Assembly (NCBI GenBank): GCA_945949525.1
Contig: CAMFES010000006.1
Location: forward strand, 1-47,168
Direction of reading: 5' to 3'
DNA length: 47,168 nt
Origin: an uncultured Veillonellaceae bacterium
GTDB taxonomy: Bacteria > Bacillota > Negativicutes > Selenomonadales > Selenomonadaceae
The notes under the pieces were generated by a model. It did no database searches, was not told where the DNA came from, and saw only the letters and a program-made list of their open reading frames with translations. Numbering within the stretch: position 1 is the first letter of the stretch; each line of letters starts with the position of its first letter. Position numbers and translations under genes: made by a program. Below, in pieces: positions 1-47,168 of the stretch.

Positions 1-2
1 AA

Positions 3-269
3 GGGGAGCGTGTGCTGATTGTGGAGGATATCGTGACCACCGGCGGCTCCATCCGCGAGGTAATCGATGTAGTCAAGGAGCATGGCGGCATCCCTGTAGC
101 TGTCAGCATGCTGGTTGACCGCAGCGGCGGCAAGGCAACCTTTGGTGACGTGCCTAGCACCGCATTGCTGCACATGGATGTACAGACCTACCAGCCGGAT
201 GAGTGCCCTCTGTGCAAGCAGGGTATCCCGATGACCAAGAGAGGGCGTACTGGAAAGACAGAGGTATAA
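3..269 (+). CDS. pyrE: Orotate phosphoribosyltransferase, C-terminal part (cut by window edge)
   Basis: The frame is open from the first bases and reads GERVLIVEDIVTTGGS, the PRPP-binding signature of orotate phosphoribosyltransferase, which makes orotidine 5'-monophosphate from orotate and PRPP in pyrimidine synthesis. The start codon lies outside the window and about 88 C-terminal residues are visible. The tail has a CPLC motif (ECPLCKQG), seen in many bacterial PyrE proteins. The stop codon at 267-269 is followed at once by the proposed left end of the prophage, so the reading frame is intact and the gene has lost only its native downstream sequence. This is a host gene. Confidence 0.93.
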   Translation, partial: GERVLIVEDIVTTGGSIREVIDVVKEHGGIPVAVSMLVDRSGGKATFGDVPSTALLHMDVQTYQPDECPLCKQGIPMTKRGRTGKTEV

Positions 270-279
270 GTTTTTAGAG
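269..279. other. Candidate attL core
   Basis: AGTTTTTAGAG overlaps the last base of pyrE. Nearly the same word (one extra T) occurs at 45481-45492, just before a perfect terminator that has no gene of its own. A short shared core is what large serine recombinases leave at both ends. The match is short, so this is a placement argument rather than proof. Confidence 0.4.
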
Positions 280-287
280 AATAAAAT

Positions 288-328
288 AAAGCTGGCAGTG
301 GAGTGTTTGCTCTGCTGCCAGCTTTTTT
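288..328 (-). terminator. Hairpin between pyrE and the integrase gene
   Basis: AAAGCTGGCAG at 288-298 pairs perfectly with CTGCCAGCTTT at 315-325 (11 bp, 16-nt loop). T-runs flank the stem on both strands, so it can end both the pyrE transcript and the leftward integrase transcript, whose stop codon is at 330-332. Confidence 0.75.
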
Positions 329-329
329 G

Positions 330-1724
330 TTACATAAATTCAATATTGAACTGCGTGTATGGCTTGCCCCTGTCCTCCGGCCTCCGTGAGATAGTAATCC
401 TCTTGATGAGGCTCTGCCACAGCTCCCTGCGATGCTGGCGGTCCAGCTTTTCATAGGTGACGGAGAAATTATCATCATTGAGTATCATCAGCATGGCTTT
501 TGGTGCCTGACGCCGTTTTACGGATTTTCCGGCAACTTCGGCAAGCTGTTTCTTAATCTTTTCATAATCGGCTTTGTAGGCATCCTTGTCAATGATGCCG
601 TCCAGGTATATATCTTTCAGCCTGGCCAGCTTATCCTCCAGCTGCTTTGCCGTAGCCATGTAACTTCCGCTTTTGCCTTTTTGTGCAGATGCCTTCAGCT
701 CAGCTGCATAATCCAGCAGAAGGGATTGCATGTTATTCAGCAGATACTTTTCTATGACAGTTTCTGATACGCCACCGCCAAATTGGCATCCTTCACCGCT
801 GGCAGCCGGTTTTCCAGTAGTGTATCTGTTGCCGCAAACATAGACTGGGCGTGTATATTTGCCGGTCCTCTTGCTCTTTCCGCAGTTTATCACCAGGATA
901 TTGCCGCAGCTGGGGCAAATCACCTTTCCTGTGAAGTAGTAGGGGATGCCGGTCTTTGTCGGCTGCCGGTTGAAGCTGAGAATATCCTGAACCTTGTCAA
1001 ACTGCTCCGGTGGTATGATAGCGGGGCAGAAATTGGGAATACCATAACGTTCCCCTTTGTAGGTAGGATTCCTTAATATCCTCCATATTCTTTTGGCAGC
1101 CATAGCGATACCAAATTCTTCCAGAATCTTGCCTGCGATGGAGTGGGTACTGGAACCTGATAGAATCTGCTCGAAAATAAACTGTACTATTGGTCTTTCG
1201 GCCTCAATGATTTTCAGCTTCTTATTCTCCGGGGTGTAGCCATAAGGGAATTTTCCAGTGATTTCTTCATGGCGGCGTATTTTGCCCTGATTGATATACT
1301 TGATGCGGTCACTGGTCTGGTCGGACTCATTTTGGGCTATGGTCAGCTTCAAGTTCAGCATCAGCCTGCCATTGGTGGTTGTGGTGTTATATTCTTCCTG
1401 GGTGCATTCCCAGTCAACTCCGCAGCTGTCCAGCACTTCCTGCACCTTGTAGTAGTCGGCAATGTTGCGGAACCAGCGGTCAAGGCACTTGAAGCAGATA
1501 ATGTCGATGTTGCCCGCCTTGACATCTTCAAGCAGTCGCTGGAGCTCCTTGCGCCGTCCAAGTGATTTTCTGGCTGTGCTGCCCTCATCTGCGTACACAT
1601 CGTACACGATATAGCCCTTGGCAGCAGCGTAACGTTCCAGGTCGGAACGCTGTTCACCCAGCGAAAAGCCGTGCTTGGCCTGTTCATCCGTAGACACGCG
1701 GATATACAATCCTACTTTTTTCAC
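330..1724 (-). CDS. int: Large serine recombinase (phage integrase)
   Basis: This 464-residue protein would integrate and excise the prophage. Residues 1 to about 150 form a resolvase-type catalytic domain with the nucleophile serine in LYIRVSTDEQ (Ser11) and the usual arginines. A recombinase DNA-binding domain follows (KFPYGYTPENKK, then the NPTYKGE region), then a zinc ribbon (CPSCGN, later CGNR and C) interrupted by the predicted coiled-coil of large serine recombinases (KQLEDKLARLKD). A GTG start at 1724 is preceded by AAAGAGGTG. It is the leftmost prophage gene, its 3' end facing pyrE, which fits an integrase beside its attachment site. Length and architecture look complete. Confidence 0.93.
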   Translation of the reverse strand: MKKVGLYIRVSTDEQAKHGFSLGEQRSDLERYAAAKGYIVYDVYADEGSTARKSLGRRKELQRLLEDVKAGNIDIICFKCLDRWFRNIADYYKVQEVLDSCGVDWECTQEEYNTTTTNGRLMLNLKLTIAQNESDQTSDRIKYINQGKIRRHEEITGKFPYGYTPENKKLKIIEAERPIVQFIFEQILSGSSTHSIAGKILEEFGIAMAAKRIWRILRNPTYKGERYGIPNFCPAIIPPEQFDKVQDILSFNRQPTKTGIPYYFTGKVICPSCGNILVINCGKSKRTGKYTRPVYVCGNRYTTGKPAASGEGCQFGGGVSETVIEKYLLNNMQSLLLDYAAELKASAQKGKSGSYMATAKQLEDKLARLKDIYLDGIIDKDAYKADYEKIKKQLAEVAGKSVKRRQAPKAMLMILNDDNFSVTYEKLDRQHRRELWQSLIKRITISRRPEDRGKPYTQFNIEFM

Positions 1725-1781
1725 GAAAAAACACCTCTTTCAAGCATTGTCAAACAGCCCGCAGAGGTGGTATAATCAACA

Positions 1782-1862
1782 TGGTGTTGGTGATTATGCG
1801 CCTTGCAGGCAAATAATTACTGAACTGGCCGTATCTGGTGGTGCAGGTACGGCCTTTTTATT
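1782..1862 (+). ncRNA. Candidate small RNA between integrase and ImmA genes
   Basis: A rightward promoter (TTGTCA at 1747-1752, 18-bp spacer, TATAAT at 1771-1776) is followed about 50 bp later by a terminator: GGCCGTAT at 1827-1834 pairs with GTACGGCC at 1847-1854, then a long T-run. The predicted transcript is about 80 nt and lies between two leftward genes, so it is not a leader of either. A GCC-TTGCA-GGC mini-hairpin lies inside. The 11-codon ATG frame at 1781 would start at or before the predicted 5' end, so coding is unlikely. Expression is not shown. Confidence 0.5.
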
Positions 1863-1899
1863 TTTTTCAAAAATAATATACAGCGAAAATGTGTTGCAG

Positions 1900-2382
1900 T
1901 CAAGGGAAAATCTGCTGGTGCTGGCTGGTTTCGGCATGATATTCAAGCCAGGCTTCAGCTACTTTGTCAGGAATACCATTACCATGCGTGATTGAATATA
2001 CAGAGAAACCTTCGTCAGGAAAATCTGCATCAGCCGCCAGCTGCATCTGCATGAGCAGTTCCGTGGCAAAGAAGTCGGCCTCCCGCTCATACCTGCCGGC
2101 AGAAAAATGGGCACGGGATGTCATGCTGTGTATGTTTAGCCCGTCATGTAGCAGGGCATGGCCCAGCTCATGGGCGCATATAAAGTTTAGCTGTTCCTCC
2201 GGTGCCTCCGTGCTGATGATGATGACGCCAACCCTGCGGTATTTCATGTACAGGCCGTGCATCTCCTGCAACGGTGCATAGGTGACATGGAGGCCGCAAA
2301 GCTCCGCCAGCTTGAAGGGGTTGCAGGTATGATAGCGGTCTATCAGCTTTTGGACACGTTGTTTTATCTTTTCTTTTTGCAT
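1900..2382 (-). CDS. ImmA/IrrE-family metallopeptidase
   Basis: A protein of about 160 residues with the zinc-protease motif HELGH (FICAHELGHALLHDG) in the middle and the later glutamate in YEREADFFATELLM, typical of ImmA/IrrE (Peptidase_M78). In ICEBs1-like elements this family cleaves the element's repressor after DNA damage or cell-cell signalling. The likely substrate here is the repressor encoded at 5927-6349. The second ATG (2382) is preferred because AGAGGGG lies eight bases upstream; an ATG two codons earlier is possible. It is the last gene of the leftward cargo run before the integrase. Confidence 0.88.
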   Translation of the reverse strand: MQKEKIKQRVQKLIDRYHTCNPFKLAELCGLHVTYAPLQEMHGLYMKYRRVGVIIISTEAPEEQLNFICAHELGHALLHDGLNIHSMTSRAHFSAGRYEREADFFATELLMQMQLAADADFPDEGFSVYSITHGNGIPDKVAEAWLEYHAETSQHQQIFP

Positions 2383-2442
2383 AAGCATTTCCCCTCTAAG
2401 AGAAAAACGACACTGGTGACGGATTTTGAGTAGGGCCGTGGA

Positions 2443-2529
2443 TCAGGCTATCATAGACCAAGAAATTTTATAATGTTGCAGTTTCGCATCCAGTTTTTTA
2501 TAACATAAGCAGGAAATTTTTTCATCCAT
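2443..2529 (-). CDS. Possible 28-residue peptide downstream of orphan small RNA 1
   Basis: An ATG at 2529 has GGAG eight bases upstream and opens a 28-codon frame with several lysines and two cysteines near the N-terminus. It sits where a toxin gene would be expected, directly after the terminator of the small-RNA element at 2541-2632. It resembles no family I know. It could be the remnant of a deleted toxin gene or chance. Confidence 0.25.
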   Translation of the reverse strand: MDEKISCLCYKKLDAKLQHYKISWSMIA

Positions 2530-2540
2530 AAAATTTTCTC

Positions 2541-2632
2541 CATGAAAAGACGAACGCCCCCGGCTGTAAAAGCCAGGGGCGTCGTTGTCCAAGGTAGTAG
2601 CAAGAACTACGCCGAGGATCACTATTGGCTAT
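2541..2632 (-). ncRNA. Orphan AbiF-RNA-like element 1
   Basis: On the minus strand a TATAAT (2636-2631) is followed by a small hairpin (GTAG-UUCUUG-CUAC, 2610-2597), then a 12-bp GC-rich terminator stem (ACGCCCC to GGGGCGT, 2582-2554) with a UUUAC loop and a T-rich tail. This is the same order and size as the element upstream of abiF (5795-5861). No abiF gene follows; only a 28-codon frame and then the ImmA gene. The promoter's -35 region is weak. Confidence 0.55.
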
Positions 2633-2656
2633 TATAGTAGCACATATTCATAGCTT

Positions 2657-2872
2657 TTACAAGAAAAAATATATTCTGTTTGTATGATTTTTATCCAAGT
2701 AATCAACGGCGAGGGCATAAATGTCGCGCACCTTCTGATAGAAAAGTTTTTCCGATGCCCTGATGTCGCGGATGCACTCAATCAGCTCATCAAAGTAGTC
2801 TTGACCGAAAGTACCCTCTGATTGAACTATCTCATAATACTGGAAAGTTGATTTTTTAAAAATACTCCCCAC
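2657..2872 (-). pseudogene. RhuM-family fragment
   Basis: The 71-codon frame contains TFGQDYFDELIECIRDIRASEKLFYQKVRDIYALAVDY. I recognise this as the stretch of RhuM-family (virulence/Fic-associated phage) proteins that usually reads YFDELLERIREIRASERRFYQKITDIYA. Intact RhuM proteins are several hundred residues long, and here both the N-terminal part and the normal C-terminal extension are absent. The GTG at 2872 is unlikely to be a true start. It lies downstream of orphan small RNA 2, so it may have replaced the gene that RNA once preceded. Confidence 0.6.
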
Positions 2873-2886
2873 GCCTAAATTTTAAT

Positions 2887-2985
2887 ACGAAAAACGCCCC
2901 ATGCTATAGGCACAGGGCGTTTCTGCTTTAGTTGCGGGCGAACCGCATCATCATGTTTTTAGTGCGGGCGAACCGCTTATTGTGC
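2887..2985 (-). ncRNA. Orphan AbiF-RNA-like element 2 with tandem UUCG hairpins
   Basis: The predicted transcript of about 100 nt has two 13-nt hairpin repeats, GCGGTTCGCCCGC (starting at 2976 and 2946, 30-nt period), each followed by a CTAAA motif. An 11-bp terminator stem (ACGCCC to GGGCGT) with a CUAUA loop and a T-run follows. Tandem repeats plus a terminator recall type III antitoxin RNAs; the hairpin-terminator order and loop also match the abiF-linked element. Downstream there is only a RhuM fragment; immediately upstream is the PemK/MazF-like gene. Confidence 0.65.
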
Positions 2986-2989
2986 CTAT

Positions 2990-3018
2990 ATTCTATAATA
3001 TTTTTGATTGTATGTCAA
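2990..3018 (-). promoter_or_regulatory. Strong promoter of orphan small RNA 2
   Basis: TTGACA (3018-3013), a 17-bp spacer and TAGAAT (2995-2990) form a near-consensus sigma-A promoter on the minus strand. Its -35 overlaps the stop codon of the PemK/MazF-like gene, so it can only serve the small RNA that follows. Confidence 0.75.
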
Positions 3019-3767
3019 TACAAAGTATAAAATTTGGAAATTTTCTCATCTATCTTGAGCATTGTTTCAGAAGAAACCTTTAAGTCATATAGCGAACTGT
3101 ACTTATTTGTTGGATTCAATACACGCATTTTGCTTACAGTTCTTATTTGATTGATAATGCCATAGCTACCTAACTTTAAATGTTTTAGTTCTGTTTCTGT
3201 TTTGGATAACAGTTTCATATTTTTATCCAAATCAAGTAGTTTTTTGCTTATCATTTCAGACGCATGATTGTCATTTGGATTAATTTGTTCTGCAATTTCA
3301 TTTATTGTTTCGATTTCGGCTTTTAGTGACGTATATAACGCATTATATTTGCTTTCAATGCGGTGATATATTTCTCTACCTAAGTAAATATTTGAAGGAT
3401 GAATGTTTTCTTTTAGTTTTGTGTCTTTGATAGAACTTAATGGTAAGACTGCAATAAGGGGATTGCTTTTATTACTATCGTGCAAAACTATAGCATAATG
3501 TTTGCCGCCTAATTCTGCACCTGGATTAAAACCAAAATTAACGGATACAATATTTCTTCTTTTGTATGAAGGCAGGCAGGCTATATTAAAATGGTTCTCG
3601 TTTTTTATGATATTTTTATAATCACGTAGCCAGTAGTATATTAGAGCAGCTTTTTTATAGTCTGACTCATTATTAATCATATCCTTCATGAAACAATTAA
3701 TGTCATTGGTAAGAGTATCTGTAGCTTTGAGTAAGTCTAATTTGTTGTTTGTATCTTTGAAATCCAT
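3015..3767 (-). CDS. PemK/MazF-like toxin family protein
   Basis: A 250-residue protein. Residues about 70-120 read RRNIVSVNFGFNPGAELGGKHYAIVLHDSNKS and AVLPLSSIKD, the beta-barrel signature of PemK/MazF-like endoribonucleases (arginine entry, GxNxGxExGGxHYAV, then PLSS). The flanking regions are helical and charged, with a predicted coiled coil at about 150-200, so this is a longer phage-type relative. No small antitoxin gene adjoins it. It starts 26 bp after the DinD-like gene with AGGAAG upstream and probably shares that transcript. The ncRNA directly downstream could be its partner, because ToxN-type toxins share this fold, but the order would be reversed. Confidence 0.65.
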   Translation of the reverse strand: MDFKDTNNKLDLLKATDTLTNDINCFMKDMINNESDYKKAALIYYWLRDYKNIIKNENHFNIACLPSYKRRNIVSVNFGFNPGAELGGKHYAIVLHDSNKSNPLIAVLPLSSIKDTKLKENIHPSNIYLGREIYHRIESKYNALYTSLKAEIETINEIAEQINPNDNHASEMISKKLLDLDKNMKLLSKTETELKHLKLGSYGIINQIRTVSKMRVLNPTNKYSSLYDLKVSSETMLKIDEKISKFYTLY

Positions 3768-3793
3768 AATGGTATTTCTTCCTTTCTATTGTA

Positions 3794-3830
3794 TCATTCC
3801 TTACGGTATTTCTTTGGGGTGAATTTCTGC
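3794..3830 (-). repeat. Tail repeat copy A (end of DinD-like gene)
   Basis: First of three near-identical copies of a roughly 37-bp sequence that encodes QKFTPKKYRKE and a stop codon on the minus strand. Here it forms the C-terminus of the DinD-like protein. The other copies are at 4720-4756 and 5927-5963. Confidence 0.85.
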
Positions 3831-4642
3831 TCCAGCTGGGATGCTTTCTTTGGGGTTGGAAGGTCCTCAGGCATGGTGCCACCAAGGTCCTTTATTGTCT
3901 GCCGGACAGCTGCACCGACGTCAAAATGGGTTTTGTTGGCAGCTTCTTTGCCTTTGGTATTTTCACGGCGCAGCTTCGCCTCGGTTTGAGTGGCTCGGAA
4001 CAGGTTGGCAGCCAGCTCCTCATGCCCCATATAATCTAGGATGTTCTGACTTTTCTTTAGATGTTTATGAGCGTGAATATCTTGGCGAGTCATTCCTCCA
4101 TACAGACCTTTATAGCCAGCATTTTGAAATATGGCGTAATCTTTAGGCTGAATCACTCCAGCATCATGAGCAGCATCTGCCAAAGACTTATTGTGTTTCC
4201 TCATTTCCTGCCTAATGGCCAGTCGTTTATTATCATCGTTTAATTTATCATAATTATCAATAAGTTCCTGCTGGCGCGTCTTAACAGCAAAATAGGTTTG
4301 AGCGAGAGCAATAGCCCGTTTGCGCGGATCGCCATTCATAGCGATAAGATAGCAGGCATAGCGAGATAGGTGATAATTTTCAATTTCGCGTCCTGCACCA
4401 CCGCCGATTGTGACCATTTCGTGCACTTGCACGAAATGGTCCGAAGCCTTGTTATCAGTGGCTTCACAGGCATTTATCGCTTTATCAATTACTTTTTTGA
4501 AAAAGCGATATTCATTATATTCCAGCAAAGGAATTAGCTCTCTTGCTGACCAATATTCCTCCCCATATTCATTTATATGTTTTATGGAATCGAATAGAGA
4601 TGCACCTGGCTGTATATCTTCATCATCAAAAAAGAAAAACAT
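3794..4642 (-). CDS. dinD: DinD-like DNA-damage-inducible protein (BRO/KilA-type N-terminus)
   Basis: The 282-residue protein has the DinD signature near the N-terminus (LFDSIKHINEYGEEYWSARELIPLLEYNEYRFF), then NYHLSRYACYLIAMNGDPRKRAIALAQTYFAVKTR. This matches E. coli DinD, an SOS-induced protein reported to inhibit RecA-driven strand exchange. The C-terminal ten residues, KFTPKKYRKE, are shared with the phage repressor and are not a DinD feature I know. AAGGAG lies eight bases before the ATG at 4642. I found no clear LexA box upstream. Its neighbours are the toxin-like gene downstream and the AbiF module upstream. Confidence 0.85.
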   Translation of the reverse strand: MFFFFDDEDIQPGASLFDSIKHINEYGEEYWSARELIPLLEYNEYRFFKKVIDKAINACEATDNKASDHFVQVHEMVTIGGGAGREIENYHLSRYACYLIAMNGDPRKRAIALAQTYFAVKTRQQELIDNYDKLNDDNKRLAIRQEMRKHNKSLADAAHDAGVIQPKDYAIFQNAGYKGLYGGMTRQDIHAHKHLKKSQNILDYMGHEELAANLFRATQTEAKLRRENTKGKEAANKTHFDVGAAVRQTIKDLGGTMPEDLPTPKKASQLEQKFTPKKYRKE

Positions 4643-4719
4643 AATAATCGCTCCTTGCTTAACCAGAAAGCCCCAGCAGGTTTTTGTGCTGTCGTCTTGC
4701 CTTTACAGTTCTCTGGCAG

Positions 4720-4756
4720 TCATTCCTTCCGGTACTTCTTCGGGGTGAATTTATGC
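4720..4756 (-). repeat. Tail repeat copy B (stranded gene end)
   Basis: On the minus strand this reads RKHKFTPKKYRKE-stop, but an in-frame stop lies just upstream and there is no start codon. It is therefore the isolated 3' end of a gene, lying between the AbiF stop and the DinD start. It differs from the repressor copy (5927-5963) at two of the first 37 bases. Confidence 0.85.
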
Positions 4757-4804
4757 TTGCGTGATACCTGTTATGGCACTGGAGTATCACAATTATCTTA
4801 CAAT

Positions 4805-5776
4805 CTAGACAGTTGTGGTAGCTTTTATTCTAGTTAGAATATCCATTGGCAACTTGGTTATGCAAGCGTATTCTTCAAATACTTCAACATTATCGCTGAT
4901 GTAGCAAAACAAATCATTTAAGAAAAAGTCTTTTAAGTTCTTGTCGGGCAATACGGCATAGATAAATAGTATCACTGCATACAAATCCTTAGTGCCTAAT
5001 GTTTTATAAATATCATTGGTTTTAGTAAGTTCCATTGGCAACAGTGAAGTGATTGAAATTTCTTTTAGGTTGTCCAAGTAATTGCCCTGAAAGGTTACAA
5101 ATTTCAGATTATGTGCAATCTGATTCCTGCACTTGCGTAGGAGATTTAATCCAGAAGTCAAAAATTCAACTTTTTTAGGATAATCAAGTCTTTGGCTTGG
5201 TAGTAGTTCGTTAACTATATAATCTTTCTCCCTTGCCTTCAGAGCTCGGAACAGGTTTATGCTGTTACTGAAAGATATATTCTTAAATAGTATCCACGGA
5301 GGAATGTGATTGTGATTGTTTTTATAATGAGCAGTAGGCATTGGTGTGTGGGGGCTATCTATGACAGCGTGGATTTCTTTCAGTGTATTCAAGAAATTTA
5401 TGTGTTTTATAGCATAATTATAATTTTTGAGATGTAAATACTCTTTATGATTAACTCCAAAATTCTTAGCAATTATGTAGCTCAGAGTGTTTTTGAAGAA
5501 ATTTTCAATCATAATCATCCTCGAAAAAAGTATGTTTTGAAAATCCTTATCAAAGATACGCAATTTACACAATAATTCAATGGTAATTCCCCGGCGGTAT
5601 CGTTCGTTTATCATCAAAGAATCCTTATATCCATTGACTAAATCATAGTAGGTAAATACTTTTAAAGCATGTATTGCGAAATCATTGTCTTTAATGATTA
5701 GTCCATAATCATGTACAAGATGATTTACCATCTCTTGGTATTCACAAAATGGCCTATCGTATCTCTGTGGTGCCAT
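4805..5776 (-). CDS. abiF: Abi_2 (AbiD/AbiF) abortive-infection protein with HEPN motif
   Basis: This 323-residue protein has the Abi_2 features: an N-terminal YDLVNGYKDSL region, ENFFKNTLSYIIA at about 91-103, HIPPWILFKNISF at about 157-169 and CRNQIAHN at about 216-223. RNQIAH is the R-x4-H HEPN ribonuclease motif (Arg217, His222). AbiF proteins act as RNA-controlled toxins and phage-defence factors and have been proposed as the ancestors of Cas13. AGGAGG precedes the ATG at 5776. A separate promoter, short RNA and terminator lie immediately upstream, as expected for the family. The frame is complete, so the toxin is probably active. Confidence 0.88.
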   Translation of the reverse strand: MAPQRYDRPFCEYQEMVNHLVHDYGLIIKDNDFAIHALKVFTYYDLVNGYKDSLMINERYRRGITIELLCKLRIFDKDFQNILFSRMIMIENFFKNTLSYIIAKNFGVNHKEYLHLKNYNYAIKHINFLNTLKEIHAVIDSPHTPMPTAHYKNNHNHIPPWILFKNISFSNSINLFRALKAREKDYIVNELLPSQRLDYPKKVEFLTSGLNLLRKCRNQIAHNLKFVTFQGNYLDNLKEISITSLLPMELTKTNDIYKTLGTKDLYAVILFIYAVLPDKNLKDFFLNDLFCYISDNVEVFEEYACITKLPMDILTRIKATTTV

Positions 5777-5794
5777 ATACTCCTCCTGAAAAAA

Positions 5795-5861
5795 TTAAAA
5801 ACCCCACTGCTATAAGCAATGGGGTTCGCGACTAGCGCCGAACGCTACAGTCCTTTCATCT
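5795..5861 (-). ncRNA. AbiF-associated small RNA
   Basis: The predicted transcript of about 65 nt contains a hairpin TAGCG-UUCGG-CGCTA (5850-5836) and then a terminator (ACCCCA to UGGGGU with an internal UGC-UUAUA-GCA tip, 5825-5801) and a T-rich tract. Its 3' end is about 20 bp before the abiF start codon, so most transcripts should end before the gene. This matches the conserved ncRNA known upstream of abiF genes (abiF RNA motif), shown in one family to act as an RNA antitoxin. The function here is inferred from that family. Confidence 0.78.
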
Positions 5862-5867
5862 ACATTG

Positions 5868-5896
5868 ATTATAGCATAATTATATCTTTTGCACAA
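5868..5896 (-). promoter_or_regulatory. Promoter of the AbiF-associated RNA
   Basis: TTGTGC (5896-5891), a 17-bp spacer and TATAAT (5873-5868) on the minus strand. The segment TGCTATAATCAATG around the -10 is, at 13 of 14 bases, the reverse complement of the terminator tip of the same RNA. Confidence 0.65.
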
Positions 5897-5926
5897 CGAT
5901 TGATTGTTATTAATGCCTATTGTCTA

Positions 5927-5963
5927 TCATTCCTTTCGGTACTTCTTCGGGGTGAATTTCTGC
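5927..5963 (-). repeat. Tail repeat copy C (end of repressor gene)
   Basis: This copy encodes QKFTPKKYRKE-stop as the C-terminus of the repressor. It is probably the original copy, since every temperate phage of this layout needs a repressor, whereas the AbiF and DinD genes are optional cargo. Confidence 0.85.
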
Positions 5964-6349
5964 TTGGCAACGCGCTTTGCCAGCGTCATGGCCTGGGTGA
6001 GGGAGGACTTTAGGAGTTCTAGGTCTTCGCCATCGGGAGTGAGGTTGCCGCCAAAGGCAGCGGAGGTGTCGAGTTCTGCCAGCATTTTCTCAAGGTCCTT
6101 GGCGATGTCGCGCTCATCGCGCGGGGTGAGGGGTGGGAGGTCTGGGCGAGTGTCAGGTTCTTTTTCGTTTCCAAGAAGATAGTCTGTTGATACATTGAAA
6201 TAATTGGATATAGCTATTAGCGCATCTTTGTCAGGAGTGCGTCTTCCTTGTTCGTACATACCTATTGTACTAGGAGATACACCCAATATTTTTCCTAATT
6301 CTGCCTGGGTTAAACCTTTGGACTTGCGTAGTTTTTTTAATGTTTCCAT
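5927..6349 (-). CDS. Phage repressor, XRE family (cI type)
   Basis: A 140-residue protein with an N-terminal helix-turn-helix (LRKSKGLTQAELGKILGVSPSTIGMYEQGRRTPDKDALIAISNYFNVSTDYLLG) and a charged C-terminal part without an S24 protease domain. Loss of the self-cleavage domain together with an ImmA gene in the same operon suggests induction by ImmA cleavage. The ATG at 6349 is preferred over the longer open frame because AGGAGT lies upstream and the helix-turn-helix starts at once. It diverges from the Cro-like gene across the operator cluster and heads the leftward lysogeny operon. Confidence 0.88.
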   Translation of the reverse strand: METLKKLRKSKGLTQAELGKILGVSPSTIGMYEQGRRTPDKDALIAISNYFNVSTDYLLGNEKEPDTRPDLPPLTPRDERDIAKDLEKMLAELDTSAAFGGNLTPDGEDLELLKSSLTQAMTLAKRVAKQKFTPKKYRKE

Positions 6350-6368
6350 AACAACGGCACTCCTTTTT

Positions 6369-6482
6369 ACACAATAAGTGTTATTCATATAAAATATTTT
6401 ATCACAAAATGTGTAAAAAATGTTGACTACACACGAAATGTGTGATATTATCATAATGCAAAGTAAATCACACAAAATGTGT
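6369..6482. promoter_or_regulatory. Lysogeny switch region with four operators
   Basis: Four 13-bp sites of the form ACAC-N5-GTGT lie at 6369-6381, 6402-6414 (first base T), 6431-6443 and 6470-6482. The third fills the spacer of the rightward promoter and the fourth covers its initial transcribed region. The first two lie where a leftward repressor promoter must be; TTTACA and a TTTTAT/TATAT segment are candidates there. The sites fit binding by the repressor and the Cro-like protein. Confidence 0.8.
6423..6451 (+). promoter_or_regulatory. Rightward early promoter (cro promoter)
   Basis: TTGACT at 6423-6428, a 17-bp spacer and TATTAT at 6446-6451. An ACAC-N5-GTGT operator sits wholly inside the spacer, so a bound repressor would block RNA polymerase. 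Confidence 0.78.
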
Positions 6483-6501
6483 ATAATGGGAGGTGATATG
6501 A

Positions 6502-6714
6502 GTGAACTGTTTGGAAAAGCTTCGTAAGAGCGAAAAGTTAACTCAAGCCGAGATGGCGCAAACGCTTGGAGTATCCGCTTCTTTTTATAGCAAGATAGAG
6601 TTGGGGATTAGAAAGCCAAGCAGGGATTTTTTGATAAGAATCAAAGAAAATTTCCCTATGTGTGATATGAATATTTTTTTTGCAGAATTACTACACATAA
6701 CGTGTGATAATTAG
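6502..6714 (+). CDS. Cro-like XRE-family regulator
   Basis: A 70-residue protein that is almost only a helix-turn-helix (LRKSEKLTQAEMAQTLGVSASFYSKIELGIRKPSRDFLIRIKENF), closely similar in its first helix to the repressor (LRKSKGLTQAELG). Both probably read the same operators. The GTG start at 6502 follows AGGTG with correct spacing; the ATG at 6498 is in another frame. The gene is divergent from the repressor and first in the rightward early operon. A fifth operator lies in its last codons. Confidence 0.82.
   Translation: MNCLEKLRKSEKLTQAEMAQTLGVSASFYSKIELGIRKPSRDFLIRIKENFPMCDMNIFFAELLHITCDN
6693..6705. promoter_or_regulatory. Fifth ACAC-N5-GTGT operator inside the end of cro
   Basis: ACACATAACGTGT has the same half-sites and five-base spacer as the four intergenic operators. 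It is about 210 bp from the nearest of them, a distance suited to DNA looping or roadblock repression. Confidence 0.6.
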
Positions 6715-6781
6715 GTGGAAAATACACATATCGCATAATTGAGGCGGTTGCAATGTTGTATTTAGTAAAAACCAGTTCGGG

Positions 6782-6826
6782 ATAATAGTCCTAGCGGACT
6801 ATTATAGCATATTCATAATGAATATG
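6782..6826 (-). promoter_or_regulatory. Two palindromes and a leftward -10 box upstream of the ribbon-helix-helix gene
   Basis: ATAATAGTC at 6782-6790 pairs with GACTATTAT at 6797-6805, and CATATTCAT-A-ATGAATATG at 6808-6826 is a perfect 19-bp palindrome. On the minus strand a TATAAT (6806-6801) lies between them, preceded by TATGAATATG, the same arrangement as in the promoter of orphan small RNA 1. A transcript from here would run antisense through cro towards the repressor. The palindrome may be the operator of the protein encoded at 6848. Confidence 0.45.
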
Positions 6827-6847
6827 GCCTTGAGAGGAGGTGGGGAG

Positions 6848-6976
6848 ATGATAGTAAGTTTTATGATACGCCTGCCGGAAGACCTGCGGGCGTCCATCAA
6901 GGACAGGGCGAAGGCTATGGGGCTGTCAGCCAATGCGCTGATACTCAAGGTCCTGTGGGACTATTTCGGCAAATAA
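6848..6976 (+). CDS. Small ribbon-helix-helix (Arc-like) regulator
   Basis: A 42-residue protein with a short beta strand (VSFMIRLPEDL) followed by two helices (RASIKDRAKAMGLSANALILKVLWDYFG), which is the Arc/MetJ ribbon-helix-helix fold. Such proteins bind palindromic DNA as dimers. The ATG at 6848 follows GAGAGGAGGTGG. A perfect 19-bp palindrome lies 22 bp upstream and is a candidate autoregulatory operator. It could act as an early activator or repressor of this phage. Confidence 0.72.
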   Translation: MIVSFMIRLPEDLRASIKDRAKAMGLSANALILKVLWDYFGK

Positions 6977-6993
6977 AACACGGAGGGAATGAA

Positions 6994-7230
6994 ATGCAAT
7001 TTGCACAGCTCCTGAAGCAGGAGCGCATGAAGAATAAAATATCGCTTCGCCAGTTGGCGAAAATTTCGGGTATATCTGTAGCCTCAATCTCACTGTATGA
7101 GTTGGGAAAGCTGGAGCCTACATTAAGAGCCGCACACACTGTATTCAGTGCTCTGGGAGCCAGCATAGAGGTGGGAGCTGACAGCGGGTACATACCACTG
7201 GAAAGGAAGGTGAAGTATGGCAACGGTTGA
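6994..7230 (+). CDS. XRE-family helix-turn-helix protein
   Basis: A 78-residue protein with LLKQERMKNKISLRQLAKISGISVASISLYELGKLEPTLRAAHTVFSALG, a standard XRE helix-turn-helix, followed by a short tail. The ATG at 6994 is chosen over an upstream in-frame ATG because GGAGGG lies just before it and the longer start overlaps the previous gene. It is the third DNA-binding protein in the early operon. Its target is unknown. Confidence 0.78.
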   Translation: MQFAQLLKQERMKNKISLRQLAKISGISVASISLYELGKLEPTLRAAHTVFSALGASIEVGADSGYIPLERKVKYGNG

Positions 7231-7489
7231 TATAAAGGGCCTAACCATTAACGGGGCTGAAATCCTGGTTAGTTGGGTAAATGGGTTCGCGAAAGCGAAC
7301 CTCATACAGTATCAGGGGGACCTGATATATTGGGGCAGGCTGGCAAAGGAGAGGAGCAAGGAAAGACACTCATACATCCTTCTCAGCGGGCCTCAAACCC
7401 AGGATGGCAGGCTTCACAGCTTGTCTTTCAAGCTAGAGGGAAACAGCGTAACATTCATTGACAGCGAAAAGAAACAGAGAAAGAGGTGA
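7217..7489 (+). CDS. Hypothetical early phage protein
   Basis: A 90-residue protein whose start overlaps the preceding XRE gene by 14 bp, so the two are probably translationally coupled; GGAAGG lies upstream. It looks like a small all-beta protein with a lysine- and arginine-rich C-terminus (EKKQRKR). I do not recognise the family. Confidence 0.6.
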   Translation: MATVDIKGLTINGAEILVSWVNGFAKANLIQYQGDLIYWGRLAKERSKERHSYILLSGPQTQDGRLHSLSFKLEGNSVTFIDSEKKQRKR

Positions 7490-7496
7490 AACAACT

Positions 7497-7556
7497 CGCA
7501 GATAAACACCAATCTGCGACAGACAAAGATTAACGCCGGGCAAACACCAACCCGGC
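7497..7556 (+). promoter_or_regulatory. Two tandem RNA hairpins with the same loop
   Basis: CGCAGAT (7497-7503) and ATCTGCG (7512-7518) enclose AAACACCA. GCCGGG (7535-7540) and CCCGGC (7551-7556) enclose CAAACACCAA. The stems differ completely while the loop word AAACACCA is kept, and a third, unpaired AAACACCAACACCAA follows at 7579-7593 just before the next gene's ribosome binding site. This is what an RNA-binding protein or loop-reading RNA would require. No T-run follows, so it is not a terminator. Confidence 0.6.
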
Positions 7557-7606
7557 ACTAGATACGGCAGTTCAGTAAAAACACCAACACCAAAGGAGAA
7601 ATCATT

Positions 7607-7759
7607 ATGGAAAAGCACGAAAGCGGGCTGATTAACTTCAGTCCTGAAAAGTTCTACATCAAGCTGGCACAACTTATCGCTCATCAGAATGGCATGGGCA
7701 TTGTGAATGTCACAATCAAGAAAATCAGCAAGAGGAAGCAGGAAAACAAACCTGCGTAA
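7607..7759 (+). CDS. Hypothetical 50-residue protein
   Basis: Starts at an ATG eight bases after AAAGGAG and ends with a lysine-rich tail (TIKKISKRKQENKPA). The middle is a short amphipathic helix. Its 5' leader holds the two AAACACCA-loop hairpins, so its translation may be regulated. No family recognised. Confidence 0.55.
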   Translation: MEKHESGLINFSPEKFYIKLAQLIAHQNGMGIVNVTIKKISKRKQENKPA

Positions 7760-7781
7760 TATGGCGAGAGGAGGCTTTAAG

Positions 7782-8096
7782 TTGTCAGTTAAGCGCGTGA
7801 GGAAGGTACGCTGGGGAAGGGTAGCAGCTGCCGTTATCGGCGGTGCCATAGCTGTAACATTGCTGACTGGCTTCTATGAAGGAGAGCAGAAGCTGGTGGA
7901 GACGGTCTACACAGTCAAGGATGGCGATACACTCCGGGACATCAGCGAGCGGTTTCTGCCGCTGAACACAGGAGGCCGCCGGTACATCCTAGAGTTCGAG
8001 GAGGGTATAGTACAGCTCAATCCGGAACTTTGGGAGAACCGGGGTAGCATATACCCAGGACAGGAAATCCGCATCAATTACTGGGTAAAGGAGTAA
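7782..8096 (+). CDS. Membrane-anchored LysM-domain protein
   Basis: About 104 residues: a positively charged start, one membrane helix (VAAAVIGGAIAVTLLTGF) and an extracytoplasmic LysM-like domain (YTVKDGDTLRDISERF ... YPGQEIRINYW) that would bind peptidoglycan. The TTG at 7782 has AGGAGG seven bases upstream and is preferred; an ATG at 7761 is in frame but has no ribosome binding site. The plan resembles YneA-type division suppressors, which are single-helix LysM proteins, but lysogenic conversion or superinfection roles are equally possible. Confidence 0.72.
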   Translation: MSVKRVRKVRWGRVAAAVIGGAIAVTLLTGFYEGEQKLVETVYTVKDGDTLRDISERFLPLNTGGRRYILEFEEGIVQLNPELWENRGSIYPGQEIRINYWVKE

Positions 8097-8102
8097 GCAA
8101 CC

Positions 8103-8171
8103 ATGATTTCAGAATATGGCTGGGGCTGGATTGGCATCATTATCATGATAGCCATAGGAGTTTTCCTATAA
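8103..8171 (+). CDS. Possible 22-residue single-helix membrane peptide
   Basis: An ATG nine bases after AAGGAG opens a 22-codon frame that is almost entirely hydrophobic (WGWIGIIIMIAIGVFL). It follows the LysM gene by six bases. Size and composition suit a small membrane peptide, but a frame this short could arise by chance. Confidence 0.4.
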   Translation: MISEYGWGWIGIIIMIAIGVFL

Positions 8172-8192
8172 GTTAAGAAAGGACGGGGTAAT

Positions 8193-8699
8193 ATGGCAGA
8201 CATTGATGAATTTTATACTAAGGCAAAGGAAAAGCTGGAGGCTGAAAATTTCCAGCACGGAACCCCGCAGGATGCTATCCGCAGTATGTGCCTGGAGTGG
8301 CTTGAGTGGACCGTGGCAAATGATTCCAAGGCGGTTGAGCTTCTTGCGGATGCTGCAAAGGACACCAAAGGCGCATACAATGCTATGGAGAATTTCGCCC
8401 GCAACAAAAAAGGCAAAGGCAACTGCGTGAAGCTGGAACCGCTGGAGGCCATGGCATGTGTCATGGAATACTACGGCATCGCTCCGGGTGATGCACATAA
8501 CCAGCTGGAAGCTGGCCTGATGTACCATCTCATGATGGCTGAGTGCAAGAAATACAAGCCATACGGCGTGGATGAGCAGGCAAAAGCGACACCGGTGACG
8601 GATTTGGAAAATAAGCCTTACGAAAAGCCAAAGCTTGAGGAAGCATCGCCTTCGTTCAGCTTCGATGATTTCGACAGTGAGCTGGAGGGATTGCTGTGA
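8193..8699 (+). CDS. PcfK-like protein
   Basis: A 168-residue protein with conserved-looking helical blocks (EAMACVMEYYGIAPGDAHNQLEAGLMYHLMMAECKKY) typical of PcfK, found with PcfJ in conjugative plasmids such as pCF10 and in many Firmicutes phages. The acidic C-terminus (FSFDDFDSELEGLL) is the kind of tail used by single-stranded DNA binding or partner proteins. It overlaps the next gene by 4 bp (GTGA). The molecular role is not established. Confidence 0.72.
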   Translation: MADIDEFYTKAKEKLEAENFQHGTPQDAIRSMCLEWLEWTVANDSKAVELLADAAKDTKGAYNAMENFARNKKGKGNCVKLEPLEAMACVMEYYGIAPGDAHNQLEAGLMYHLMMAECKKYKPYGVDEQAKATPVTDLENKPYEKPKLEEASPSFSFDDFDSELEGLL

Positions 8700-10432
8700 G
8701 GGTAAAGACCTTAAATATGGAGCTGTCGGAGATACAGTCCCATTTCTCAAAAGACATTCCACAAGAATGGCTCGAGCGGGTAGATGAAGTGTGCAGGCCA
8801 CATCACATCTGGCTCCTGCGTGGTGGTGAGGCCTATTGCGACTACTGCGGAAGCAAGTTTTCTGCCAGCCGCCTCAAGAAAAAGGTGCATAACAAAAGAG
8901 ATATCTGCCCTTGTTGTACCAAAAATTTTACTGTCAGAAAAGCATGGGTCGGTCAGAATCCTGCCAAAAGAAACGCACTGTCCTATCACTTTGCCAAGTC
9001 TAAAGTTAATCCAGATATCATAACCTGCACAGCCATATTCAGCTGCTACGGTTATGAGACCTGCGAGGCTCCCTGGCGCACAAAACCTCTTCGGCTGATT
9101 GATGCCCTCTATGTATTTGTTCCCGGCAAAGGGGTGGCATACGCTTCCCCTTGGAAATTATATCAATACGACATAAGGGTAGAAGATGGTATCTATTTCT
9201 ACAAAAAAATCAACGCATGGCTTTGCGGGCATGCGGCAGGTTTTAAAGCGAGAAACACCTTTAGCGCCAGGGATTGTGTGTATGGTAATGCCTGGAAGGA
9301 AACCAACACAGTATATCCATACGACGATTACGAGAGCCTTTATGACGCTGTCCAGAATACCTCTTTAGGATATACAGTGGAGGCATTTAGACAAGCATTG
9401 GAGGATGCATGGGCAATATTGCCACGGAGGCGGCCGCTGATAAATATAGTGGAACGGTTGGCAAGACATCCCGGGCAGTTTGAAATTGCAGCTAAGATGG
9501 GCTTTGCTGATGCCATAATGGAAACCTTTTACAACAAATACACACTCAATCATCTAATAAACCTGCGTGGCAATAATGTAGCCCAAATCTTCAAGGGCCA
9601 GCTCACTAAAGAAGATAAAAGATTCTTCTTCGAAAAAGGAGCTACATACCGCCTCCTAGAGATGTGGCAGAAACTCAGGCGAATAGGGCAGCCTATTCCA
9701 GCAGAGGAGCTTTCAAAAATCTACAATGAGCCATATCTTACAGCAACCATTGATATTGCTGCCAGATACAGCATAAAAATCAAAAAAATTATGTCATATA
9801 TAATCAAACAACAGAAGTTGTGCAAGGAACCGCGGCCATTTATGATATACGCAGACTATATAAGGGACTGCGAAAACCTGGCTGAAAACTACAACATGGG
9901 GCACATCTACAACCTGAGCAATAAAGCTATATTGTTCCCACAGAATCTGGTGCAGGCTCATCAGGCAACCATAGAGCTTATCAATGTGGAGCGTGACAGA
10001 CAGGCCATGCTGGACTTTGAAAAAAGCAAAGACAAGATGGCCAAAAAACTTTCAGGCATTGAAAAGAAGTATAAAAAGCTTCTACCGAAGCTCAAAAAGA
10101 AATACAGCTATCAGGCTGATGGGTATGTCATAGTCATCCCACCAAACCTTATCGACCTGCATCGGGAGGGCGTCTACATGCACAACTGCGTAGGCGGTTA
10201 CAAGGAGCGTGTTGCCAGTGGCAGCACTCAGGTGGTCTACATCAGAAAGACAGATGATATGGACAAATCATTTGGCACAATGGAGATTTCGACCAGGGAA
10301 ACTATCATCCAGGCGAGAGGAAAATACAATAAAGATCTGCCGGAGGATGCTGAGGCATTTGTGAAAAAGTTCGAGCATGAGGTGCTTGAGCCCTTGCGCA
10401 CTATAGCAATCTCCCTGGACGGGGTTGCATAA
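8696..10432 (+). CDS. PcfJ-like protein
   Basis: A 578-residue protein with two N-terminal zinc-binding CxxC pairs (YCDYCGSKF and CPCCTKNF, residues about 41-80) and the PcfJ signature near the C-terminus (LHREGVYMHNCVGGYKERVASGSTQVVYIR, about 480-510). PcfJ proteins accompany PcfK in plasmids and phages; a role in DNA processing is likely but undefined. The GTG start at 8696 overlaps the previous stop and has GGAGGG five bases upstream. An ATG seven codons later is an alternative. Confidence 0.78.
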   Translation: MRVKTLNMELSEIQSHFSKDIPQEWLERVDEVCRPHHIWLLRGGEAYCDYCGSKFSASRLKKKVHNKRDICPCCTKNFTVRKAWVGQNPAKRNALSYHFAKSKVNPDIITCTAIFSCYGYETCEAPWRTKPLRLIDALYVFVPGKGVAYASPWKLYQYDIRVEDGIYFYKKINAWLCGHAAGFKARNTFSARDCVYGNAWKETNTVYPYDDYESLYDAVQNTSLGYTVEAFRQALEDAWAILPRRRPLINIVERLARHPGQFEIAAKMGFADAIMETFYNKYTLNHLINLRGNNVAQIFKGQLTKEDKRFFFEKGATYRLLEMWQKLRRIGQPIPAEELSKIYNEPYLTATIDIAARYSIKIKKIMSYIIKQQKLCKEPRPFMIYADYIRDCENLAENYNMGHIYNLSNKAILFPQNLVQAHQATIELINVERDRQAMLDFEKSKDKMAKKLSGIEKKYKKLLPKLKKKYSYQADGYVIVIPPNLIDLHREGVYMHNCVGGYKERVASGSTQVVYIRKTDDMDKSFGTMEISTRETIIQARGKYNKDLPEDAEAFVKKFEHEVLEPLRTIAISLDGVA

Positions 10433-10446
10433 AACAGGAGGTAAAC

Positions 10447-11535
10447 ATGGAAAACGAAATGATGATTAAGCCTGCCGATACACCGGCAGAAACTACGGGT
10501 GGGATGCTCACGCGGCTGGCATCGGAAATCAATGCTATCAAGGAGCAGACACGGAAAACTGTATACCTGGCCATGATGGACATTGGCCAGAGGCTTTTGC
10601 AAGCCAAGGGTGCCGTAGGTCATGGCAACTGGGAAAAGTGGCTGAAAGACAATGTTGACTACTCCCCGCGCACCGCCCAGAGGTTGATTGCTTCCTATGA
10701 GCGTTTTGGTGACGGCCAGCAGAAGCTTTTCGGCCGTAGTGCAGATCCGGAGCAGCTGGCAGAGCTGAACAAAACCCAAATCATGACGCTGATGAGCATC
10801 AAGGACGAGGAAAAGTGCTTTGAGTTCATGGACGAGCACAAGGATGAAATCAAGGACATGTCTAAGACCGAGCTGGAGGGCATTGTCAAGAAGCTGAATG
10901 AAACTACAGCAGAGTTGCATCGCACCCAAGATAAGTTGTACGACACTAATAGCAAGCTAAGAAACACAAAAGACAAGCTGAAGGTCGCTAAGCATGATTC
11001 GGAATTTTACAGAAAGCAAATGTCTGACCTTCAATCCAAGCTGGATGAGGCAGGCGAGAGCCAGGAGCTGGCCGACCTGAAAACAAAATATGCCGCCCTC
11101 CAGCGTGATCTTGTCCGGGCGGATAAGCAGCATGAACAGATTGCTGAAGAAGCTGGTAAATACCAGAATCTGTTTGAGGAATCCCAGCAGAAAATAGATG
11201 CTCTCGCTAAAGAACTGGAAGAAGCTAAAAACCAGCCTATTGACGCAACCACAGTGGAGAAGATTGTGGAAGTTGAGAAGGTGCCGGAGGAAACCAAAAA
11301 GCAGCTGAAGATGATGCAGGCCCGCATCCGGGAGCTGGAAGCTGTCGGTAAGGACAACAAGACACCAGAGGAAAAGGCCTTCGGCCACCACCTGATGAAC
11401 GTAAAGTCAGAAATGGAGGCTGCTATCACTCAGCTGATGGCAATATCTGATGGGGAAAAGAGAATCAGGTATGCAATGCTTCTCAGGAAGCTTCTGAAGG
11501 GCACCCTCTCCATGACAAGTTGGGCAGAGGGCTGA
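10447..11535 (+). CDS. DUF3102-type DNA-modulation protein with long coiled coil
   Basis: A 362-residue protein. Residues 20-110 match DUF3102 (LASEINAIKEQTRKTVYLAMMDIGQRLLQAKGAVGHGNWEKWLKDNVDYSPRTAQRLIASYERF), a KilA-like region with a winged-helix look. Residues about 130-290 are a long heptad-rich coiled coil, followed by a helical end. AGGAGG precedes the ATG. It stands between PcfJ and the ATPase operon and may bridge DNA and the replication proteins; this is inference. Confidence 0.75.
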   Translation: MENEMMIKPADTPAETTGGMLTRLASEINAIKEQTRKTVYLAMMDIGQRLLQAKGAVGHGNWEKWLKDNVDYSPRTAQRLIASYERFGDGQQKLFGRSADPEQLAELNKTQIMTLMSIKDEEKCFEFMDEHKDEIKDMSKTELEGIVKKLNETTAELHRTQDKLYDTNSKLRNTKDKLKVAKHDSEFYRKQMSDLQSKLDEAGESQELADLKTKYAALQRDLVRADKQHEQIAEEAGKYQNLFEESQQKIDALAKELEEAKNQPIDATTVEKIVEVEKVPEETKKQLKMMQARIRELEAVGKDNKTPEEKAFGHHLMNVKSEMEAAITQLMAISDGEKRIRYAMLLRKLLKGTLSMTSWAEG

Positions 11536-11554
11536 TATTTGGGGCAAAGAAAAA

Positions 11555-11580
11555 GACCGTCTGAACTGTGCCAGGCGGTC
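11555..11580. terminator. Hairpin after the DUF3102 gene
   Basis: GACCGTCTG (11555-11563) pairs with CAGGCGGTC (11572-11580). On the minus strand it is followed by TTTTTCTTT and would end leftward transcripts. On the plus strand no T-run follows, so rightward transcription probably continues. Confidence 0.5.
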
Positions 11581-11635
11581 CGCAGAAAGATGTTTGTGAT
11601 GTTTATAGTCTATCACATGCAAGGAGGTTTTTTCA

Positions 11636-13561
11636 ATGAAGTTTTTGCAGCTTACCCTGGAGAATTTCCGGGGGATAAAACAAATGGACATTGATTTCCA
11701 GGGTGCTGACTGCTGCATTTATGGCAGCAACGCTACCGGGAAAACCACGGTGGCAAACGCCATCTGCTGGCTGCTGACCGGCAGTGCCATCACCGGCGAG
11801 AAAGACTTCTCGCCTAAGACAGCAGGCGCCCACAACCTGCACCACAAGGCAGAGCTTTACATCGAGAAGGACGGTGGCGGCATAGTCCGCCTGTCCAAGG
11901 ACTTCTACGAGAAGTGGACGAAGAAGAAGGGGGCAGCTACAGCGGAGCTGACAGGGCATACCACGGATTTCGCCATCGATGGTGTGCCCCAGAAGGAAAA
12001 GGATTACATCAAAGCCGTGGAGGCTCTCTGCGGTGGCAGCATGGATATGATAAAGATTATGTCAGTGCTGGGATACTTCTCAGAAACCCTCAAGGCGGAC
12101 GACAGACGCCGTATCCTTCTGGAGGTGTGCGGTGATGTGCCTGATGGTGAAATCATGCAGGATGAACGCCTGAAGGCCCTGCCCAAGTTCCTGCTGATGC
12201 CGGGAACTACTGACCAGTATTATGGGATAGACGATTACAGGGCGATAGCCGTCAAGCAGAGGGCAAAGCTGAAGAAGGAACTGGACACCCTGCCGGAAAG
12301 AATTGATGAGCAGAACAGTTCCATGCCTGAGCCTGTAGATGAGCAGGCACTCAGAAAGGAGCTGACAGAGCTTCAAAGCCTGCGTGATGAGCTTGTGGGC
12401 AGTGATAAGTCAGCGGCCAAGAAAGCAGCCATCAAGGGCCTGAGGGCGGATGTAGAGACAAGAAGATTGAAGCACCTCCAGGAACAGGGAAGGCTAAACG
12501 AGGCTGTTAATGGAGAAATCAGCAGGCTGATGGCGGAACGCGCTGCGAAGGAGTTTGAACTCAGCAACGTTGAAAACAGCATCCGCCACGGACGGCAAAG
12601 GGTAGAGGAATTGACTAATCGCCGTCAGGGGCTGCTGAAGGACTGGCAGGAGGTTGTTTCCAGGAAATGGGATGTCAGAAACACTGTCTGCCCATGCTGC
12701 GGGCAGGCACTGCCAGCGGAGCAGGTTGAAGAAAAAAGAGCGGCCTTCCTTGCCGACATAGACGAGCGCAAGGCGAAGATAAGAGAGGCAGGCAAGCAGT
12801 GCAGTGATGCTGTTATCCAGCAGCTGAAGGCTGAGATTGAGCTGGAACAGGGCAAGGCTGACAAGCTGGCAGAGGAAGCGGAGGCTATGCAGGCAGATAT
12901 AACCAAGGCCAGAGGCAGACTGCAGGAGGTGGTTCCTTTTGAGCAGACGGATTCTTACAAGGAAATCAATGCAAGAATTGCCCAGCTTACCGCTGAAGCT
13001 GATGAGGCAGGCGTTGTCCGTGAGCAGGTGGCAGATGTAGACAGGCGCATTGACGAGGTCAACGGTAAGCTGGCCAGCGTGAAGGTGGCTGAAAAGGTCA
13101 GGACCCGTATTGCTGAACTGGAATCCATTCAGCAGGCAAAGGCCACCCAGCTGGAAAACGTGGAGCACGGGCTGTTCCTCTGTGATGAGTTTATCCGTAT
13201 CAAGGTAGCGATGGTAACAGAGCACATTAACAGCCGGTTCAAGTCAATAAGCTTCCAGCTTTTCAAGGAGCAGGTAAATGGCGGTATCAAGGAGTGCTGT
13301 GATGCCCTGATACCTTCACCGGATGGCACGATGGTTGAGTACAAGTCAGCAAATACTGCCGCCAAGGTCAATGCAGGGCTGGAGATTATATCGGTCCTGA
13401 GTGAGCATTATGGCATGAACCTGCCGGTGATTGTAGACCAGGCTGAGAGCGTGGTCAGCCTGACAGGTATCGGCCAGCAGGTAGTTGCGCTGATTGTGTC
13501 AGCTGACTACAAGAAGCTGCATGTAGAAGTTTCAGACAAAAGCATGAAAAGGAGTGCATAA
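11636..13561 (+). CDS. SMC/RecF/Rad50-like ATPase
   Basis: A 641-residue ATPase. MKFLQLTLENFRGIKQMDI with Walker A GSNATGKTT (about 30-38) opens the protein. Two coiled coils flank a zinc-hook-like CPCCGQALP at about 350, and the C-terminal half carries LPVIVDQAESVV (Walker B region with Asp) near 600. This is the Rad50/SbcC plan in miniature. With the RecT-like gene directly after it, it probably handles DNA ends during phage recombination. AAGGAGG precedes the ATG. Confidence 0.87.
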   Translation: MKFLQLTLENFRGIKQMDIDFQGADCCIYGSNATGKTTVANAICWLLTGSAITGEKDFSPKTAGAHNLHHKAELYIEKDGGGIVRLSKDFYEKWTKKKGAATAELTGHTTDFAIDGVPQKEKDYIKAVEALCGGSMDMIKIMSVLGYFSETLKADDRRRILLEVCGDVPDGEIMQDERLKALPKFLLMPGTTDQYYGIDDYRAIAVKQRAKLKKELDTLPERIDEQNSSMPEPVDEQALRKELTELQSLRDELVGSDKSAAKKAAIKGLRADVETRRLKHLQEQGRLNEAVNGEISRLMAERAAKEFELSNVENSIRHGRQRVEELTNRRQGLLKDWQEVVSRKWDVRNTVCPCCGQALPAEQVEEKRAAFLADIDERKAKIREAGKQCSDAVIQQLKAEIELEQGKADKLAEEAEAMQADITKARGRLQEVVPFEQTDSYKEINARIAQLTAEADEAGVVREQVADVDRRIDEVNGKLASVKVAEKVRTRIAELESIQQAKATQLENVEHGLFLCDEFIRIKVAMVTEHINSRFKSISFQLFKEQVNGGIKECCDALIPSPDGTMVEYKSANTAAKVNAGLEIISVLSEHYGMNLPVIVDQAESVVSLTGIGQQVVALIVSADYKKLHVEVSDKSMKRSA

Positions 13562-13564
13562 AAA

Positions 13565-14365
13565 ATGGCAAATGAAGTGATGAATGTGGTTCAGGAAACG
13601 GAGATAACCCGTCCGGGGTTTGAGAGCGAGAAAGGGTTTGCCCTTCTCCAGCGCATGGCAAAGATGTTCAGCATGTCCAGTATCGTCCCTGAAACGTTTC
13701 GGGGCGAGAACAATTTCGGAAACTGCGTGATTGCCGTGAACATGGCGCAGCGCATGGGGGCAGATCCTTTGATGGTGATGCAGAATATGTATATCGTCTA
13801 CGGGAATCCGGCATGGAGCTCCAAGTTCATGATTGCAACATTCAATACATGTGGCAGGTACGATGCCATCAAGTACAAGGAAATCGGCAAGCGGGGTGAT
13901 GATTCACAGGGTATCATCGCCTGGACAAGGGAAAAGGCAACCGGGGATATTATTGAGGGACCTGCCGTTACCATCGGCATCGCCAAGGCCGAGGGCTGGT
14001 ATACCAAGTCCGGCAGCAAGTGGAAGACCATGCCTGACCAGATGCTCCGCTACCGTGCTGCCAGCTGGCTCATCCGCACCACGGCCCCTGAAATCAGCAT
14101 GGGGCTTATGAGCGTTGATGAGGCGGAGGATGCAGGTACCCAGCAGGGCACGGTGATTGACCTGGATGATGCCATGGTCAGGGCTGAGGCAGATACAATG
14201 GCACTGCCGGAGGCGCAGCCTGTGGTGGAAGGCATCGGGATGGAAATGCCTGAAGCTATGGCAAAGCCTGTTGCCCAACCGGCAAAGGCCAGTGTAAAAG
14301 CTGAGACAAAAGCATCCGGCAAGGCAGATGCACCCGCTGCCGAGCTGGAAGAGCCGGGGTTCTGA
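13565..14365 (+). CDS. RecT-like single-strand annealing protein
   Basis: A 266-residue protein with the block MVMQNMYIVYGNPAWSSKFMIATFN, then KAEGWYTKSGSKWKTMPDQMLRYRAASWLIRTTAPEISMG, typical of phage RecT-type annealing proteins in Firmicutes. The C-terminal 50 residues are an alanine- and proline-rich linker ending in an acidic tip (LEEPGF), like the partner-binding tails of recombination proteins. Three bases separate it from the ATPase gene. No separate exonuclease is seen; the ATPase may supply that role with a cellular partner. Confidence 0.72.
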   Translation: MANEVMNVVQETEITRPGFESEKGFALLQRMAKMFSMSSIVPETFRGENNFGNCVIAVNMAQRMGADPLMVMQNMYIVYGNPAWSSKFMIATFNTCGRYDAIKYKEIGKRGDDSQGIIAWTREKATGDIIEGPAVTIGIAKAEGWYTKSGSKWKTMPDQMLRYRAASWLIRTTAPEISMGLMSVDEAEDAGTQQGTVIDLDDAMVRAEADTMALPEAQPVVEGIGMEMPEAMAKPVAQPAKASVKAETKASGKADAPAAELEEPGF

Positions 14366-15064
14366 TTGGAAATCAAGGTAATTGGTTCAGGGAGCAGCGG
14401 CAACTGCTATCTCATAGATGATGGCAGGACCGCGCTCCTTCTGGACGCAGGCGTACCTTTCAGTGCAGTGCAGCAGGCCATGGACTTTGATACAGGGGCT
14501 ATCAGGGGGTGCCTGATAACCCACCGGCACGGCGACCATGCCAAGGCCGGAAAGCAGCTGGCCAAGCGCGGCATAAAGGTATATGGAAATACAAATACGG
14601 CGGTGGATATCGGCAAGGGGGCCTGCGTGCTCCAGCCGAGGATTGCTTACGGCATTGATACATTCACTATCCTGCCCTTTGAGGTGGAGCACGATGTGCC
14701 CTGCTTCGGCTACAGGATAGACAGCCTGGTGACAGGCGAAAGGCTGGTATACATCACGGATGCAGCAGGCTTCCGGTTCTCTATCAAGGGAGCCACCCAC
14801 CTGCTGGTGGAGTGCAATCACAGCCACAAAAAGATTATGGAGAGAGTCCGGGCTGGCGAGATGAACGCCATGCTTGGCTACCGGGTGCTCAACACACACA
14901 TGAGCATAGAGAAGTTTTCTGGCTACCTGGTAGATGGGCATATCGATGTGGGCAGGCTGTCCGAGGTGATGCTCATTCACCTGTCAGATGGCAACAGCGA
15001 TGCTGAGGATTTCCGTCAGAGGGTGCAGGAGCTGGTTCCTGAGGCAAATGTGACAGTGTGGTAG
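14366..15064 (+). CDS. Metallo-beta-lactamase-fold hydrolase
   Basis: A 232-residue protein with GSGSSGNCYLI and the metal motif THRHGDHAKA (H-x-H-x-D-H, about 51-59), followed by later histidines. The family includes YycJ and DNA- or RNA-acting nucleases, and members with this length recur in phage recombination cassettes next to RecT. It starts with TTG directly after the RecT stop codon. A nuclease function is inferred from fold and neighbours. Confidence 0.82.
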   Translation: MEIKVIGSGSSGNCYLIDDGRTALLLDAGVPFSAVQQAMDFDTGAIRGCLITHRHGDHAKAGKQLAKRGIKVYGNTNTAVDIGKGACVLQPRIAYGIDTFTILPFEVEHDVPCFGYRIDSLVTGERLVYITDAAGFRFSIKGATHLLVECNHSHKKIMERVRAGEMNAMLGYRVLNTHMSIEKFSGYLVDGHIDVGRLSEVMLIHLSDGNSDAEDFRQRVQELVPEANVTVW

Positions 15065-15082
15065 CGGAAGGGGGCCGGCAGT

Positions 15083-16168
15083 ATGGAAGAAAACGGCGGC
15101 TTCCAGGGGCTGTGGATACCACGGGAAATATGGCTCCTGCCAATGGGGATTGTTCAGAAAAACCTGCTGGCGGAGCTGATAGCCCTCAGCAAAAACAAAA
15201 ACGGCTGTTATGCCAGCAACCAGTATCTGGCAGAGTTCATGCAGCTGGGTGTTGACAGCATCAAGAAATATATCAAGAACCTGAAAGATACCGGGTACAT
15301 CGATGTGCAGGGAGGGAATTACTCCAGGTGCATCACGATAAACTGGCAGCAGATAAATGGTGGAAAATCTTCCCCTATGTGCAGTGAACATGGTGGAAAA
15401 AATTACACCATTAGGACAAAAGATGGTGGAAAATCTTCCCCGAATGGTGGAAAAAATTACACCATGTTAGAGCAAGATGGTGGAAAATTTTCCCCAGATG
15501 GTGGAAAATCTTCCCCAGATAGGGGAAAAAATTACCCAGATAGGGGAAAAAATTACCCCATGATGGTGGAAAATTTTCCCCCTAGAGAATATATAGAGAA
15601 TATAGGGGATAATATAGCAAGATCATCATGCTGCAATTCTCCTCCTGTCTCTCAGAATGTAAAACAGAATAACGGCGAACAGCTTGACGGTAGTGTTAGC
15701 AGTATACTTGGTGAGCCTGAAGACATACGGGAGCCCAAAAGTGAAGTGCCCGAGGAGGCCAGGGAGGGAGCTCTGCGGTATGCGCAAGTAAGATGGCAAA
15801 GCATACAAGGACTGGACATTACGACGTTTCAGGCGCAGTTTGTTGCTGATTACATGCTGAGATTCGGGAAAAAGTGGATTGACAAGGCCTTTGACGAACT
15901 GCTCCTCCGGGGCGATGAAATCAAGGGCAACAAGTTCAGCTATTTCCGGCGGATGCTGGAACGCTGGGAGGAGTCCGGCAGTGATGAGCCATGGAAGCGA
16001 AAGCAGACAGGAGGCTATCAGCAGGGAGCCAGACCGCATCAGGGGCTGAAAAACGACACTGATGGCGGTTTTGACGGCATACTTGGCTCCGCATCTGGCA
16101 GTTCCAAGGTGGACATCTGCCGGAGGGCCTATGAAATGGCTGGCATGATGGGAGGCGATGCAGATTGA
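15083..16168 (+). CDS. Phage replication initiator with iterons in the gene
   Basis: A 361-residue protein. Residues 1-90 form a winged-helix (GIVQKNLLAELIALSKNKNGCYASNQYLAEFMQLGVDSIKKYIKNLKDTGYIDV), as in lambda O and other Firmicutes initiators. Residues about 92-170 consist of GGKSSP/GGKNYT-type repeats, the protein echo of nine DNA iterons. The C-terminal part has a helicase-partner look (FSYFRRMLERWEESG). A helicase-loader-like gene follows directly. An origin inside the initiator gene is the lambdoid plan. Confidence 0.83.
   Translation: MEENGGFQGLWIPREIWLLPMGIVQKNLLAELIALSKNKNGCYASNQYLAEFMQLGVDSIKKYIKNLKDTGYIDVQGGNYSRCITINWQQINGGKSSPMCSEHGGKNYTIRTKDGGKSSPNGGKNYTMLEQDGGKFSPDGGKSSPDRGKNYPDRGKNYPMMVENFPPREYIENIGDNIARSSCCNSPPVSQNVKQNNGEQLDGSVSSILGEPEDIREPKSEVPEEAREGALRYAQVRWQSIQGLDITTFQAQFVADYMLRFGKKWIDKAFDELLLRGDEIKGNKFSYFRRMLERWEESGSDEPWKRKQTGGYQQGARPHQGLKNDTDGGFDGILGSASGSSKVDICRRAYEMAGMMGGDAD
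15359..15581 (+). repeat. Nine iterons; probable phage replication origin
   Basis: Nine related 16-18 bp units start at 15359, 15392, 15425, 15446, 15479, 15500, 15522, 15543 and 15565. They read GGTGGAAAATCTTCCCC, GGTGGAAAAAATTACACC or close variants; the fifth and ninth contain the perfect palindrome GGAAAATTTTCC. Starts are 21, 22 or 33 bp apart, two or three helix turns, so they lie on one face of the DNA. An AT-rich stretch (15583-15625) follows, suitable for unwinding. Confidence 0.85.
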
Positions 16169-16179
16169 CAGGAGCAAGG

Positions 16180-16824
16180 ATGATGACCGGGACAATACAG
16201 CAGGGACAGCAGGGAAAGCAGGGGCAGCAAGGATGGCAGGGACAGCCAAAGGAGAACAGCAGGCAAGGGGCTGAGACCAAGGAACAGTCCGTAATCAGGG
16301 TGCTCACGCCGTATTTTCTTGCATACTCCAGCTCCAAGGCAGATTTGGTGACTTTGCGCATCTACGGCAGGGCATTGGCTGGAATGAACCTGGAGCTTCT
16401 TGAGGCAGCTATGGCAAAGCTACTGCGAACGCAGAAATTCTGGCCAAGCGTGGCGGAGATATGCGATGCTGCAAGGGGAATCAGCGATTTTGTGGCGTTG
16501 CAGTCAGGCAAGGGAGAAAGGCGCCTGACATCGGCTGAGGCGTGGCAGGAGGTCATGGACAACGTAAAGGACAGGCACCTTTACAAGCCCTGGGTGTTTT
16601 CCTGCCCGGAGGTGGAGCGCACGGCAAGGCAGTTCGGCATCGCGGAGCTGTGCAGCCTGGAGATTCGTGATGTGAATACAGCCCGGGCCCAGTTCATGCG
16701 CATGTATGACAGCGCGGTGCAGCAGGCGAAAAAGGAGCGGGAAAATCGGGAGGCTCTCGGTATGCTGGGGCAAAAGAAAATGGCTGCGCTTCTGGCAGCC
16801 GTGAACATAAAGCAGATTGAGTGA
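16180..16824 (+). CDS. Helicase-loader-like protein (G39P type)
   Basis: About 214 residues. A glutamine/glycine-rich N-terminus is followed by VIRVLTPYFLAYSSSKADLVTLRIYGRALAGMNLELLEAAMAKLLRTQKFWPSVAEICDAA, which resembles the N-terminal domain of SPP1 G39P and related loaders that deliver the replicative helicase to the origin complex. Its place right after the initiator supports this. The ATG at 16180 has CAGGAG upstream and is preferred over an in-frame TTG at 16165. Confidence 0.7.
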   Translation: MMTGTIQQGQQGKQGQQGWQGQPKENSRQGAETKEQSVIRVLTPYFLAYSSSKADLVTLRIYGRALAGMNLELLEAAMAKLLRTQKFWPSVAEICDAARGISDFVALQSGKGERRLTSAEAWQEVMDNVKDRHLYKPWVFSCPEVERTARQFGIAELCSLEIRDVNTARAQFMRMYDSAVQQAKKERENREALGMLGQKKMAALLAAVNIKQIE

Positions 16825-16858
16825 AAAAATTGAATATCGGCAGAAAGGTGTGATTGAT

Positions 16859-17590
16859 TTGGCAAAGCTGGCCAAGAAAATAAAGATTAACCAGGTGCTG
16901 AACGTGGACAGGCAGAAGGTGAAAAACGGGGAACTGCCCAAGAAGGTCAAGCCCCTGACGGTGAAGATGGTGCGGGCTGCTGCCCATATCGACAGGCAGA
17001 CTGATTACATCCCCAAGGATGATTTGGACAGGATTATCGGCGTTGCCAGGGCACATGCCCTGTGGCTGCACATGGACGTCCTGAAGCACGTCTTCAAGTT
17101 CACCGGCAAGCAGCTGATGATTTACCGCGACAAGCTGAAGGATGTCTATGTCCACGCCATTGATGATATCAGCGGGGGCACTGTGGATGACATCATCAGG
17201 ACCACGGTGCACGGCAGCAGGCAGGATGATGCGGGCAATATGGGCTATCCCGAGTACGAGGTGACGCCCTTCGATCCCAAGGGTGTGCTGTATGAGCACT
17301 ATGTTGACAAGTACAGCAGCATGAAAAAGAGCCTGTCTGAATACAAGATGATGCAGCGGACCTTCATAGAGTTTGACAAGTGCGAGGTTGCCTCCATGCT
17401 GGTGCTGAAGGATTATTTCGGCTTTGCCCATGTGCGGCTGTGCCGGTTCATAGATACTCTCAGGCAGTCCTTCAAGAACGCCACCTGGAAGCTGTACGAG
17501 GGAAAAATCAAGTATTTTGAGAAGCTGTGCAGGACGGAGTTCAGCGAGTTTGCTGCCATCAAGGGCGGCAAGGGTGTTTTCTGGTACTGA
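16859..17590 (+). CDS. Hypothetical phage protein
   Basis: About 243 residues, rich in lysine at the N-terminus, mostly helical. I do not recognise the family. The TTG at 16859 has AAAGGTG upstream and is preferred; an in-frame TTG at 16817 overlaps the loader gene but lacks a ribosome binding site. It ends within the replication operon, 13 bp before the MazG-like gene. Confidence 0.65.
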   Translation: MAKLAKKIKINQVLNVDRQKVKNGELPKKVKPLTVKMVRAAAHIDRQTDYIPKDDLDRIIGVARAHALWLHMDVLKHVFKFTGKQLMIYRDKLKDVYVHAIDDISGGTVDDIIRTTVHGSRQDDAGNMGYPEYEVTPFDPKGVLYEHYVDKYSSMKKSLSEYKMMQRTFIEFDKCEVASMLVLKDYFGFAHVRLCRFIDTLRQSFKNATWKLYEGKIKYFEKLCRTEFSEFAAIKGGKGVFWY

Positions 17591-17602
17591 GGAGGATGTG
17601 GA

Positions 17603-17929
17603 ATGAATAAATACGCTATGTATATCCGGCAAGTGCTGTCGGAGAGGGATTTGGCGGAGCAGCTGGCTGAGGAATGCAGTGAGCTGGCCAAGGCTTCGCT
17701 CAAGATGATAAGGGCAGGCGGCATGAGTGCCAACATCACGCCTACCAGCGTGATGGATGCCATGGCTAATTTTCACGAGGAGCAGAAGGATGTAGTTTCA
17801 GTACTGTGGCTTTTGACGATGGATGAGCGATATGCGTACATTGATGATTATCCAAAGTTTGAAAGATGGGCAAGACGCCTGGGGTACAAAGAAGGTGAAA
17901 AAAAAGAAGGGAGCGTTAAGAATGATTAA
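17603..17929 (+). CDS. MazG-like nucleotide pyrophosphohydrolase
   Basis: A 108-residue protein with AEQLAEECSELAKASLKMIR and HEEQKDVVSVLW, the paired E-x-x-E and E-x-x-D helices of MazG/all-alpha NTP pyrophosphatases that coordinate magnesium. Such phage enzymes alter nucleotide pools or (p)ppGpp levels during infection. GAGGAGG precedes the ATG. The C-terminal tail is lysine-rich and overlaps the next start. Confidence 0.75.
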   Translation: MNKYAMYIRQVLSERDLAEQLAEECSELAKASLKMIRAGGMSANITPTSVMDAMANFHEEQKDVVSVLWLLTMDERYAYIDDYPKFERWARRLGYKEGEKKEGSVKND

Positions 17930-18134
17930 GTGGAAACCTGAGTATCAGGGTGTCTATTATTCACCTAATGTAGATAATGGAAAAATACTTGTGAGGAGTT
18001 TTAAATGGGATGATAGCTGGGAGGATGAAGACCTATATGAGGCAGGTCTTGTCTGTAAGACAAAAGAAGAAGCATTAGAGTTGGCAGAGAAAATGCTGGC
18101 GGTAGTAAAGGAGGCGCGGGAAAATGTTGAGTAA
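17922..18134 (+). CDS. Hypothetical 70-residue protein, paralogue 1
   Basis: Starts at an ATG inside the last codons of the MazG-like gene with AAGGGAG upstream. The plan is a beta-rich first half followed by a helix (LYEAGLVCKTKEEALELAEKMLAVVKEA). The same plan recurs in the protein encoded at 18311-18529 (RYEAGVVFTDKYDAIIVAKKMLDMVKEI), so these are diverged duplicates. No known function. Confidence 0.65.
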   Translation: MIKWKPEYQGVYYSPNVDNGKILVRSFKWDDSWEDEDLYEAGLVCKTKEEALELAEKMLAVVKEARENVE

Positions 18135-18318
18135 TAGAATAGAACCAACCTGTATATATTGCCGAAGCTGTATTCCAAGAGAAGATGGGTATGAGTGTTA
18201 TGCTTTTGGATACATATCACATCTTAGTCCACAGCACGCAAGAGCTTGTAAATATTTTGAGCTTCCTAGTGTGCCTTGTCGCACAATGAAGAAAGCGCGG
18301 GGTGGACGGAATGGGTAA
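18124..18318 (+). CDS. Hypothetical cysteine-rich 64-residue protein
   Basis: Overlaps the preceding gene by 11 bp. It has C-x2-C-x2-C near the start (CIYCRSC), then CYAF, CKYF and PC, suggesting a small zinc-binding protein. A similar cysteine pattern occurs in the protein encoded at 18510. No family recognised. Confidence 0.6.
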   Translation: MLSNRIEPTCIYCRSCIPREDGYECYAFGYISHLSPQHARACKYFELPSVPCRTMKKARGGRNG

Positions 18319-18529
18319 GCAAAAACCTAAAATGGGCGCGGAGTATTATGTACCGGAGATAATCGACGGCAAGCCAGATGTATTTGAAACGGAATGGAGT
18401 AATGATGACCTTGACCATAAACGCTATGAGGCTGGAGTGGTTTTCACTGATAAATACGATGCGATTATTGTCGCAAAGAAAATGCTGGATATGGTGAAGG
18501 AGATAGCTGATGAGAAAAGAGAGCTGTGA
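18311..18529 (+). CDS. Hypothetical 72-residue protein, paralogue 2
   Basis: Similar in order and C-terminal helix to the protein encoded at 17922-18134. The ATG at 18311 is preferred; a GTG three codons upstream is possible. It is separated from its paralogue by a cysteine-rich gene and followed by another cysteine-rich gene, so the pair of genes appears duplicated as a unit. Confidence 0.62.
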   Translation: MGKQKPKMGAEYYVPEIIDGKPDVFETEWSNDDLDHKRYEAGVVFTDKYDAIIVAKKMLDMVKEIADEKREL

Positions 18530-18734
18530 TTATTGTGCATACAGGCGCAGTTGCCATGGCATTAGGAAAGCACAGACGGCTGCCACGGGGTACTGCTTTA
18601 ATTATGAGCAGGAAGATAGCTGGTCAAATCATATTGATGCGATATGTGCCCCGGCTATTGCCACTGTACTGACAGGCGTGGGACTGGTTGCGGTGCTGCA
18701 CATCGGCCTGTGGATGATGGAGGTGATATGGTGA
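18510..18734 (+). CDS. Cysteine-rich protein with C-terminal membrane helix
   Basis: A 74-residue protein. The N-terminus has CDYCAYRRSC, then a further cysteine (GYCFNYE), as in small zinc-binding proteins. The C-terminal third is hydrophobic (AIATVLTGVGLVAVLHIGLWMM), one predicted membrane helix. AAGGAG lies before the ATG. It overlaps the nuclease gene by 7 bp. Confidence 0.6.
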   Translation: MRKESCDYCAYRRSCHGIRKAQTAATGYCFNYEQEDSWSNHIDAICAPAIATVLTGVGLVAVLHIGLWMMEVIW

Positions 18735-19069
18735 ACAGCAAAAGAAAAGGCAAGGCGGGCGAGCTTGAGTGGAGCAAGTTCTGCAGGGTGCATGGTTTTA
18801 AGGATGTGCGCAGGACGGCTCAGTTTTGTGGCAATACCGGGGAGGCGGCGGACTGCATCGGCCTCCCTGGCATCCACCAGGAAGTGAAGCGGGTGGAGAA
18901 GCTGAACATTCATGAGGCTATGGCTCAGGCTGAGCATGATGCAGAGGCAGAGGGCAAGGGCAACATGCCCATAGTGGCCCATCGCAGGAACAACACCAGG
19001 TGGCTGGTTACTATGAGGGCGGAAGACTGGTTCAAGCTGTATTCTTTGTCGGGGATAGCCCCGGATTGA
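18728..19069 (+). CDS. PD-(D/E)XK nuclease, Holliday-junction-resolvase-like
   Basis: A 113-residue protein. GKAGELEW supplies the first acidic residue, AADCIGLPGIHQEVKRVEKLN gives D-(x)n-E-V-K, the PD-(D/E)XK core, and PIVAHRRNNTRWLVTM gives the closing strand. Phage proteins of this type act as Holliday-junction or branched-DNA resolvases before packaging. The ATG at 18728 follows GGAGGTGAT. Confidence 0.72.
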   Translation: MVNSKRKGKAGELEWSKFCRVHGFKDVRRTAQFCGNTGEAADCIGLPGIHQEVKRVEKLNIHEAMAQAEHDAEAEGKGNMPIVAHRRNNTRWLVTMRAEDWFKLYSLSGIAPD

Positions 19070-19101
19070 CAAAAGCTGGTTCAGAAAGGACGATGTAGCT
19101 C

Positions 19102-19485
19102 ATGACTGAGGAAACGTTAAAGCGGATGCTGATAGACAATATCGGCATCAGGGAGTTTGCGGAAGAACTGGGAACGGAAATTGGCGATATAATCTGCGAC
19201 AATATTTCCTGCCAGAGATGCATGTTTCAGGGCCATCTGGATTGCGAAAAGAAGCTGCGGAAATACTGCCGCAAGATGTTTGCCGGTGGTGATAGAAGGA
19301 AGCATCCCCATACCAGGATGGCACTGTATGATATGGCTGATAAATCAATCACATGCCCGCAGTGCGGCTATGAATACTGCTGGGATGACACGCCGACGAA
19401 CATTCACCGGGAAATCAAGTACTGCCTGCATTGCGGCATAGTTTTTGCCGGGTATGCGAATAGGCGGGGAAGGGAAGTTTCGTAA
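19102..19485 (+). CDS. Hypothetical zinc-ribbon protein
   Basis: A 127-residue protein with two cysteine groups: CQRCMFQGHLDCEKKLRKYC in the middle and CPQCGYEYC ... KYCLHCGIVF at the C-terminus, the latter a clear two-knuckle zinc ribbon. It is the last gene of the early/middle operon before a strong hairpin. It may bind DNA or RNA; the specific role is unknown. Confidence 0.62.
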   Translation: MTEETLKRMLIDNIGIREFAEELGTEIGDIICDNISCQRCMFQGHLDCEKKLRKYCRKMFAGGDRRKHPHTRMALYDMADKSITCPQCGYEYCWDDTPTNIHREIKYCLHCGIVFAGYANRRGREVS

Positions 19486-19493
19486 CAGGTCTG

Positions 19494-19523
19494 GCACCGC
19501 CTCCGTACAAAGCGAGGCGGTGC
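19494..19523 (+). terminator. Strong hairpin at end of the early operon
   Basis: GCACCGCCTC (19494-19503) pairs perfectly with GAGGCGGTGC (19514-19523) across a 10-nt loop. The downstream run is short (a TTTT after ten bases), so it may act as an attenuator rather than a full terminator. Confidence 0.6.
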
Positions 19524-19563
19524 TATTCGGCGTTTTGCTATAGTTTTCAAGAGGGGACAGGTG

Positions 19564-20079
19564 ATGACTTTGGAGCTCAGGTCGTATAATGATTATGCAG
19601 ATTTAACAAAGAAATATCTGAGGAATTATCATACTTTCAAGCTGACGGAGAAAATGCTGGAAGAGGATATTCGCAGCAAGGAGCAGATTTTGTCCGCTTC
19701 GCTTGATGTGGGGGCGGCGGTGGCAAGGTATGGCGATGCTCCGGCAGGCGGACATACTGAACTGAACGGCATCGAGGCGGCCTGTGAGCGACACCTCCAG
19801 ATGAGGCAGGATATTCAGAATATGAAAAGTGACCTGTCAGAGCTTCGGCGCTTGACAGATAAGATAGATATTGCTTTCAATGTGGCTGACGATATTGCCA
19901 GGAGTATGGTCAGGGAGTACTATGTGGACGGCTACAGCTGGGAGCAAATCAGCATGAAGCACCATTATTCAGCCCGCTGGTGCCGGGAAAAGGTAAAAAA
20001 AGCGGTGGAGGATATGTCCATGGTCATTTTCGGCATGAAGGCAAAGCCGTTGCAGCTGTCCTTCGTATTCGTGCAGTGA
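19564..20079 (+). CDS. ArpU-like late transcription regulator
   Basis: A 171-residue, mainly helical protein with a C-terminal sigma-like helix-turn-helix (MVREYYVDGYSWEQISMKHHYSARWCREKVKKAVEDM). This resembles ArpU/RinA-type regulators that switch on late genes in Firmicutes phages, and it lies directly upstream of the late promoter region, the usual place. The ATG at 19564 follows GAGGGGACAGGTG. Confidence 0.72.
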   Translation: MTLELRSYNDYADLTKKYLRNYHTFKLTEKMLEEDIRSKEQILSASLDVGAAVARYGDAPAGGHTELNGIEAACERHLQMRQDIQNMKSDLSELRRLTDKIDIAFNVADDIARSMVREYYVDGYSWEQISMKHHYSARWCREKVKKAVEDMSMVIFGMKAKPLQLSFVFVQ

Positions 20080-20152
20080 TTGCAGTAATTGCGATTGGTT
20101 TTGCTGCGGTATGCAGCAGGAGAGGTGATTTTGCAGCGATGTTCAGCAGGGC

Positions 20153-20161
20153 TGTGGATAA
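20153..20161 (+). other. Single DnaA-box match
   Basis: TGTGGATAA is an exact DnaA-box sequence just downstream of the ArpU-like gene. It is alone, so I do not read it as an origin. It could be a chance match. Confidence 0.3.
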
Positions 20162-20170
20162 CTTTTTAGC

Positions 20171-20205
20171 CGTTTTACTTCCGCTTTACTTCCGTTTTTG
20201 TTCCG
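20171..20205 (+). promoter_or_regulatory. Three TTCCG repeats in 11-bp phase upstream of the late promoter
   Basis: TTCCG occurs at 20179-20183, 20190-20194 and 20201-20205, each preceded by a T/C-rich stretch (CGTTTTAC, CTTTAC, TTTTTG). The exact 11-bp period puts them on one face of the helix. The last one ends 21 bp before the -10 box, where an activator would replace the missing -35. The ArpU-like protein is the obvious candidate ligand. Confidence 0.62.
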
Positions 20206-20223
20206 CTTTTTTGGTGGAAAATG

Positions 20224-20232
20224 TGGTATTAT
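20224..20232 (+). promoter_or_regulatory. Late promoter with extended -10
   Basis: TGGTATTAT is an extended -10 (TG-n-TATTAT). No -35 match is found at the right distance, which fits dependence on an activator bound to the TTCCG repeats. Transcription should begin near 20239. Confidence 0.55.
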
Positions 20233-20275
20233 GGTATCGGGAAAAACCTCCTAAAATATATTACCCCTTTTTGAT

Positions 20276-20309
20276 AGGGACTGCCGGTGCGGAACGGTGG
20301 TCCCTTTTT
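20276..20309 (+). terminator. Intrinsic terminator between late promoter and terminase
   Basis: AGGGAC (20276-20281) pairs with GTCCCT (20300-20305), and the inner UGCCG/CGGUG pairs extend the stem to 11 bp; TTTTTC follows. A strong terminator inside a leader about 115 nt before the first late gene suggests antitermination control, or release of a small RNA of about 70 nt. Confidence 0.72.
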
Positions 20310-20353
20310 CAATTCGTTTTTTGGAGAGGAAGTGCAGGCAAGGCGGTGGTTAT

Positions 20354-20863
20354 GTGAGCAAGACAGACAAGCAACTAAGTCCAAAGCAACAAAAGTTCGT
20401 GGACGCATATATTGAGCTGGGAAATGCCACAGAGGCTGCCAAGCGGGCAGGTTATAAATGCAGGAGTTATAGCGCTTATGGTGCCGTAGGTTCTGAGAAC
20501 CTGAAAAAACTTAAAGATTTTATTGATGTTCGACTTGGTGAAATCAAATCCAAGCGGACTGCCGACCTGACCGAGGTAATGGAGTTCCTGACCTCGGTGC
20601 TCCGGGGCGAGGTGACGGAGACGGTGTTCAATCCCGTTACCGGCCTGAAAGAGGATATTCATGCTAACGTCAAGTCCAGGGTGGATGCAGCTCGTGAGCT
20701 TTTGAAGAGGTACCCTCGTCAGCTGGATAAGGAGGAACAGATAGCCAGAATCAAGAAGCTGGCTTCAGAGGCTGATAAGCTGGATACCTCCAATGATACA
20801 GATGATGTGATAATCGTGGATGATTGGAGCGAGGTGGGCGAAGATGCCGAAGGTGAAACTTAG
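20354..20863 (+). CDS. terS: Terminase small subunit
   Basis: A 169-residue protein with LSPKQQKFVDAYIELGNATEAAKRAGY, the DNA-binding helix-turn-helix of Terminase_2 family small subunits, and later helices for oligomerisation (KSRVDAARELLKRYP). It recognises the packaging site and feeds DNA to the large subunit encoded next. The GTG at 20354 is the likely start. It overlaps the large subunit gene by 20 bp. Confidence 0.87.
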   Translation: MSKTDKQLSPKQQKFVDAYIELGNATEAAKRAGYKCRSYSAYGAVGSENLKKLKDFIDVRLGEIKSKRTADLTEVMEFLTSVLRGEVTETVFNPVTGLKEDIHANVKSRVDAARELLKRYPRQLDKEEQIARIKKLASEADKLDTSNDTDDVIIVDDWSEVGEDAEGET

Positions 20864-22088
20864 TGAGATAGCCGCCGCCCAGTTCCGTGAAGTGCATCAG
20901 GATGTGATGGCCCACAGGCACACTTACTACTGGTTGAAAGGTGGGCGAGGTTCCACCAAGTCATCCTTTATCAGCGAAGAATTGCCGCTGCTGATGCTGA
21001 AAAATCCCCTCTGCCATGCGGTGGTGTTGCGCAAGGTTGGAAACACCATAAAGCACAGTGTATATCCTCAGATGCAGTGGGGCATTGATAAGCTGGGGCT
21101 TTCCTCCAAATTCTCCTACAAGATTTCACCGCCAGTGATTACCTACAAAAAGACAGGCCAGCAGATTCTTTTCCTGGGCTGTGATGATCCACAGAAAATA
21201 AAGTCCATTAAATTGCCCTTTGGCTATGTTGGTATCGTGTGGGTGGAGGAGCTGGACCAGTTCGCCGGTATGGAGGAAATACGAAACCTTAACCAGTCAT
21301 TACTCCGTGGTGGTTCCACATTCTGGTGGTTCGGTTCATTCAACCCGCCCAAAAGTCAGAATAACTGGGTAAATGAGGAGCAGCTGCTTTCGGATCCGGC
21401 AAGGATGGTACACCATTCCACCTATAAAGGAGTTCCGGCTGAGTGGCTGGGTGAGCAGTTCCTTAATGATGCAGCCAGGCTGAAGGAGAAGAATGAACTG
21501 GCATACCGTCATGAGTACCTTGGTGAAGTCACCGGAACAGGCGGAGCGGTGTTTGATAATGTGGAAGGGCTGCACATGACGGATGATATGGTGGCAGATT
21601 TCGACCGCCTGTACCACGGCCTTGATTTCGGCTTTTCCGTGGACCCGCTGGCCTATGTGTCCATGCACTATGACAAGAAGAATGAAGCGCTCTATATCTT
21701 TGATGAGATTTACCAGCAGAAGCTGAAAAACAGCCAGGCTGTAGAACTGATAAAGCCGAAGCTGAAAACAGACAGACTGATAGCTGATTCTGCGGAGCCG
21801 AAGTCCATTGCCGAAATGAAGGATTTGGGGCTGAGGATTACGGGAGCCCGTAAGGGCCGTGACTCAGTGGAGCATGGTATGAAATGGCTGCAGGACAGAG
21901 CCAAGATTTATATAGACCCCGACAGATGTCCAAACACCTACCGGGAGTTTATGACTTATGAATATCAGAGGAACAGGCAGGGACAGTTTGTATCAGCCTA
22001 CCCTGATGAGAATAATCACGCAATAGATGCCACCAGATACGCATTGTCAGAGGTTATGCGAGCCGGTGGTATTCGTATTTTTAAGTGA
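20844..22088 (+). CDS. terL: Terminase large subunit (PBSX type)
   Basis: A 414-residue packaging motor. Walker A-like KGGRGSTKSS at about 29-38, Walker B VGIVWVEELDQF at about 126-137 and nuclease-domain acidic residues (GLDFGFSVDP; LIADSAEPK; NNHAIDATRYAL) are visible in order, as in PBSX/SPP1-type terminases. The ATG at 20844 follows GAGGTGG. It cleaves concatemeric DNA and drives it into the prohead using ATP. Confidence 0.93.
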   Translation: MPKVKLSEIAAAQFREVHQDVMAHRHTYYWLKGGRGSTKSSFISEELPLLMLKNPLCHAVVLRKVGNTIKHSVYPQMQWGIDKLGLSSKFSYKISPPVITYKKTGQQILFLGCDDPQKIKSIKLPFGYVGIVWVEELDQFAGMEEIRNLNQSLLRGGSTFWWFGSFNPPKSQNNWVNEEQLLSDPARMVHHSTYKGVPAEWLGEQFLNDAARLKEKNELAYRHEYLGEVTGTGGAVFDNVEGLHMTDDMVADFDRLYHGLDFGFSVDPLAYVSMHYDKKNEALYIFDEIYQQKLKNSQAVELIKPKLKTDRLIADSAEPKSIAEMKDLGLRITGARKGRDSVEHGMKWLQDRAKIYIDPDRCPNTYREFMTYEYQRNRQGQFVSAYPDENNHAIDATRYALSEVMRAGGIRIFK

Positions 22089-22097
22089 GGTGAGATG

Positions 22098-23507
22098 ATG
22101 GATTTAGAAGCAGCCAAAAAGCTGATAAAGAAATACACGGCGGGCCATGCAGATTTCGTGGCAAGGGCGGCAGAAGGAGAAAGGTATTATCGGGTGCAGA
22201 ATGATATTCTCTTTCGGCCAGCCAAGAAAGGTGCCGAACAGGAAACTATTGATGCTGTCAATCCTCTTAGGCAGGCAGATAACCGAATACCGTTCAGCTT
22301 CTACAAGCTACTGGTAAACCAGAAGGCAGGGTACATGTTCACAGCACCGCCTCTCTTTGATGTGGGCAGTGATGAGCTGAATAAGATTATTGCAGATACC
22401 CTGGGCGATACTTATGCCAGAAAATGCAAGGACCTGTGTGTGAATGCTTCCAATGCGGGAGTGGCATGGCTGCACTACTGGATGGATTCCGAGAAGGGCT
22501 TCCGGTATGGTGTGGTTCCAAGCTATGAGATTATCCCTGTATGGAGCCATAAGCTGGACAAGGAATTGCTGGCGGTGCTCCGAGTGTATAAGGATTTTGA
22601 TGATGTCGGGGATGAATGGGACATCTACGAATACTGGACCGCGGACTTGTGTGAGACTTTCCGAAAGAAAAGCGCTGACGATATCATGACGGGCCTCCAG
22701 TTCTGCCCTATGTTCATTGACTTCTATAATGCGGGGCTGTCTGATGCTGAAAATCAGATTAGGCACAATTATGGCAGGGTACCGTTTATCCCGTTTTTCA
22801 ACAACAACACATCAAGCCGGGACCTTGATGATACAAAGAAGCTGATTGATTCCTACGACAAGACCTTCAGCGGGTTTGTGGATGATTTGGAGGATATTCA
22901 GGAGATTATCTTCATATTGACCAATTACGGCGGTGAGAACTTGCAGGAGTTCCTGAAGGACCTTAAATACTACAAGGCCATACAGGTGGATTCCTCCGGG
23001 GATGGTGATAAGAGCGGTGTATCTACCCTAAATATAGATATCCCTGTGGAGGCAAGAAAAACTTTGCTGGAGATTACACGCAAGGCCATTTTTGATACGG
23101 GCCAGGGAGTTGACCCGCAGCAGCAGGGCCTTGATTCCACCAGTGGCGAGGCCATGAAGTTCCTTTATGCTCTGCTGGAGATTAAGGCGGGGCTCATGGA
23201 AACAGAGTTCAGAATCGGCTTTGGTGAGCTGGTACGGGCCATTGCGCAGGCCCATGGCCAGACAGTGAAGTTTATCACCCAGACATGGACAAGGACCAGC
23301 ATCAGAAATGATGCGGAGCTGGCATCCATGTGCAGTCAGTCTGTGGGAATCATATCCAACAAGACCATAATTAAAAATCACCCGTTTGTAGAAAACGCTG
23401 AGCAGGAGGAGGCACAGCTCCAGAAGGAAAAGGAAGAAGCCGCCGCCCAGCTCAATGGCTACAACGGGTTATTTAATGGCGAAGGAGGTGATAACGATGA
23501 TGTATAA
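22098..23507 (+). CDS. Portal protein (SPP1 gp6-like)
   Basis: A 469-residue portal protein. INPFSFYKLLVNQKAGYMF-type sequence (here IPFSFYKLLVNQKAGYMF), SYDKTFSGFVDDLEDIQEIIFILTNYGGE and SGEAMKFLYALLEIKAGLMETEF are characteristic of the SPP1 gp6 family. It forms the ring through which DNA enters and to which the tail joins. The second of two adjacent ATG codons is chosen; either is possible. Confidence 0.92.
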   Translation: MDLEAAKKLIKKYTAGHADFVARAAEGERYYRVQNDILFRPAKKGAEQETIDAVNPLRQADNRIPFSFYKLLVNQKAGYMFTAPPLFDVGSDELNKIIADTLGDTYARKCKDLCVNASNAGVAWLHYWMDSEKGFRYGVVPSYEIIPVWSHKLDKELLAVLRVYKDFDDVGDEWDIYEYWTADLCETFRKKSADDIMTGLQFCPMFIDFYNAGLSDAENQIRHNYGRVPFIPFFNNNTSSRDLDDTKKLIDSYDKTFSGFVDDLEDIQEIIFILTNYGGENLQEFLKDLKYYKAIQVDSSGDGDKSGVSTLNIDIPVEARKTLLEITRKAIFDTGQGVDPQQQGLDSTSGEAMKFLYALLEIKAGLMETEFRIGFGELVRAIAQAHGQTVKFITQTWTRTSIRNDAELASMCSQSVGIISNKTIIKNHPFVENAEQEEAQLQKEKEEAAAQLNGYNGLFNGEGGDNDDV

Positions 23508-23718
23508 ACTCCTTTGCGATTATGCCACTGTGTTTGGCGTTGATTTTCCCATATCCGCCATCAAGGATAGCGCCAATGAGTATGAGGCGGTAGGCATTAT
23601 CAAAGAATGCCTCGATAGTGGCACACCTTATCAGTCGGGTGCGGTTAAATCGGAACCGGAGCCGGTACCGGAGGAAAAGCCGGTAAAGAAAACAAGGAGC
23701 AAGAAAGCTAATGCTTAA
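23497..23718 (+). CDS. Hypothetical small head-region protein
   Basis: A 73-residue protein overlapping the portal stop by 11 bp, with AAGGAGG upstream of its ATG. The first half is a short helical region (LLCDYATVFGVDFPISAIKD); the end is a proline/glutamate then lysine-rich tail (EPEPVPEEKPVKKTRSKK). Position between portal and scaffold is typical of small unnamed head proteins. Confidence 0.6.
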   Translation: MMYKLLCDYATVFGVDFPISAIKDSANEYEAVGIIKECLDSGTPYQSGAVKSEPEPVPEEKPVKKTRSKKANA

Positions 23719-23781
23719 ACCTATTTATTAAAAAGCTCGTGGCAGGTAAACCACGGTAAAAACCGGAAGGAGACATATTTT

Positions 23782-24405
23782 ATGACTATTGAAGAATTTA
23801 TCAAATCCATTGGAGTACCTGAGGATAAGCAAAATGAAGCTGTGGAGGCTGCCAAGAAGTTTCTTGACGGTGACTTCGTAACCAAGGCCCGCTTCAATGA
23901 GATTAACGAGGCCAAGAAAGGACTGACTGACCAGCTGGCAGATAGAGATAAGCAGTTAAGCGAACTCAAGAAGTCGGTTGGCGATAATGGCGACCTTAAG
24001 AAACAGATTGAAACACTCCAGAAGGCCAACAAGGAACAGAAGGAAAGCAATGAAAAGGCTATGAAGGAATTACAGCTTAACACCGCTATCCAGCTGGCCA
24101 TCGCCGAAAAGGCCCAGGATGTGGAAATTGTTTCCGGTCTCTTTGACAAATCCAAACTCATCCTGTCCGAGGATGGAAAAGTAACAGGACTGACCGAACA
24201 GCTTGCAGAGCTGGAGAAGGCAAAGCCTTTCCTTTTCAAGACTGGCGGTAACCCAAATTATCAGCCTAACGGGGGCGGCGGGAAACCACCAACAAGCAAC
24301 CCATTCAAGAAGGAAAGTTTCAACCTTACTGAGCAGGGCAAGCTGCTTAAAAATAATCCGGAGCAGGCGCGCGCTTTGGCTGCCGAGGCCGGTGTAACCA
24401 TTTGA
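23782..24405 (+). CDS. Capsid scaffolding protein (GP20 family)
   Basis: A 207-residue protein with a short N-terminal IEEFIKSIGVPEDKQNEAVEAAKKF, a long coiled coil (about 40-110: LTDQLADRDKQLSELKKS, then LKKQIETLQKANKEQKES) and a C-terminal capsid-binding part. This is the phage minor structural GP20/scaffold family. It is placed directly before the major capsid gene, as expected. Confidence 0.86.
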   Translation: MTIEEFIKSIGVPEDKQNEAVEAAKKFLDGDFVTKARFNEINEAKKGLTDQLADRDKQLSELKKSVGDNGDLKKQIETLQKANKEQKESNEKAMKELQLNTAIQLAIAEKAQDVEIVSGLFDKSKLILSEDGKVTGLTEQLAELEKAKPFLFKTGGNPNYQPNGGGGKPPTSNPFKKESFNLTEQGKLLKNNPEQARALAAEAGVTI

Positions 24406-24420
24406 AAGGATGATTAATTT

Positions 24421-25386
24421 ATGGGAACTACCTTATCTGATGTAATTGTACCTGAACTGTTTAACCCTTATGTTATTAACCGAACCAAGGAACTTTCTGC
24501 ATTGTTCCAGAGCGGCATCGTGACCAGCAACCCTGAGTTTGATAAGCTGGCCAGCGAGGCTGCACCAATTCACAATATGCCATTCTTTGAGGATTTGACT
24601 GGTGATGCCGAGAATGTTGTAGAGGGTGCTGAGCTGACAGCCGCAAAGATTACCTCCAATAAGGATGTATCCACCACCATTCGCCGTGCTAAGATGTGGA
24701 GCGCAACCGACCTTTCCGCAGCGTTGGCTGGCAAGGACCCAATGGCTGCTATCGGTAACTTGGTAGCTGGTTACTGGGCGCGTGAAATGCAGAAGGAACT
24801 GGTTAATGTTTTGACCGGTGTATTTGGTGCTGAATCCATGTCTGGACATGTGCTTGATATATCGGGCGGTTCTGGCAATGCTGCCAAGATTTCCGCATCT
24901 GCTTTCATTGACGCCCTCCAGCTTTTGGGTGATGCCCAGGGTGACCTTACTGCAGTTGCTATGCACTCTGCTACCAAGGCATACCTGAAGAAGCAGAATC
25001 TCATCACTACAGAGCGTGATTCCACAGATGTGGAGTTCGATACTTATCAGGGCCGCCGCGTTATTGTTGATGATGGTTGTCCACAGTCTGAGGGTGTGTT
25101 TACTACTTATCTCTTTGGTCAGGGCGCTGTGGCCTTTGGTGAAGGTTCTCCAGAGGGATTTGTACAGACTGAGACCGACCGCGATAAGAAGTATGGTTCC
25201 GGTATTGATTACCTGATTAACCGTCACACCTTTATCTTGCATCCTCGTGGAGTAAAGTGGACCAACACCACCCGTGAACATGCTGAAACCGTTTCCCGTG
25301 ATGAGCTTGCAACGGCTACCAACTGGCAGCGCGTATATGAGTCCAAGCAGATTCGTCTGGTAGCGTTCAAGCACAAGATCGGCTGA
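24421..25386 (+). CDS. Major capsid protein
   Basis: A 321-residue protein. LSDVIVPELFNPYVINRTKELSALFQSGI, then VVEGAELTAAKITSNKDVSTTIRRAKMW and LINRHTFILHPRGVKWTN, are typical of HK97-fold coat proteins of PBSX/SPP1-like phages. Codon use looks highly regular, as expected for the most abundant structural protein. AAAGGA precedes the ATG. Confidence 0.9.
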   Translation: MGTTLSDVIVPELFNPYVINRTKELSALFQSGIVTSNPEFDKLASEAAPIHNMPFFEDLTGDAENVVEGAELTAAKITSNKDVSTTIRRAKMWSATDLSAALAGKDPMAAIGNLVAGYWAREMQKELVNVLTGVFGAESMSGHVLDISGGSGNAAKISASAFIDALQLLGDAQGDLTAVAMHSATKAYLKKQNLITTERDSTDVEFDTYQGRRVIVDDGCPQSEGVFTTYLFGQGAVAFGEGSPEGFVQTETDRDKKYGSGIDYLINRHTFILHPRGVKWTNTTREHAETVSRDELATATNWQRVYESKQIRLVAFKHKIG

Positions 25387-25405
25387 TTGAAAGGAGGTGA
25401 GCGCC

Positions 25406-27037
25406 GTGAAAAGCTCCGAGTATTGGCAGCGCCGGTTTGACGAGCTGGAAGCGGCGCAACTGCGTAAGGCCGAGAGATATAATGCAAGGGAAGTGGATAG
25501 ACAGTTCCAGATGGCTCTGGCCAAAATTGAAAAGGAACTGTCCTACTGGTATCAGCGTCTGGGTGAGAACAACAGTATTTCCGCCAATGAAGCAAGGAAG
25601 CTGTTGGCCGCCGATGAGCTGAGGGAATTTCACTGGAATGTTGAGGAGTACATCCAACGGGGCAAGGAAAGCAATTATTCCGATAAGTGGAAAAAGATGC
25701 TGGAGAATGCCTCAGCAAAGATGCACATATCGAGATTGGATGCCATGAAGCTGCAGATCCAGCAGCAGATAGAAGTGTTGTATGGCAACCAGGTGGATGG
25801 TCTGGATGAGCTCATGCACAACATGTATACAGAAGGTTTTAACAGGAGCGCCTATACCCTTGATACGGGTATGGGCGTTCACTATAATCTGGCCACAACG
25901 GACCCACGGCGTATTGATGCGATTATTAACCGCCCATGGGCCGATGATGGCAAGACTTTTTCGGAAAGGCTGTGGCGTGACAAGGATAAACTTGTGAACG
26001 CCTTGCAGCAGGAAATGACTCAGGCTGTTACAAGGGGCGACAAGCTGGGGGACGCAGTCAAAAATATTTCTAAGCGGATGGGGGCTGCGAAATCCTCCGC
26101 TGCGCGCCTTGTGATGACTGAGAGTGCTTTTATAAGTGGCAGGTCCCAAAGGGACTGCTTCAAGGATTTGGGCGTGGATAAGTATGAATATGTGGCCACG
26201 CTGGACAGAAAGACTTCTGAGACCTGCCGTGATCTGGACGGCAAGGTCTTTGATATAGATGATTACAAGCCAGGGACAAATGCCCCGCCTATGCACTGCT
26301 GGTGCCGTTCCTGCATTGTCCCATATTTTGATGATATGGAGATGTTGGGAAAACGCGCCGCCCGTGACCCGGAAACAGGGAAAACCATCCTTGTGCCGGA
26401 GGATATGACTTATCGGAAGTGGGAAAAGACTTATGCCAATACTGCCGATAGAACTTCCGAAATAGCCAGCGCAGGCAGAAAAAAGGTTTTTATTGAGGAA
26501 GAAAATATAGACAAATTACCATATTTCAAGTATTATGGTAAAAACAAAGAACAGAGCATTAAGATTAATAATGTTCAAAAAGAATTGTTAAATGATTCAA
26601 GAAAAGAAAATAACAGTAATGAAACAGTATATGTATTAGACCAGGAAGGTAAGCGTCAAGAAAAAGTTTATGGGACTTCCGATGCGGTTTCTTTACCACT
26701 TAATGTCAGGAATATGTTAGATTCTGGTAAGAATATGATGTTACTGCATAACCATCCCGCCGGTAGTAGTTTTTCGGTGTACGACATATCCTGTTTACTG
26801 GACTATAAAGGCCTATCAACAATTACGTTGGTGACTAATGGTTGTGATAGAATTGAGGCATTAACAAAGACTGCAAAGTATGATCACGAGGTTGTTGCAG
26901 GTTTTTACAATAAGTTATTAAAGAAAGTTAAGAAAAATCTTGATGAATTCGAAAAAAATGTTGAGCTTCATGACAGATTCGTGCAGATATTTCTTTCTTA
27001 TGTTGATGAAAAGGGGTATATATCATGGCGAAAGTAA
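25406..27037 (+). CDS. Capsid MuF (gp7-like) protein with C-terminal JAB/RadC-type domain
   Basis: A 543-residue fusion. The first about 350 residues are a minor head protein with the MuF motif (DRKTSETCRDLDGKVFDIDDYKPGTNAPPMHCWCRSC). From about residue 360 the composition turns lysine/asparagine-rich and the DNA AT-rich. This part carries LLHNHPAGSSFSVYDISCLL near residue 447, an H-x-H-P-x(n)-S-x2-D JAMM/JAB metalloprotease-like motif. MuF proteins with C-terminal effector domains are known as capsid-delivered polymorphic toxins. The GTG at 25406 is eight bases after AGGAGG. Two small genes follow, candidates for immunity. Confidence 0.83.
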   Translation: MKSSEYWQRRFDELEAAQLRKAERYNAREVDRQFQMALAKIEKELSYWYQRLGENNSISANEARKLLAADELREFHWNVEEYIQRGKESNYSDKWKKMLENASAKMHISRLDAMKLQIQQQIEVLYGNQVDGLDELMHNMYTEGFNRSAYTLDTGMGVHYNLATTDPRRIDAIINRPWADDGKTFSERLWRDKDKLVNALQQEMTQAVTRGDKLGDAVKNISKRMGAAKSSAARLVMTESAFISGRSQRDCFKDLGVDKYEYVATLDRKTSETCRDLDGKVFDIDDYKPGTNAPPMHCWCRSCIVPYFDDMEMLGKRAARDPETGKTILVPEDMTYRKWEKTYANTADRTSEIASAGRKKVFIEEENIDKLPYFKYYGKNKEQSIKINNVQKELLNDSRKENNSNETVYVLDQEGKRQEKVYGTSDAVSLPLNVRNMLDSGKNMMLLHNHPAGSSFSVYDISCLLDYKGLSTITLVTNGCDRIEALTKTAKYDHEVVAGFYNKLLKKVKKNLDEFEKNVELHDRFVQIFLSYVDEKGYISWRK

Positions 27038-27186
27038 TCATTGACCATCTTGATGGACCAGTTGGAAAAGATTTATTCGAATGGGCAGGACAATTTGATT
27101 CGTGTAAATTGCCAGAAGATATTGAAAAGGATATAGACTTGTTAGTTGAAAAAATGGTCAAAGAATTTAAAGATGCGGATAAATAA
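27025..27186 (+). CDS. Hypothetical 53-residue acidic protein (candidate immunity)
   Basis: It overlaps the end of the MuF-JAB gene by 13 bp with AAGGGG eight bases before its ATG. It is acidic (EDIEKDIDLLVEKMVKEFKDAD) and AT-rich like the JAB part. Translational coupling to a toxin-like domain is typical of immunity genes, but no family is recognised. Confidence 0.55.
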   Translation: MAKVIIDHLDGPVGKDLFEWAGQFDSCKLPEDIEKDIDLLVEKMVKEFKDADK

Positions 27187-27201
27187 AGGGCGGTGATATA
27201 C

Positions 27202-27561
27202 ATGGCAGCTAATGATTACCATGTTATTGTTTACCAGATACTTGCTTACCTGTATTCGTGTTTGAAAGATGGCGTTGATGTCGATTTGGCATCAATCGAA
27301 AAATTCAAAGAAGAAAATCTTATAAATGATAAGTATTGGCAGTACATTTTGTTGCATTTAGCGGAATGCGGTTATGTTGAAGGCTTGCAGGCTGTACCAT
27401 TATTGGGCGGCAAGCAGGGGGTAAAATGTACAACTGACTTCAATATCACACCATTTGGTATTGAGTATTTGCTTGAAAATTCATTGATGCAAAAAGCAAA
27501 AGCATTATTGCTGGATACAGTCAAAGCAACAGCTGGGGCTGTATTGGGGCATATTTTTTAA
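27202..27561 (+). CDS. YjcQ-family protein
   Basis: A 119-residue protein with a winged-helix pattern: HVIVYQILAYLYSCLKDG, then YWQYILLHLAECGYVEGL and ITPFGIEYLLENS, as in YjcQ-type phage proteins. Low GC and its place after the JAB fusion mark it as part of the same inserted cargo. It could regulate or neutralise the JAB effector. The ATG at 27202 is chosen; an in-frame GTG at 27193 is possible. It ends at a terminator. Confidence 0.65.
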   Translation: MAANDYHVIVYQILAYLYSCLKDGVDVDLASIEKFKEENLINDKYWQYILLHLAECGYVEGLQAVPLLGGKQGVKCTTDFNITPFGIEYLLENSLMQKAKALLLDTVKATAGAVLGHIF

Positions 27562-27567
27562 TAAGAT

Positions 27568-27593
27568 AAACCGTCTGAGAAATCAGGCGGTTT
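27568..27593 (+). terminator. Terminator closing the head cargo segment
   Basis: AAACCGTCTGA (27568-27578) pairs with TCAGGCGGTTT (27583-27593) across a GAAA tetraloop, followed by TATATT. Such a terminator inside a late operon is unusual and suits an inserted cargo unit. Confidence 0.78.
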
Positions 27594-27624
27594 TATATTG
27601 CGGAAATTTGGGAGGTGGTAAAAG

Positions 27625-27996
27625 GTGACACTGGATATTAACGATTTAAAGCCTTTGCTGGGGCTGGAGGTAACTGATACCAGCAAGGATAGCGTATTGA
27701 CCTTTGTTCTGGGCAATGTGGCTGAGGTTATCTGTAATTATTGCCATATTGCGGAAGTGCCCCGGGGGCTGGAGTATACGGCTTACCGCATGGCCATGGA
27801 CCTTTATCGGAATGAGGGCATCGGTGAAGCTGACAGTGATGGCAATATTGGTCGGGTATCGTCTATTGATGAGGGTGATGTTAAAATTTCCTTTGGCGCG
27901 TCACATTTTGACAGCTCCTTCGCAAATTCGCTGCTTAAGGTGTATACACCTCAGCTGAACCGTTACAGAAAGCTGGTGCGTAATGATGCTTGCTAA
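27625..27996 (+). CDS. Head-tail connector protein
   Basis: A 123-residue protein. LKPLLGLEVTDTSKDSVLTFVLGNVAEVICNYC and GLEYTAYRMAMDLYRNEGIG match gp6/gp15-type connectors (XkdG-region proteins) that extend the portal. GTG start after AGGTGG. It restarts the structural operon after the low-GC cargo. It overlaps the next gene by 14 bp. Confidence 0.78.
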   Translation: MTLDINDLKPLLGLEVTDTSKDSVLTFVLGNVAEVICNYCHIAEVPRGLEYTAYRMAMDLYRNEGIGEADSDGNIGRVSSIDEGDVKISFGASHFDSSFANSLLKVYTPQLNRYRKLVRNDAC

Positions 27997-28366
27997 GCTG
28001 GTCAAGGCACGTCAAAGGGCGAGGAAATATACAGAGGCCCTGTATGATGGTATCTGCACCGTAAAGGGATACAGTGAGATAAGGGCACCTACTGGGGAGG
28101 ATATCAAGGAACCCGTGGAGATTTACACCGATATCCCATGCCGATTATCTCATGACAGTTCGCCGGCTGCGTCGGATGCAACGACAGCTGATACTATCAG
28201 CCAGGGCATAACCATATTTATGGCTCCGGAGTATGTGGTGGAGCTGGGCAGCGTGTTCGTGGTCACCCAGAACGGAGTGACCAGGGAATACAAAAACAGC
28301 GGACCCGCCAAGGTTTATACCACCCATCAGGAAATCTCTCTGGAGTTGATGGAGGATTATGTATAA
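27983..28366 (+). CDS. Head closure protein (XkdH-like)
   Basis: A 127-residue, mainly beta protein (EIYTDIPCRLSH, GITIFMAPEYVVELGSVFVVTQNGVTREYKNSGPAKVY) typical of head-closure/stopper proteins at this place in PBSX-type clusters. The frame meets the next ATG with overlapping stop and start. Confidence 0.7.
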   Translation: MMLAKLVKARQRARKYTEALYDGICTVKGYSEIRAPTGEDIKEPVEIYTDIPCRLSHDSSPAASDATTADTISQGITIFMAPEYVVELGSVFVVTQNGVTREYKNSGPAKVYTTHQEISLELMEDYV

Positions 28367-28938
28367 TGGCTACTGTAGATACCAGACAGTTGGCAGCACT
28401 CAGACTTAGGCTGAAGAAGTCAACGACTCCGGAACAACAGGCAAGGTTCTATGAGCGAACCTGCAGGATATTGGCAGCACTCTTTCTCCGTAAGGTTATC
28501 AAGCGGACTCCTGTAGGCGATGGGCAGTTTGAAGCTATACGGGGAAATGATGGCACCTATACCAAGTACAAAAAAGGCAAACGCAAAGGAAAGCAGAAGC
28601 TCCAGCGTCTCACCAATGGAGGAACACTCCGTCGTGGCTGGACCGCGGGAGAAAATGCCAACCCCATGGCTTTTGCTGGTACCTTGAGGGTGAGGAAGCT
28701 GGCCAATAGTTATATCATAGAGGTTAAGAATGCTGTGTATTATGCTTCGTATGTGGAGTATGGTCACAGACAGACCCCGGGGCGGTTCGTTCCGGCTCTG
28801 GGCAAGAAGCTGAAAAAGAGTTGGGTGCGTGGTCAGTTTATGATGACCAGAAGCGCCATGGAGCTGCAGCAGGAAGCTCCGGCTATTTTACAGCGCGAAC
28901 TGGCAAAGTATTTGCGGGAGGTGTTCAATGGGAAATGA
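28366..28938 (+). CDS. HK97 gp10-like tail completion protein
   Basis: A 190-residue protein with RKVIKRTPVGDG, GGTLRRGW and VYYASYVEYGHRQTPGRF, the signature of HK97 gp10-like/XkdI proteins that finish the head-tail joint. Strongly basic in the middle (KYKKGKRKGKQKLQR). It overlaps the next gene by 11 bp. Confidence 0.83.
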   Translation: MATVDTRQLAALRLRLKKSTTPEQQARFYERTCRILAALFLRKVIKRTPVGDGQFEAIRGNDGTYTKYKKGKRKGKQKLQRLTNGGTLRRGWTAGENANPMAFAGTLRVRKLANSYIIEVKNAVYYASYVEYGHRQTPGRFVPALGKKLKKSWVRGQFMMTRSAMELQQEAPAILQRELAKYLREVFNGK

Positions 28939-29356
28939 TTTAATAACGGGTGTAATGACCCGCCTGAGGGATACCTTTGGCGAGGATACAACAGTATATT
29001 TTGATGAAGTGAAGCAGGAGCTGAATGAGCCCTGCTTTTTTGTTAGGACTCTGGAGGTATCGCAGGAGCTGGTGGTCCGTAACAGGTACCGGCGCGTCTA
29101 TCATCTGGATATAGAGTATCATCCGGAAGACAGACAGCAGACAGCCCGTGAGATAGCTGATGTGGCAAATGCCATGTTGATGGCCATGGAATACATCCAC
29201 ATCGGTGAGAATCTTACCAGAGGCACCAACATCCGCTATGAGGTGCAGGACAATGTGCTGCACTTTTTCGTAGATTATGATTTCTTTGTTTTCAAGGTAC
29301 TTGAGGAAGAAGAGTACATGGAAACACTGACACAGACACAGTATGTGAAAGGGTGA
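28928..29356 (+). CDS. Tail terminator-like protein (XkdJ position)
   Basis: A 142-residue protein with VYFDEVKQELNEPCFFVRTLEVSQELVVRNRYRRVYHLDIEY, seen in phage tail terminator/minor tail proteins of PBSX-like elements. Position between gp10-like and sheath genes supports the call. Confidence 0.7.
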   Translation: MGNDLITGVMTRLRDTFGEDTTVYFDEVKQELNEPCFFVRTLEVSQELVVRNRYRRVYHLDIEYHPEDRQQTAREIADVANAMLMAMEYIHIGENLTRGTNIRYEVQDNVLHFFVDYDFFVFKVLEEEEYMETLTQTQYVKG

Positions 29357-29363
29357 AGAATTA

Positions 29364-29567
29364 ATGGCAGAAGGCAAGAAGAACGCTGTCGCCGCCCCTA
29401 CCTATACTAGGGAGGCGTTGGCAAGCTCCAAGAAGTATCGTCCATGGTGTGACGTGCTGATGATTGCCCTTGAGGATGGCAAGCAGTACACGCTGGCTGA
29501 AGTGGATGCCGCCATTGATAAGTTCAAGACGGCAAAAGTTGTTGAAAAGGTAAATGGGAAGGAGTGA
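29364..29567 (+). CDS. Hypothetical small protein before the sheath gene
   Basis: A 67-residue protein: lysine/alanine-rich start, then AALEDGKQYTLAEVDAAIDKF-like segment (here ALEDGKQYTLAEVDAAIDKF). Small genes at this spot are common in myophage tail clusters and have no assigned function. Confidence 0.62.
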   Translation: MAEGKKNAVAAPTYTREALASSKKYRPWCDVLMIALEDGKQYTLAEVDAAIDKFKTAKVVEKVNGKE

Positions 29568-29572
29568 TTTGA

Positions 29573-30928
29573 ATGGCACTTGGTGGCGGCACTTGGCTGT
29601 TCCAGAATAAGAAACTGCCGGGCACTTATATCAATTTCGTTTCCAAGGTTCGTGCAACCACGGACATTGCTGACCGGGGCTATGGCACGATGGCCCTTGA
29701 ATTGGATTGGGGTCCTGTGGGCGAGGTGTTCACGGTAACAGCAGAGGATTTCCAGGAGAACAGCATGGTCTACTTCGGCTATGATTATACGGCGGATGAG
29801 TTGAAACCGCTGCGGGATTTGTTCCTCAACCTTAAGACCGGTTACTTCTGGCGCTTGGATAACGGCGCTGTGAAGGCGGCAGGCACAATTGCCAGAGCCA
29901 AATACCCCGGCATTCGCGGCAATGATATTACGGTTGCGGTAACGGCTAATGTGGATGACCCCACGAAGTTCGATGTCGTAACCTATATGGTGGTTGATGG
30001 CACCAACGCGAAAGTGGATGAACAGAAGGGCGTCAGTTCCTGGGATGATGTTGCAGATAACGATTATGTTAACTGGATCCGCACGGAGGATTTGGAGCTT
30101 ACTGCAGGAGTAACCCTTTCGGGCGGTTCCAATGGCGATTCGATTACCGGTCTGCAGTATCAGGGATACATCGATGCTATTGAGCCGTATTACTTCAATA
30201 CCATGGGGTATGCAGGCAGTGACAGCACGATTCAGCAGCTCCTTATCCAGTTCACGAAGCGTATGCGTGACAGTTCGGGCGCTAAGTTCCAGCTGGTCAT
30301 CTACGGCCGCGAGAATGTGGATTATGAAGGCGTTATCTCCATCAAGAATGCGGTCAAGGATACCGGCGCACTGCCGGGCTCTGCGGTTTACTGGCTGACT
30401 GGTGCCGAGGCCTCCTGCGCAGTTAACGCTTCCTGCACCAATAAAACGTATGATGGTGAGTATACCATCAATACGAAGTACAAGCAGACAGAGCTGGAGC
30501 AGGCCATCACTTCGGGCATGCTGATGTTCCATAATGTGGCGGATTCCGTATCCGGTGATGTGGTTGGTGATGTTAAGGTTCTGACGGATATCAACACTTT
30601 CACGAGCTTCACGAAGCAGAAAAATCAGGACTTTGCCCTCAATCAGGTTATCCGTGTGCTGGATCAGATTGCCATTGATGTGGCCCGCTTGTTCAACAAA
30701 ACGTACCTGGGCAAGGAACAGAATGACCAGGACGGCCGTGTGGCTCTCTGGGGCGATATTGTGGCGCTCCACAAAGAGTACCAGCGCGTCCGTGCCATCC
30801 AGAACTTCGACCCGAAGGATGTTCCTATTCCGACGCAGGGCGAAGCCAAGACCACGGTAATGCTGGATTATGGCGTACAGCCGACCTGCTGCATGGAAAA
30901 GCTTTATCTCACTGTAGAGGTCGCGTAA
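29573..30928 (+). CDS. Contractile tail sheath protein (XkdK-like)
   Basis: A 451-residue sheath protein. It opens with PGTYINFVSKVRA and includes AKYPGIRGNDITVAVTANVDD, a typical sheath insertion domain, and ends with the conserved RVLDQIAIDVARLFNKTYLGKEQNDQDGRVALWGDIVALH. It shows that the phage has a contractile (myovirus) tail. GGAAGGAG precedes the ATG. Confidence 0.92.
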   Translation: MALGGGTWLFQNKKLPGTYINFVSKVRATTDIADRGYGTMALELDWGPVGEVFTVTAEDFQENSMVYFGYDYTADELKPLRDLFLNLKTGYFWRLDNGAVKAAGTIARAKYPGIRGNDITVAVTANVDDPTKFDVVTYMVVDGTNAKVDEQKGVSSWDDVADNDYVNWIRTEDLELTAGVTLSGGSNGDSITGLQYQGYIDAIEPYYFNTMGYAGSDSTIQQLLIQFTKRMRDSSGAKFQLVIYGRENVDYEGVISIKNAVKDTGALPGSAVYWLTGAEASCAVNASCTNKTYDGEYTINTKYKQTELEQAITSGMLMFHNVADSVSGDVVGDVKVLTDINTFTSFTKQKNQDFALNQVIRVLDQIAIDVARLFNKTYLGKEQNDQDGRVALWGDIVALHKEYQRVRAIQNFDPKDVPIPTQGEAKTTVMLDYGVQPTCCMEKLYLTVEVA

Positions 30929-30986
30929 TAAGAGAATTGTGGGACGGAGGCAGCTCCGTCCTTTTACTTAGAAAGGAGAATCATAC

Positions 30987-31472
30987 ATGGCTATTGATGC
31001 AATCCGCACGATGCAGGCAAAAGATGTTGTTGCCGCAAAAATGGCGAGTGCGTTTGTGACGATTGACGGCAACCGTTATCTGTTGTTTCAGGCCAAGAAC
31101 CTTGAAGCCAAGCTGGAAAAGGATAAGCAGGAGGTTGCTATCCTGGGGCGTATGAGCAAGGGCCATAAAACCGTAAGTGTTAACGGCACCGGCTCCATGA
31201 CCATCTATAAGAATACGGCCCTCTTTGACCAGATGCTTCTCAAGCTCAAGAGTACTGGCGAGGATACTTATTTTGATATGCAGATATCCAACAACGATCC
31301 GACATCGGCAGCAGGGCGGCAGACGACGATTTTGAAGGACTGCAACATCGACAGCGCCATTGTGGCAAATTACGATGCTGACGGTGAATGGCTGGAGCAG
31401 GATATCGACTTCACCTTTGAGGATATCGAACAGCCGGAGCAGTTCGCACAGTTGGATGGTATGACGGTTTAA
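30987..31472 (+). CDS. Tail tube protein (XkdM-like)
   Basis: A 161-residue protein with GRMSKGHKTVSVNGTGSMTIYKNTALFDQMLLKLK and DSAIVANYDADGEWLEQDIDFTFEDIEQPEQF, characteristic of PBSX XkdM tail tubes. It directly follows the sheath gene. AAAGGAG precedes the ATG. Confidence 0.9.
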   Translation: MAIDAIRTMQAKDVVAAKMASAFVTIDGNRYLLFQAKNLEAKLEKDKQEVAILGRMSKGHKTVSVNGTGSMTIYKNTALFDQMLLKLKSTGEDTYFDMQISNNDPTSAAGRQTTILKDCNIDSAIVANYDADGEWLEQDIDFTFEDIEQPEQFAQLDGMTV

Positions 31473-31487
31473 GAGGAGGATAAGTAA

Positions 31488-31916
31488 ATGACAGAAGAAA
31501 ACCTGCAGGCGTTCCTGCTGGAAAATGCAATCAAAGCAGACGAGATTGAGTATGTGGCATCGCCCCGCTTTGTGTCTGGGGGCAAACCGGTGCCTTGGAA
31601 AATCTCTCCCATCACGAATGATGAGAATGAGGCACTGACGAACCGGTGCAAGCATAAACAGTTTGTCCCGGGCACCCGTGAGGCTCGCGTGACGGTAGAC
31701 CAGGAAGCGTATGCAGCAGAGCTTATCTGCGCCTGCGTGAAGTATCCGAATCTCAATAGCGAACAGCTCCAGTCCTCGTATAGTGCAGTGGGAGCCGCTG
31801 ATTTGGTCAAGAAGATGCTCACCCCCGGCGAATATCAGGATTTGTTCAGCGCCGTTATGCAGGCCAACTCGTTTGATATTGGCATGGACGAGAAAATCAA
31901 GAAAGCAAAAAACTAA
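31488..31916 (+). CDS. Tail assembly chaperone (XkdN-like), short form
   Basis: A 142-residue protein. NAIKADEIEYVASPRFVSGGKPVPWKISPITNDENEALTNRC matches XkdN-like tail chaperones. The frame ends directly after a perfect slippery heptamer, so a longer product is also expected (see 31907-32095). The chaperone coats the tape measure before tube polymerisation. It sits between tube and tape measure genes, as expected. Confidence 0.87.
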   Translation: MTEENLQAFLLENAIKADEIEYVASPRFVSGGKPVPWKISPITNDENEALTNRCKHKQFVPGTREARVTVDQEAYAAELICACVKYPNLNSEQLQSSYSAVGAADLVKKMLTPGEYQDLFSAVMQANSFDIGMDEKIKKAKN

Positions 31917-32095
31917 TCGAGGGAGACGACTTTTATGCGAATATCGCATATTATGCTCTCCACAAGTTCCATTGGCCGCCCAGTAAGCTCTTTGGCCTTC
32001 CTGAACCTGAGCGTGCTTTCGTCTTTGCGGCGATTGCTGTCAAGCTGAAGAAGGATAAGGAAGAGGCCAAGAAGGCCAAACGGCGGAAAAAGTAA
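31907..32095 (+). other. -1 programmed frameshift and chaperone extension
   Basis: A-AAA-AAC at 31907-31913, in the correct phase, is followed at once by the stop codon TAA. A -1 slip gives 60 further residues starting LIEGDDFYANIAYYALHKF and ending in a lysine/arginine-rich tail, with stop at 32093-32095. The extension continues in open frame right up to the tape measure leader. This is the G/G-T arrangement of tailed phages, with the long form about 202 residues. Confidence 0.87.
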
Positions 32096-32098
32096 AAG

Positions 32099-32125
32099 AT
32101 AAGCTCTCATCGGCTGGGGGCTTAT
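32099..32125 (+). terminator. Hairpin before the tape measure gene
   Basis: ATAAGCTCTC (32099-32108) pairs with GGGGGCTTAT (32116-32125) with two G-T pairs, followed by TCTTTT. It may attenuate transcription into the tape measure gene. Confidence 0.5.
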
Positions 32126-32159
32126 TCTTTTGCGGAAAATGATAGAAAGGAGGATGTGT

Positions 32160-34238
32160 ATGGCTACGATACAGCAGGCTATTTCTTTGGCAGACGGTGT
32201 TTCGCCTGTGCTGGGCAAAATTGGCCGCAACGTGGACAAAACCATTGGGAAGTTCAATCGTGCAGCAGGCGCTGCAACACAAATGGAAACTGCGGCGGCG
32301 CAGGGTTCCATGGGTGTAGCAAATGGCGTGGAAATGGCAATAGGCCCCATCGGCCGTTTGGGCAGTATGGTTACCAATCTAAGCGGTAAACTGCGTACAG
32401 CAGGAAGCGGAGCTTTTAGCGGTCTGCGTGAGGCTATGTCGGGAGTAGCCGGGCAGTTTGCTATCGCAACAGTGGCAGCAAATGCGTTTATGGCAGTATT
32501 TTCGCAACTGGGAGAAGTGCCGGGGCGTTTGATAAAAGCCAGCGATGCCTATGCGGGAATCATGGCTCGCCTGCGCTTGGTGGCTGGTGGTGCTCAAAAG
32601 GCTGCAGAGCTTAATGAACTGATATACAGTTCCGCCCAAAGGGCCCGGGGCAGTTACGACCAGATGGCAGATTCAGTATCCAAGATAGCCATGACGGCCA
32701 AGAAAGCCTTTCCTGACCCGAAGGAAGTTGTTCCGTTCATGGAAGGGATTCAGAAGCTTTTCGTTATTGGTGGTACCGGCATTGAACAGCAGAAGGATGC
32801 GCTCCTCCAGTTGACGCAGGCTCTCGGTTCCGGGAAACTGCAGGGGGATGAGTTCCGTTCCATCGCAGAAGCGGCCCCGCTCATCGAACAGATGGTGGCA
32901 AAGTACATGCAGATTGACCCCGGAATGCTTAAGGAAATTTCCAGTAAAGGTGCAATTACCGCAGACATTCTGAAAAATGCCATCCTCACGAATATGGGAG
33001 AAATCGACAGCCAGTTTCAGTCTATGGGCACGACTTGGGGCCAGCGTTGGCAGCAGATTGAAAATGCAGGGCAGAAGGCCTTCGCTCCCGCTTTGCTAAA
33101 AATCAACGAGCTGGCCAACAGTCCCGGTGCGCAAAGATTTTCGGAATTGGTTGTTGCTGGTCTTGTTGTGGCAGCCAATGCCGTCAGCGGCTTAATCAAT
33201 AATATGCAGTGGCTGGCAGGCGTAATTGGAGAAGTTGGCAGTTATGTGGGTTCTTGGCTGGGGGCTGGCTTCCAGATAGCTGGTCAGTACATGGAAGAAT
33301 TCCTCGAAATCGGCATGGCAGGCCTTGCCATATATGCTGGTTACTGGATTGCAACGAACCTCTTGGTGGATGGTTATGTGCTTTCGGTGGCGGCGGCAAC
33401 GCTGGTTGAATGGGGAATGGTGGCGGCAGGATATGCCAAAGAGGCTATTCTGGCATTGCTAAACCTCAGAACCACGATTGCCATTGCCCTGACATCAGCA
33501 TGGACGATGGTCACCAACGGCCTGCGTGGGGCATGGGCTTTGCTGAATATTGTAATGTCGCTGAACCCCATTGGCGTGGTTATCGCCTTGGTGGCCGTGG
33601 CTATTGGCGTATTTGCCGCATGGTCGCTCCATACTTACGGCCTGCGTAATGCTTTAGCCAGTGCTTTTAGCGCCATGGCTGGCATAGTTGCCAACGCTGT
33701 AAACTTCATGATTGATAAAATAAATGGCCTGATTAAGATGATTAACAAGGCGGCTGAGGGCATCAACGGCCTGTTCGGTACCAGTATTGGGCAGGTTGGA
33801 GAAATCAGCTATCGTGCGGATGCAGGCGCATGGAGCAAAGCAGCTGGCGATTTCGTCCAGAACTTTGACATCCACGATTATATTCCTACCATTGGGATGC
33901 CGGACATGACAGGTTCTGCCGGAGGTGGAGGCGGCAGTTATCCGGGCGCTGCTTATGGTGGCCCCGGCGAAGGAAGTAAGGCCGCCAAGGATACGGCGGG
34001 CAATACCGGTCGTATGGCAGATGCCATGGATATCGCAGAAGAGGATTTGAAGTACCTGCGCGATATGGCTACGCAGGAGGCCATCAACCGTTATACGACG
34101 GCTGAGGTCAAAATCGACATGGGCGGTATCAGTAACAACATTTCCAACGGTGTTGATGTGGATGGCATGATGACCTATTTGAACGATAGCTTGATTGAGG
34201 CCATGAAGGCAGGCGCTGAGGAGGTGCATCCGGTATGA
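32160..34238 (+). CDS. Tape measure protein
   Basis: A 692-residue protein. The N-terminal half carries the tape-measure domain (VPGRLIKASDAYAGIMARLRLVAGG; GSGKLQGDEFRSIAEAAPLIEQMV; MGTTWGQRWQQIENAGQKAFAPAL). The centre holds several hydrophobic stretches (about 330-510) expected to cross the membrane during DNA delivery. The end is helical. It sets tail length. AAAGGAGG lies before the ATG at 32160; the longer in-frame start at 32130 lacks a binding site. Confidence 0.9.
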   Translation: MATIQQAISLADGVSPVLGKIGRNVDKTIGKFNRAAGAATQMETAAAQGSMGVANGVEMAIGPIGRLGSMVTNLSGKLRTAGSGAFSGLREAMSGVAGQFAIATVAANAFMAVFSQLGEVPGRLIKASDAYAGIMARLRLVAGGAQKAAELNELIYSSAQRARGSYDQMADSVSKIAMTAKKAFPDPKEVVPFMEGIQKLFVIGGTGIEQQKDALLQLTQALGSGKLQGDEFRSIAEAAPLIEQMVAKYMQIDPGMLKEISSKGAITADILKNAILTNMGEIDSQFQSMGTTWGQRWQQIENAGQKAFAPALLKINELANSPGAQRFSELVVAGLVVAANAVSGLINNMQWLAGVIGEVGSYVGSWLGAGFQIAGQYMEEFLEIGMAGLAIYAGYWIATNLLVDGYVLSVAAATLVEWGMVAAGYAKEAILALLNLRTTIAIALTSAWTMVTNGLRGAWALLNIVMSLNPIGVVIALVAVAIGVFAAWSLHTYGLRNALASAFSAMAGIVANAVNFMIDKINGLIKMINKAAEGINGLFGTSIGQVGEISYRADAGAWSKAAGDFVQNFDIHDYIPTIGMPDMTGSAGGGGGSYPGAAYGGPGEGSKAAKDTAGNTGRMADAMDIAEEDLKYLRDMATQEAINRYTTAEVKIDMGGISNNISNGVDVDGMMTYLNDSLIEAMKAGAEEVHPV

Positions 34239-34942
34239 GTTACTACTTTTTCATAGATTCCGTCATGCTGCCGATTCCGCCGGCCAAAATGTCCATCAAG
34301 GTCAAGGGAAAGAATAAAACGGTAACCCTCATCAATGAGGGCGAAGTAAATATCATCAAGCAGCCGGGACTGACAGAGATTTCTTTTGATGCCCGGCTCC
34401 CCAATAAAAGTTATCCTTTTGCCGATTATGATACCTCGCTGGTTGACTCACTGACCAGCAGTTTTCTGGGGAACAGCTTCAGCTTTAAGAAGGCATCCTA
34501 CTTCTTGGATAAGTTCAAGCAGGCAAAGGCTGACCAGTATCCGCTGCAGTTGGTTATCTGCCGAATGTCGGGGGCGTTTTCCATGCTCTTTGATACCAAT
34601 ATGTATGTGACCTTGGAAGATTACAGCATTAATGAGGATGCCAAGGACGGGCTTGACGTTACCTGCCCCTTGAAGTTCAAGCAGTACAAGCCTTACGGCA
34701 CGAAGGAATGCGAAGTTACCACGGATGAAAATGGTAAAAAGCATTTGACAGTTAAAGAGACCCGCCCTGCGATTGGCAAAACAATCCCCGCGGCTATGCA
34801 GATTCGAAATGAGAAGTCTGTTTGGGAAGCGGTCAAAGGCGTTTCCAATGGTTCTCTTGACTGGCGTGCGGTGATGGGGGCCAACGGGATAACGAACCCA
34901 TGCACAACGATGATTCCGGGGACGGTGATGCACCTTGGCTGA
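34235..34942 (+). CDS. Baseplate-region LysM protein (XkdP-like)
   Basis: A 235-residue protein. The first 150 residues match XkdP-type baseplate proteins (VTLINEGEVNIIKQPGLTEISFDARLPNKSYPF). The last 45 residues form a LysM-like domain (SVWEAVKGVSNGSLDWRAVMGANGI). In contractile tails this hub-spike connector binds the tape measure end. It overlaps its neighbours by 4 and 8 bp. Confidence 0.82.
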   Translation: MSYYFFIDSVMLPIPPAKMSIKVKGKNKTVTLINEGEVNIIKQPGLTEISFDARLPNKSYPFADYDTSLVDSLTSSFLGNSFSFKKASYFLDKFKQAKADQYPLQLVICRMSGAFSMLFDTNMYVTLEDYSINEDAKDGLDVTCPLKFKQYKPYGTKECEVTTDENGKKHLTVKETRPAIGKTIPAAMQIRNEKSVWEAVKGVSNGSLDWRAVMGANGITNPCTTMIPGTVMHLG

Positions 34943-35978
34943 TTTCATGTCCACACAACAGCCGTCCATGGGTGCTGCGGTTTCTGCCACACAGCAGGAA
35001 ATGCAGTTGATTATCCATGACAAGGAAAACGATAAGTACTACTGGCCAGCAGTGCAGGAGGGAGTAACCTGGGATTTGACCTGGAAGGGCAGCCCGGGGA
35101 AACTCACCTTTAATGTACTGGCGGATGAAACACTCAATTTCCATGAGGGCGATGAGGTACAGGCCAATTTCGGCGGCACCAATTTCTTTTATGGGTATGT
35201 GTTCATCAAGAAGAGGAGCAAGGACGGTATCATTACGGTTACCGCTTACGACCAGATACGTTATCTGAAAAACAAGGACATTTACAACTTCGTCAACAAG
35301 AAAGCCAGCGACATCATCCGTCAGATAGCGGATGATTTTCAGCTGAAGGTGGGAAAGGAAAAAGGAGATATGGCCGATACCGGCTATGTTATCCCGAAGT
35401 ACCGCGGCGCCAATAAGACACTCATGGACATCATCCAAACTACGCTGGATATGACGACCGAAAACAATGGCAAGCTGTATGCGTTCTTTGATGACTTCGG
35501 GGAGCTGAAACTTAAGGACTTGCAGGATATGCAGGTAGATATTCTTATCGATGCCGAAACAGCGCAGGACTTTGCTTATTCATCGGATATTGATAAGGAC
35601 ACCTACAATCAGGTAAAGCTCTACTACGACAACAAAGAGACTGGCAAGCGGGATGTATGGATGTCCAAGGACAGCGTCAATATCAAACGCTGGGGCGTTC
35701 TGCAGCTGACGGAATCCGTCAACCCTAAGAAAGCAATGAACTTCGGTCAGATGGCTGACACCAAGCTGAAGCTCCATAACCGGATAAAGCGGACACTTTC
35801 CATACGCGGGGCTTTTGGTGATTTGCGGGTTCGTGCAGGTTCAATGGTTTATGTAGACCTCAATCTGGGCGATATGAAACTTATCAAACAGGTTATCGTG
35901 GAAACAGTAAAGCATAAATTTGATAATGGCCTTCACACTATGGATCTTACGGTGAAGGGAGACGTGATTACAGGATGA
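34935..35978 (+). CDS. Baseplate hub protein (XkdQ/gpD-like)
   Basis: A 347-residue protein containing FHEGDEVQANFGGTNFFYGYVF, then ITVTAYDQIRYLKNKDIYNFVNKKASDIIRQIADDFQL and a later beta-rich part, as in XkdQ/late control D hub proteins. It is the centre of the baseplate. Start overlaps the preceding gene. Confidence 0.83.
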   Translation: MADFMSTQQPSMGAAVSATQQEMQLIIHDKENDKYYWPAVQEGVTWDLTWKGSPGKLTFNVLADETLNFHEGDEVQANFGGTNFFYGYVFIKKRSKDGIITVTAYDQIRYLKNKDIYNFVNKKASDIIRQIADDFQLKVGKEKGDMADTGYVIPKYRGANKTLMDIIQTTLDMTTENNGKLYAFFDDFGELKLKDLQDMQVDILIDAETAQDFAYSSDIDKDTYNQVKLYYDNKETGKRDVWMSKDSVNIKRWGVLQLTESVNPKKAMNFGQMADTKLKLHNRIKRTLSIRGAFGDLRVRAGSMVYVDLNLGDMKLIKQVIVETVKHKFDNGLHTMDLTVKGDVITG

Positions 35979-36385
35979 GCGGTGCAAATTTACTGCAAAC
36001 CCTCCAGCAGATGGCAAAACAGACAAATGCTGCAGGCGACCCTGCCGATTGGTGCCTTGGTGAAGTTATTGGTGTGAATCCGCTAACGATTCGCGTTGAG
36101 CAAAAGGATGTCGTAACGGAGGAGTTCCTGGAGCTGACCGATGCGGTCCGTGACTACAACGTAGACATTGAAGTAAAACATACCACCGAGAACCGTGCTG
36201 GGGGTAGTGGACTTCCTGAATTCGCCAGTCATAACCATGATTATATGGGGCGGAAACGCATTACTGTTTATAATGGCCTGCACGTTGGGGAAACGGTAAT
36301 TTTGCTCCGGCAGGCAGGCGGCCAGAGCTTCCTTGTGGTATCGAGAAATCGTGACCATACAAATCTTAGTGGACAGTGGGGGTGA
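35975..36385 (+). CDS. Baseplate spike-region protein (DUF2577-like)
   Basis: A 136-residue protein with GEVIGVNPLTIRVEQKDVV, HNHDY and GLHVGETVILLRQAGGQSFLVVSR, as in DUF2577/XkdR-position proteins of PBSX-like phages. The OB-like beta pattern suits a hub-spike component. Stop-start overlap with XkdQ. Confidence 0.75.
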   Translation: MSGANLLQTLQQMAKQTNAAGDPADWCLGEVIGVNPLTIRVEQKDVVTEEFLELTDAVRDYNVDIEVKHTTENRAGGSGLPEFASHNHDYMGRKRITVYNGLHVGETVILLRQAGGQSFLVVSRNRDHTNLSGQWG

Positions 36386-36391
36386 TGCTTT

Positions 36392-36829
36392 GTGGCACTT
36401 TTGCCTGATAACAGCGTAAGTGATACCGGTACGCTGATGGAAACGGCTGAAATTCAGCCCAATAAGACATATAAAATGAGAATCTCCGATGAACAGGTGG
36501 CGGGAACCTTGGCCGATAAGCTTACGGCTGTTCAGCAGGCCGCCTATAAGATACTGAATACGGAACGGTATAAGCATGTCATCTACAGTTGGAATTATGG
36601 TGTTGAACTGCAGGATTTGTTCGGCAAGCCTATTCCTTATGTGCTGTCAGAGATTCCCCGGCGCATCACAGAGGCCCTTGTTCAGGATGACCGTATCAAT
36701 GATGTTACAGATTATGATATCAGCTATGTAAGGGATAATTCACAGGGGAAGCGTGGCGATGTACTGGTGAAATTCAAGATTCAGTCGATTTATGGAGATA
36801 TTGAAATGCAGAAGGAGGTGGCGATATAA
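36392..36829 (+). CDS. Baseplate protein (XkdS/DUF2634-like, gp25 type)
   Basis: A 145-residue protein, with TERYKHVIYSWNYGVELQDLFGKPIPYVLSEIPRRITEALVQDDRI, the DUF2634/gp25-like wedge signature. GTG start. It is followed without gap by the baseplate J gene. Confidence 0.85.
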   Translation: MALLPDNSVSDTGTLMETAEIQPNKTYKMRISDEQVAGTLADKLTAVQQAAYKILNTERYKHVIYSWNYGVELQDLFGKPIPYVLSEIPRRITEALVQDDRINDVTDYDISYVRDNSQGKRGDVLVKFKIQSIYGDIEMQKEVAI

Positions 36830-37927
36830 ATGTATGAAGACCAGACACAGGAAGTCATATTGAATAGAATGCTTTCTACTGTATCCGGGGATTTGGATAA
36901 GAGAGAGGGCAGTATAATTTATGATGCCTGTGCTCCGACTTCCATTGAAGTAATGCTGCTGTATGCGATGTGTGATTATTTCCTAAAAAATACCTTTGGT
37001 GATACAGCAGAAAGGGAGTTTCTGATAGAGAGAGCCAAGGAAAGGGGACTTAAACCTTATCCTGCAACCTATGCTGTTGTAAAAGCAGTATTCACTCCGG
37101 ACAGCTTGGAGATAGCAATAGGAACGAGGTTCTCTTATGATGATTTGAATTATGAGGTCATAGAGAAGGTTAGCGCTGGAACATATCTTATGCGTTGCGA
37201 GACTGCGGGAACGGTTGGCAATATGCCAGCAGGTACGTTGCTGCCTATTGATTATATCGCTGGGCTTCAGACAGCGGAGCTTACTGAGGTGACTATTCCG
37301 GGAGAAGATGAGGAAGGCACTGAGGTATTCCGTGCCCGTTATCTGGCCAGCTTTGACAGTCAGGCATACGGCGGTAATATTGCTGATTATAAGGAGAAGG
37401 TTAATGCCATAGAAGGTGTTGGAGGTGTCAAGGTTTATCCAATTTGGAATGGGGGCGGTACTGTTAAGGTCGTGTTCATGACTTCAGAATATAAGCCTCC
37501 TACAGCTGAATTTATTGACCAGGTGCAGACAATTATTGACCCGGAAACAAATCATGGCGAAGGTGTAGGTATTGCACCTATTGGTCATGTGGTTACTGTG
37601 GTTGGCGCTGCCAATTCTGCTATCAATATCGGTCTGCATCTGACATATTCTTCCGGTTCTTTTGTGGATTATGAGGAGGATATAAAGCAGGTTATTGATG
37701 ATTATTTCCTCGAGCTTAATCAGACTTGGGAGCAGACCCAGATAGCCACTACCGAGCAGGTGAGCAATACGGGCCTTGTGGTAAGAATATCCCAGATAGA
37801 AACCCGCATACTTGGTATCAGTGGTATTACGGATATAGAGCACACCACCTTAAACGGTGAGGAATCAAATCTCACTCTTGGTGTTGACGAGCTGGCAGTG
37901 AGGGGAGTGGTAACGGATGGCACTTAA
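36830..37927 (+). CDS. Baseplate J/gp47 protein (XkdT-like)
   Basis: A 365-residue protein. ILNRMLSTVSGDLDKREGSIIYDACAPTSIEV and EEGTEVFRARYLASFDSQAYGGNIADYKEKVNAIEGVGGVKVYPIWNGGGTVKVVFM are diagnostic for the baseplate J family that forms the wedge ring. AGGAGG precedes the ATG. The stretch 36830-37925 is visibly more AT-rich than the genes before it. Confidence 0.91.
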   Translation: MYEDQTQEVILNRMLSTVSGDLDKREGSIIYDACAPTSIEVMLLYAMCDYFLKNTFGDTAEREFLIERAKERGLKPYPATYAVVKAVFTPDSLEIAIGTRFSYDDLNYEVIEKVSAGTYLMRCETAGTVGNMPAGTLLPIDYIAGLQTAELTEVTIPGEDEEGTEVFRARYLASFDSQAYGGNIADYKEKVNAIEGVGGVKVYPIWNGGGTVKVVFMTSEYKPPTAEFIDQVQTIIDPETNHGEGVGIAPIGHVVTVVGAANSAINIGLHLTYSSGSFVDYEEDIKQVIDDYFLELNQTWEQTQIATTEQVSNTGLVVRISQIETRILGISGITDIEHTTLNGEESNLTLGVDELAVRGVVTDGT

Positions 37928-38555
37928 TATTGAATCCCGTGATGTCCGTGTTGAGCGTTATTTCCCTGATGTGCTGGCCAATGCAAAGGAGTTTATGGCC
38001 ATGGGTGCTGCTGTGGATCCGGAGCTCAAGCTGAACTGGAAGGCACTCATTAAGCAGATGCTTAATACCTTCGTCTATGATTTGGATGTAGACGGTGCCG
38101 CACGATGGGAAAAGATGTTGAACCTGCATCCATTGGCATCAGATACACTAGATATCCGCAAAAAGCGTATTCTGACAAAAATAAATGCAACTCTTCCCTA
38201 TACTTTCCGGAGTTTTCAAAATATGCTGGATGGCGTATTCGGAGCGGGGCAAGTAACTGAAAACATTAATGCGGATCAGTATGAGTTGTGGCTGGATTTG
38301 GCAGCCACGGCCATGAGAAACAATCAGGAAGTAAGAAGGCTGGCACGGGTTATCGTACCAGCCAATTTAAGTATTAACGTAAGCAACACAAAGTCGGTAG
38401 AGATGAAGTTGTACTGGGGAGGGCTTATCGGTATGACCCATATAACTACCATTGAGGCCCCAAAGGACCCACATCTTACAGGAGATTATCCTATTACGGG
38501 TTATCCTGCCGGCATTGTTTATACATTTAAGCATATTACGATTGGAGGACAGTGA
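37917..38555 (+). CDS. Tail fibre-baseplate adaptor (YmfQ/XkdU, DUF2313)
   Basis: A 212-residue protein with AARWEKMLNLHPLASDTLDIRKKRILTKINATLPYTFRSFQNMLDGVFGAG, the DUF2313/YmfQ signature. It links the baseplate wedge to tail fibres. It overlaps the J gene by 11 bp. Confidence 0.85.
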   Translation: MALNIESRDVRVERYFPDVLANAKEFMAMGAAVDPELKLNWKALIKQMLNTFVYDLDVDGAARWEKMLNLHPLASDTLDIRKKRILTKINATLPYTFRSFQNMLDGVFGAGQVTENINADQYELWLDLAATAMRNNQEVRRLARVIVPANLSINVSNTKSVEMKLYWGGLIGMTHITTIEAPKDPHLTGDYPITGYPAGIVYTFKHITIGGQ

Positions 38556-38557
38556 TT

Positions 38558-39208
38558 ATGAGTAATTATCCTAATACTACGCTGACCCATGCAGGCCAGG
38601 ACCTTATTGCAGAATCCATAACTGAAGGTGAGGCTCTTATCTTTACAAAGGTTGTGCTGGGTGATGGAGAGCTGCAGGAAGGCCAGAGTATTGCTGCACT
38701 GACAGCTCTGATTTCACCAAAACTTAATGTGAGCATGACATCTGGATCTTCTTCTGGTGGACAGGTTAAACTACGTTTTGCTGTGGGTAACAGCGGACTG
38801 GATGAAGGCTTCTTTGCCCGTGAGGTTGGTATCTTTGCCAAGGTCGGTGAGAATGGAACCGAGACTTTATACGCATATACCAATGGCGGTAACTATGTGG
38901 ACTTTATTCCGGATAAGACCCGTCCGATTGATAACCAGATTATGGATGTGTATATCGTTACCGGTAATGCGCCAAATGTCACTGTACATATCAGTGATGA
39001 GGCTTTTGCTCTTGCTAAAGACCTTATAGATCACAACACTAATCCCAAATCTCACCCCAATCAGCTCAGACCGCCATTGAAGCGGTCTACGGAATATGCT
39101 AAGGGTGATATATGCTTCCATGACTCTCTGCCAAGCTATGCATACTTAGAATGTATCACAGCAGGTACGACAGCAGAAACAGAACCTTTATTCGGGGGGG
39201 CAGAGTAG
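38558..39208 (+). CDS. Tail fibre, N-terminal part (split gene)
   Basis: A 216-residue product. TLTHAGQDLIAESITEGEALIFTKVVLGDG through GLDEGFFAREVGIFAK is the baseplate-binding N-terminal fibre domain (DUF3751-type). The frame stops at EPLFGGAE just after a G7 tract. An eighth G would continue as FGGGRVADGTVVW into the next frame, giving a fibre of about 377 residues. The ATG at 38558 is preferred, with GGAGG upstream. Confidence 0.83.
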   Translation: MSNYPNTTLTHAGQDLIAESITEGEALIFTKVVLGDGELQEGQSIAALTALISPKLNVSMTSGSSSGGQVKLRFAVGNSGLDEGFFAREVGIFAKVGENGTETLYAYTNGGNYVDFIPDKTRPIDNQIMDVYIVTGNAPNVTVHISDEAFALAKDLIDHNTNPKSHPNQLRPPLKRSTEYAKGDICFHDSLPSYAYLECITAGTTAETEPLFGGAE

Positions 39209-39681
39209 CTGACGGCACAGTTGTATGGCGAATTAAGGATGTAAGGTGTCCTTACAGCTTAGGTGAATTCGTGTTCAAGATGAATGAGCCGAAAGATTAT
39301 GAGTATTTGTTGTTATGCGATGGCAGTACAATCAGCGAAGAAAATTATCCAGAGCTGGTTGCAGTTTTAGGTGGAACGCAGTTGCCTAATTTGATTGACA
39401 GGTTTTTGCAGGGTTCAGCAACCGCTGGAACATATAAAGCGGCGGGGTTGCCTAATATTACGGGACAGTTCTATCACGATGGCTTTGCGGTGTCAACATA
39501 CCCACCTTCAGGAGCTTACAGTGCTGAAGTGAAAAACTTTCAAGATTTAGCGTCCACAAGTTCGTATGCAAGTGGATATATTAAATTTGACGCGTCAATG
39601 TCAAATAATATATACGGCAACAGCACAACAGTACAGCCTCCAGCATACACGGCTAAGATTTACATTTGTTATGCAGGATAA
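39151..39681 (+). CDS. Tail fibre, C-terminal collar part (split gene)
   Basis: This open frame has no credible start of its own. From about 39201 it reads ADGTVVWRIKDVR, the normal continuation of the fibre, then the tail-collar domain (YLLLCDGSTISEENYPELVAVLGGTQLPNLIDRFLQG) and a receptor tip ending TTVQPPAYTAKIYICY. It is separated from the N-terminal part only by the frame change at the G7 tract. A diverged second copy lies directly downstream. Confidence 0.82.
   Translation: MYHSRYDSRNRTFIRGGRVADGTVVWRIKDVRCPYSLGEFVFKMNEPKDYEYLLLCDGSTISEENYPELVAVLGGTQLPNLIDRFLQGSATAGTYKAAGLPNITGQFYHDGFAVSTYPPSGAYSAEVKNFQDLASTSSYASGYIKFDASMSNNIYGNSTTVQPPAYTAKIYICYAG
39194..39200 (+). repeat. G7 tract that splits the tail fibre
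   Basis: Seven consecutive G in the codons FGGA. G7 ends the fibre three codons later; G8 restores the frame. Homopolymeric G tracts are classic slippage sites for phase variation. Confidence 0.8.
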
Positions 39682-39694
39682 CCCTTTATCCTGC
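39673..39694 (+). terminator. Hairpin between the two fibre tips
   Basis: GCAGGATAA pairs perfectly with TTATCCTGC across CCCT (9 bp). No T-run follows; it overlaps the stop of the first tip (39679-39681) and may instead mark a recombination joint. Confidence 0.4.
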
Positions 39695-39716
39695 AAAGGA
39701 TAAGGAGTGGATTATT

Positions 39717-40238
39717 ATGTCAGTAACTGAAGGTCAGTTAATTTCAGATGGAACGGCAGTATGGAAAGTTAGAAGAATTGGCGTGACAGGTATTCCAACA
39801 GGTTTCATCGGTGAATGGAGTGCAGACACAATCCCTGATGGCTGGCTACTGTGTGACGGTTCAGCTATCAGCCGTACAGATTACGCTGATTTGTTTGCTG
39901 TTATCGGCACGACATGGGGCGAGGGTGACGGTTCGACCACATTCAACCTGCCTAACAGTATTGGCAGGTTCGCGGAGGGTGCGAGTGAAGCAGGCAGTTA
40001 CCATGACGCTGGACTGCCTAACATCACTGTACCGAAACCATATCTTTCAAGTTTTGGCGTTTCTGCTGGTACTTATGGTGCGTTAAAAGTCATTTCTAAG
40101 GCTGAAGAATTCTATATGGCTAATGGTAGAAGTCGTTGGGATTGTGAATTTTCCGCAGCACTATCAAACAGCATATACGGCAACAGTAGCACAGTGCAAC
40201 CGCCATCTTATACAGTTAGAAAAATCATTAAGTATTAA
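39717..40238 (+). CDS. Second tail-collar fibre tip
   Basis: A 173-residue protein that repeats the plan of the previous tip: ISDGTAVWKVRRIG, a collar domain (DGWLLCDGSAISRTDYADLFAVIGTTWGEGDGSTTFNLPNSIGRFAEG) and the end SNSIYGNSSTVQPPSYTVRKII. It has its own AAGGAG and ATG, so it can be made separately. It may be an accessory fibre or an exchangeable alternative tip. Confidence 0.82.
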   Translation: MSVTEGQLISDGTAVWKVRRIGVTGIPTGFIGEWSADTIPDGWLLCDGSAISRTDYADLFAVIGTTWGEGDGSTTFNLPNSIGRFAEGASEAGSYHDAGLPNITVPKPYLSSFGVSAGTYGALKVISKAEEFYMANGRSRWDCEFSAALSNSIYGNSSTVQPPSYTVRKIIKY

Positions 40239-40275
40239 TATTTGATGATTTTGCGGGCGAAAGCGAGGTGATAAT

Positions 40276-40434
40276 ATGAAATTTGACGAAAAAACTAGAT
40301 GGATTGAGATAGAAGTCGAAAATTTCTATGGTGCTAAAAGAACAATAAAAGGTCATCTTGTAGAAATGGACGGTGATACAATGCACATCAAAACAGACGA
40401 TGGAAAATGGGAAGCTATAGGCTATGACAGTTAA
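40276..40434 (+). CDS. Hypothetical 52-residue protein
   Basis: AGGTGAT lies before the ATG. The sequence (KTRWIEIEVENFYGAKRTIKGHLVEMDGDTMHIKTDDG) looks like one small beta barrel. The family is unknown. It sits within the fibre gene group. Confidence 0.55.
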   Translation: MKFDEKTRWIEIEVENFYGAKRTIKGHLVEMDGDTMHIKTDDGKWEAIGYDS

Positions 40435-40501
40435 GGACATGAACAGAGGTGATAACATTTCAATTTCCCACATATACACAATTAAGGAGTTGATTACATG
40501 A
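40424..40501 (+). CDS. Possible 25-residue coupling peptide
   Basis: An ATG frame that overlaps the previous gene's end and closes with ATGA, overlapping the next start. No ribosome binding site of its own is seen, so it could only be translated by coupling. Confidence 0.2.
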   Translation: MTVKDMNRGDNISISHIYTIKELIT

Positions 40502-40911
40502 TTGCATATCGCTATGATGATAAATTTATGTACGTTGGTGTTCAAACGTGCCAGCGTGACCCGATAGCTTCTGCTAGGGCAGGGAAAAACATATTCCTAC
40601 TCCCTGCACAATGCACTTACACCGCACCACCAGAGCCGAAGGACGGTTTCAACATAGTGTGGAACGGCAGTGCATGGGAGTATCAGGAAATCCCTGTTGA
40701 GCCAGAACCTGAACCGCATGTGCCGACTACTGATGAGAAAATCGCTCAGTTAGACAGCCAGTATCAGGCGGATAAGCAGACATTGCAGGGCTATTACATG
40801 GAATTCCTGATTGCTGGCAATACCGCTGGCATGGAAGCAATCAAGGCAGAATTGGCTGACCTTGCAGGACAGTACGATGCTGACCTTGCTGTATTGAAAG
40901 GTGGTGAATGA
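40498..40911 (+). CDS. Fibre-linked hypothetical protein
   Basis: A 137-residue protein. FIA-type start (MIAYRYDDKFMYVGVQTCQRDPIASA), a PPEPKDGFNIVWNGSAWEY block typical of fibre-assembly proteins, a proline/glutamate linker and a C-terminal coiled coil (DSQYQADKQTLQGYYMEFLI). This arrangement is common in phage tail-fibre assembly or capping proteins. AAGGAG precedes the ATG. Confidence 0.65.
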   Translation: MIAYRYDDKFMYVGVQTCQRDPIASARAGKNIFLLPAQCTYTAPPEPKDGFNIVWNGSAWEYQEIPVEPEPEPHVPTTDEKIAQLDSQYQADKQTLQGYYMEFLIAGNTAGMEAIKAELADLAGQYDADLAVLKGGE

Positions 40912-40912
40912 T

Positions 40913-41053
40913 ATGGCATTAAAGATTAAACGCAGATGTATTCGGTGTTTGACTGTACTCAGGGAAAATGGGACTTGCCCAAACGAGGAATGTCCTAAAT
41001 ATGTTCCAGAAACAGAGCCTGATGTGGAGTCTGATGAGGAAAAATCTAATTAA
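40913..41053 (+). CDS. 46-residue zinc-knuckle protein
   Basis: A short basic start and C-x2-C followed by C-x4-C (CIRCLTVLRENGTCPNEEC), then an acidic tail (PETEPDVESDEEKSN). AAAGGTGGTGA lies upstream. It is probably a small zinc-binding protein; no function known. Confidence 0.6.
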   Translation: MALKIKRRCIRCLTVLRENGTCPNEECPKYVPETEPDVESDEEKSN

Positions 41054-41064
41054 GGAGGGCTTTT

Positions 41065-41517
41065 ATGAGTGAAATTTTGGCTTTTCTCCGTGGAATGATA
41101 CCTACTCAGCTTCAGATTGAGTGGGGCGCGGTCGTGTCTGCTGTTGGCACGGCCTTTTCTTATACATGTGGCTGGGACGGGGCGATTGAGGCATTGTTGT
41201 TCCTTATGCTGATTGACTACATCAGCGGCGTTATGGCGGCATATATCAACCCTAATCTCAGCCTGAACAGTCAGCGCGGGTTTAAGGGCATCTGCAAAAA
41301 AATCATGATTATGCTGCTGGTGGCCGTTGCGCATATCGTAGATAGGGCAGTAGGTCAGGCGATGGCGCAGGCCATTGTGGTGTGGTTCTTTATCGGCAAT
41401 GAGGGCCTCTCAATTATTGAGAACGCAGCCAAGGCAGGGCTTCCAGTGCCTGAGAAGCTGAAGCAGACACTGGAACAGCTCATGCAGGAAAGAATTGATA
41501 AAGACAGGAGGCGTTAA
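41065..41517 (+). CDS. Phage holin
   Basis: A 150-residue protein of the Cph1/TcdE-type holin family: LFLMLIDYISGVMAAYINPNLSLNSQRGFKGICKKIMIMLLVAVAHIVDRAVG, then WFFIGNEGLSIIENAAKAGLPVPEKL. It forms lethal membrane holes that let the amidase reach the wall. AAGGAGG precedes the ATG; the amidase gene follows after two bases. Confidence 0.92.
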   Translation: MSEILAFLRGMIPTQLQIEWGAVVSAVGTAFSYTCGWDGAIEALLFLMLIDYISGVMAAYINPNLSLNSQRGFKGICKKIMIMLLVAVAHIVDRAVGQAMAQAIVVWFFIGNEGLSIIENAAKAGLPVPEKLKQTLEQLMQERIDKDRRR

Positions 41518-41519
41518 AA

Positions 41520-42071
41520 GTGAAAGTATTTTTGAACCCAGGTCATAAAGTAGGATTAGACAGCGGAGCGGTCAATCCGACCAACGGCAAGACCGAAGCT
41601 GAAACCGTTCTGAAAATTGGCGGGCTGGTAGCTGATTATCTGGCTACGGCTGGCATTGACTGCGAATTATTGCAGTCTAACAGTCTTGCGGGGGAAGATG
41701 AGGACAGAAACAATCCATCCATCTGCCGCACGGCAAACGAGAGCGGCGCGGATATTTTCGTTTCCCTGCATTGCAACGCGGCAAACGGCAGGGCGCAGGG
41801 AACCGAAACGCTGGTGTATTCAGAAGGTGGCAGTGCAACAGGACTGGCAAAGGCTATTCAGAAGCGTATTGTTGAAGGGCTGGATATGGTGGACAGGGGC
41901 ATTAAGGCCCGCCCAGACTTGGCGGTTCTGAGAAATACAACCATGCCTGCCGTGCTGGTGGAGCTGGCCTTTATCGACAATCAGGATGATGTGATTTTGC
42001 TTACTGAAAATCAGGACGATTTTGCCCGTGCAATAGCCCGCGGTATTACTGATTATCAGTTGATGATGTAA
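41520..42071 (+). CDS. N-acetylmuramoyl-L-alanine amidase (endolysin)
   Basis: A 183-residue Amidase_3 enzyme. FLNPGHKVGLDSGAVN carries the first zinc histidine, the E of KTEAETV and SLHCNA the next ligands, and PAVLVELAFIDNQDD the catalytic glutamate. No cell-wall binding domain or signal peptide is present, so it relies on the holin. GTG start. Confidence 0.93.
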   Translation: MKVFLNPGHKVGLDSGAVNPTNGKTEAETVLKIGGLVADYLATAGIDCELLQSNSLAGEDEDRNNPSICRTANESGADIFVSLHCNAANGRAQGTETLVYSEGGSATGLAKAIQKRIVEGLDMVDRGIKARPDLAVLRNTTMPAVLVELAFIDNQDDVILLTENQDDFARAIARGITDYQLMM

Positions 42072-42083
42072 GGAGGAATTTTC

Positions 42084-42365
42084 ATGAGCCAATGGACAGA
42101 TTTTCGGGATGATATTGTAGAATCTTTGCAAGTGGAAGAGGTCACTGAGCAGGTTAAGCAGAATCTTACCAAACAGATTGTAGAGTCTATCCTGCCCGCA
42201 GTAAAGACTGCTGCTGATGGCTTCACTGCCAAGATTAAGGAACAGGCTAAGGCGGAAACAGGCTGGTGTAAAATCCGCGACATGCTTGTACTGCCTCTTG
42301 TGACTAACGGTCTTATTTATGTCGTCGAGCTGGTGCTGAATAAGACTATGGAAAAGACAGCATAA
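42084..42365 (+). CDS. Hypothetical lysis-cassette protein
   Basis: A 93-residue protein: amphipathic helices (VTEQVKQNLTKQIVESILPAVKTAADGFTAKIKEQAKAE) followed by a moderately hydrophobic C-terminal helix (MLVLPLVTNGLIYVVELVL). Position after the amidase suggests a spanin-like or lysis-modulating role, which I cannot show. AGGAGG precedes the ATG. Confidence 0.65.
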   Translation: MSQWTDFRDDIVESLQVEEVTEQVKQNLTKQIVESILPAVKTAADGFTAKIKEQAKAETGWCKIRDMLVLPLVTNGLIYVVELVLNKTMEKTA

Positions 42366-42382
42366 TCTAATTCAATAAAAAG

Positions 42383-42420
42383 CGGCTACTCAGAAAATAT
42401 ATCTGGGTAGCCGTTATTTT
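42383..42420 (+). terminator. Late operon terminator
   Basis: CGGCTACTCAG (42383-42393) pairs with CTGGGTAGCCG (42403-42413), followed by TTATTTT. A covarying relative lies at 44694-44730. Confidence 0.88.
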
Positions 42421-42455
42421 AGTATACAGAAAATATAAAAATCTTGAATAAAATA

Positions 42456-42484
42456 TTGACAAATCAAGATAAATGTTGTATAAT
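42456..42484 (+). promoter_or_regulatory. Consensus promoter of the right-end cargo
   Basis: TTGACA, a 17-bp spacer and TATAAT: a perfect sigma-A promoter. It can express the following small genes in the lysogen, independently of the late operon. Confidence 0.88.
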
Positions 42485-42514
42485 ATAATCAGAGTTAAGG
42501 AAAGGAGGCAACCA

Positions 42515-42655
42515 ATGGATTTAGATGATTTGGAACACATCGTCATAATTGGTTATACACTTTGGAAGTGGAAAACAGATTATGATGAAAAACAAAAGAA
42601 GCGAATCAAGGCCAAGCCAACCAAGCGAAAGACCAAGAAACGCTTCAGAAAGTAA
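42515..42655 (+). CDS. 46-residue highly basic protein
   Basis: GGAAAGGAGG precedes the ATG. An acidic start (MDLDDLEHIVIIGYTLWKWKTDYDE) is followed by a strongly basic end (RIKAKPTKRKTKKRFRK). It is driven by a perfect promoter, so expression is likely. A nucleic-acid-binding or membrane-associated role is possible; the family is unknown. Confidence 0.65.
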   Translation: MDLDDLEHIVIIGYTLWKWKTDYDEKQKKRIKAKPTKRKTKKRFRK

Positions 42656-42711
42656 CAGGACGGCAGGAGCAGAAATGTTCCTGCCAATATCCTAAATCCA
42701 TTGTAAACGAA

Positions 42712-42867
42712 ATGCTAAAAAGAATCAAGAGAGTGAGCAAAGGTTATTGGGGGCTTGTTGTCCTGCTGGTGATTAGTAGCTGGAATACTGAGCCATCCGT
42801 ATTGCTGTATATTACCTGGACTATTGTTACGGGGTATCTGATTTGGAAAATGAGTGGGGAGGAATAG
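42712..42867 (+). CDS. 51-residue protein with two membrane helices
   Basis: A basic start (MLKRIKRVSKGYW) is followed by GLVVLLVISSW and VLLYITWTIVTGYLIW, two predicted membrane helices. The start is uncertain because no good binding site precedes the ATG. It overlaps the region just before the next gene's binding site. Confidence 0.5.
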   Translation: MLKRIKRVSKGYWGLVVLLVISSWNTEPSVLLYITWTIVTGYLIWKMSGEE

Positions 42868-42869
42868 GC

Positions 42870-43061
42870 ATGGAACAAAAAAATACTTGGGGCGGTAAAC
42901 GTGCAGGAGCTGGCAGACGTCCAGGGGCGGTTGATGGTACAGAAAGAAAAATGCGCTCATTGAGGGCATCGGATGCAGAGTGGGAAGCAATTAAGGCTTT
43001 CGCAAAATTCATCAAAGACCATCCAGAGAAAACACAGACTATATTAGCTGAGTGTAAATAA
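42870..43061 (+). CDS. Small GxGRP-motif protein
   Basis: A 63-residue protein with WGGKRAGAGRRPG, an AT-hook-like glycine/arginine motif common in small phage proteins, followed by RASDAEWEAIKAFAKFIKDHPE, a helix pair. GGGGAGGA precedes the ATG. It probably binds DNA, perhaps autoregulating the cargo promoter. Confidence 0.7.
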   Translation: MEQKNTWGGKRAGAGRRPGAVDGTERKMRSLRASDAEWEAIKAFAKFIKDHPEKTQTILAECK

Positions 43062-43065
43062 CAAA

Positions 43066-43110
43066 GAGAGGCTGGCAAATTTATAGCTCTTTATGATTTG
43101 TCAGCTTCTC
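43066..43110 (+). terminator. Long hairpin after the GxGRP gene
   Basis: A 15-bp stem (43066-43080 with 43096-43110, two G-T pairs) around a 15-nt loop. It lacks a T-run, so it may stabilise the transcript end rather than terminate. Confidence 0.5.
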
Positions 43111-43165
43111 ATTCGTGTAAGTGTATGTTGTATTACTTTACTTATAAACAATATTAATTGCTATC

Positions 43166-43194
43166 TTGAAAAAAATATGATAAATAGCTATAAT
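43166..43194 (+). promoter_or_regulatory. Promoter of the Panacea toxin-antitoxin unit
   Basis: TTGAAA at 43166-43171, a 17-bp spacer and TATAAT at 43189-43194. Transcription should start near 43201, about 20 nt before a terminator. Confidence 0.8.
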
Positions 43195-43221
43195 GGTTAC
43201 ATAGATATCGTGTTTTATTGT

Positions 43222-43243
43222 ACCGCCTTTGGGCGGTTTTGTT
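43222..43243 (+). terminator. Leader terminator upstream of the Panacea gene
   Basis: ACCGCC-TTTG-GGCGGT (43222-43237) followed by TTTGTTT. Most transcripts from the adjacent promoter would stop after about 40 nt. This suggests attenuation of the toxin-antitoxin operon. Confidence 0.7.
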
Positions 43244-43265
43244 TACGTGTAGAGGAGGTTGAGTT

Positions 43266-43700
43266 ATGACTTATGATGCATTGGATATTGCTGCATATGT
43301 AGTGCAACATTGCCATGAAACTGGTACTACTGTAAGCAATTTGAAATTACAGAAAATATTGTATTTTTTGCAGGCTGAATTTTTAGTAAACAAGGATGAA
43401 TGTTGCTTTTTTCAGCACATAGAGGCATGGTCTTTTGGCCCTGTTGTGCCAGAGGTTTATCATGAGTACAAAATATATGGAGGAGCAGCTATACCATATG
43501 TAGAAGATAATTCTGCGTTTTGGCTGGAAGAATCGGATAAGAAGCGTATTAACCGAATGATAGATAAATGCTCAAAATACAGTGCTTCGGACTTAGTTCA
43601 GATTACACATAGGCAAAGTCCATGGATTGAGGCATATAAACCTCATGCTAACAAAGAGATAACCACTAGCAGTATAAGAAATTTCTTTAAAAAGGATTAA
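43266..43700 (+). CDS. Panacea-domain (PanA/SocA, DUF4065) antitoxin
   Basis: A 144-residue protein with ALDIAAYVVQHCHETGTTVSNLKLQKILYFLQAEFL and EAWSFGPVVPEVYHEYKIYGG, the DUF4065/Panacea signature. Panacea proteins are hyper-promiscuous antitoxins that neutralise unrelated toxins encoded next to them. One base separates it from the membrane protein gene, its likely toxin. AGAGGAGG precedes the ATG. Confidence 0.87.
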   Translation: MTYDALDIAAYVVQHCHETGTTVSNLKLQKILYFLQAEFLVNKDECCFFQHIEAWSFGPVVPEVYHEYKIYGGAAIPYVEDNSAFWLEESDKKRINRMIDKCSKYSASDLVQITHRQSPWIEAYKPHANKEITTSSIRNFFKKD

Positions 43701-43701
43701 T

Positions 43702-44667
43702 ATGGCGGAATCAGAAATAGACATTGAGCAAGTAACTAATACTCAAGGGTTGGGATTGCAGGAAGAACCTGATAAGCGTTCTGAAATGGAAGCTGAAATA
43801 ATGGCTATTATATCTCAGATAAGCATGCCATCATCTAAGTTTGGTGATGAGGAATGCAAAAATGTAGTTAGTAAAATCAAACAATATATTGAACAACACG
43901 AACGGATATTATACGCTACTATAAGCAACAGAATATTTGCATATCAGAAAAATAATGTGAATGATAACATTGTAGAAGAAATTGTTAGTAATGTGGATTT
44001 TTTAGTAAAGTATTGCTATAAAAACAACTTAGACTCCGATAGCAATAGTGTTGGTGTGTTTAGAAATATATTAAAGCTATGGGATTATGTAAACCTAGCT
44101 CAGCAACAGTATCAAAAATTGCATATATCTGATAAAGAATACCAAGAAAAATTCGAACGGCAGATGCGTATAGAAAAAGAGAAACTTTATCACGACATAA
44201 ATAGTCACATGGTTACCATGATAGGTATATTTACAGCACTGTCTTTTGTTATATTTGGTGGTATTAATTCTATAGAAACAGCATTTTCAGGAATGACGGA
44301 TACCCCTTTGAGTAAACTGATGGTTATAGGATGTATCTGGAGCTTTGGTCTATTGAACTTGGTGTACATCTTTTTGTATTGCATCGCTAAGCTTAATAAC
44401 TTAAATTTCAAGAATAATGAAAAAGTACCTACCAATTACGCACAAAAGTATCACTTTATTGTAATTCCCAATGCTGTAATAGTAACATTGCTGATACTGT
44501 CTTTGTGGATTTACTTTGTAATGAGTAATAGCTTATTGGCAGGGGTCATACAGTTTTGTAATGCATGGGGAATTTGGTTTACGGGAATATCAACAATAAT
44601 CCTTGCAGTTATATTACTTTGCGCATGGTGGTATATCCTAAATAAATTAAACTGCAAAGACAAGTAG
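43702..44667 (+). CDS. Four-helix membrane protein, candidate Panacea-linked toxin
   Basis: A 321-residue protein. The cytoplasmic first half is helical and charged. Four hydrophobic segments follow: about 168-190 (MVTMIGIFTALSFVIFGGI), 209-231, 249-272 and 289-312. Panacea antitoxins are known to be paired with membrane toxins that collapse the membrane potential. AT-rich and probably recently acquired. I know no homologue by sequence, so the toxin role rests on context and topology. Confidence 0.72.
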   Translation: MAESEIDIEQVTNTQGLGLQEEPDKRSEMEAEIMAIISQISMPSSKFGDEECKNVVSKIKQYIEQHERILYATISNRIFAYQKNNVNDNIVEEIVSNVDFLVKYCYKNNLDSDSNSVGVFRNILKLWDYVNLAQQQYQKLHISDKEYQEKFERQMRIEKEKLYHDINSHMVTMIGIFTALSFVIFGGINSIETAFSGMTDTPLSKLMVIGCIWSFGLLNLVYIFLYCIAKLNNLNFKNNEKVPTNYAQKYHFIVIPNAVIVTLLILSLWIYFVMSNSLLAGVIQFCNAWGIWFTGISTIILAVILLCAWWYILNKLNCKDK

Positions 44668-44693
44668 AGTAAAGAGGTAAAAGCAATATAAAC

Positions 44694-44730
44694 CGACTAT
44701 TCAGAATATAACTGGATAGTCGTTATTTTT
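44694..44730 (+). terminator. Terminator of the Panacea unit
   Basis: CGACTATTCAG (44694-44704) pairs with CTGGATAGTCG (44712-44722), followed by TTATTTTT. It has the same design as the terminator at 42383 with compensatory base-pair changes. Confidence 0.87.
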
Positions 44731-44752
44731 CACCATAATCAATCGAAAAAGA

Positions 44753-44780
44753 TTGATAAAAGATGATAATTTGTTATAAT
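44753..44780 (+). promoter_or_regulatory. Promoter of the frameshifted hydrophobic peptide
   Basis: TTGATA at 44753-44758, a 16-bp spacer and TATAAT at 44775-44780, followed by AAAGGAGG and an ATG. Confidence 0.7.
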
Positions 44781-44806
44781 TAAAACATAGAAAGGAGGTT
44801 GCAGAT

Positions 44807-44919
44807 ATGAGCAAAATAAAAACCGATTCAAGCTAATCAAAGCAATCACAAAGCTGTTATTCGCAGTAGCAGCAGTGATTGAAGCAATCGCTAAACTGAT
44901 TGATAGCTTAAACCGGTAA
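44807..44919 (+). pseudogene. Hydrophobic 37-residue peptide, frame broken at an A5 run
   Basis: A good promoter and AAAGGAGG lead to an ATG whose frame closes after nine codons (MSKIKTDSS). One additional A in the A5 run at 44818-44822 would instead give MSKIKNRFKLIKAITKLL and continue with FAVAAVIEAIAKLIDSLNR, an amphipathic membrane-active-looking peptide ending at 44919. The open frame has no other start. It is either a decayed gene or one expressed by slippage. Confidence 0.55.
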
Positions 44920-44929
44920 GAAAAAAACC

Positions 44930-44953
44930 GAGGTGGGGCTGCGGCCCTGCCTC
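44930..44953 (+). terminator. Hairpin after the hydrophobic peptide frame
   Basis: GAGGTGGGGC (44930-44939) pairs with GCCCTGCCTC (44944-44953) across TGCG, with two G-T pairs. The following sequence has no clean T-run, so terminator strength is uncertain. Confidence 0.5.
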
Positions 44954-44991
44954 CTGTATCCATTTTACATCATATCTGCGAAAAAATCAAA

Positions 44992-45156
44992 ATGAAAAAT
45001 TCCACTTTATTTTTAGGCATGGCAGCATTGTGCATTGCCTCCAAAACCCTGCTCGGGGCAGAAATTGCGGTAAATATCGTACAGGGAGTGCTTGCAGGTA
45101 TCGCTATTTATTACATCGTTAAGGAAAGGAAAGAACGGAATGAGCAAAATAAATGA
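44992..45156 (+). CDS. Possible 54-residue membrane peptide
   Basis: TLFLGMAALCIASKTLLGAEIAVNIVQGVLAGIAIYYIV gives two hydrophobic segments, then a charged tail (KERKERNEQNK). There is no clear ribosome binding site before the ATG. It overlaps the next gene by 17 bp. Confidence 0.4.
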   Translation: MKNSTLFLGMAALCIASKTLLGAEIAVNIVQGVLAGIAIYYIVKERKERNEQNK

Positions 45157-45337
45157 GGTCATGACAGCTACGGAAGCTGCTGAACGCTGGGGAATTGCCA
45201 AGGTAACAGTCCGCCAGGCCTGCTCAGGCTACAAGAAAGCACCGCCGAGATTTACTGCCGAGGAAACCAGACAGTCAGGTTCAACATGGCTGATTACGGT
45301 GGAAGGTATGCAGAGGGTCTTCGGAGAACCTAAATAA
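45140..45337 (+). CDS. Helix-turn-helix protein near attR, candidate excisionase
   Basis: A 65-residue protein with TATEAAERWGIAKVTVRQACSGYKKAPPRFTAEETRQSGSTWLITVEGMQRVFG, a MerR/Xis-like winged helix-turn-helix. It is the last prophage gene, about 145 bp from the proposed attR. GGAAAG precedes the ATG. Recombination directionality factors of serine integrases are often small and encoded near an att site, so this is a candidate; it could equally be a simple regulator. Confidence 0.68.
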   Translation: MSKINEVMTATEAAERWGIAKVTVRQACSGYKKAPPRFTAEETRQSGSTWLITVEGMQRVFGEPK

Positions 45338-45376
45338 CAACACAACACAATACAAACAACATAGATGTACAATATG

Positions 45377-45405
45377 TTGCATATAATGTATAATGGATGT
45401 ATAAC
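45377..45405 (+). promoter_or_regulatory. Promoter-like sequence before attR
   Basis: TTGCAT, a 17-bp spacer and TATAAC reading towards the host side. No prophage gene lies downstream; transcription would reach the terminator at 45495. Weak evidence. Confidence 0.3.
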
Positions 45406-45480
45406 AGATGCGTAAATTTAGGTGTATATTTGCTGTTCCAGTACGGGGAAGAACCGGCAAGTAAAAGTAAGGCTCGTGTG

Positions 45481-45492
45481 AGTTTTTTAGAG
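45481..45492. other. Candidate attR core
   Basis: AGTTTTTTAGAG matches the candidate attL (269-279) with one additional T. It is followed at once by a perfect terminator that would lie directly behind pyrE once the prophage is removed. Confidence 0.4.
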
Positions 45493-45494
45493 CG

Positions 45495-45541
45495 AAATGG
45501 CCTTCAAGACGGCGGAAAAGCTGTCTTGAAGGCCATTTTTT
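45495..45541 (+). terminator. Perfect 16-bp terminator, probably pyrE's original one
   Basis: AAATGGCCTTCAAGAC (45495-45510) pairs with GTCTTGAAGGCCATTT (45523-45538), followed by TTT. The upstream gene ends 158 bp earlier. In the phage-free chromosome it would follow the pyrE stop codon by about 20 bp. Confidence 0.87.
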
Positions 45542-45736
45542 ATGATTAGCGGGGATAGTTGCAATATAGAAGTGAGCGAAATATATCTGCCAACGTAAAA
45601 TATGCCGATTAGCTGAAAAGCCTTGACACTACCGAAGCGCATTGTTTGACATGAACATAATCATTCTTGTCAGGAAGATTTATAGGTAGATAAATTAGGA
45701 TGTGTTGATTAATGCATAACAGATGAATGAAGCGGT
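45542..45736. other. Intergenic stretch without a recognisable gene
   Basis: AT-rich DNA between the terminator and the end of hicB. I see no credible frame, RNA gene or repeat here. Confidence 0.6.
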
Positions 45737-46144
45737 TCAAACGCTGAGTTGGGCCTGTAACGCTTCACGTAGTACACGGGAAAAGTTTATGTGCTTTGCT
45801 TCAGCCAGTTCATTGAGATGCCACGGAATCGTCAAAGTCTTTTTTACAGTACGGTTGTCCATTTTTGCACGGATGGCAAACATTGCAATATCGACGATGC
45901 AAATGGCATCCCCATCATTCAGGGAAAGAGAGCTGGCAGGGGTAGCTGCTGGAATTTCTTCGTTGTCATGCTCTAGCTCCCACAAATATTCCTGTGCGGC
46001 TGTTTGAGCTAATTCAACAGCTTCCTCAACAGTATCGCCGCTGGCAACACAGCCAGGCAGATCAGGAAAATAGAGGCAATAGTTTTCATCTGTCTGCTCA
46101 ATAACGGCGGGGTAAACATAGTGATTTGGCAACTTTTTATACAT
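45737..46144 (-). CDS. hicB: HicB-type antitoxin
   Basis: A 135-residue protein. YPAVIEQTDENYCLYFPDLPGCVASGDTVEEAVELAQTAAQEYL is the HicB RNase-H-like fold, and the end (VKKTLTIPWHLNELAEAKHINFSRVLREALQAQL) is a ribbon-helix-helix DNA-binding domain. It neutralises HicA and represses the operon. AGGAGG precedes the ATG. Beyond the proposed attR, so probably a host locus. Confidence 0.92.
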   Translation of the reverse strand: MYKKLPNHYVYPAVIEQTDENYCLYFPDLPGCVASGDTVEEAVELAQTAAQEYLWELEHDNEEIPAATPASSLSLNDGDAICIVDIAMFAIRAKMDNRTVKKTLTIPWHLNELAEAKHINFSRVLREALQAQLSV

Positions 46145-46171
46145 AACAATTCCTCCTGAGTATCGTAGGGC

Positions 46172-46366
46172 TTAGAGAAGTCCTGCTTGTTGCAATATTG
46201 ATTTTTCTGTACCAGATGCAATCGTATCACTGAGTTTGTGAGGAGCAATGATGATGCAACCAGGTTTAGTAGGATGTTTGAACTTTCGATGGCTTCCACG
46301 CTGAGAAACTTGCTTCCAGCCATCTTCTTCGACTATTTTTATAATATCCTTGAATTTCTTTGGCAT
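46172..46366 (-). CDS. hicA: HicA-type mRNA interferase toxin
   Basis: A 64-residue protein. KIVEEDGWKQVSQRGSHRKFKHPTKPGCIIIAPHKLSDTIASGTEKSILQQAGL is a full HicA with the catalytic histidine in GSHRKF. It cleaves mRNA when HicB is lost. It lies upstream of hicB with a 27-bp gap, the usual hicAB order. Confidence 0.93.
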   Translation of the reverse strand: MPKKFKDIIKIVEEDGWKQVSQRGSHRKFKHPTKPGCIIIAPHKLSDTIASGTEKSILQQAGLL

Positions 46367-46393
46367 CTGCCTTCCGCCTTTAAATATATTGTA

Positions 46394-46417
46394 TTACACG
46401 TGTATAATACGTGTCAA
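46394..46417 (-). promoter_or_regulatory. hicAB promoter and operator
   Basis: On the minus strand TTGACA (46417-46412) starts a promoter whose spacer contains ACACGTGT and ACACG-N9-CGTGT inverted arms. HicB's ribbon-helix-helix domain is the likely ligand. Confidence 0.6.
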
Positions 46418-46633
46418 TAAATCACTACGCATAAGTTCTTATGTTATGTAATGGCAGGCGTAGCGGATGAGTTATAATGGCTGCTTGGATTAGGAAAGTA
46501 AAAATACTTGCAAAAAGATTATAATTCTAGCAGGAGTTTTCTTAAACATGTAGAATATGTTAAACATAGTAAGATAGTCAGAATATAATTAATCATTAAT
46601 GATTTGTGAAGCTGATGCGAATGGGTGATGTTC
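46418..46633. other. Intergenic region before cas3
   Basis: AT-rich DNA with several TATAAT-like words (one near 46520) and a short inverted repeat around 46590-46605. It should hold the promoter of the cas genes; no specific promoter stands out. No CRISPR repeats are seen here. Confidence 0.4.
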
Positions 46634-47168
46634 ATGTATATTGCGCACATCAATGAAAAAGATGATACTTATCAGAGCGTAGAGGAGCATAGCTATAATG
46701 TGGCCAAACTGGCGGAAGCCTTTTCAGTTCAGCCGCTGGGGAATGTAATATTTAATGCGGGGCTGTTTCATGATGTAGGTAAATTTCAGGCTTTGTTTCA
46801 GCGCAGGATTTCAGGTGAAGACGTCAGGGTAGAACATTCCGGCTGCGGTGCCCAGCTGTGCGTAGAGAATTATCCCGGCAGCCTGCTAGGATTTATGATG
46901 GCTTACTGTATTGCCGGTCATCATAGTGGCCTGCCCAATGGTGGAAGTAAAAATGATACGGCTGATATGGCAACGCTATATGGCAGGATAAACCGCGAAT
47001 ATGAGGATTACAGTGCATGGAAGGGGAGCCTGTCTGCAAAGACATTTAGTGACAGCCAGTTTATATCATTTTTAACAGCGGATTGCAATAATGACAAGCG
47101 AAAGATAATTGACAAGTTGGCATTCTGGATCAGGTATTGCTTTTCCTGCCTTACAGATGCGGATACGA
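46634..47168 (+). CDS. cas3: Cas3, N-terminal HD nuclease part (cut by window edge)
   Basis: The frame is open to the last base. YIAHINEKDDTYQSVEEHSYNVAKLAEAF and AGLFHDVGKFQALFQRR show the HD metal-binding motif, followed by the HSGCGAQL and AGHHSGLP histidines: the Cas3'' HD nuclease of type I CRISPR systems, probably subtype I-C by style. About 178 residues are visible; the helicase part lies beyond the window. In-frame ATG 46628 and GTG 46625 are alternative starts. Confidence 0.9.
   Translation, partial: MYIAHINEKDDTYQSVEEHSYNVAKLAEAFSVQPLGNVIFNAGLFHDVGKFQALFQRRISGEDVRVEHSGCGAQLCVENYPGSLLGFMMAYCIAGHHSGLPNGGSKNDTADMATLYGRINREYEDYSAWKGSLSAKTFSDSQFISFLTADCNNDKRKIIDKLAFWIRYCFSCLTDADT

Follow-up and report, generated by a model that had tools for sequence, protein, structure and literature searches.

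The promoter of a predicted small RNA encoded ahead of a phage-borne abiF gene was found to be complementary, over its -10 region, to the terminator that ends the same RNA, and the leaders of related abiF genes demonstrated that this complementarity is kept by covariation. The DNA analyzed here (the window) comprises 47,168 nucleotides, bases 1-47168 of contig 6 of a 2.1-Mb draft genome that is 82.6% complete. We tentatively read its abiF unit as a toxin-RNA antitoxin pair with a promoter-embedded antiterminator, in which transcripts arriving from upstream would favor the toxin message, and we give this reading somewhat less than an even chance of being right. An AbiF with an upstream RNA is of an already known kind. 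The complement of a promoter lying within a terminator, with matched changes over distant phages, offers a concrete and testable switch; if the switch exists, the outcome at one and the same terminator would depend on the start site of the RNA. On how AbiF expression is set, the discussion of PMC12373285 speculates on a riboswitch-like response without giving a mechanism. No description of a promoter-complementary terminator was found in the literature searched, although the search wording was incomplete and the main AbiF-Cas13 paper lay outside it, and an earlier description of this RNA class or of the feature is possible.

The abiF unit and its phage setting

The features of the unit are as follows, all on the minus strand.

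4805..5776, minus: abiF gene (Abi_2 HEPN protein, 323 aa, ATG start), an ORF with Pfam, PADLOC and PHROG matches
5111..5128, minus: RNQIAH (R217-x4-H222) HEPN motif, residues 217-222 of the translation
5780..5787, minus: ribosome-binding site AGGAGGAG of abiF, from the sequence
5791..5861, minus: predicted small RNA of ~70 nt, its start at ~5861 inferred from the -10 box
5799..5827, minus: intrinsic terminator hairpin of 13 pairs with a U-rich tail at 5790-5798, from terminator scan and leader comparison
5808..5821, minus: segment t (CATTGCTTATAGCA), running from the upper 5' arm of the terminator through its loop into the first bases of the 3' arm, complementary to the unit's own promoter
5830..5853, minus: antitoxin-like hairpin of the small RNA with a bulged stem, a structure kept in 7 loci
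5863..5876, minus: segment p (TGCTATAATCAATG), the -10 region, wholly upstream of the predicted RNA start and complementary to t
5868..5896, minus: small-RNA promoter TTGTGC-N17-TATAAT, with the -10 at 5868-5873 and the -35 at 5891-5896, from the sequence
5927..6475, minus: cI-like HTH repressor gene upstream of the abiF leader (Pfam HTH_3, 2.8e-19; PHROG transcriptional regulator)

The intact Abi_2 protein with an RNQIAH motif, reported in a preliminary description of this DNA, was confirmed. The 323-aa protein matched the Pfam Abi_2 profile with an E value of 3.6e-25 (89.8 bits against a curated cut-off of 25.6), PADLOC AbiD (5.7e-35) and PHROG 2158, "abortive infection resistance protein" (7e-50). 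The Abi_2 profile matched 13 of 13 aligned AbiF sequences, in which R217, N218, and H222 are conserved at 90% or more. A PDB search with the single sequence returned nothing convincing (best E value, 0.095), and a search with the 13-sequence profile returned one related solved chain, 8vz6 (1e-12). An AlphaFold2 model of the protein (mean pLDDT, 90.3) had the same entry, "PbAbiF dimer bound to ncRNA," as its sole PDB match at E ≤ 0.001 (E value, 8e-7; TM 0.64/0.69); PbAbiF, which is bound to AbiFr in that structure, thus shares the fold of the model at 17% sequence identity. With a profile match above the cut-off, the R-x4-H motif and a modeled AbiF fold, which are the marks of the AbiD/F (Abi_2) family, the protein is an AbiF and likely cuts RNA. 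It is presumably toxic, and the unit presumably provides anti-phage defense. Relatives in genome contigs were found with an alignment query and none with a plain sequence query. The nearest, with 55% identity, comes from a genome within the same family and is placed as in Selenomonas sp. F0473.

The genes for portal, major head, minor head, tail sheath, tape measure, and baseplate proteins in the window indicate that it is myophage DNA, in agreement with the earlier view that this AbiF is phage-borne. The abiF gene is flanked by the same-strand cI-like repressor gene on one side and by BRO-N, PemK/MazF-like, IrrE-like peptidase, and serine recombinase genes on the other, which looks like a lysogeny region. 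The repressor gene lies 30 nt before the -35 of the small RNA, and no fold was predicted in the gap between them. The protein encoded at 3015-3767 combines a short PemK/MazF-like stretch with a strong match to PHROG 1412, "antitoxin mazE-like" (9.6e-45), and is possibly a second toxin-antitoxin element near abiF. The BRO-N protein at 3794-4642 strongly matches the PADLOC candidate PDC-S13 (3.7e-115), and the product of the IrrE/CapP-like peptidase gene at 1900-2388 is possibly a repressor-cleaving protease of the lysogeny region. At L009/L050 (G014, same genus), the repressor upstream of abiF has nearly the same C-terminus as that encoded at window 5927-6182; the AbiF there shares 24% identity with that of the window and the RNA is different, as if the abiF-RNA cassette had been exchanged behind a fixed repressor gene.

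A separate promoter for an RNA ahead of abiF had also been described, and its place is supported by relatives, which carry a TTGACA-like and TATAAT-like pair at the corresponding position. As a bare consensus match the promoter is ordinary: a generic promoter scan, which gave 8 promoters against 7.3 in shuffles, did not list it, its -35 matching 3 of 6 bases. The terminator at 5799-5827 was the only one listed within 4600-6600 (shuffle mean, 1.0), and in our judgment its 13 pairs and its position make it more than a chance match. The RNA that it would end, about 65 nt in the earlier estimate, has a predicted length of ~70 nt. The folding energy of the leader was better than that of 200 of 200 shuffles (z -3.53), mostly owing to the terminator, and the 40-nt hairpin part of the window on its own was not unusual in energy (z -0.03).

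The hairpin was instead recognized by comparison. Its 9-pair bulged stem was traced in seven loci (the window, L003, L034, L036, L038, L039, and L046, the last a fragment), whose AbiF proteins are 33-56% identical to that of the window, and 98.4% of its cells were paired, with four pairs changed on both sides. The covariation score, the paired share and the number of doubly changed cells were each reached by 0 of 500 shuffles, the number of doubly changed pairs by 33 of 500 and the number of pair types by 210 of 500. Since six relatives share the hairpin with compensatory changes, the predicted small RNA is conserved, with a hairpin of another build than that of the Rfam family RF03085. When 16 leader RNAs were aligned together, no consensus structure emerged, only the window subtype (7 loci) giving one; thus, the RNAs of more distant relatives may be differently built.

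Type III toxin-antitoxin systems of the ToxIN kind consist of an RNA antitoxin gene, a terminator and an RNase toxin gene, with tandem RNA repeats and a ToxN fold. Judged by sequence, the window has the same layout, an RNA gene with its own predicted promoter and terminator directly upstream of the toxin gene. Unlike the ToxIN kind, no tandem RNA repeats were seen in the window leader, and the toxin is a HEPN protein rather than one of the ToxN fold.

The reading that we favor builds on this layout. Transcription from the internal promoter would yield a short structured RNA stopping at the terminator, and this RNA may bind and restrain AbiF as an antitoxin, by analogy with RCd22 and the RNA of PbAbiF. 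RNA begun at this promoter lacks p; therefore, the terminator would form and the toxin message would be absent. RNA entering from the upstream repressor gene would contain p, which could pair with t once t leaves the polymerase, and a p:t helix lasting past the passage of the polymerase over the U-tract would allow abiF to be transcribed. The internal promoter would then set the dose of antitoxin, and traffic from the repressor gene would set that of the toxin.

Complementarity of promoter and terminator across loci

The p and t segments of the window pair at 13 of 14 positions. This feature, missed in the preliminary description, was first noticed by side-by-side reading of leaders. Each promoter was then scored against its own and other leaders, and the mean over 38 non-redundant loci was 20.3 for own leaders and 15.3 for others; none of 36 swaps reached the score of the window, 27.0. 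Near-duplicates were left out, as were L008, L048, L071, L073, L076, L077, L029, and L030, where the promoter-RNA unit was not found where expected.

When a wide region was used as the target, 20 of 36 loci in the first set were individually significant and one of 15 in the second (mean z 0.67). A narrow target, the terminator arm and loop, was defined after this result and with it in view. Own pairs in the narrow test scored 19.86 against 12.61 for permuted pairs in the first set (36 loci) and 15.75 against 11.69 in the second (14 loci), a difference reached in 0 of 20,000 permutations in each. Fewer than 5% of swaps were as good in 27 of the 36 and 7 of the 14 loci, respectively. Both tests left out L083, L105, L100, L102, L104, and L082 (fragments or duplicates); from the narrow test L080, which has no terminator, and the 17 loci bearing the RF03085 motif string were dropped as well. 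L106 received a wrong promoter assignment and was counted as a miss.

The hypothesis came from the first set and the second set was looked at before scoring, and the clean test is the third set, which was scored once under rules fixed beforehand. It was drawn from 12 hits chosen before their DNA was seen plus L115, with similarity to earlier loci of at most 0.73; L117 and L124, which had no terminator by the rule, were left out, and L115 was kept out of the permutation. The 10 loci scored 17.35 for own pairs against 12.22 for permuted pairs (0 of 20,000 permutations), and 6 of 10 were above all swaps. As the loci are related, the counts do not number separate events; relatedness also raises the scores of permuted pairs, a bias against the finding.

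Over all 60 scored loci, p:t exceeded 95% of the locus's own shuffled terminators in 37; judged by swaps, 20 of the 60 were not individually significant. The relation is complementarity and not direct repetition, with a mean score of 18.48 against 11.20 for direct repeats, which were at background. Leaders with the RF03085 motif string were likewise at background in the wide test (mean z 0.12 for 2 loci and 0.00 for 15 loci), with one of the 17 individually significant. Where the -10 box departs from TATAAT inside the helix (19 departures in 36 loci), t matched the departure in 15 cases, formed a G.U pair in one and fitted the consensus in three, a count that favors matches in that the helices were chosen for pairing. 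For example, the -10 box of L121 (Streptococcus phage IPP16) is TAGAAT with ATTCTA in t, that of L016 is TACAAT with ATTGT, and that of L069 is TAAGAT with TCTTA. On average, 87% of the p side lies upstream of the predicted RNA start (38 loci), as does all of p in the window.

Leaders with this complementarity were found in Veillonella, Megasphaera, Peptoniphilus, and Lachnospiraceae genomes and in Streptococcus and Lactobacillus phages. This distribution does not support the earlier suggestion of a possible specificity for phages of this host.

Folding, upstream transcription and competing explanations

In attenuators of the trp and T-box kind, alternative pairing operates and a second sequence competes for the 5' arm of the terminator. 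The p segment is such a second sequence, able to pair with the terminator 5' arm and kept by covariation, as expected of an antiterminator. Unlike in those attenuators, the -10 region of an internal promoter would be the competitor in the window, and the choice would depend on the start of transcription.

Folding predictions were made for the RNA at successive lengths. When window RNA transcribed from the repressor gene ends at 5808-5805, p:t is the favored fold (P 0.96), and with the 3' arm transcribed, the terminator becomes more stable than p:t by 8.6 kcal/mol. Similarly, p:t is favored before the 3' arm in 32 of 38 loci, and at full length the terminator is better in 37 of 38 and p:t in one. 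Since the terminator is more stable at full length, antitermination would have to be kinetic, and the switch appears possible only under such control, which is the weakest step of our reading. The barrier to the terminator along a heuristic path had a median of 11.1 kcal/mol (34 loci); for the window, the heuristic value depends on the helix allowed, being 5.0 kcal/mol with a 12-nt helix and 15.8 kcal/mol with the full 14-nt helix. The p segment does not reach the outer GC pairs of the terminator, which might still cause termination.

The leading alternative is an ordinary AbiF-RNA pair as in the phages phi027 and phiC2, with one internal promoter, most transcripts ending at the terminator, occasional read-through that makes the toxin, an RNA that neutralizes it and a complementarity without regulatory role. 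The greater stability of the terminator fits this account, as does the anatomy shared with RCd22-abiFCd and abiD1 (PMC12373285, PMC2661086), and AbiF units can evidently lack the complementarity, given the 20 of 60 units that are not individually significant and the RF03085-string leaders at background. What it leaves unexplained is the joint change of p and t over many loci in three sets, and we regard it as credible but rather doubtful.

A promoter-embedded antiterminator would also bear on the genes upstream. If p is present only in RNA from further upstream, loci with the complementarity should have a close same-strand gene. An ORF of 80 codons or more ending on the same strand within 70 nt of the -35 was present in 22 of 34 complementary loci (defined by f<0.05) and 6 of 31 others (P 0.0004), the 70-nt limit having been chosen after the distances were seen; within 250 nt, the counts were 25 of 34 and 16 of 31 (P 0.078). 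These counts cover 15 of 17 RF03085-string loci and 50 of 51 others, the rest being short of upstream DNA, and exclude the third set. A hand-made list gave 26 of 32 complementary loci and 15 of 33 others at the 250-nt limit (P 0.004), with the ORF overlapping the -35 in 8 of 32; this list included L032 (f 0.07) and L114 (f 0.06) and was without L078, L052, L019, and L113 (f below 0.05). The neighbor rule assigns L109 an opposite-strand neighbor, and its record annotates an abutting same-strand gene.

In 16 loci (L001, L034, L036, L046/L075, L062, L066, L068, L069, L070, L072, L074, L107, L108, L109, L111, and L114), the gene abutting the abiF leader encodes a protein of 123-151 aa, and in several its stop codon overlaps the -35. 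Nearly all of these proteins have a GD pair near the C-terminus; five of five scanned matched phrog_27728, and five of six resembled Pfam FlgT_C below the cut-off. This phrog_27728 protein may be a third part of the unit.

Alternatively, p and its inverted copy at t could be DNA operators, with a dimeric regulator, either the repressor or the conserved upstream protein, controlling the promoter through a DNA loop. The copies of the inverted repeat are some 45-70 bp apart, as would be expected of looping operators, the upstream gene in the window encodes a repressor, and the excess of G.U pairs predicted by pairing at the RNA level was not significant in a wobble test (17 G.U against 9 A.C; P 0.084). 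However, the sequence of the repeat varies by locus while its pairing is kept, and a regulator and both of its sites would have to change together repeatedly, which makes this explanation unlikely.

Two further explanations give the complementarity a role for the small RNA itself, and we consider both very improbable. In the first, t would act as a primitive guide: the AbiF-bound RNA would pair with transcripts crossing its own p, which is absent from the unit's own short RNA, and the pairing would pull the RNA off AbiF or re-arrange it, activating the toxin. If this were true, the unit would sense outside transcription, such as that of prophage induction or of a related superinfecting phage, by RNA-RNA recognition, and would represent a step between an RNA antitoxin and the guide of Cas13, of which AbiF is the proposed ancestor (PMC12737573, PMC12373285). 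In the second, the terminated RNA would form an R-loop with the opened promoter DNA and repress its own synthesis. By the usual extent of promoter melting in the open complex, p lies near the melted stretch in many loci; however, p is upstream of the -10 box except for its first base in L110, L112, and L116, and t is largely locked in a strong stem of the finished RNA. Least probable of all is selection for an antisense promoter in the terminator: the opposite strand of window t reads TGCTATAAGCAATG, which is -10-like, but the promoter scan lists none on the plus strand there, and no more than two bases of the -10 hexamer fall within p in L034, L066, L001, L050, L110, L112, and L116.

Known AbiF systems and RNA families

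The window unit resembles AbiFCd-RCd22 of the Clostridioides difficile phages phi027 and phiC2 in its phage-borne Abi_2 protein with RNQxAH and in the order of promoter, structured RNA, intrinsic terminator, ribosome-binding site and abiF (PMC12373285). RCd22 neutralizes AbiFCd, and its terminator limits abiF expression; it has two RF03085 motifs and a full-length form of 132 nt and lies in the lysis module (PMC12373285). In contrast, the window has one hairpin, no RF03085 match, a predicted length of ~70 nt and a position behind a repressor gene. A 13-nt match in phiC2 between the promoter spacer and a stretch after the RCd22 terminator, seen by eye, was left uncounted, both being A/T-rich.

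In lactococcal AbiD1 (pIL105), as in the window, a terminator just before the gene ends a short RNA and read-through gives the toxin message; the abiD1 promoter yields a 50-nt terminated RNA and little full-length message (PMC2661086). Unlike the window leader, that of pIL105 contains the RF03085-like string CCACGCCTCT, although the model had no match there at E up to 0.1, and its annotated upstream gene is an opposite-strand transposase, compared with the same-strand repressor of the window. The complementarity score of pIL105 (L115) is uninformative, with an annotated start inside the leader and a doubtful promoter assignment. The annotated abiD1 start, at L115:819, falls inside the leader hairpin and is probably wrong.

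A match to the Rfam abiF model had been proposed as a check on the window RNA. RF03085 gave no match at its gathering threshold over the window, none at E up to 10 over 5700-6000 (301 bases) and none in the unit's own genome at E up to 0.001 with stricter filters, and its motif string is absent from the window leader. The RNA is thus not a detectable member of RF03085. The miss does not refute an RNA, because relatives keep another hairpin and the model overlooks many leaders in which its motif string is present, finding 5 of 18 such leaders at E up to 0.1, two of them above the cut-off. Two units of the same genus scored 36.4 and 34.6 bits against the cut-off of 37. Matches below the cut-off (34.6-36.4 bits) near AbiF-like genes were located at L029:164-200, L030:1501-1537, L084:163-199, L089:2096-2132, and L091:2135-2171, and genuine members thus seem to be excluded by the Rfam cut-off of 37.

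The atoC RNA model RF01733 had a sub-threshold match at window 5797-5875 (24.1 bits against 50; E value, 0.032). This identity was rejected as probable chance, that model also having a -10-like start and a terminator-like end.

If our reading is true, RF03085 covers only part of the AbiF-associated RNAs, and searches with that model would miss units such as that of the window. Leader types with shared strings of their own were also recognized by eye, one in L004, L078, and L079, another in L005, L019, and L047, and a third in L010, L014, L018, and L024, which suggests several classes of AbiF RNA besides RF03085.
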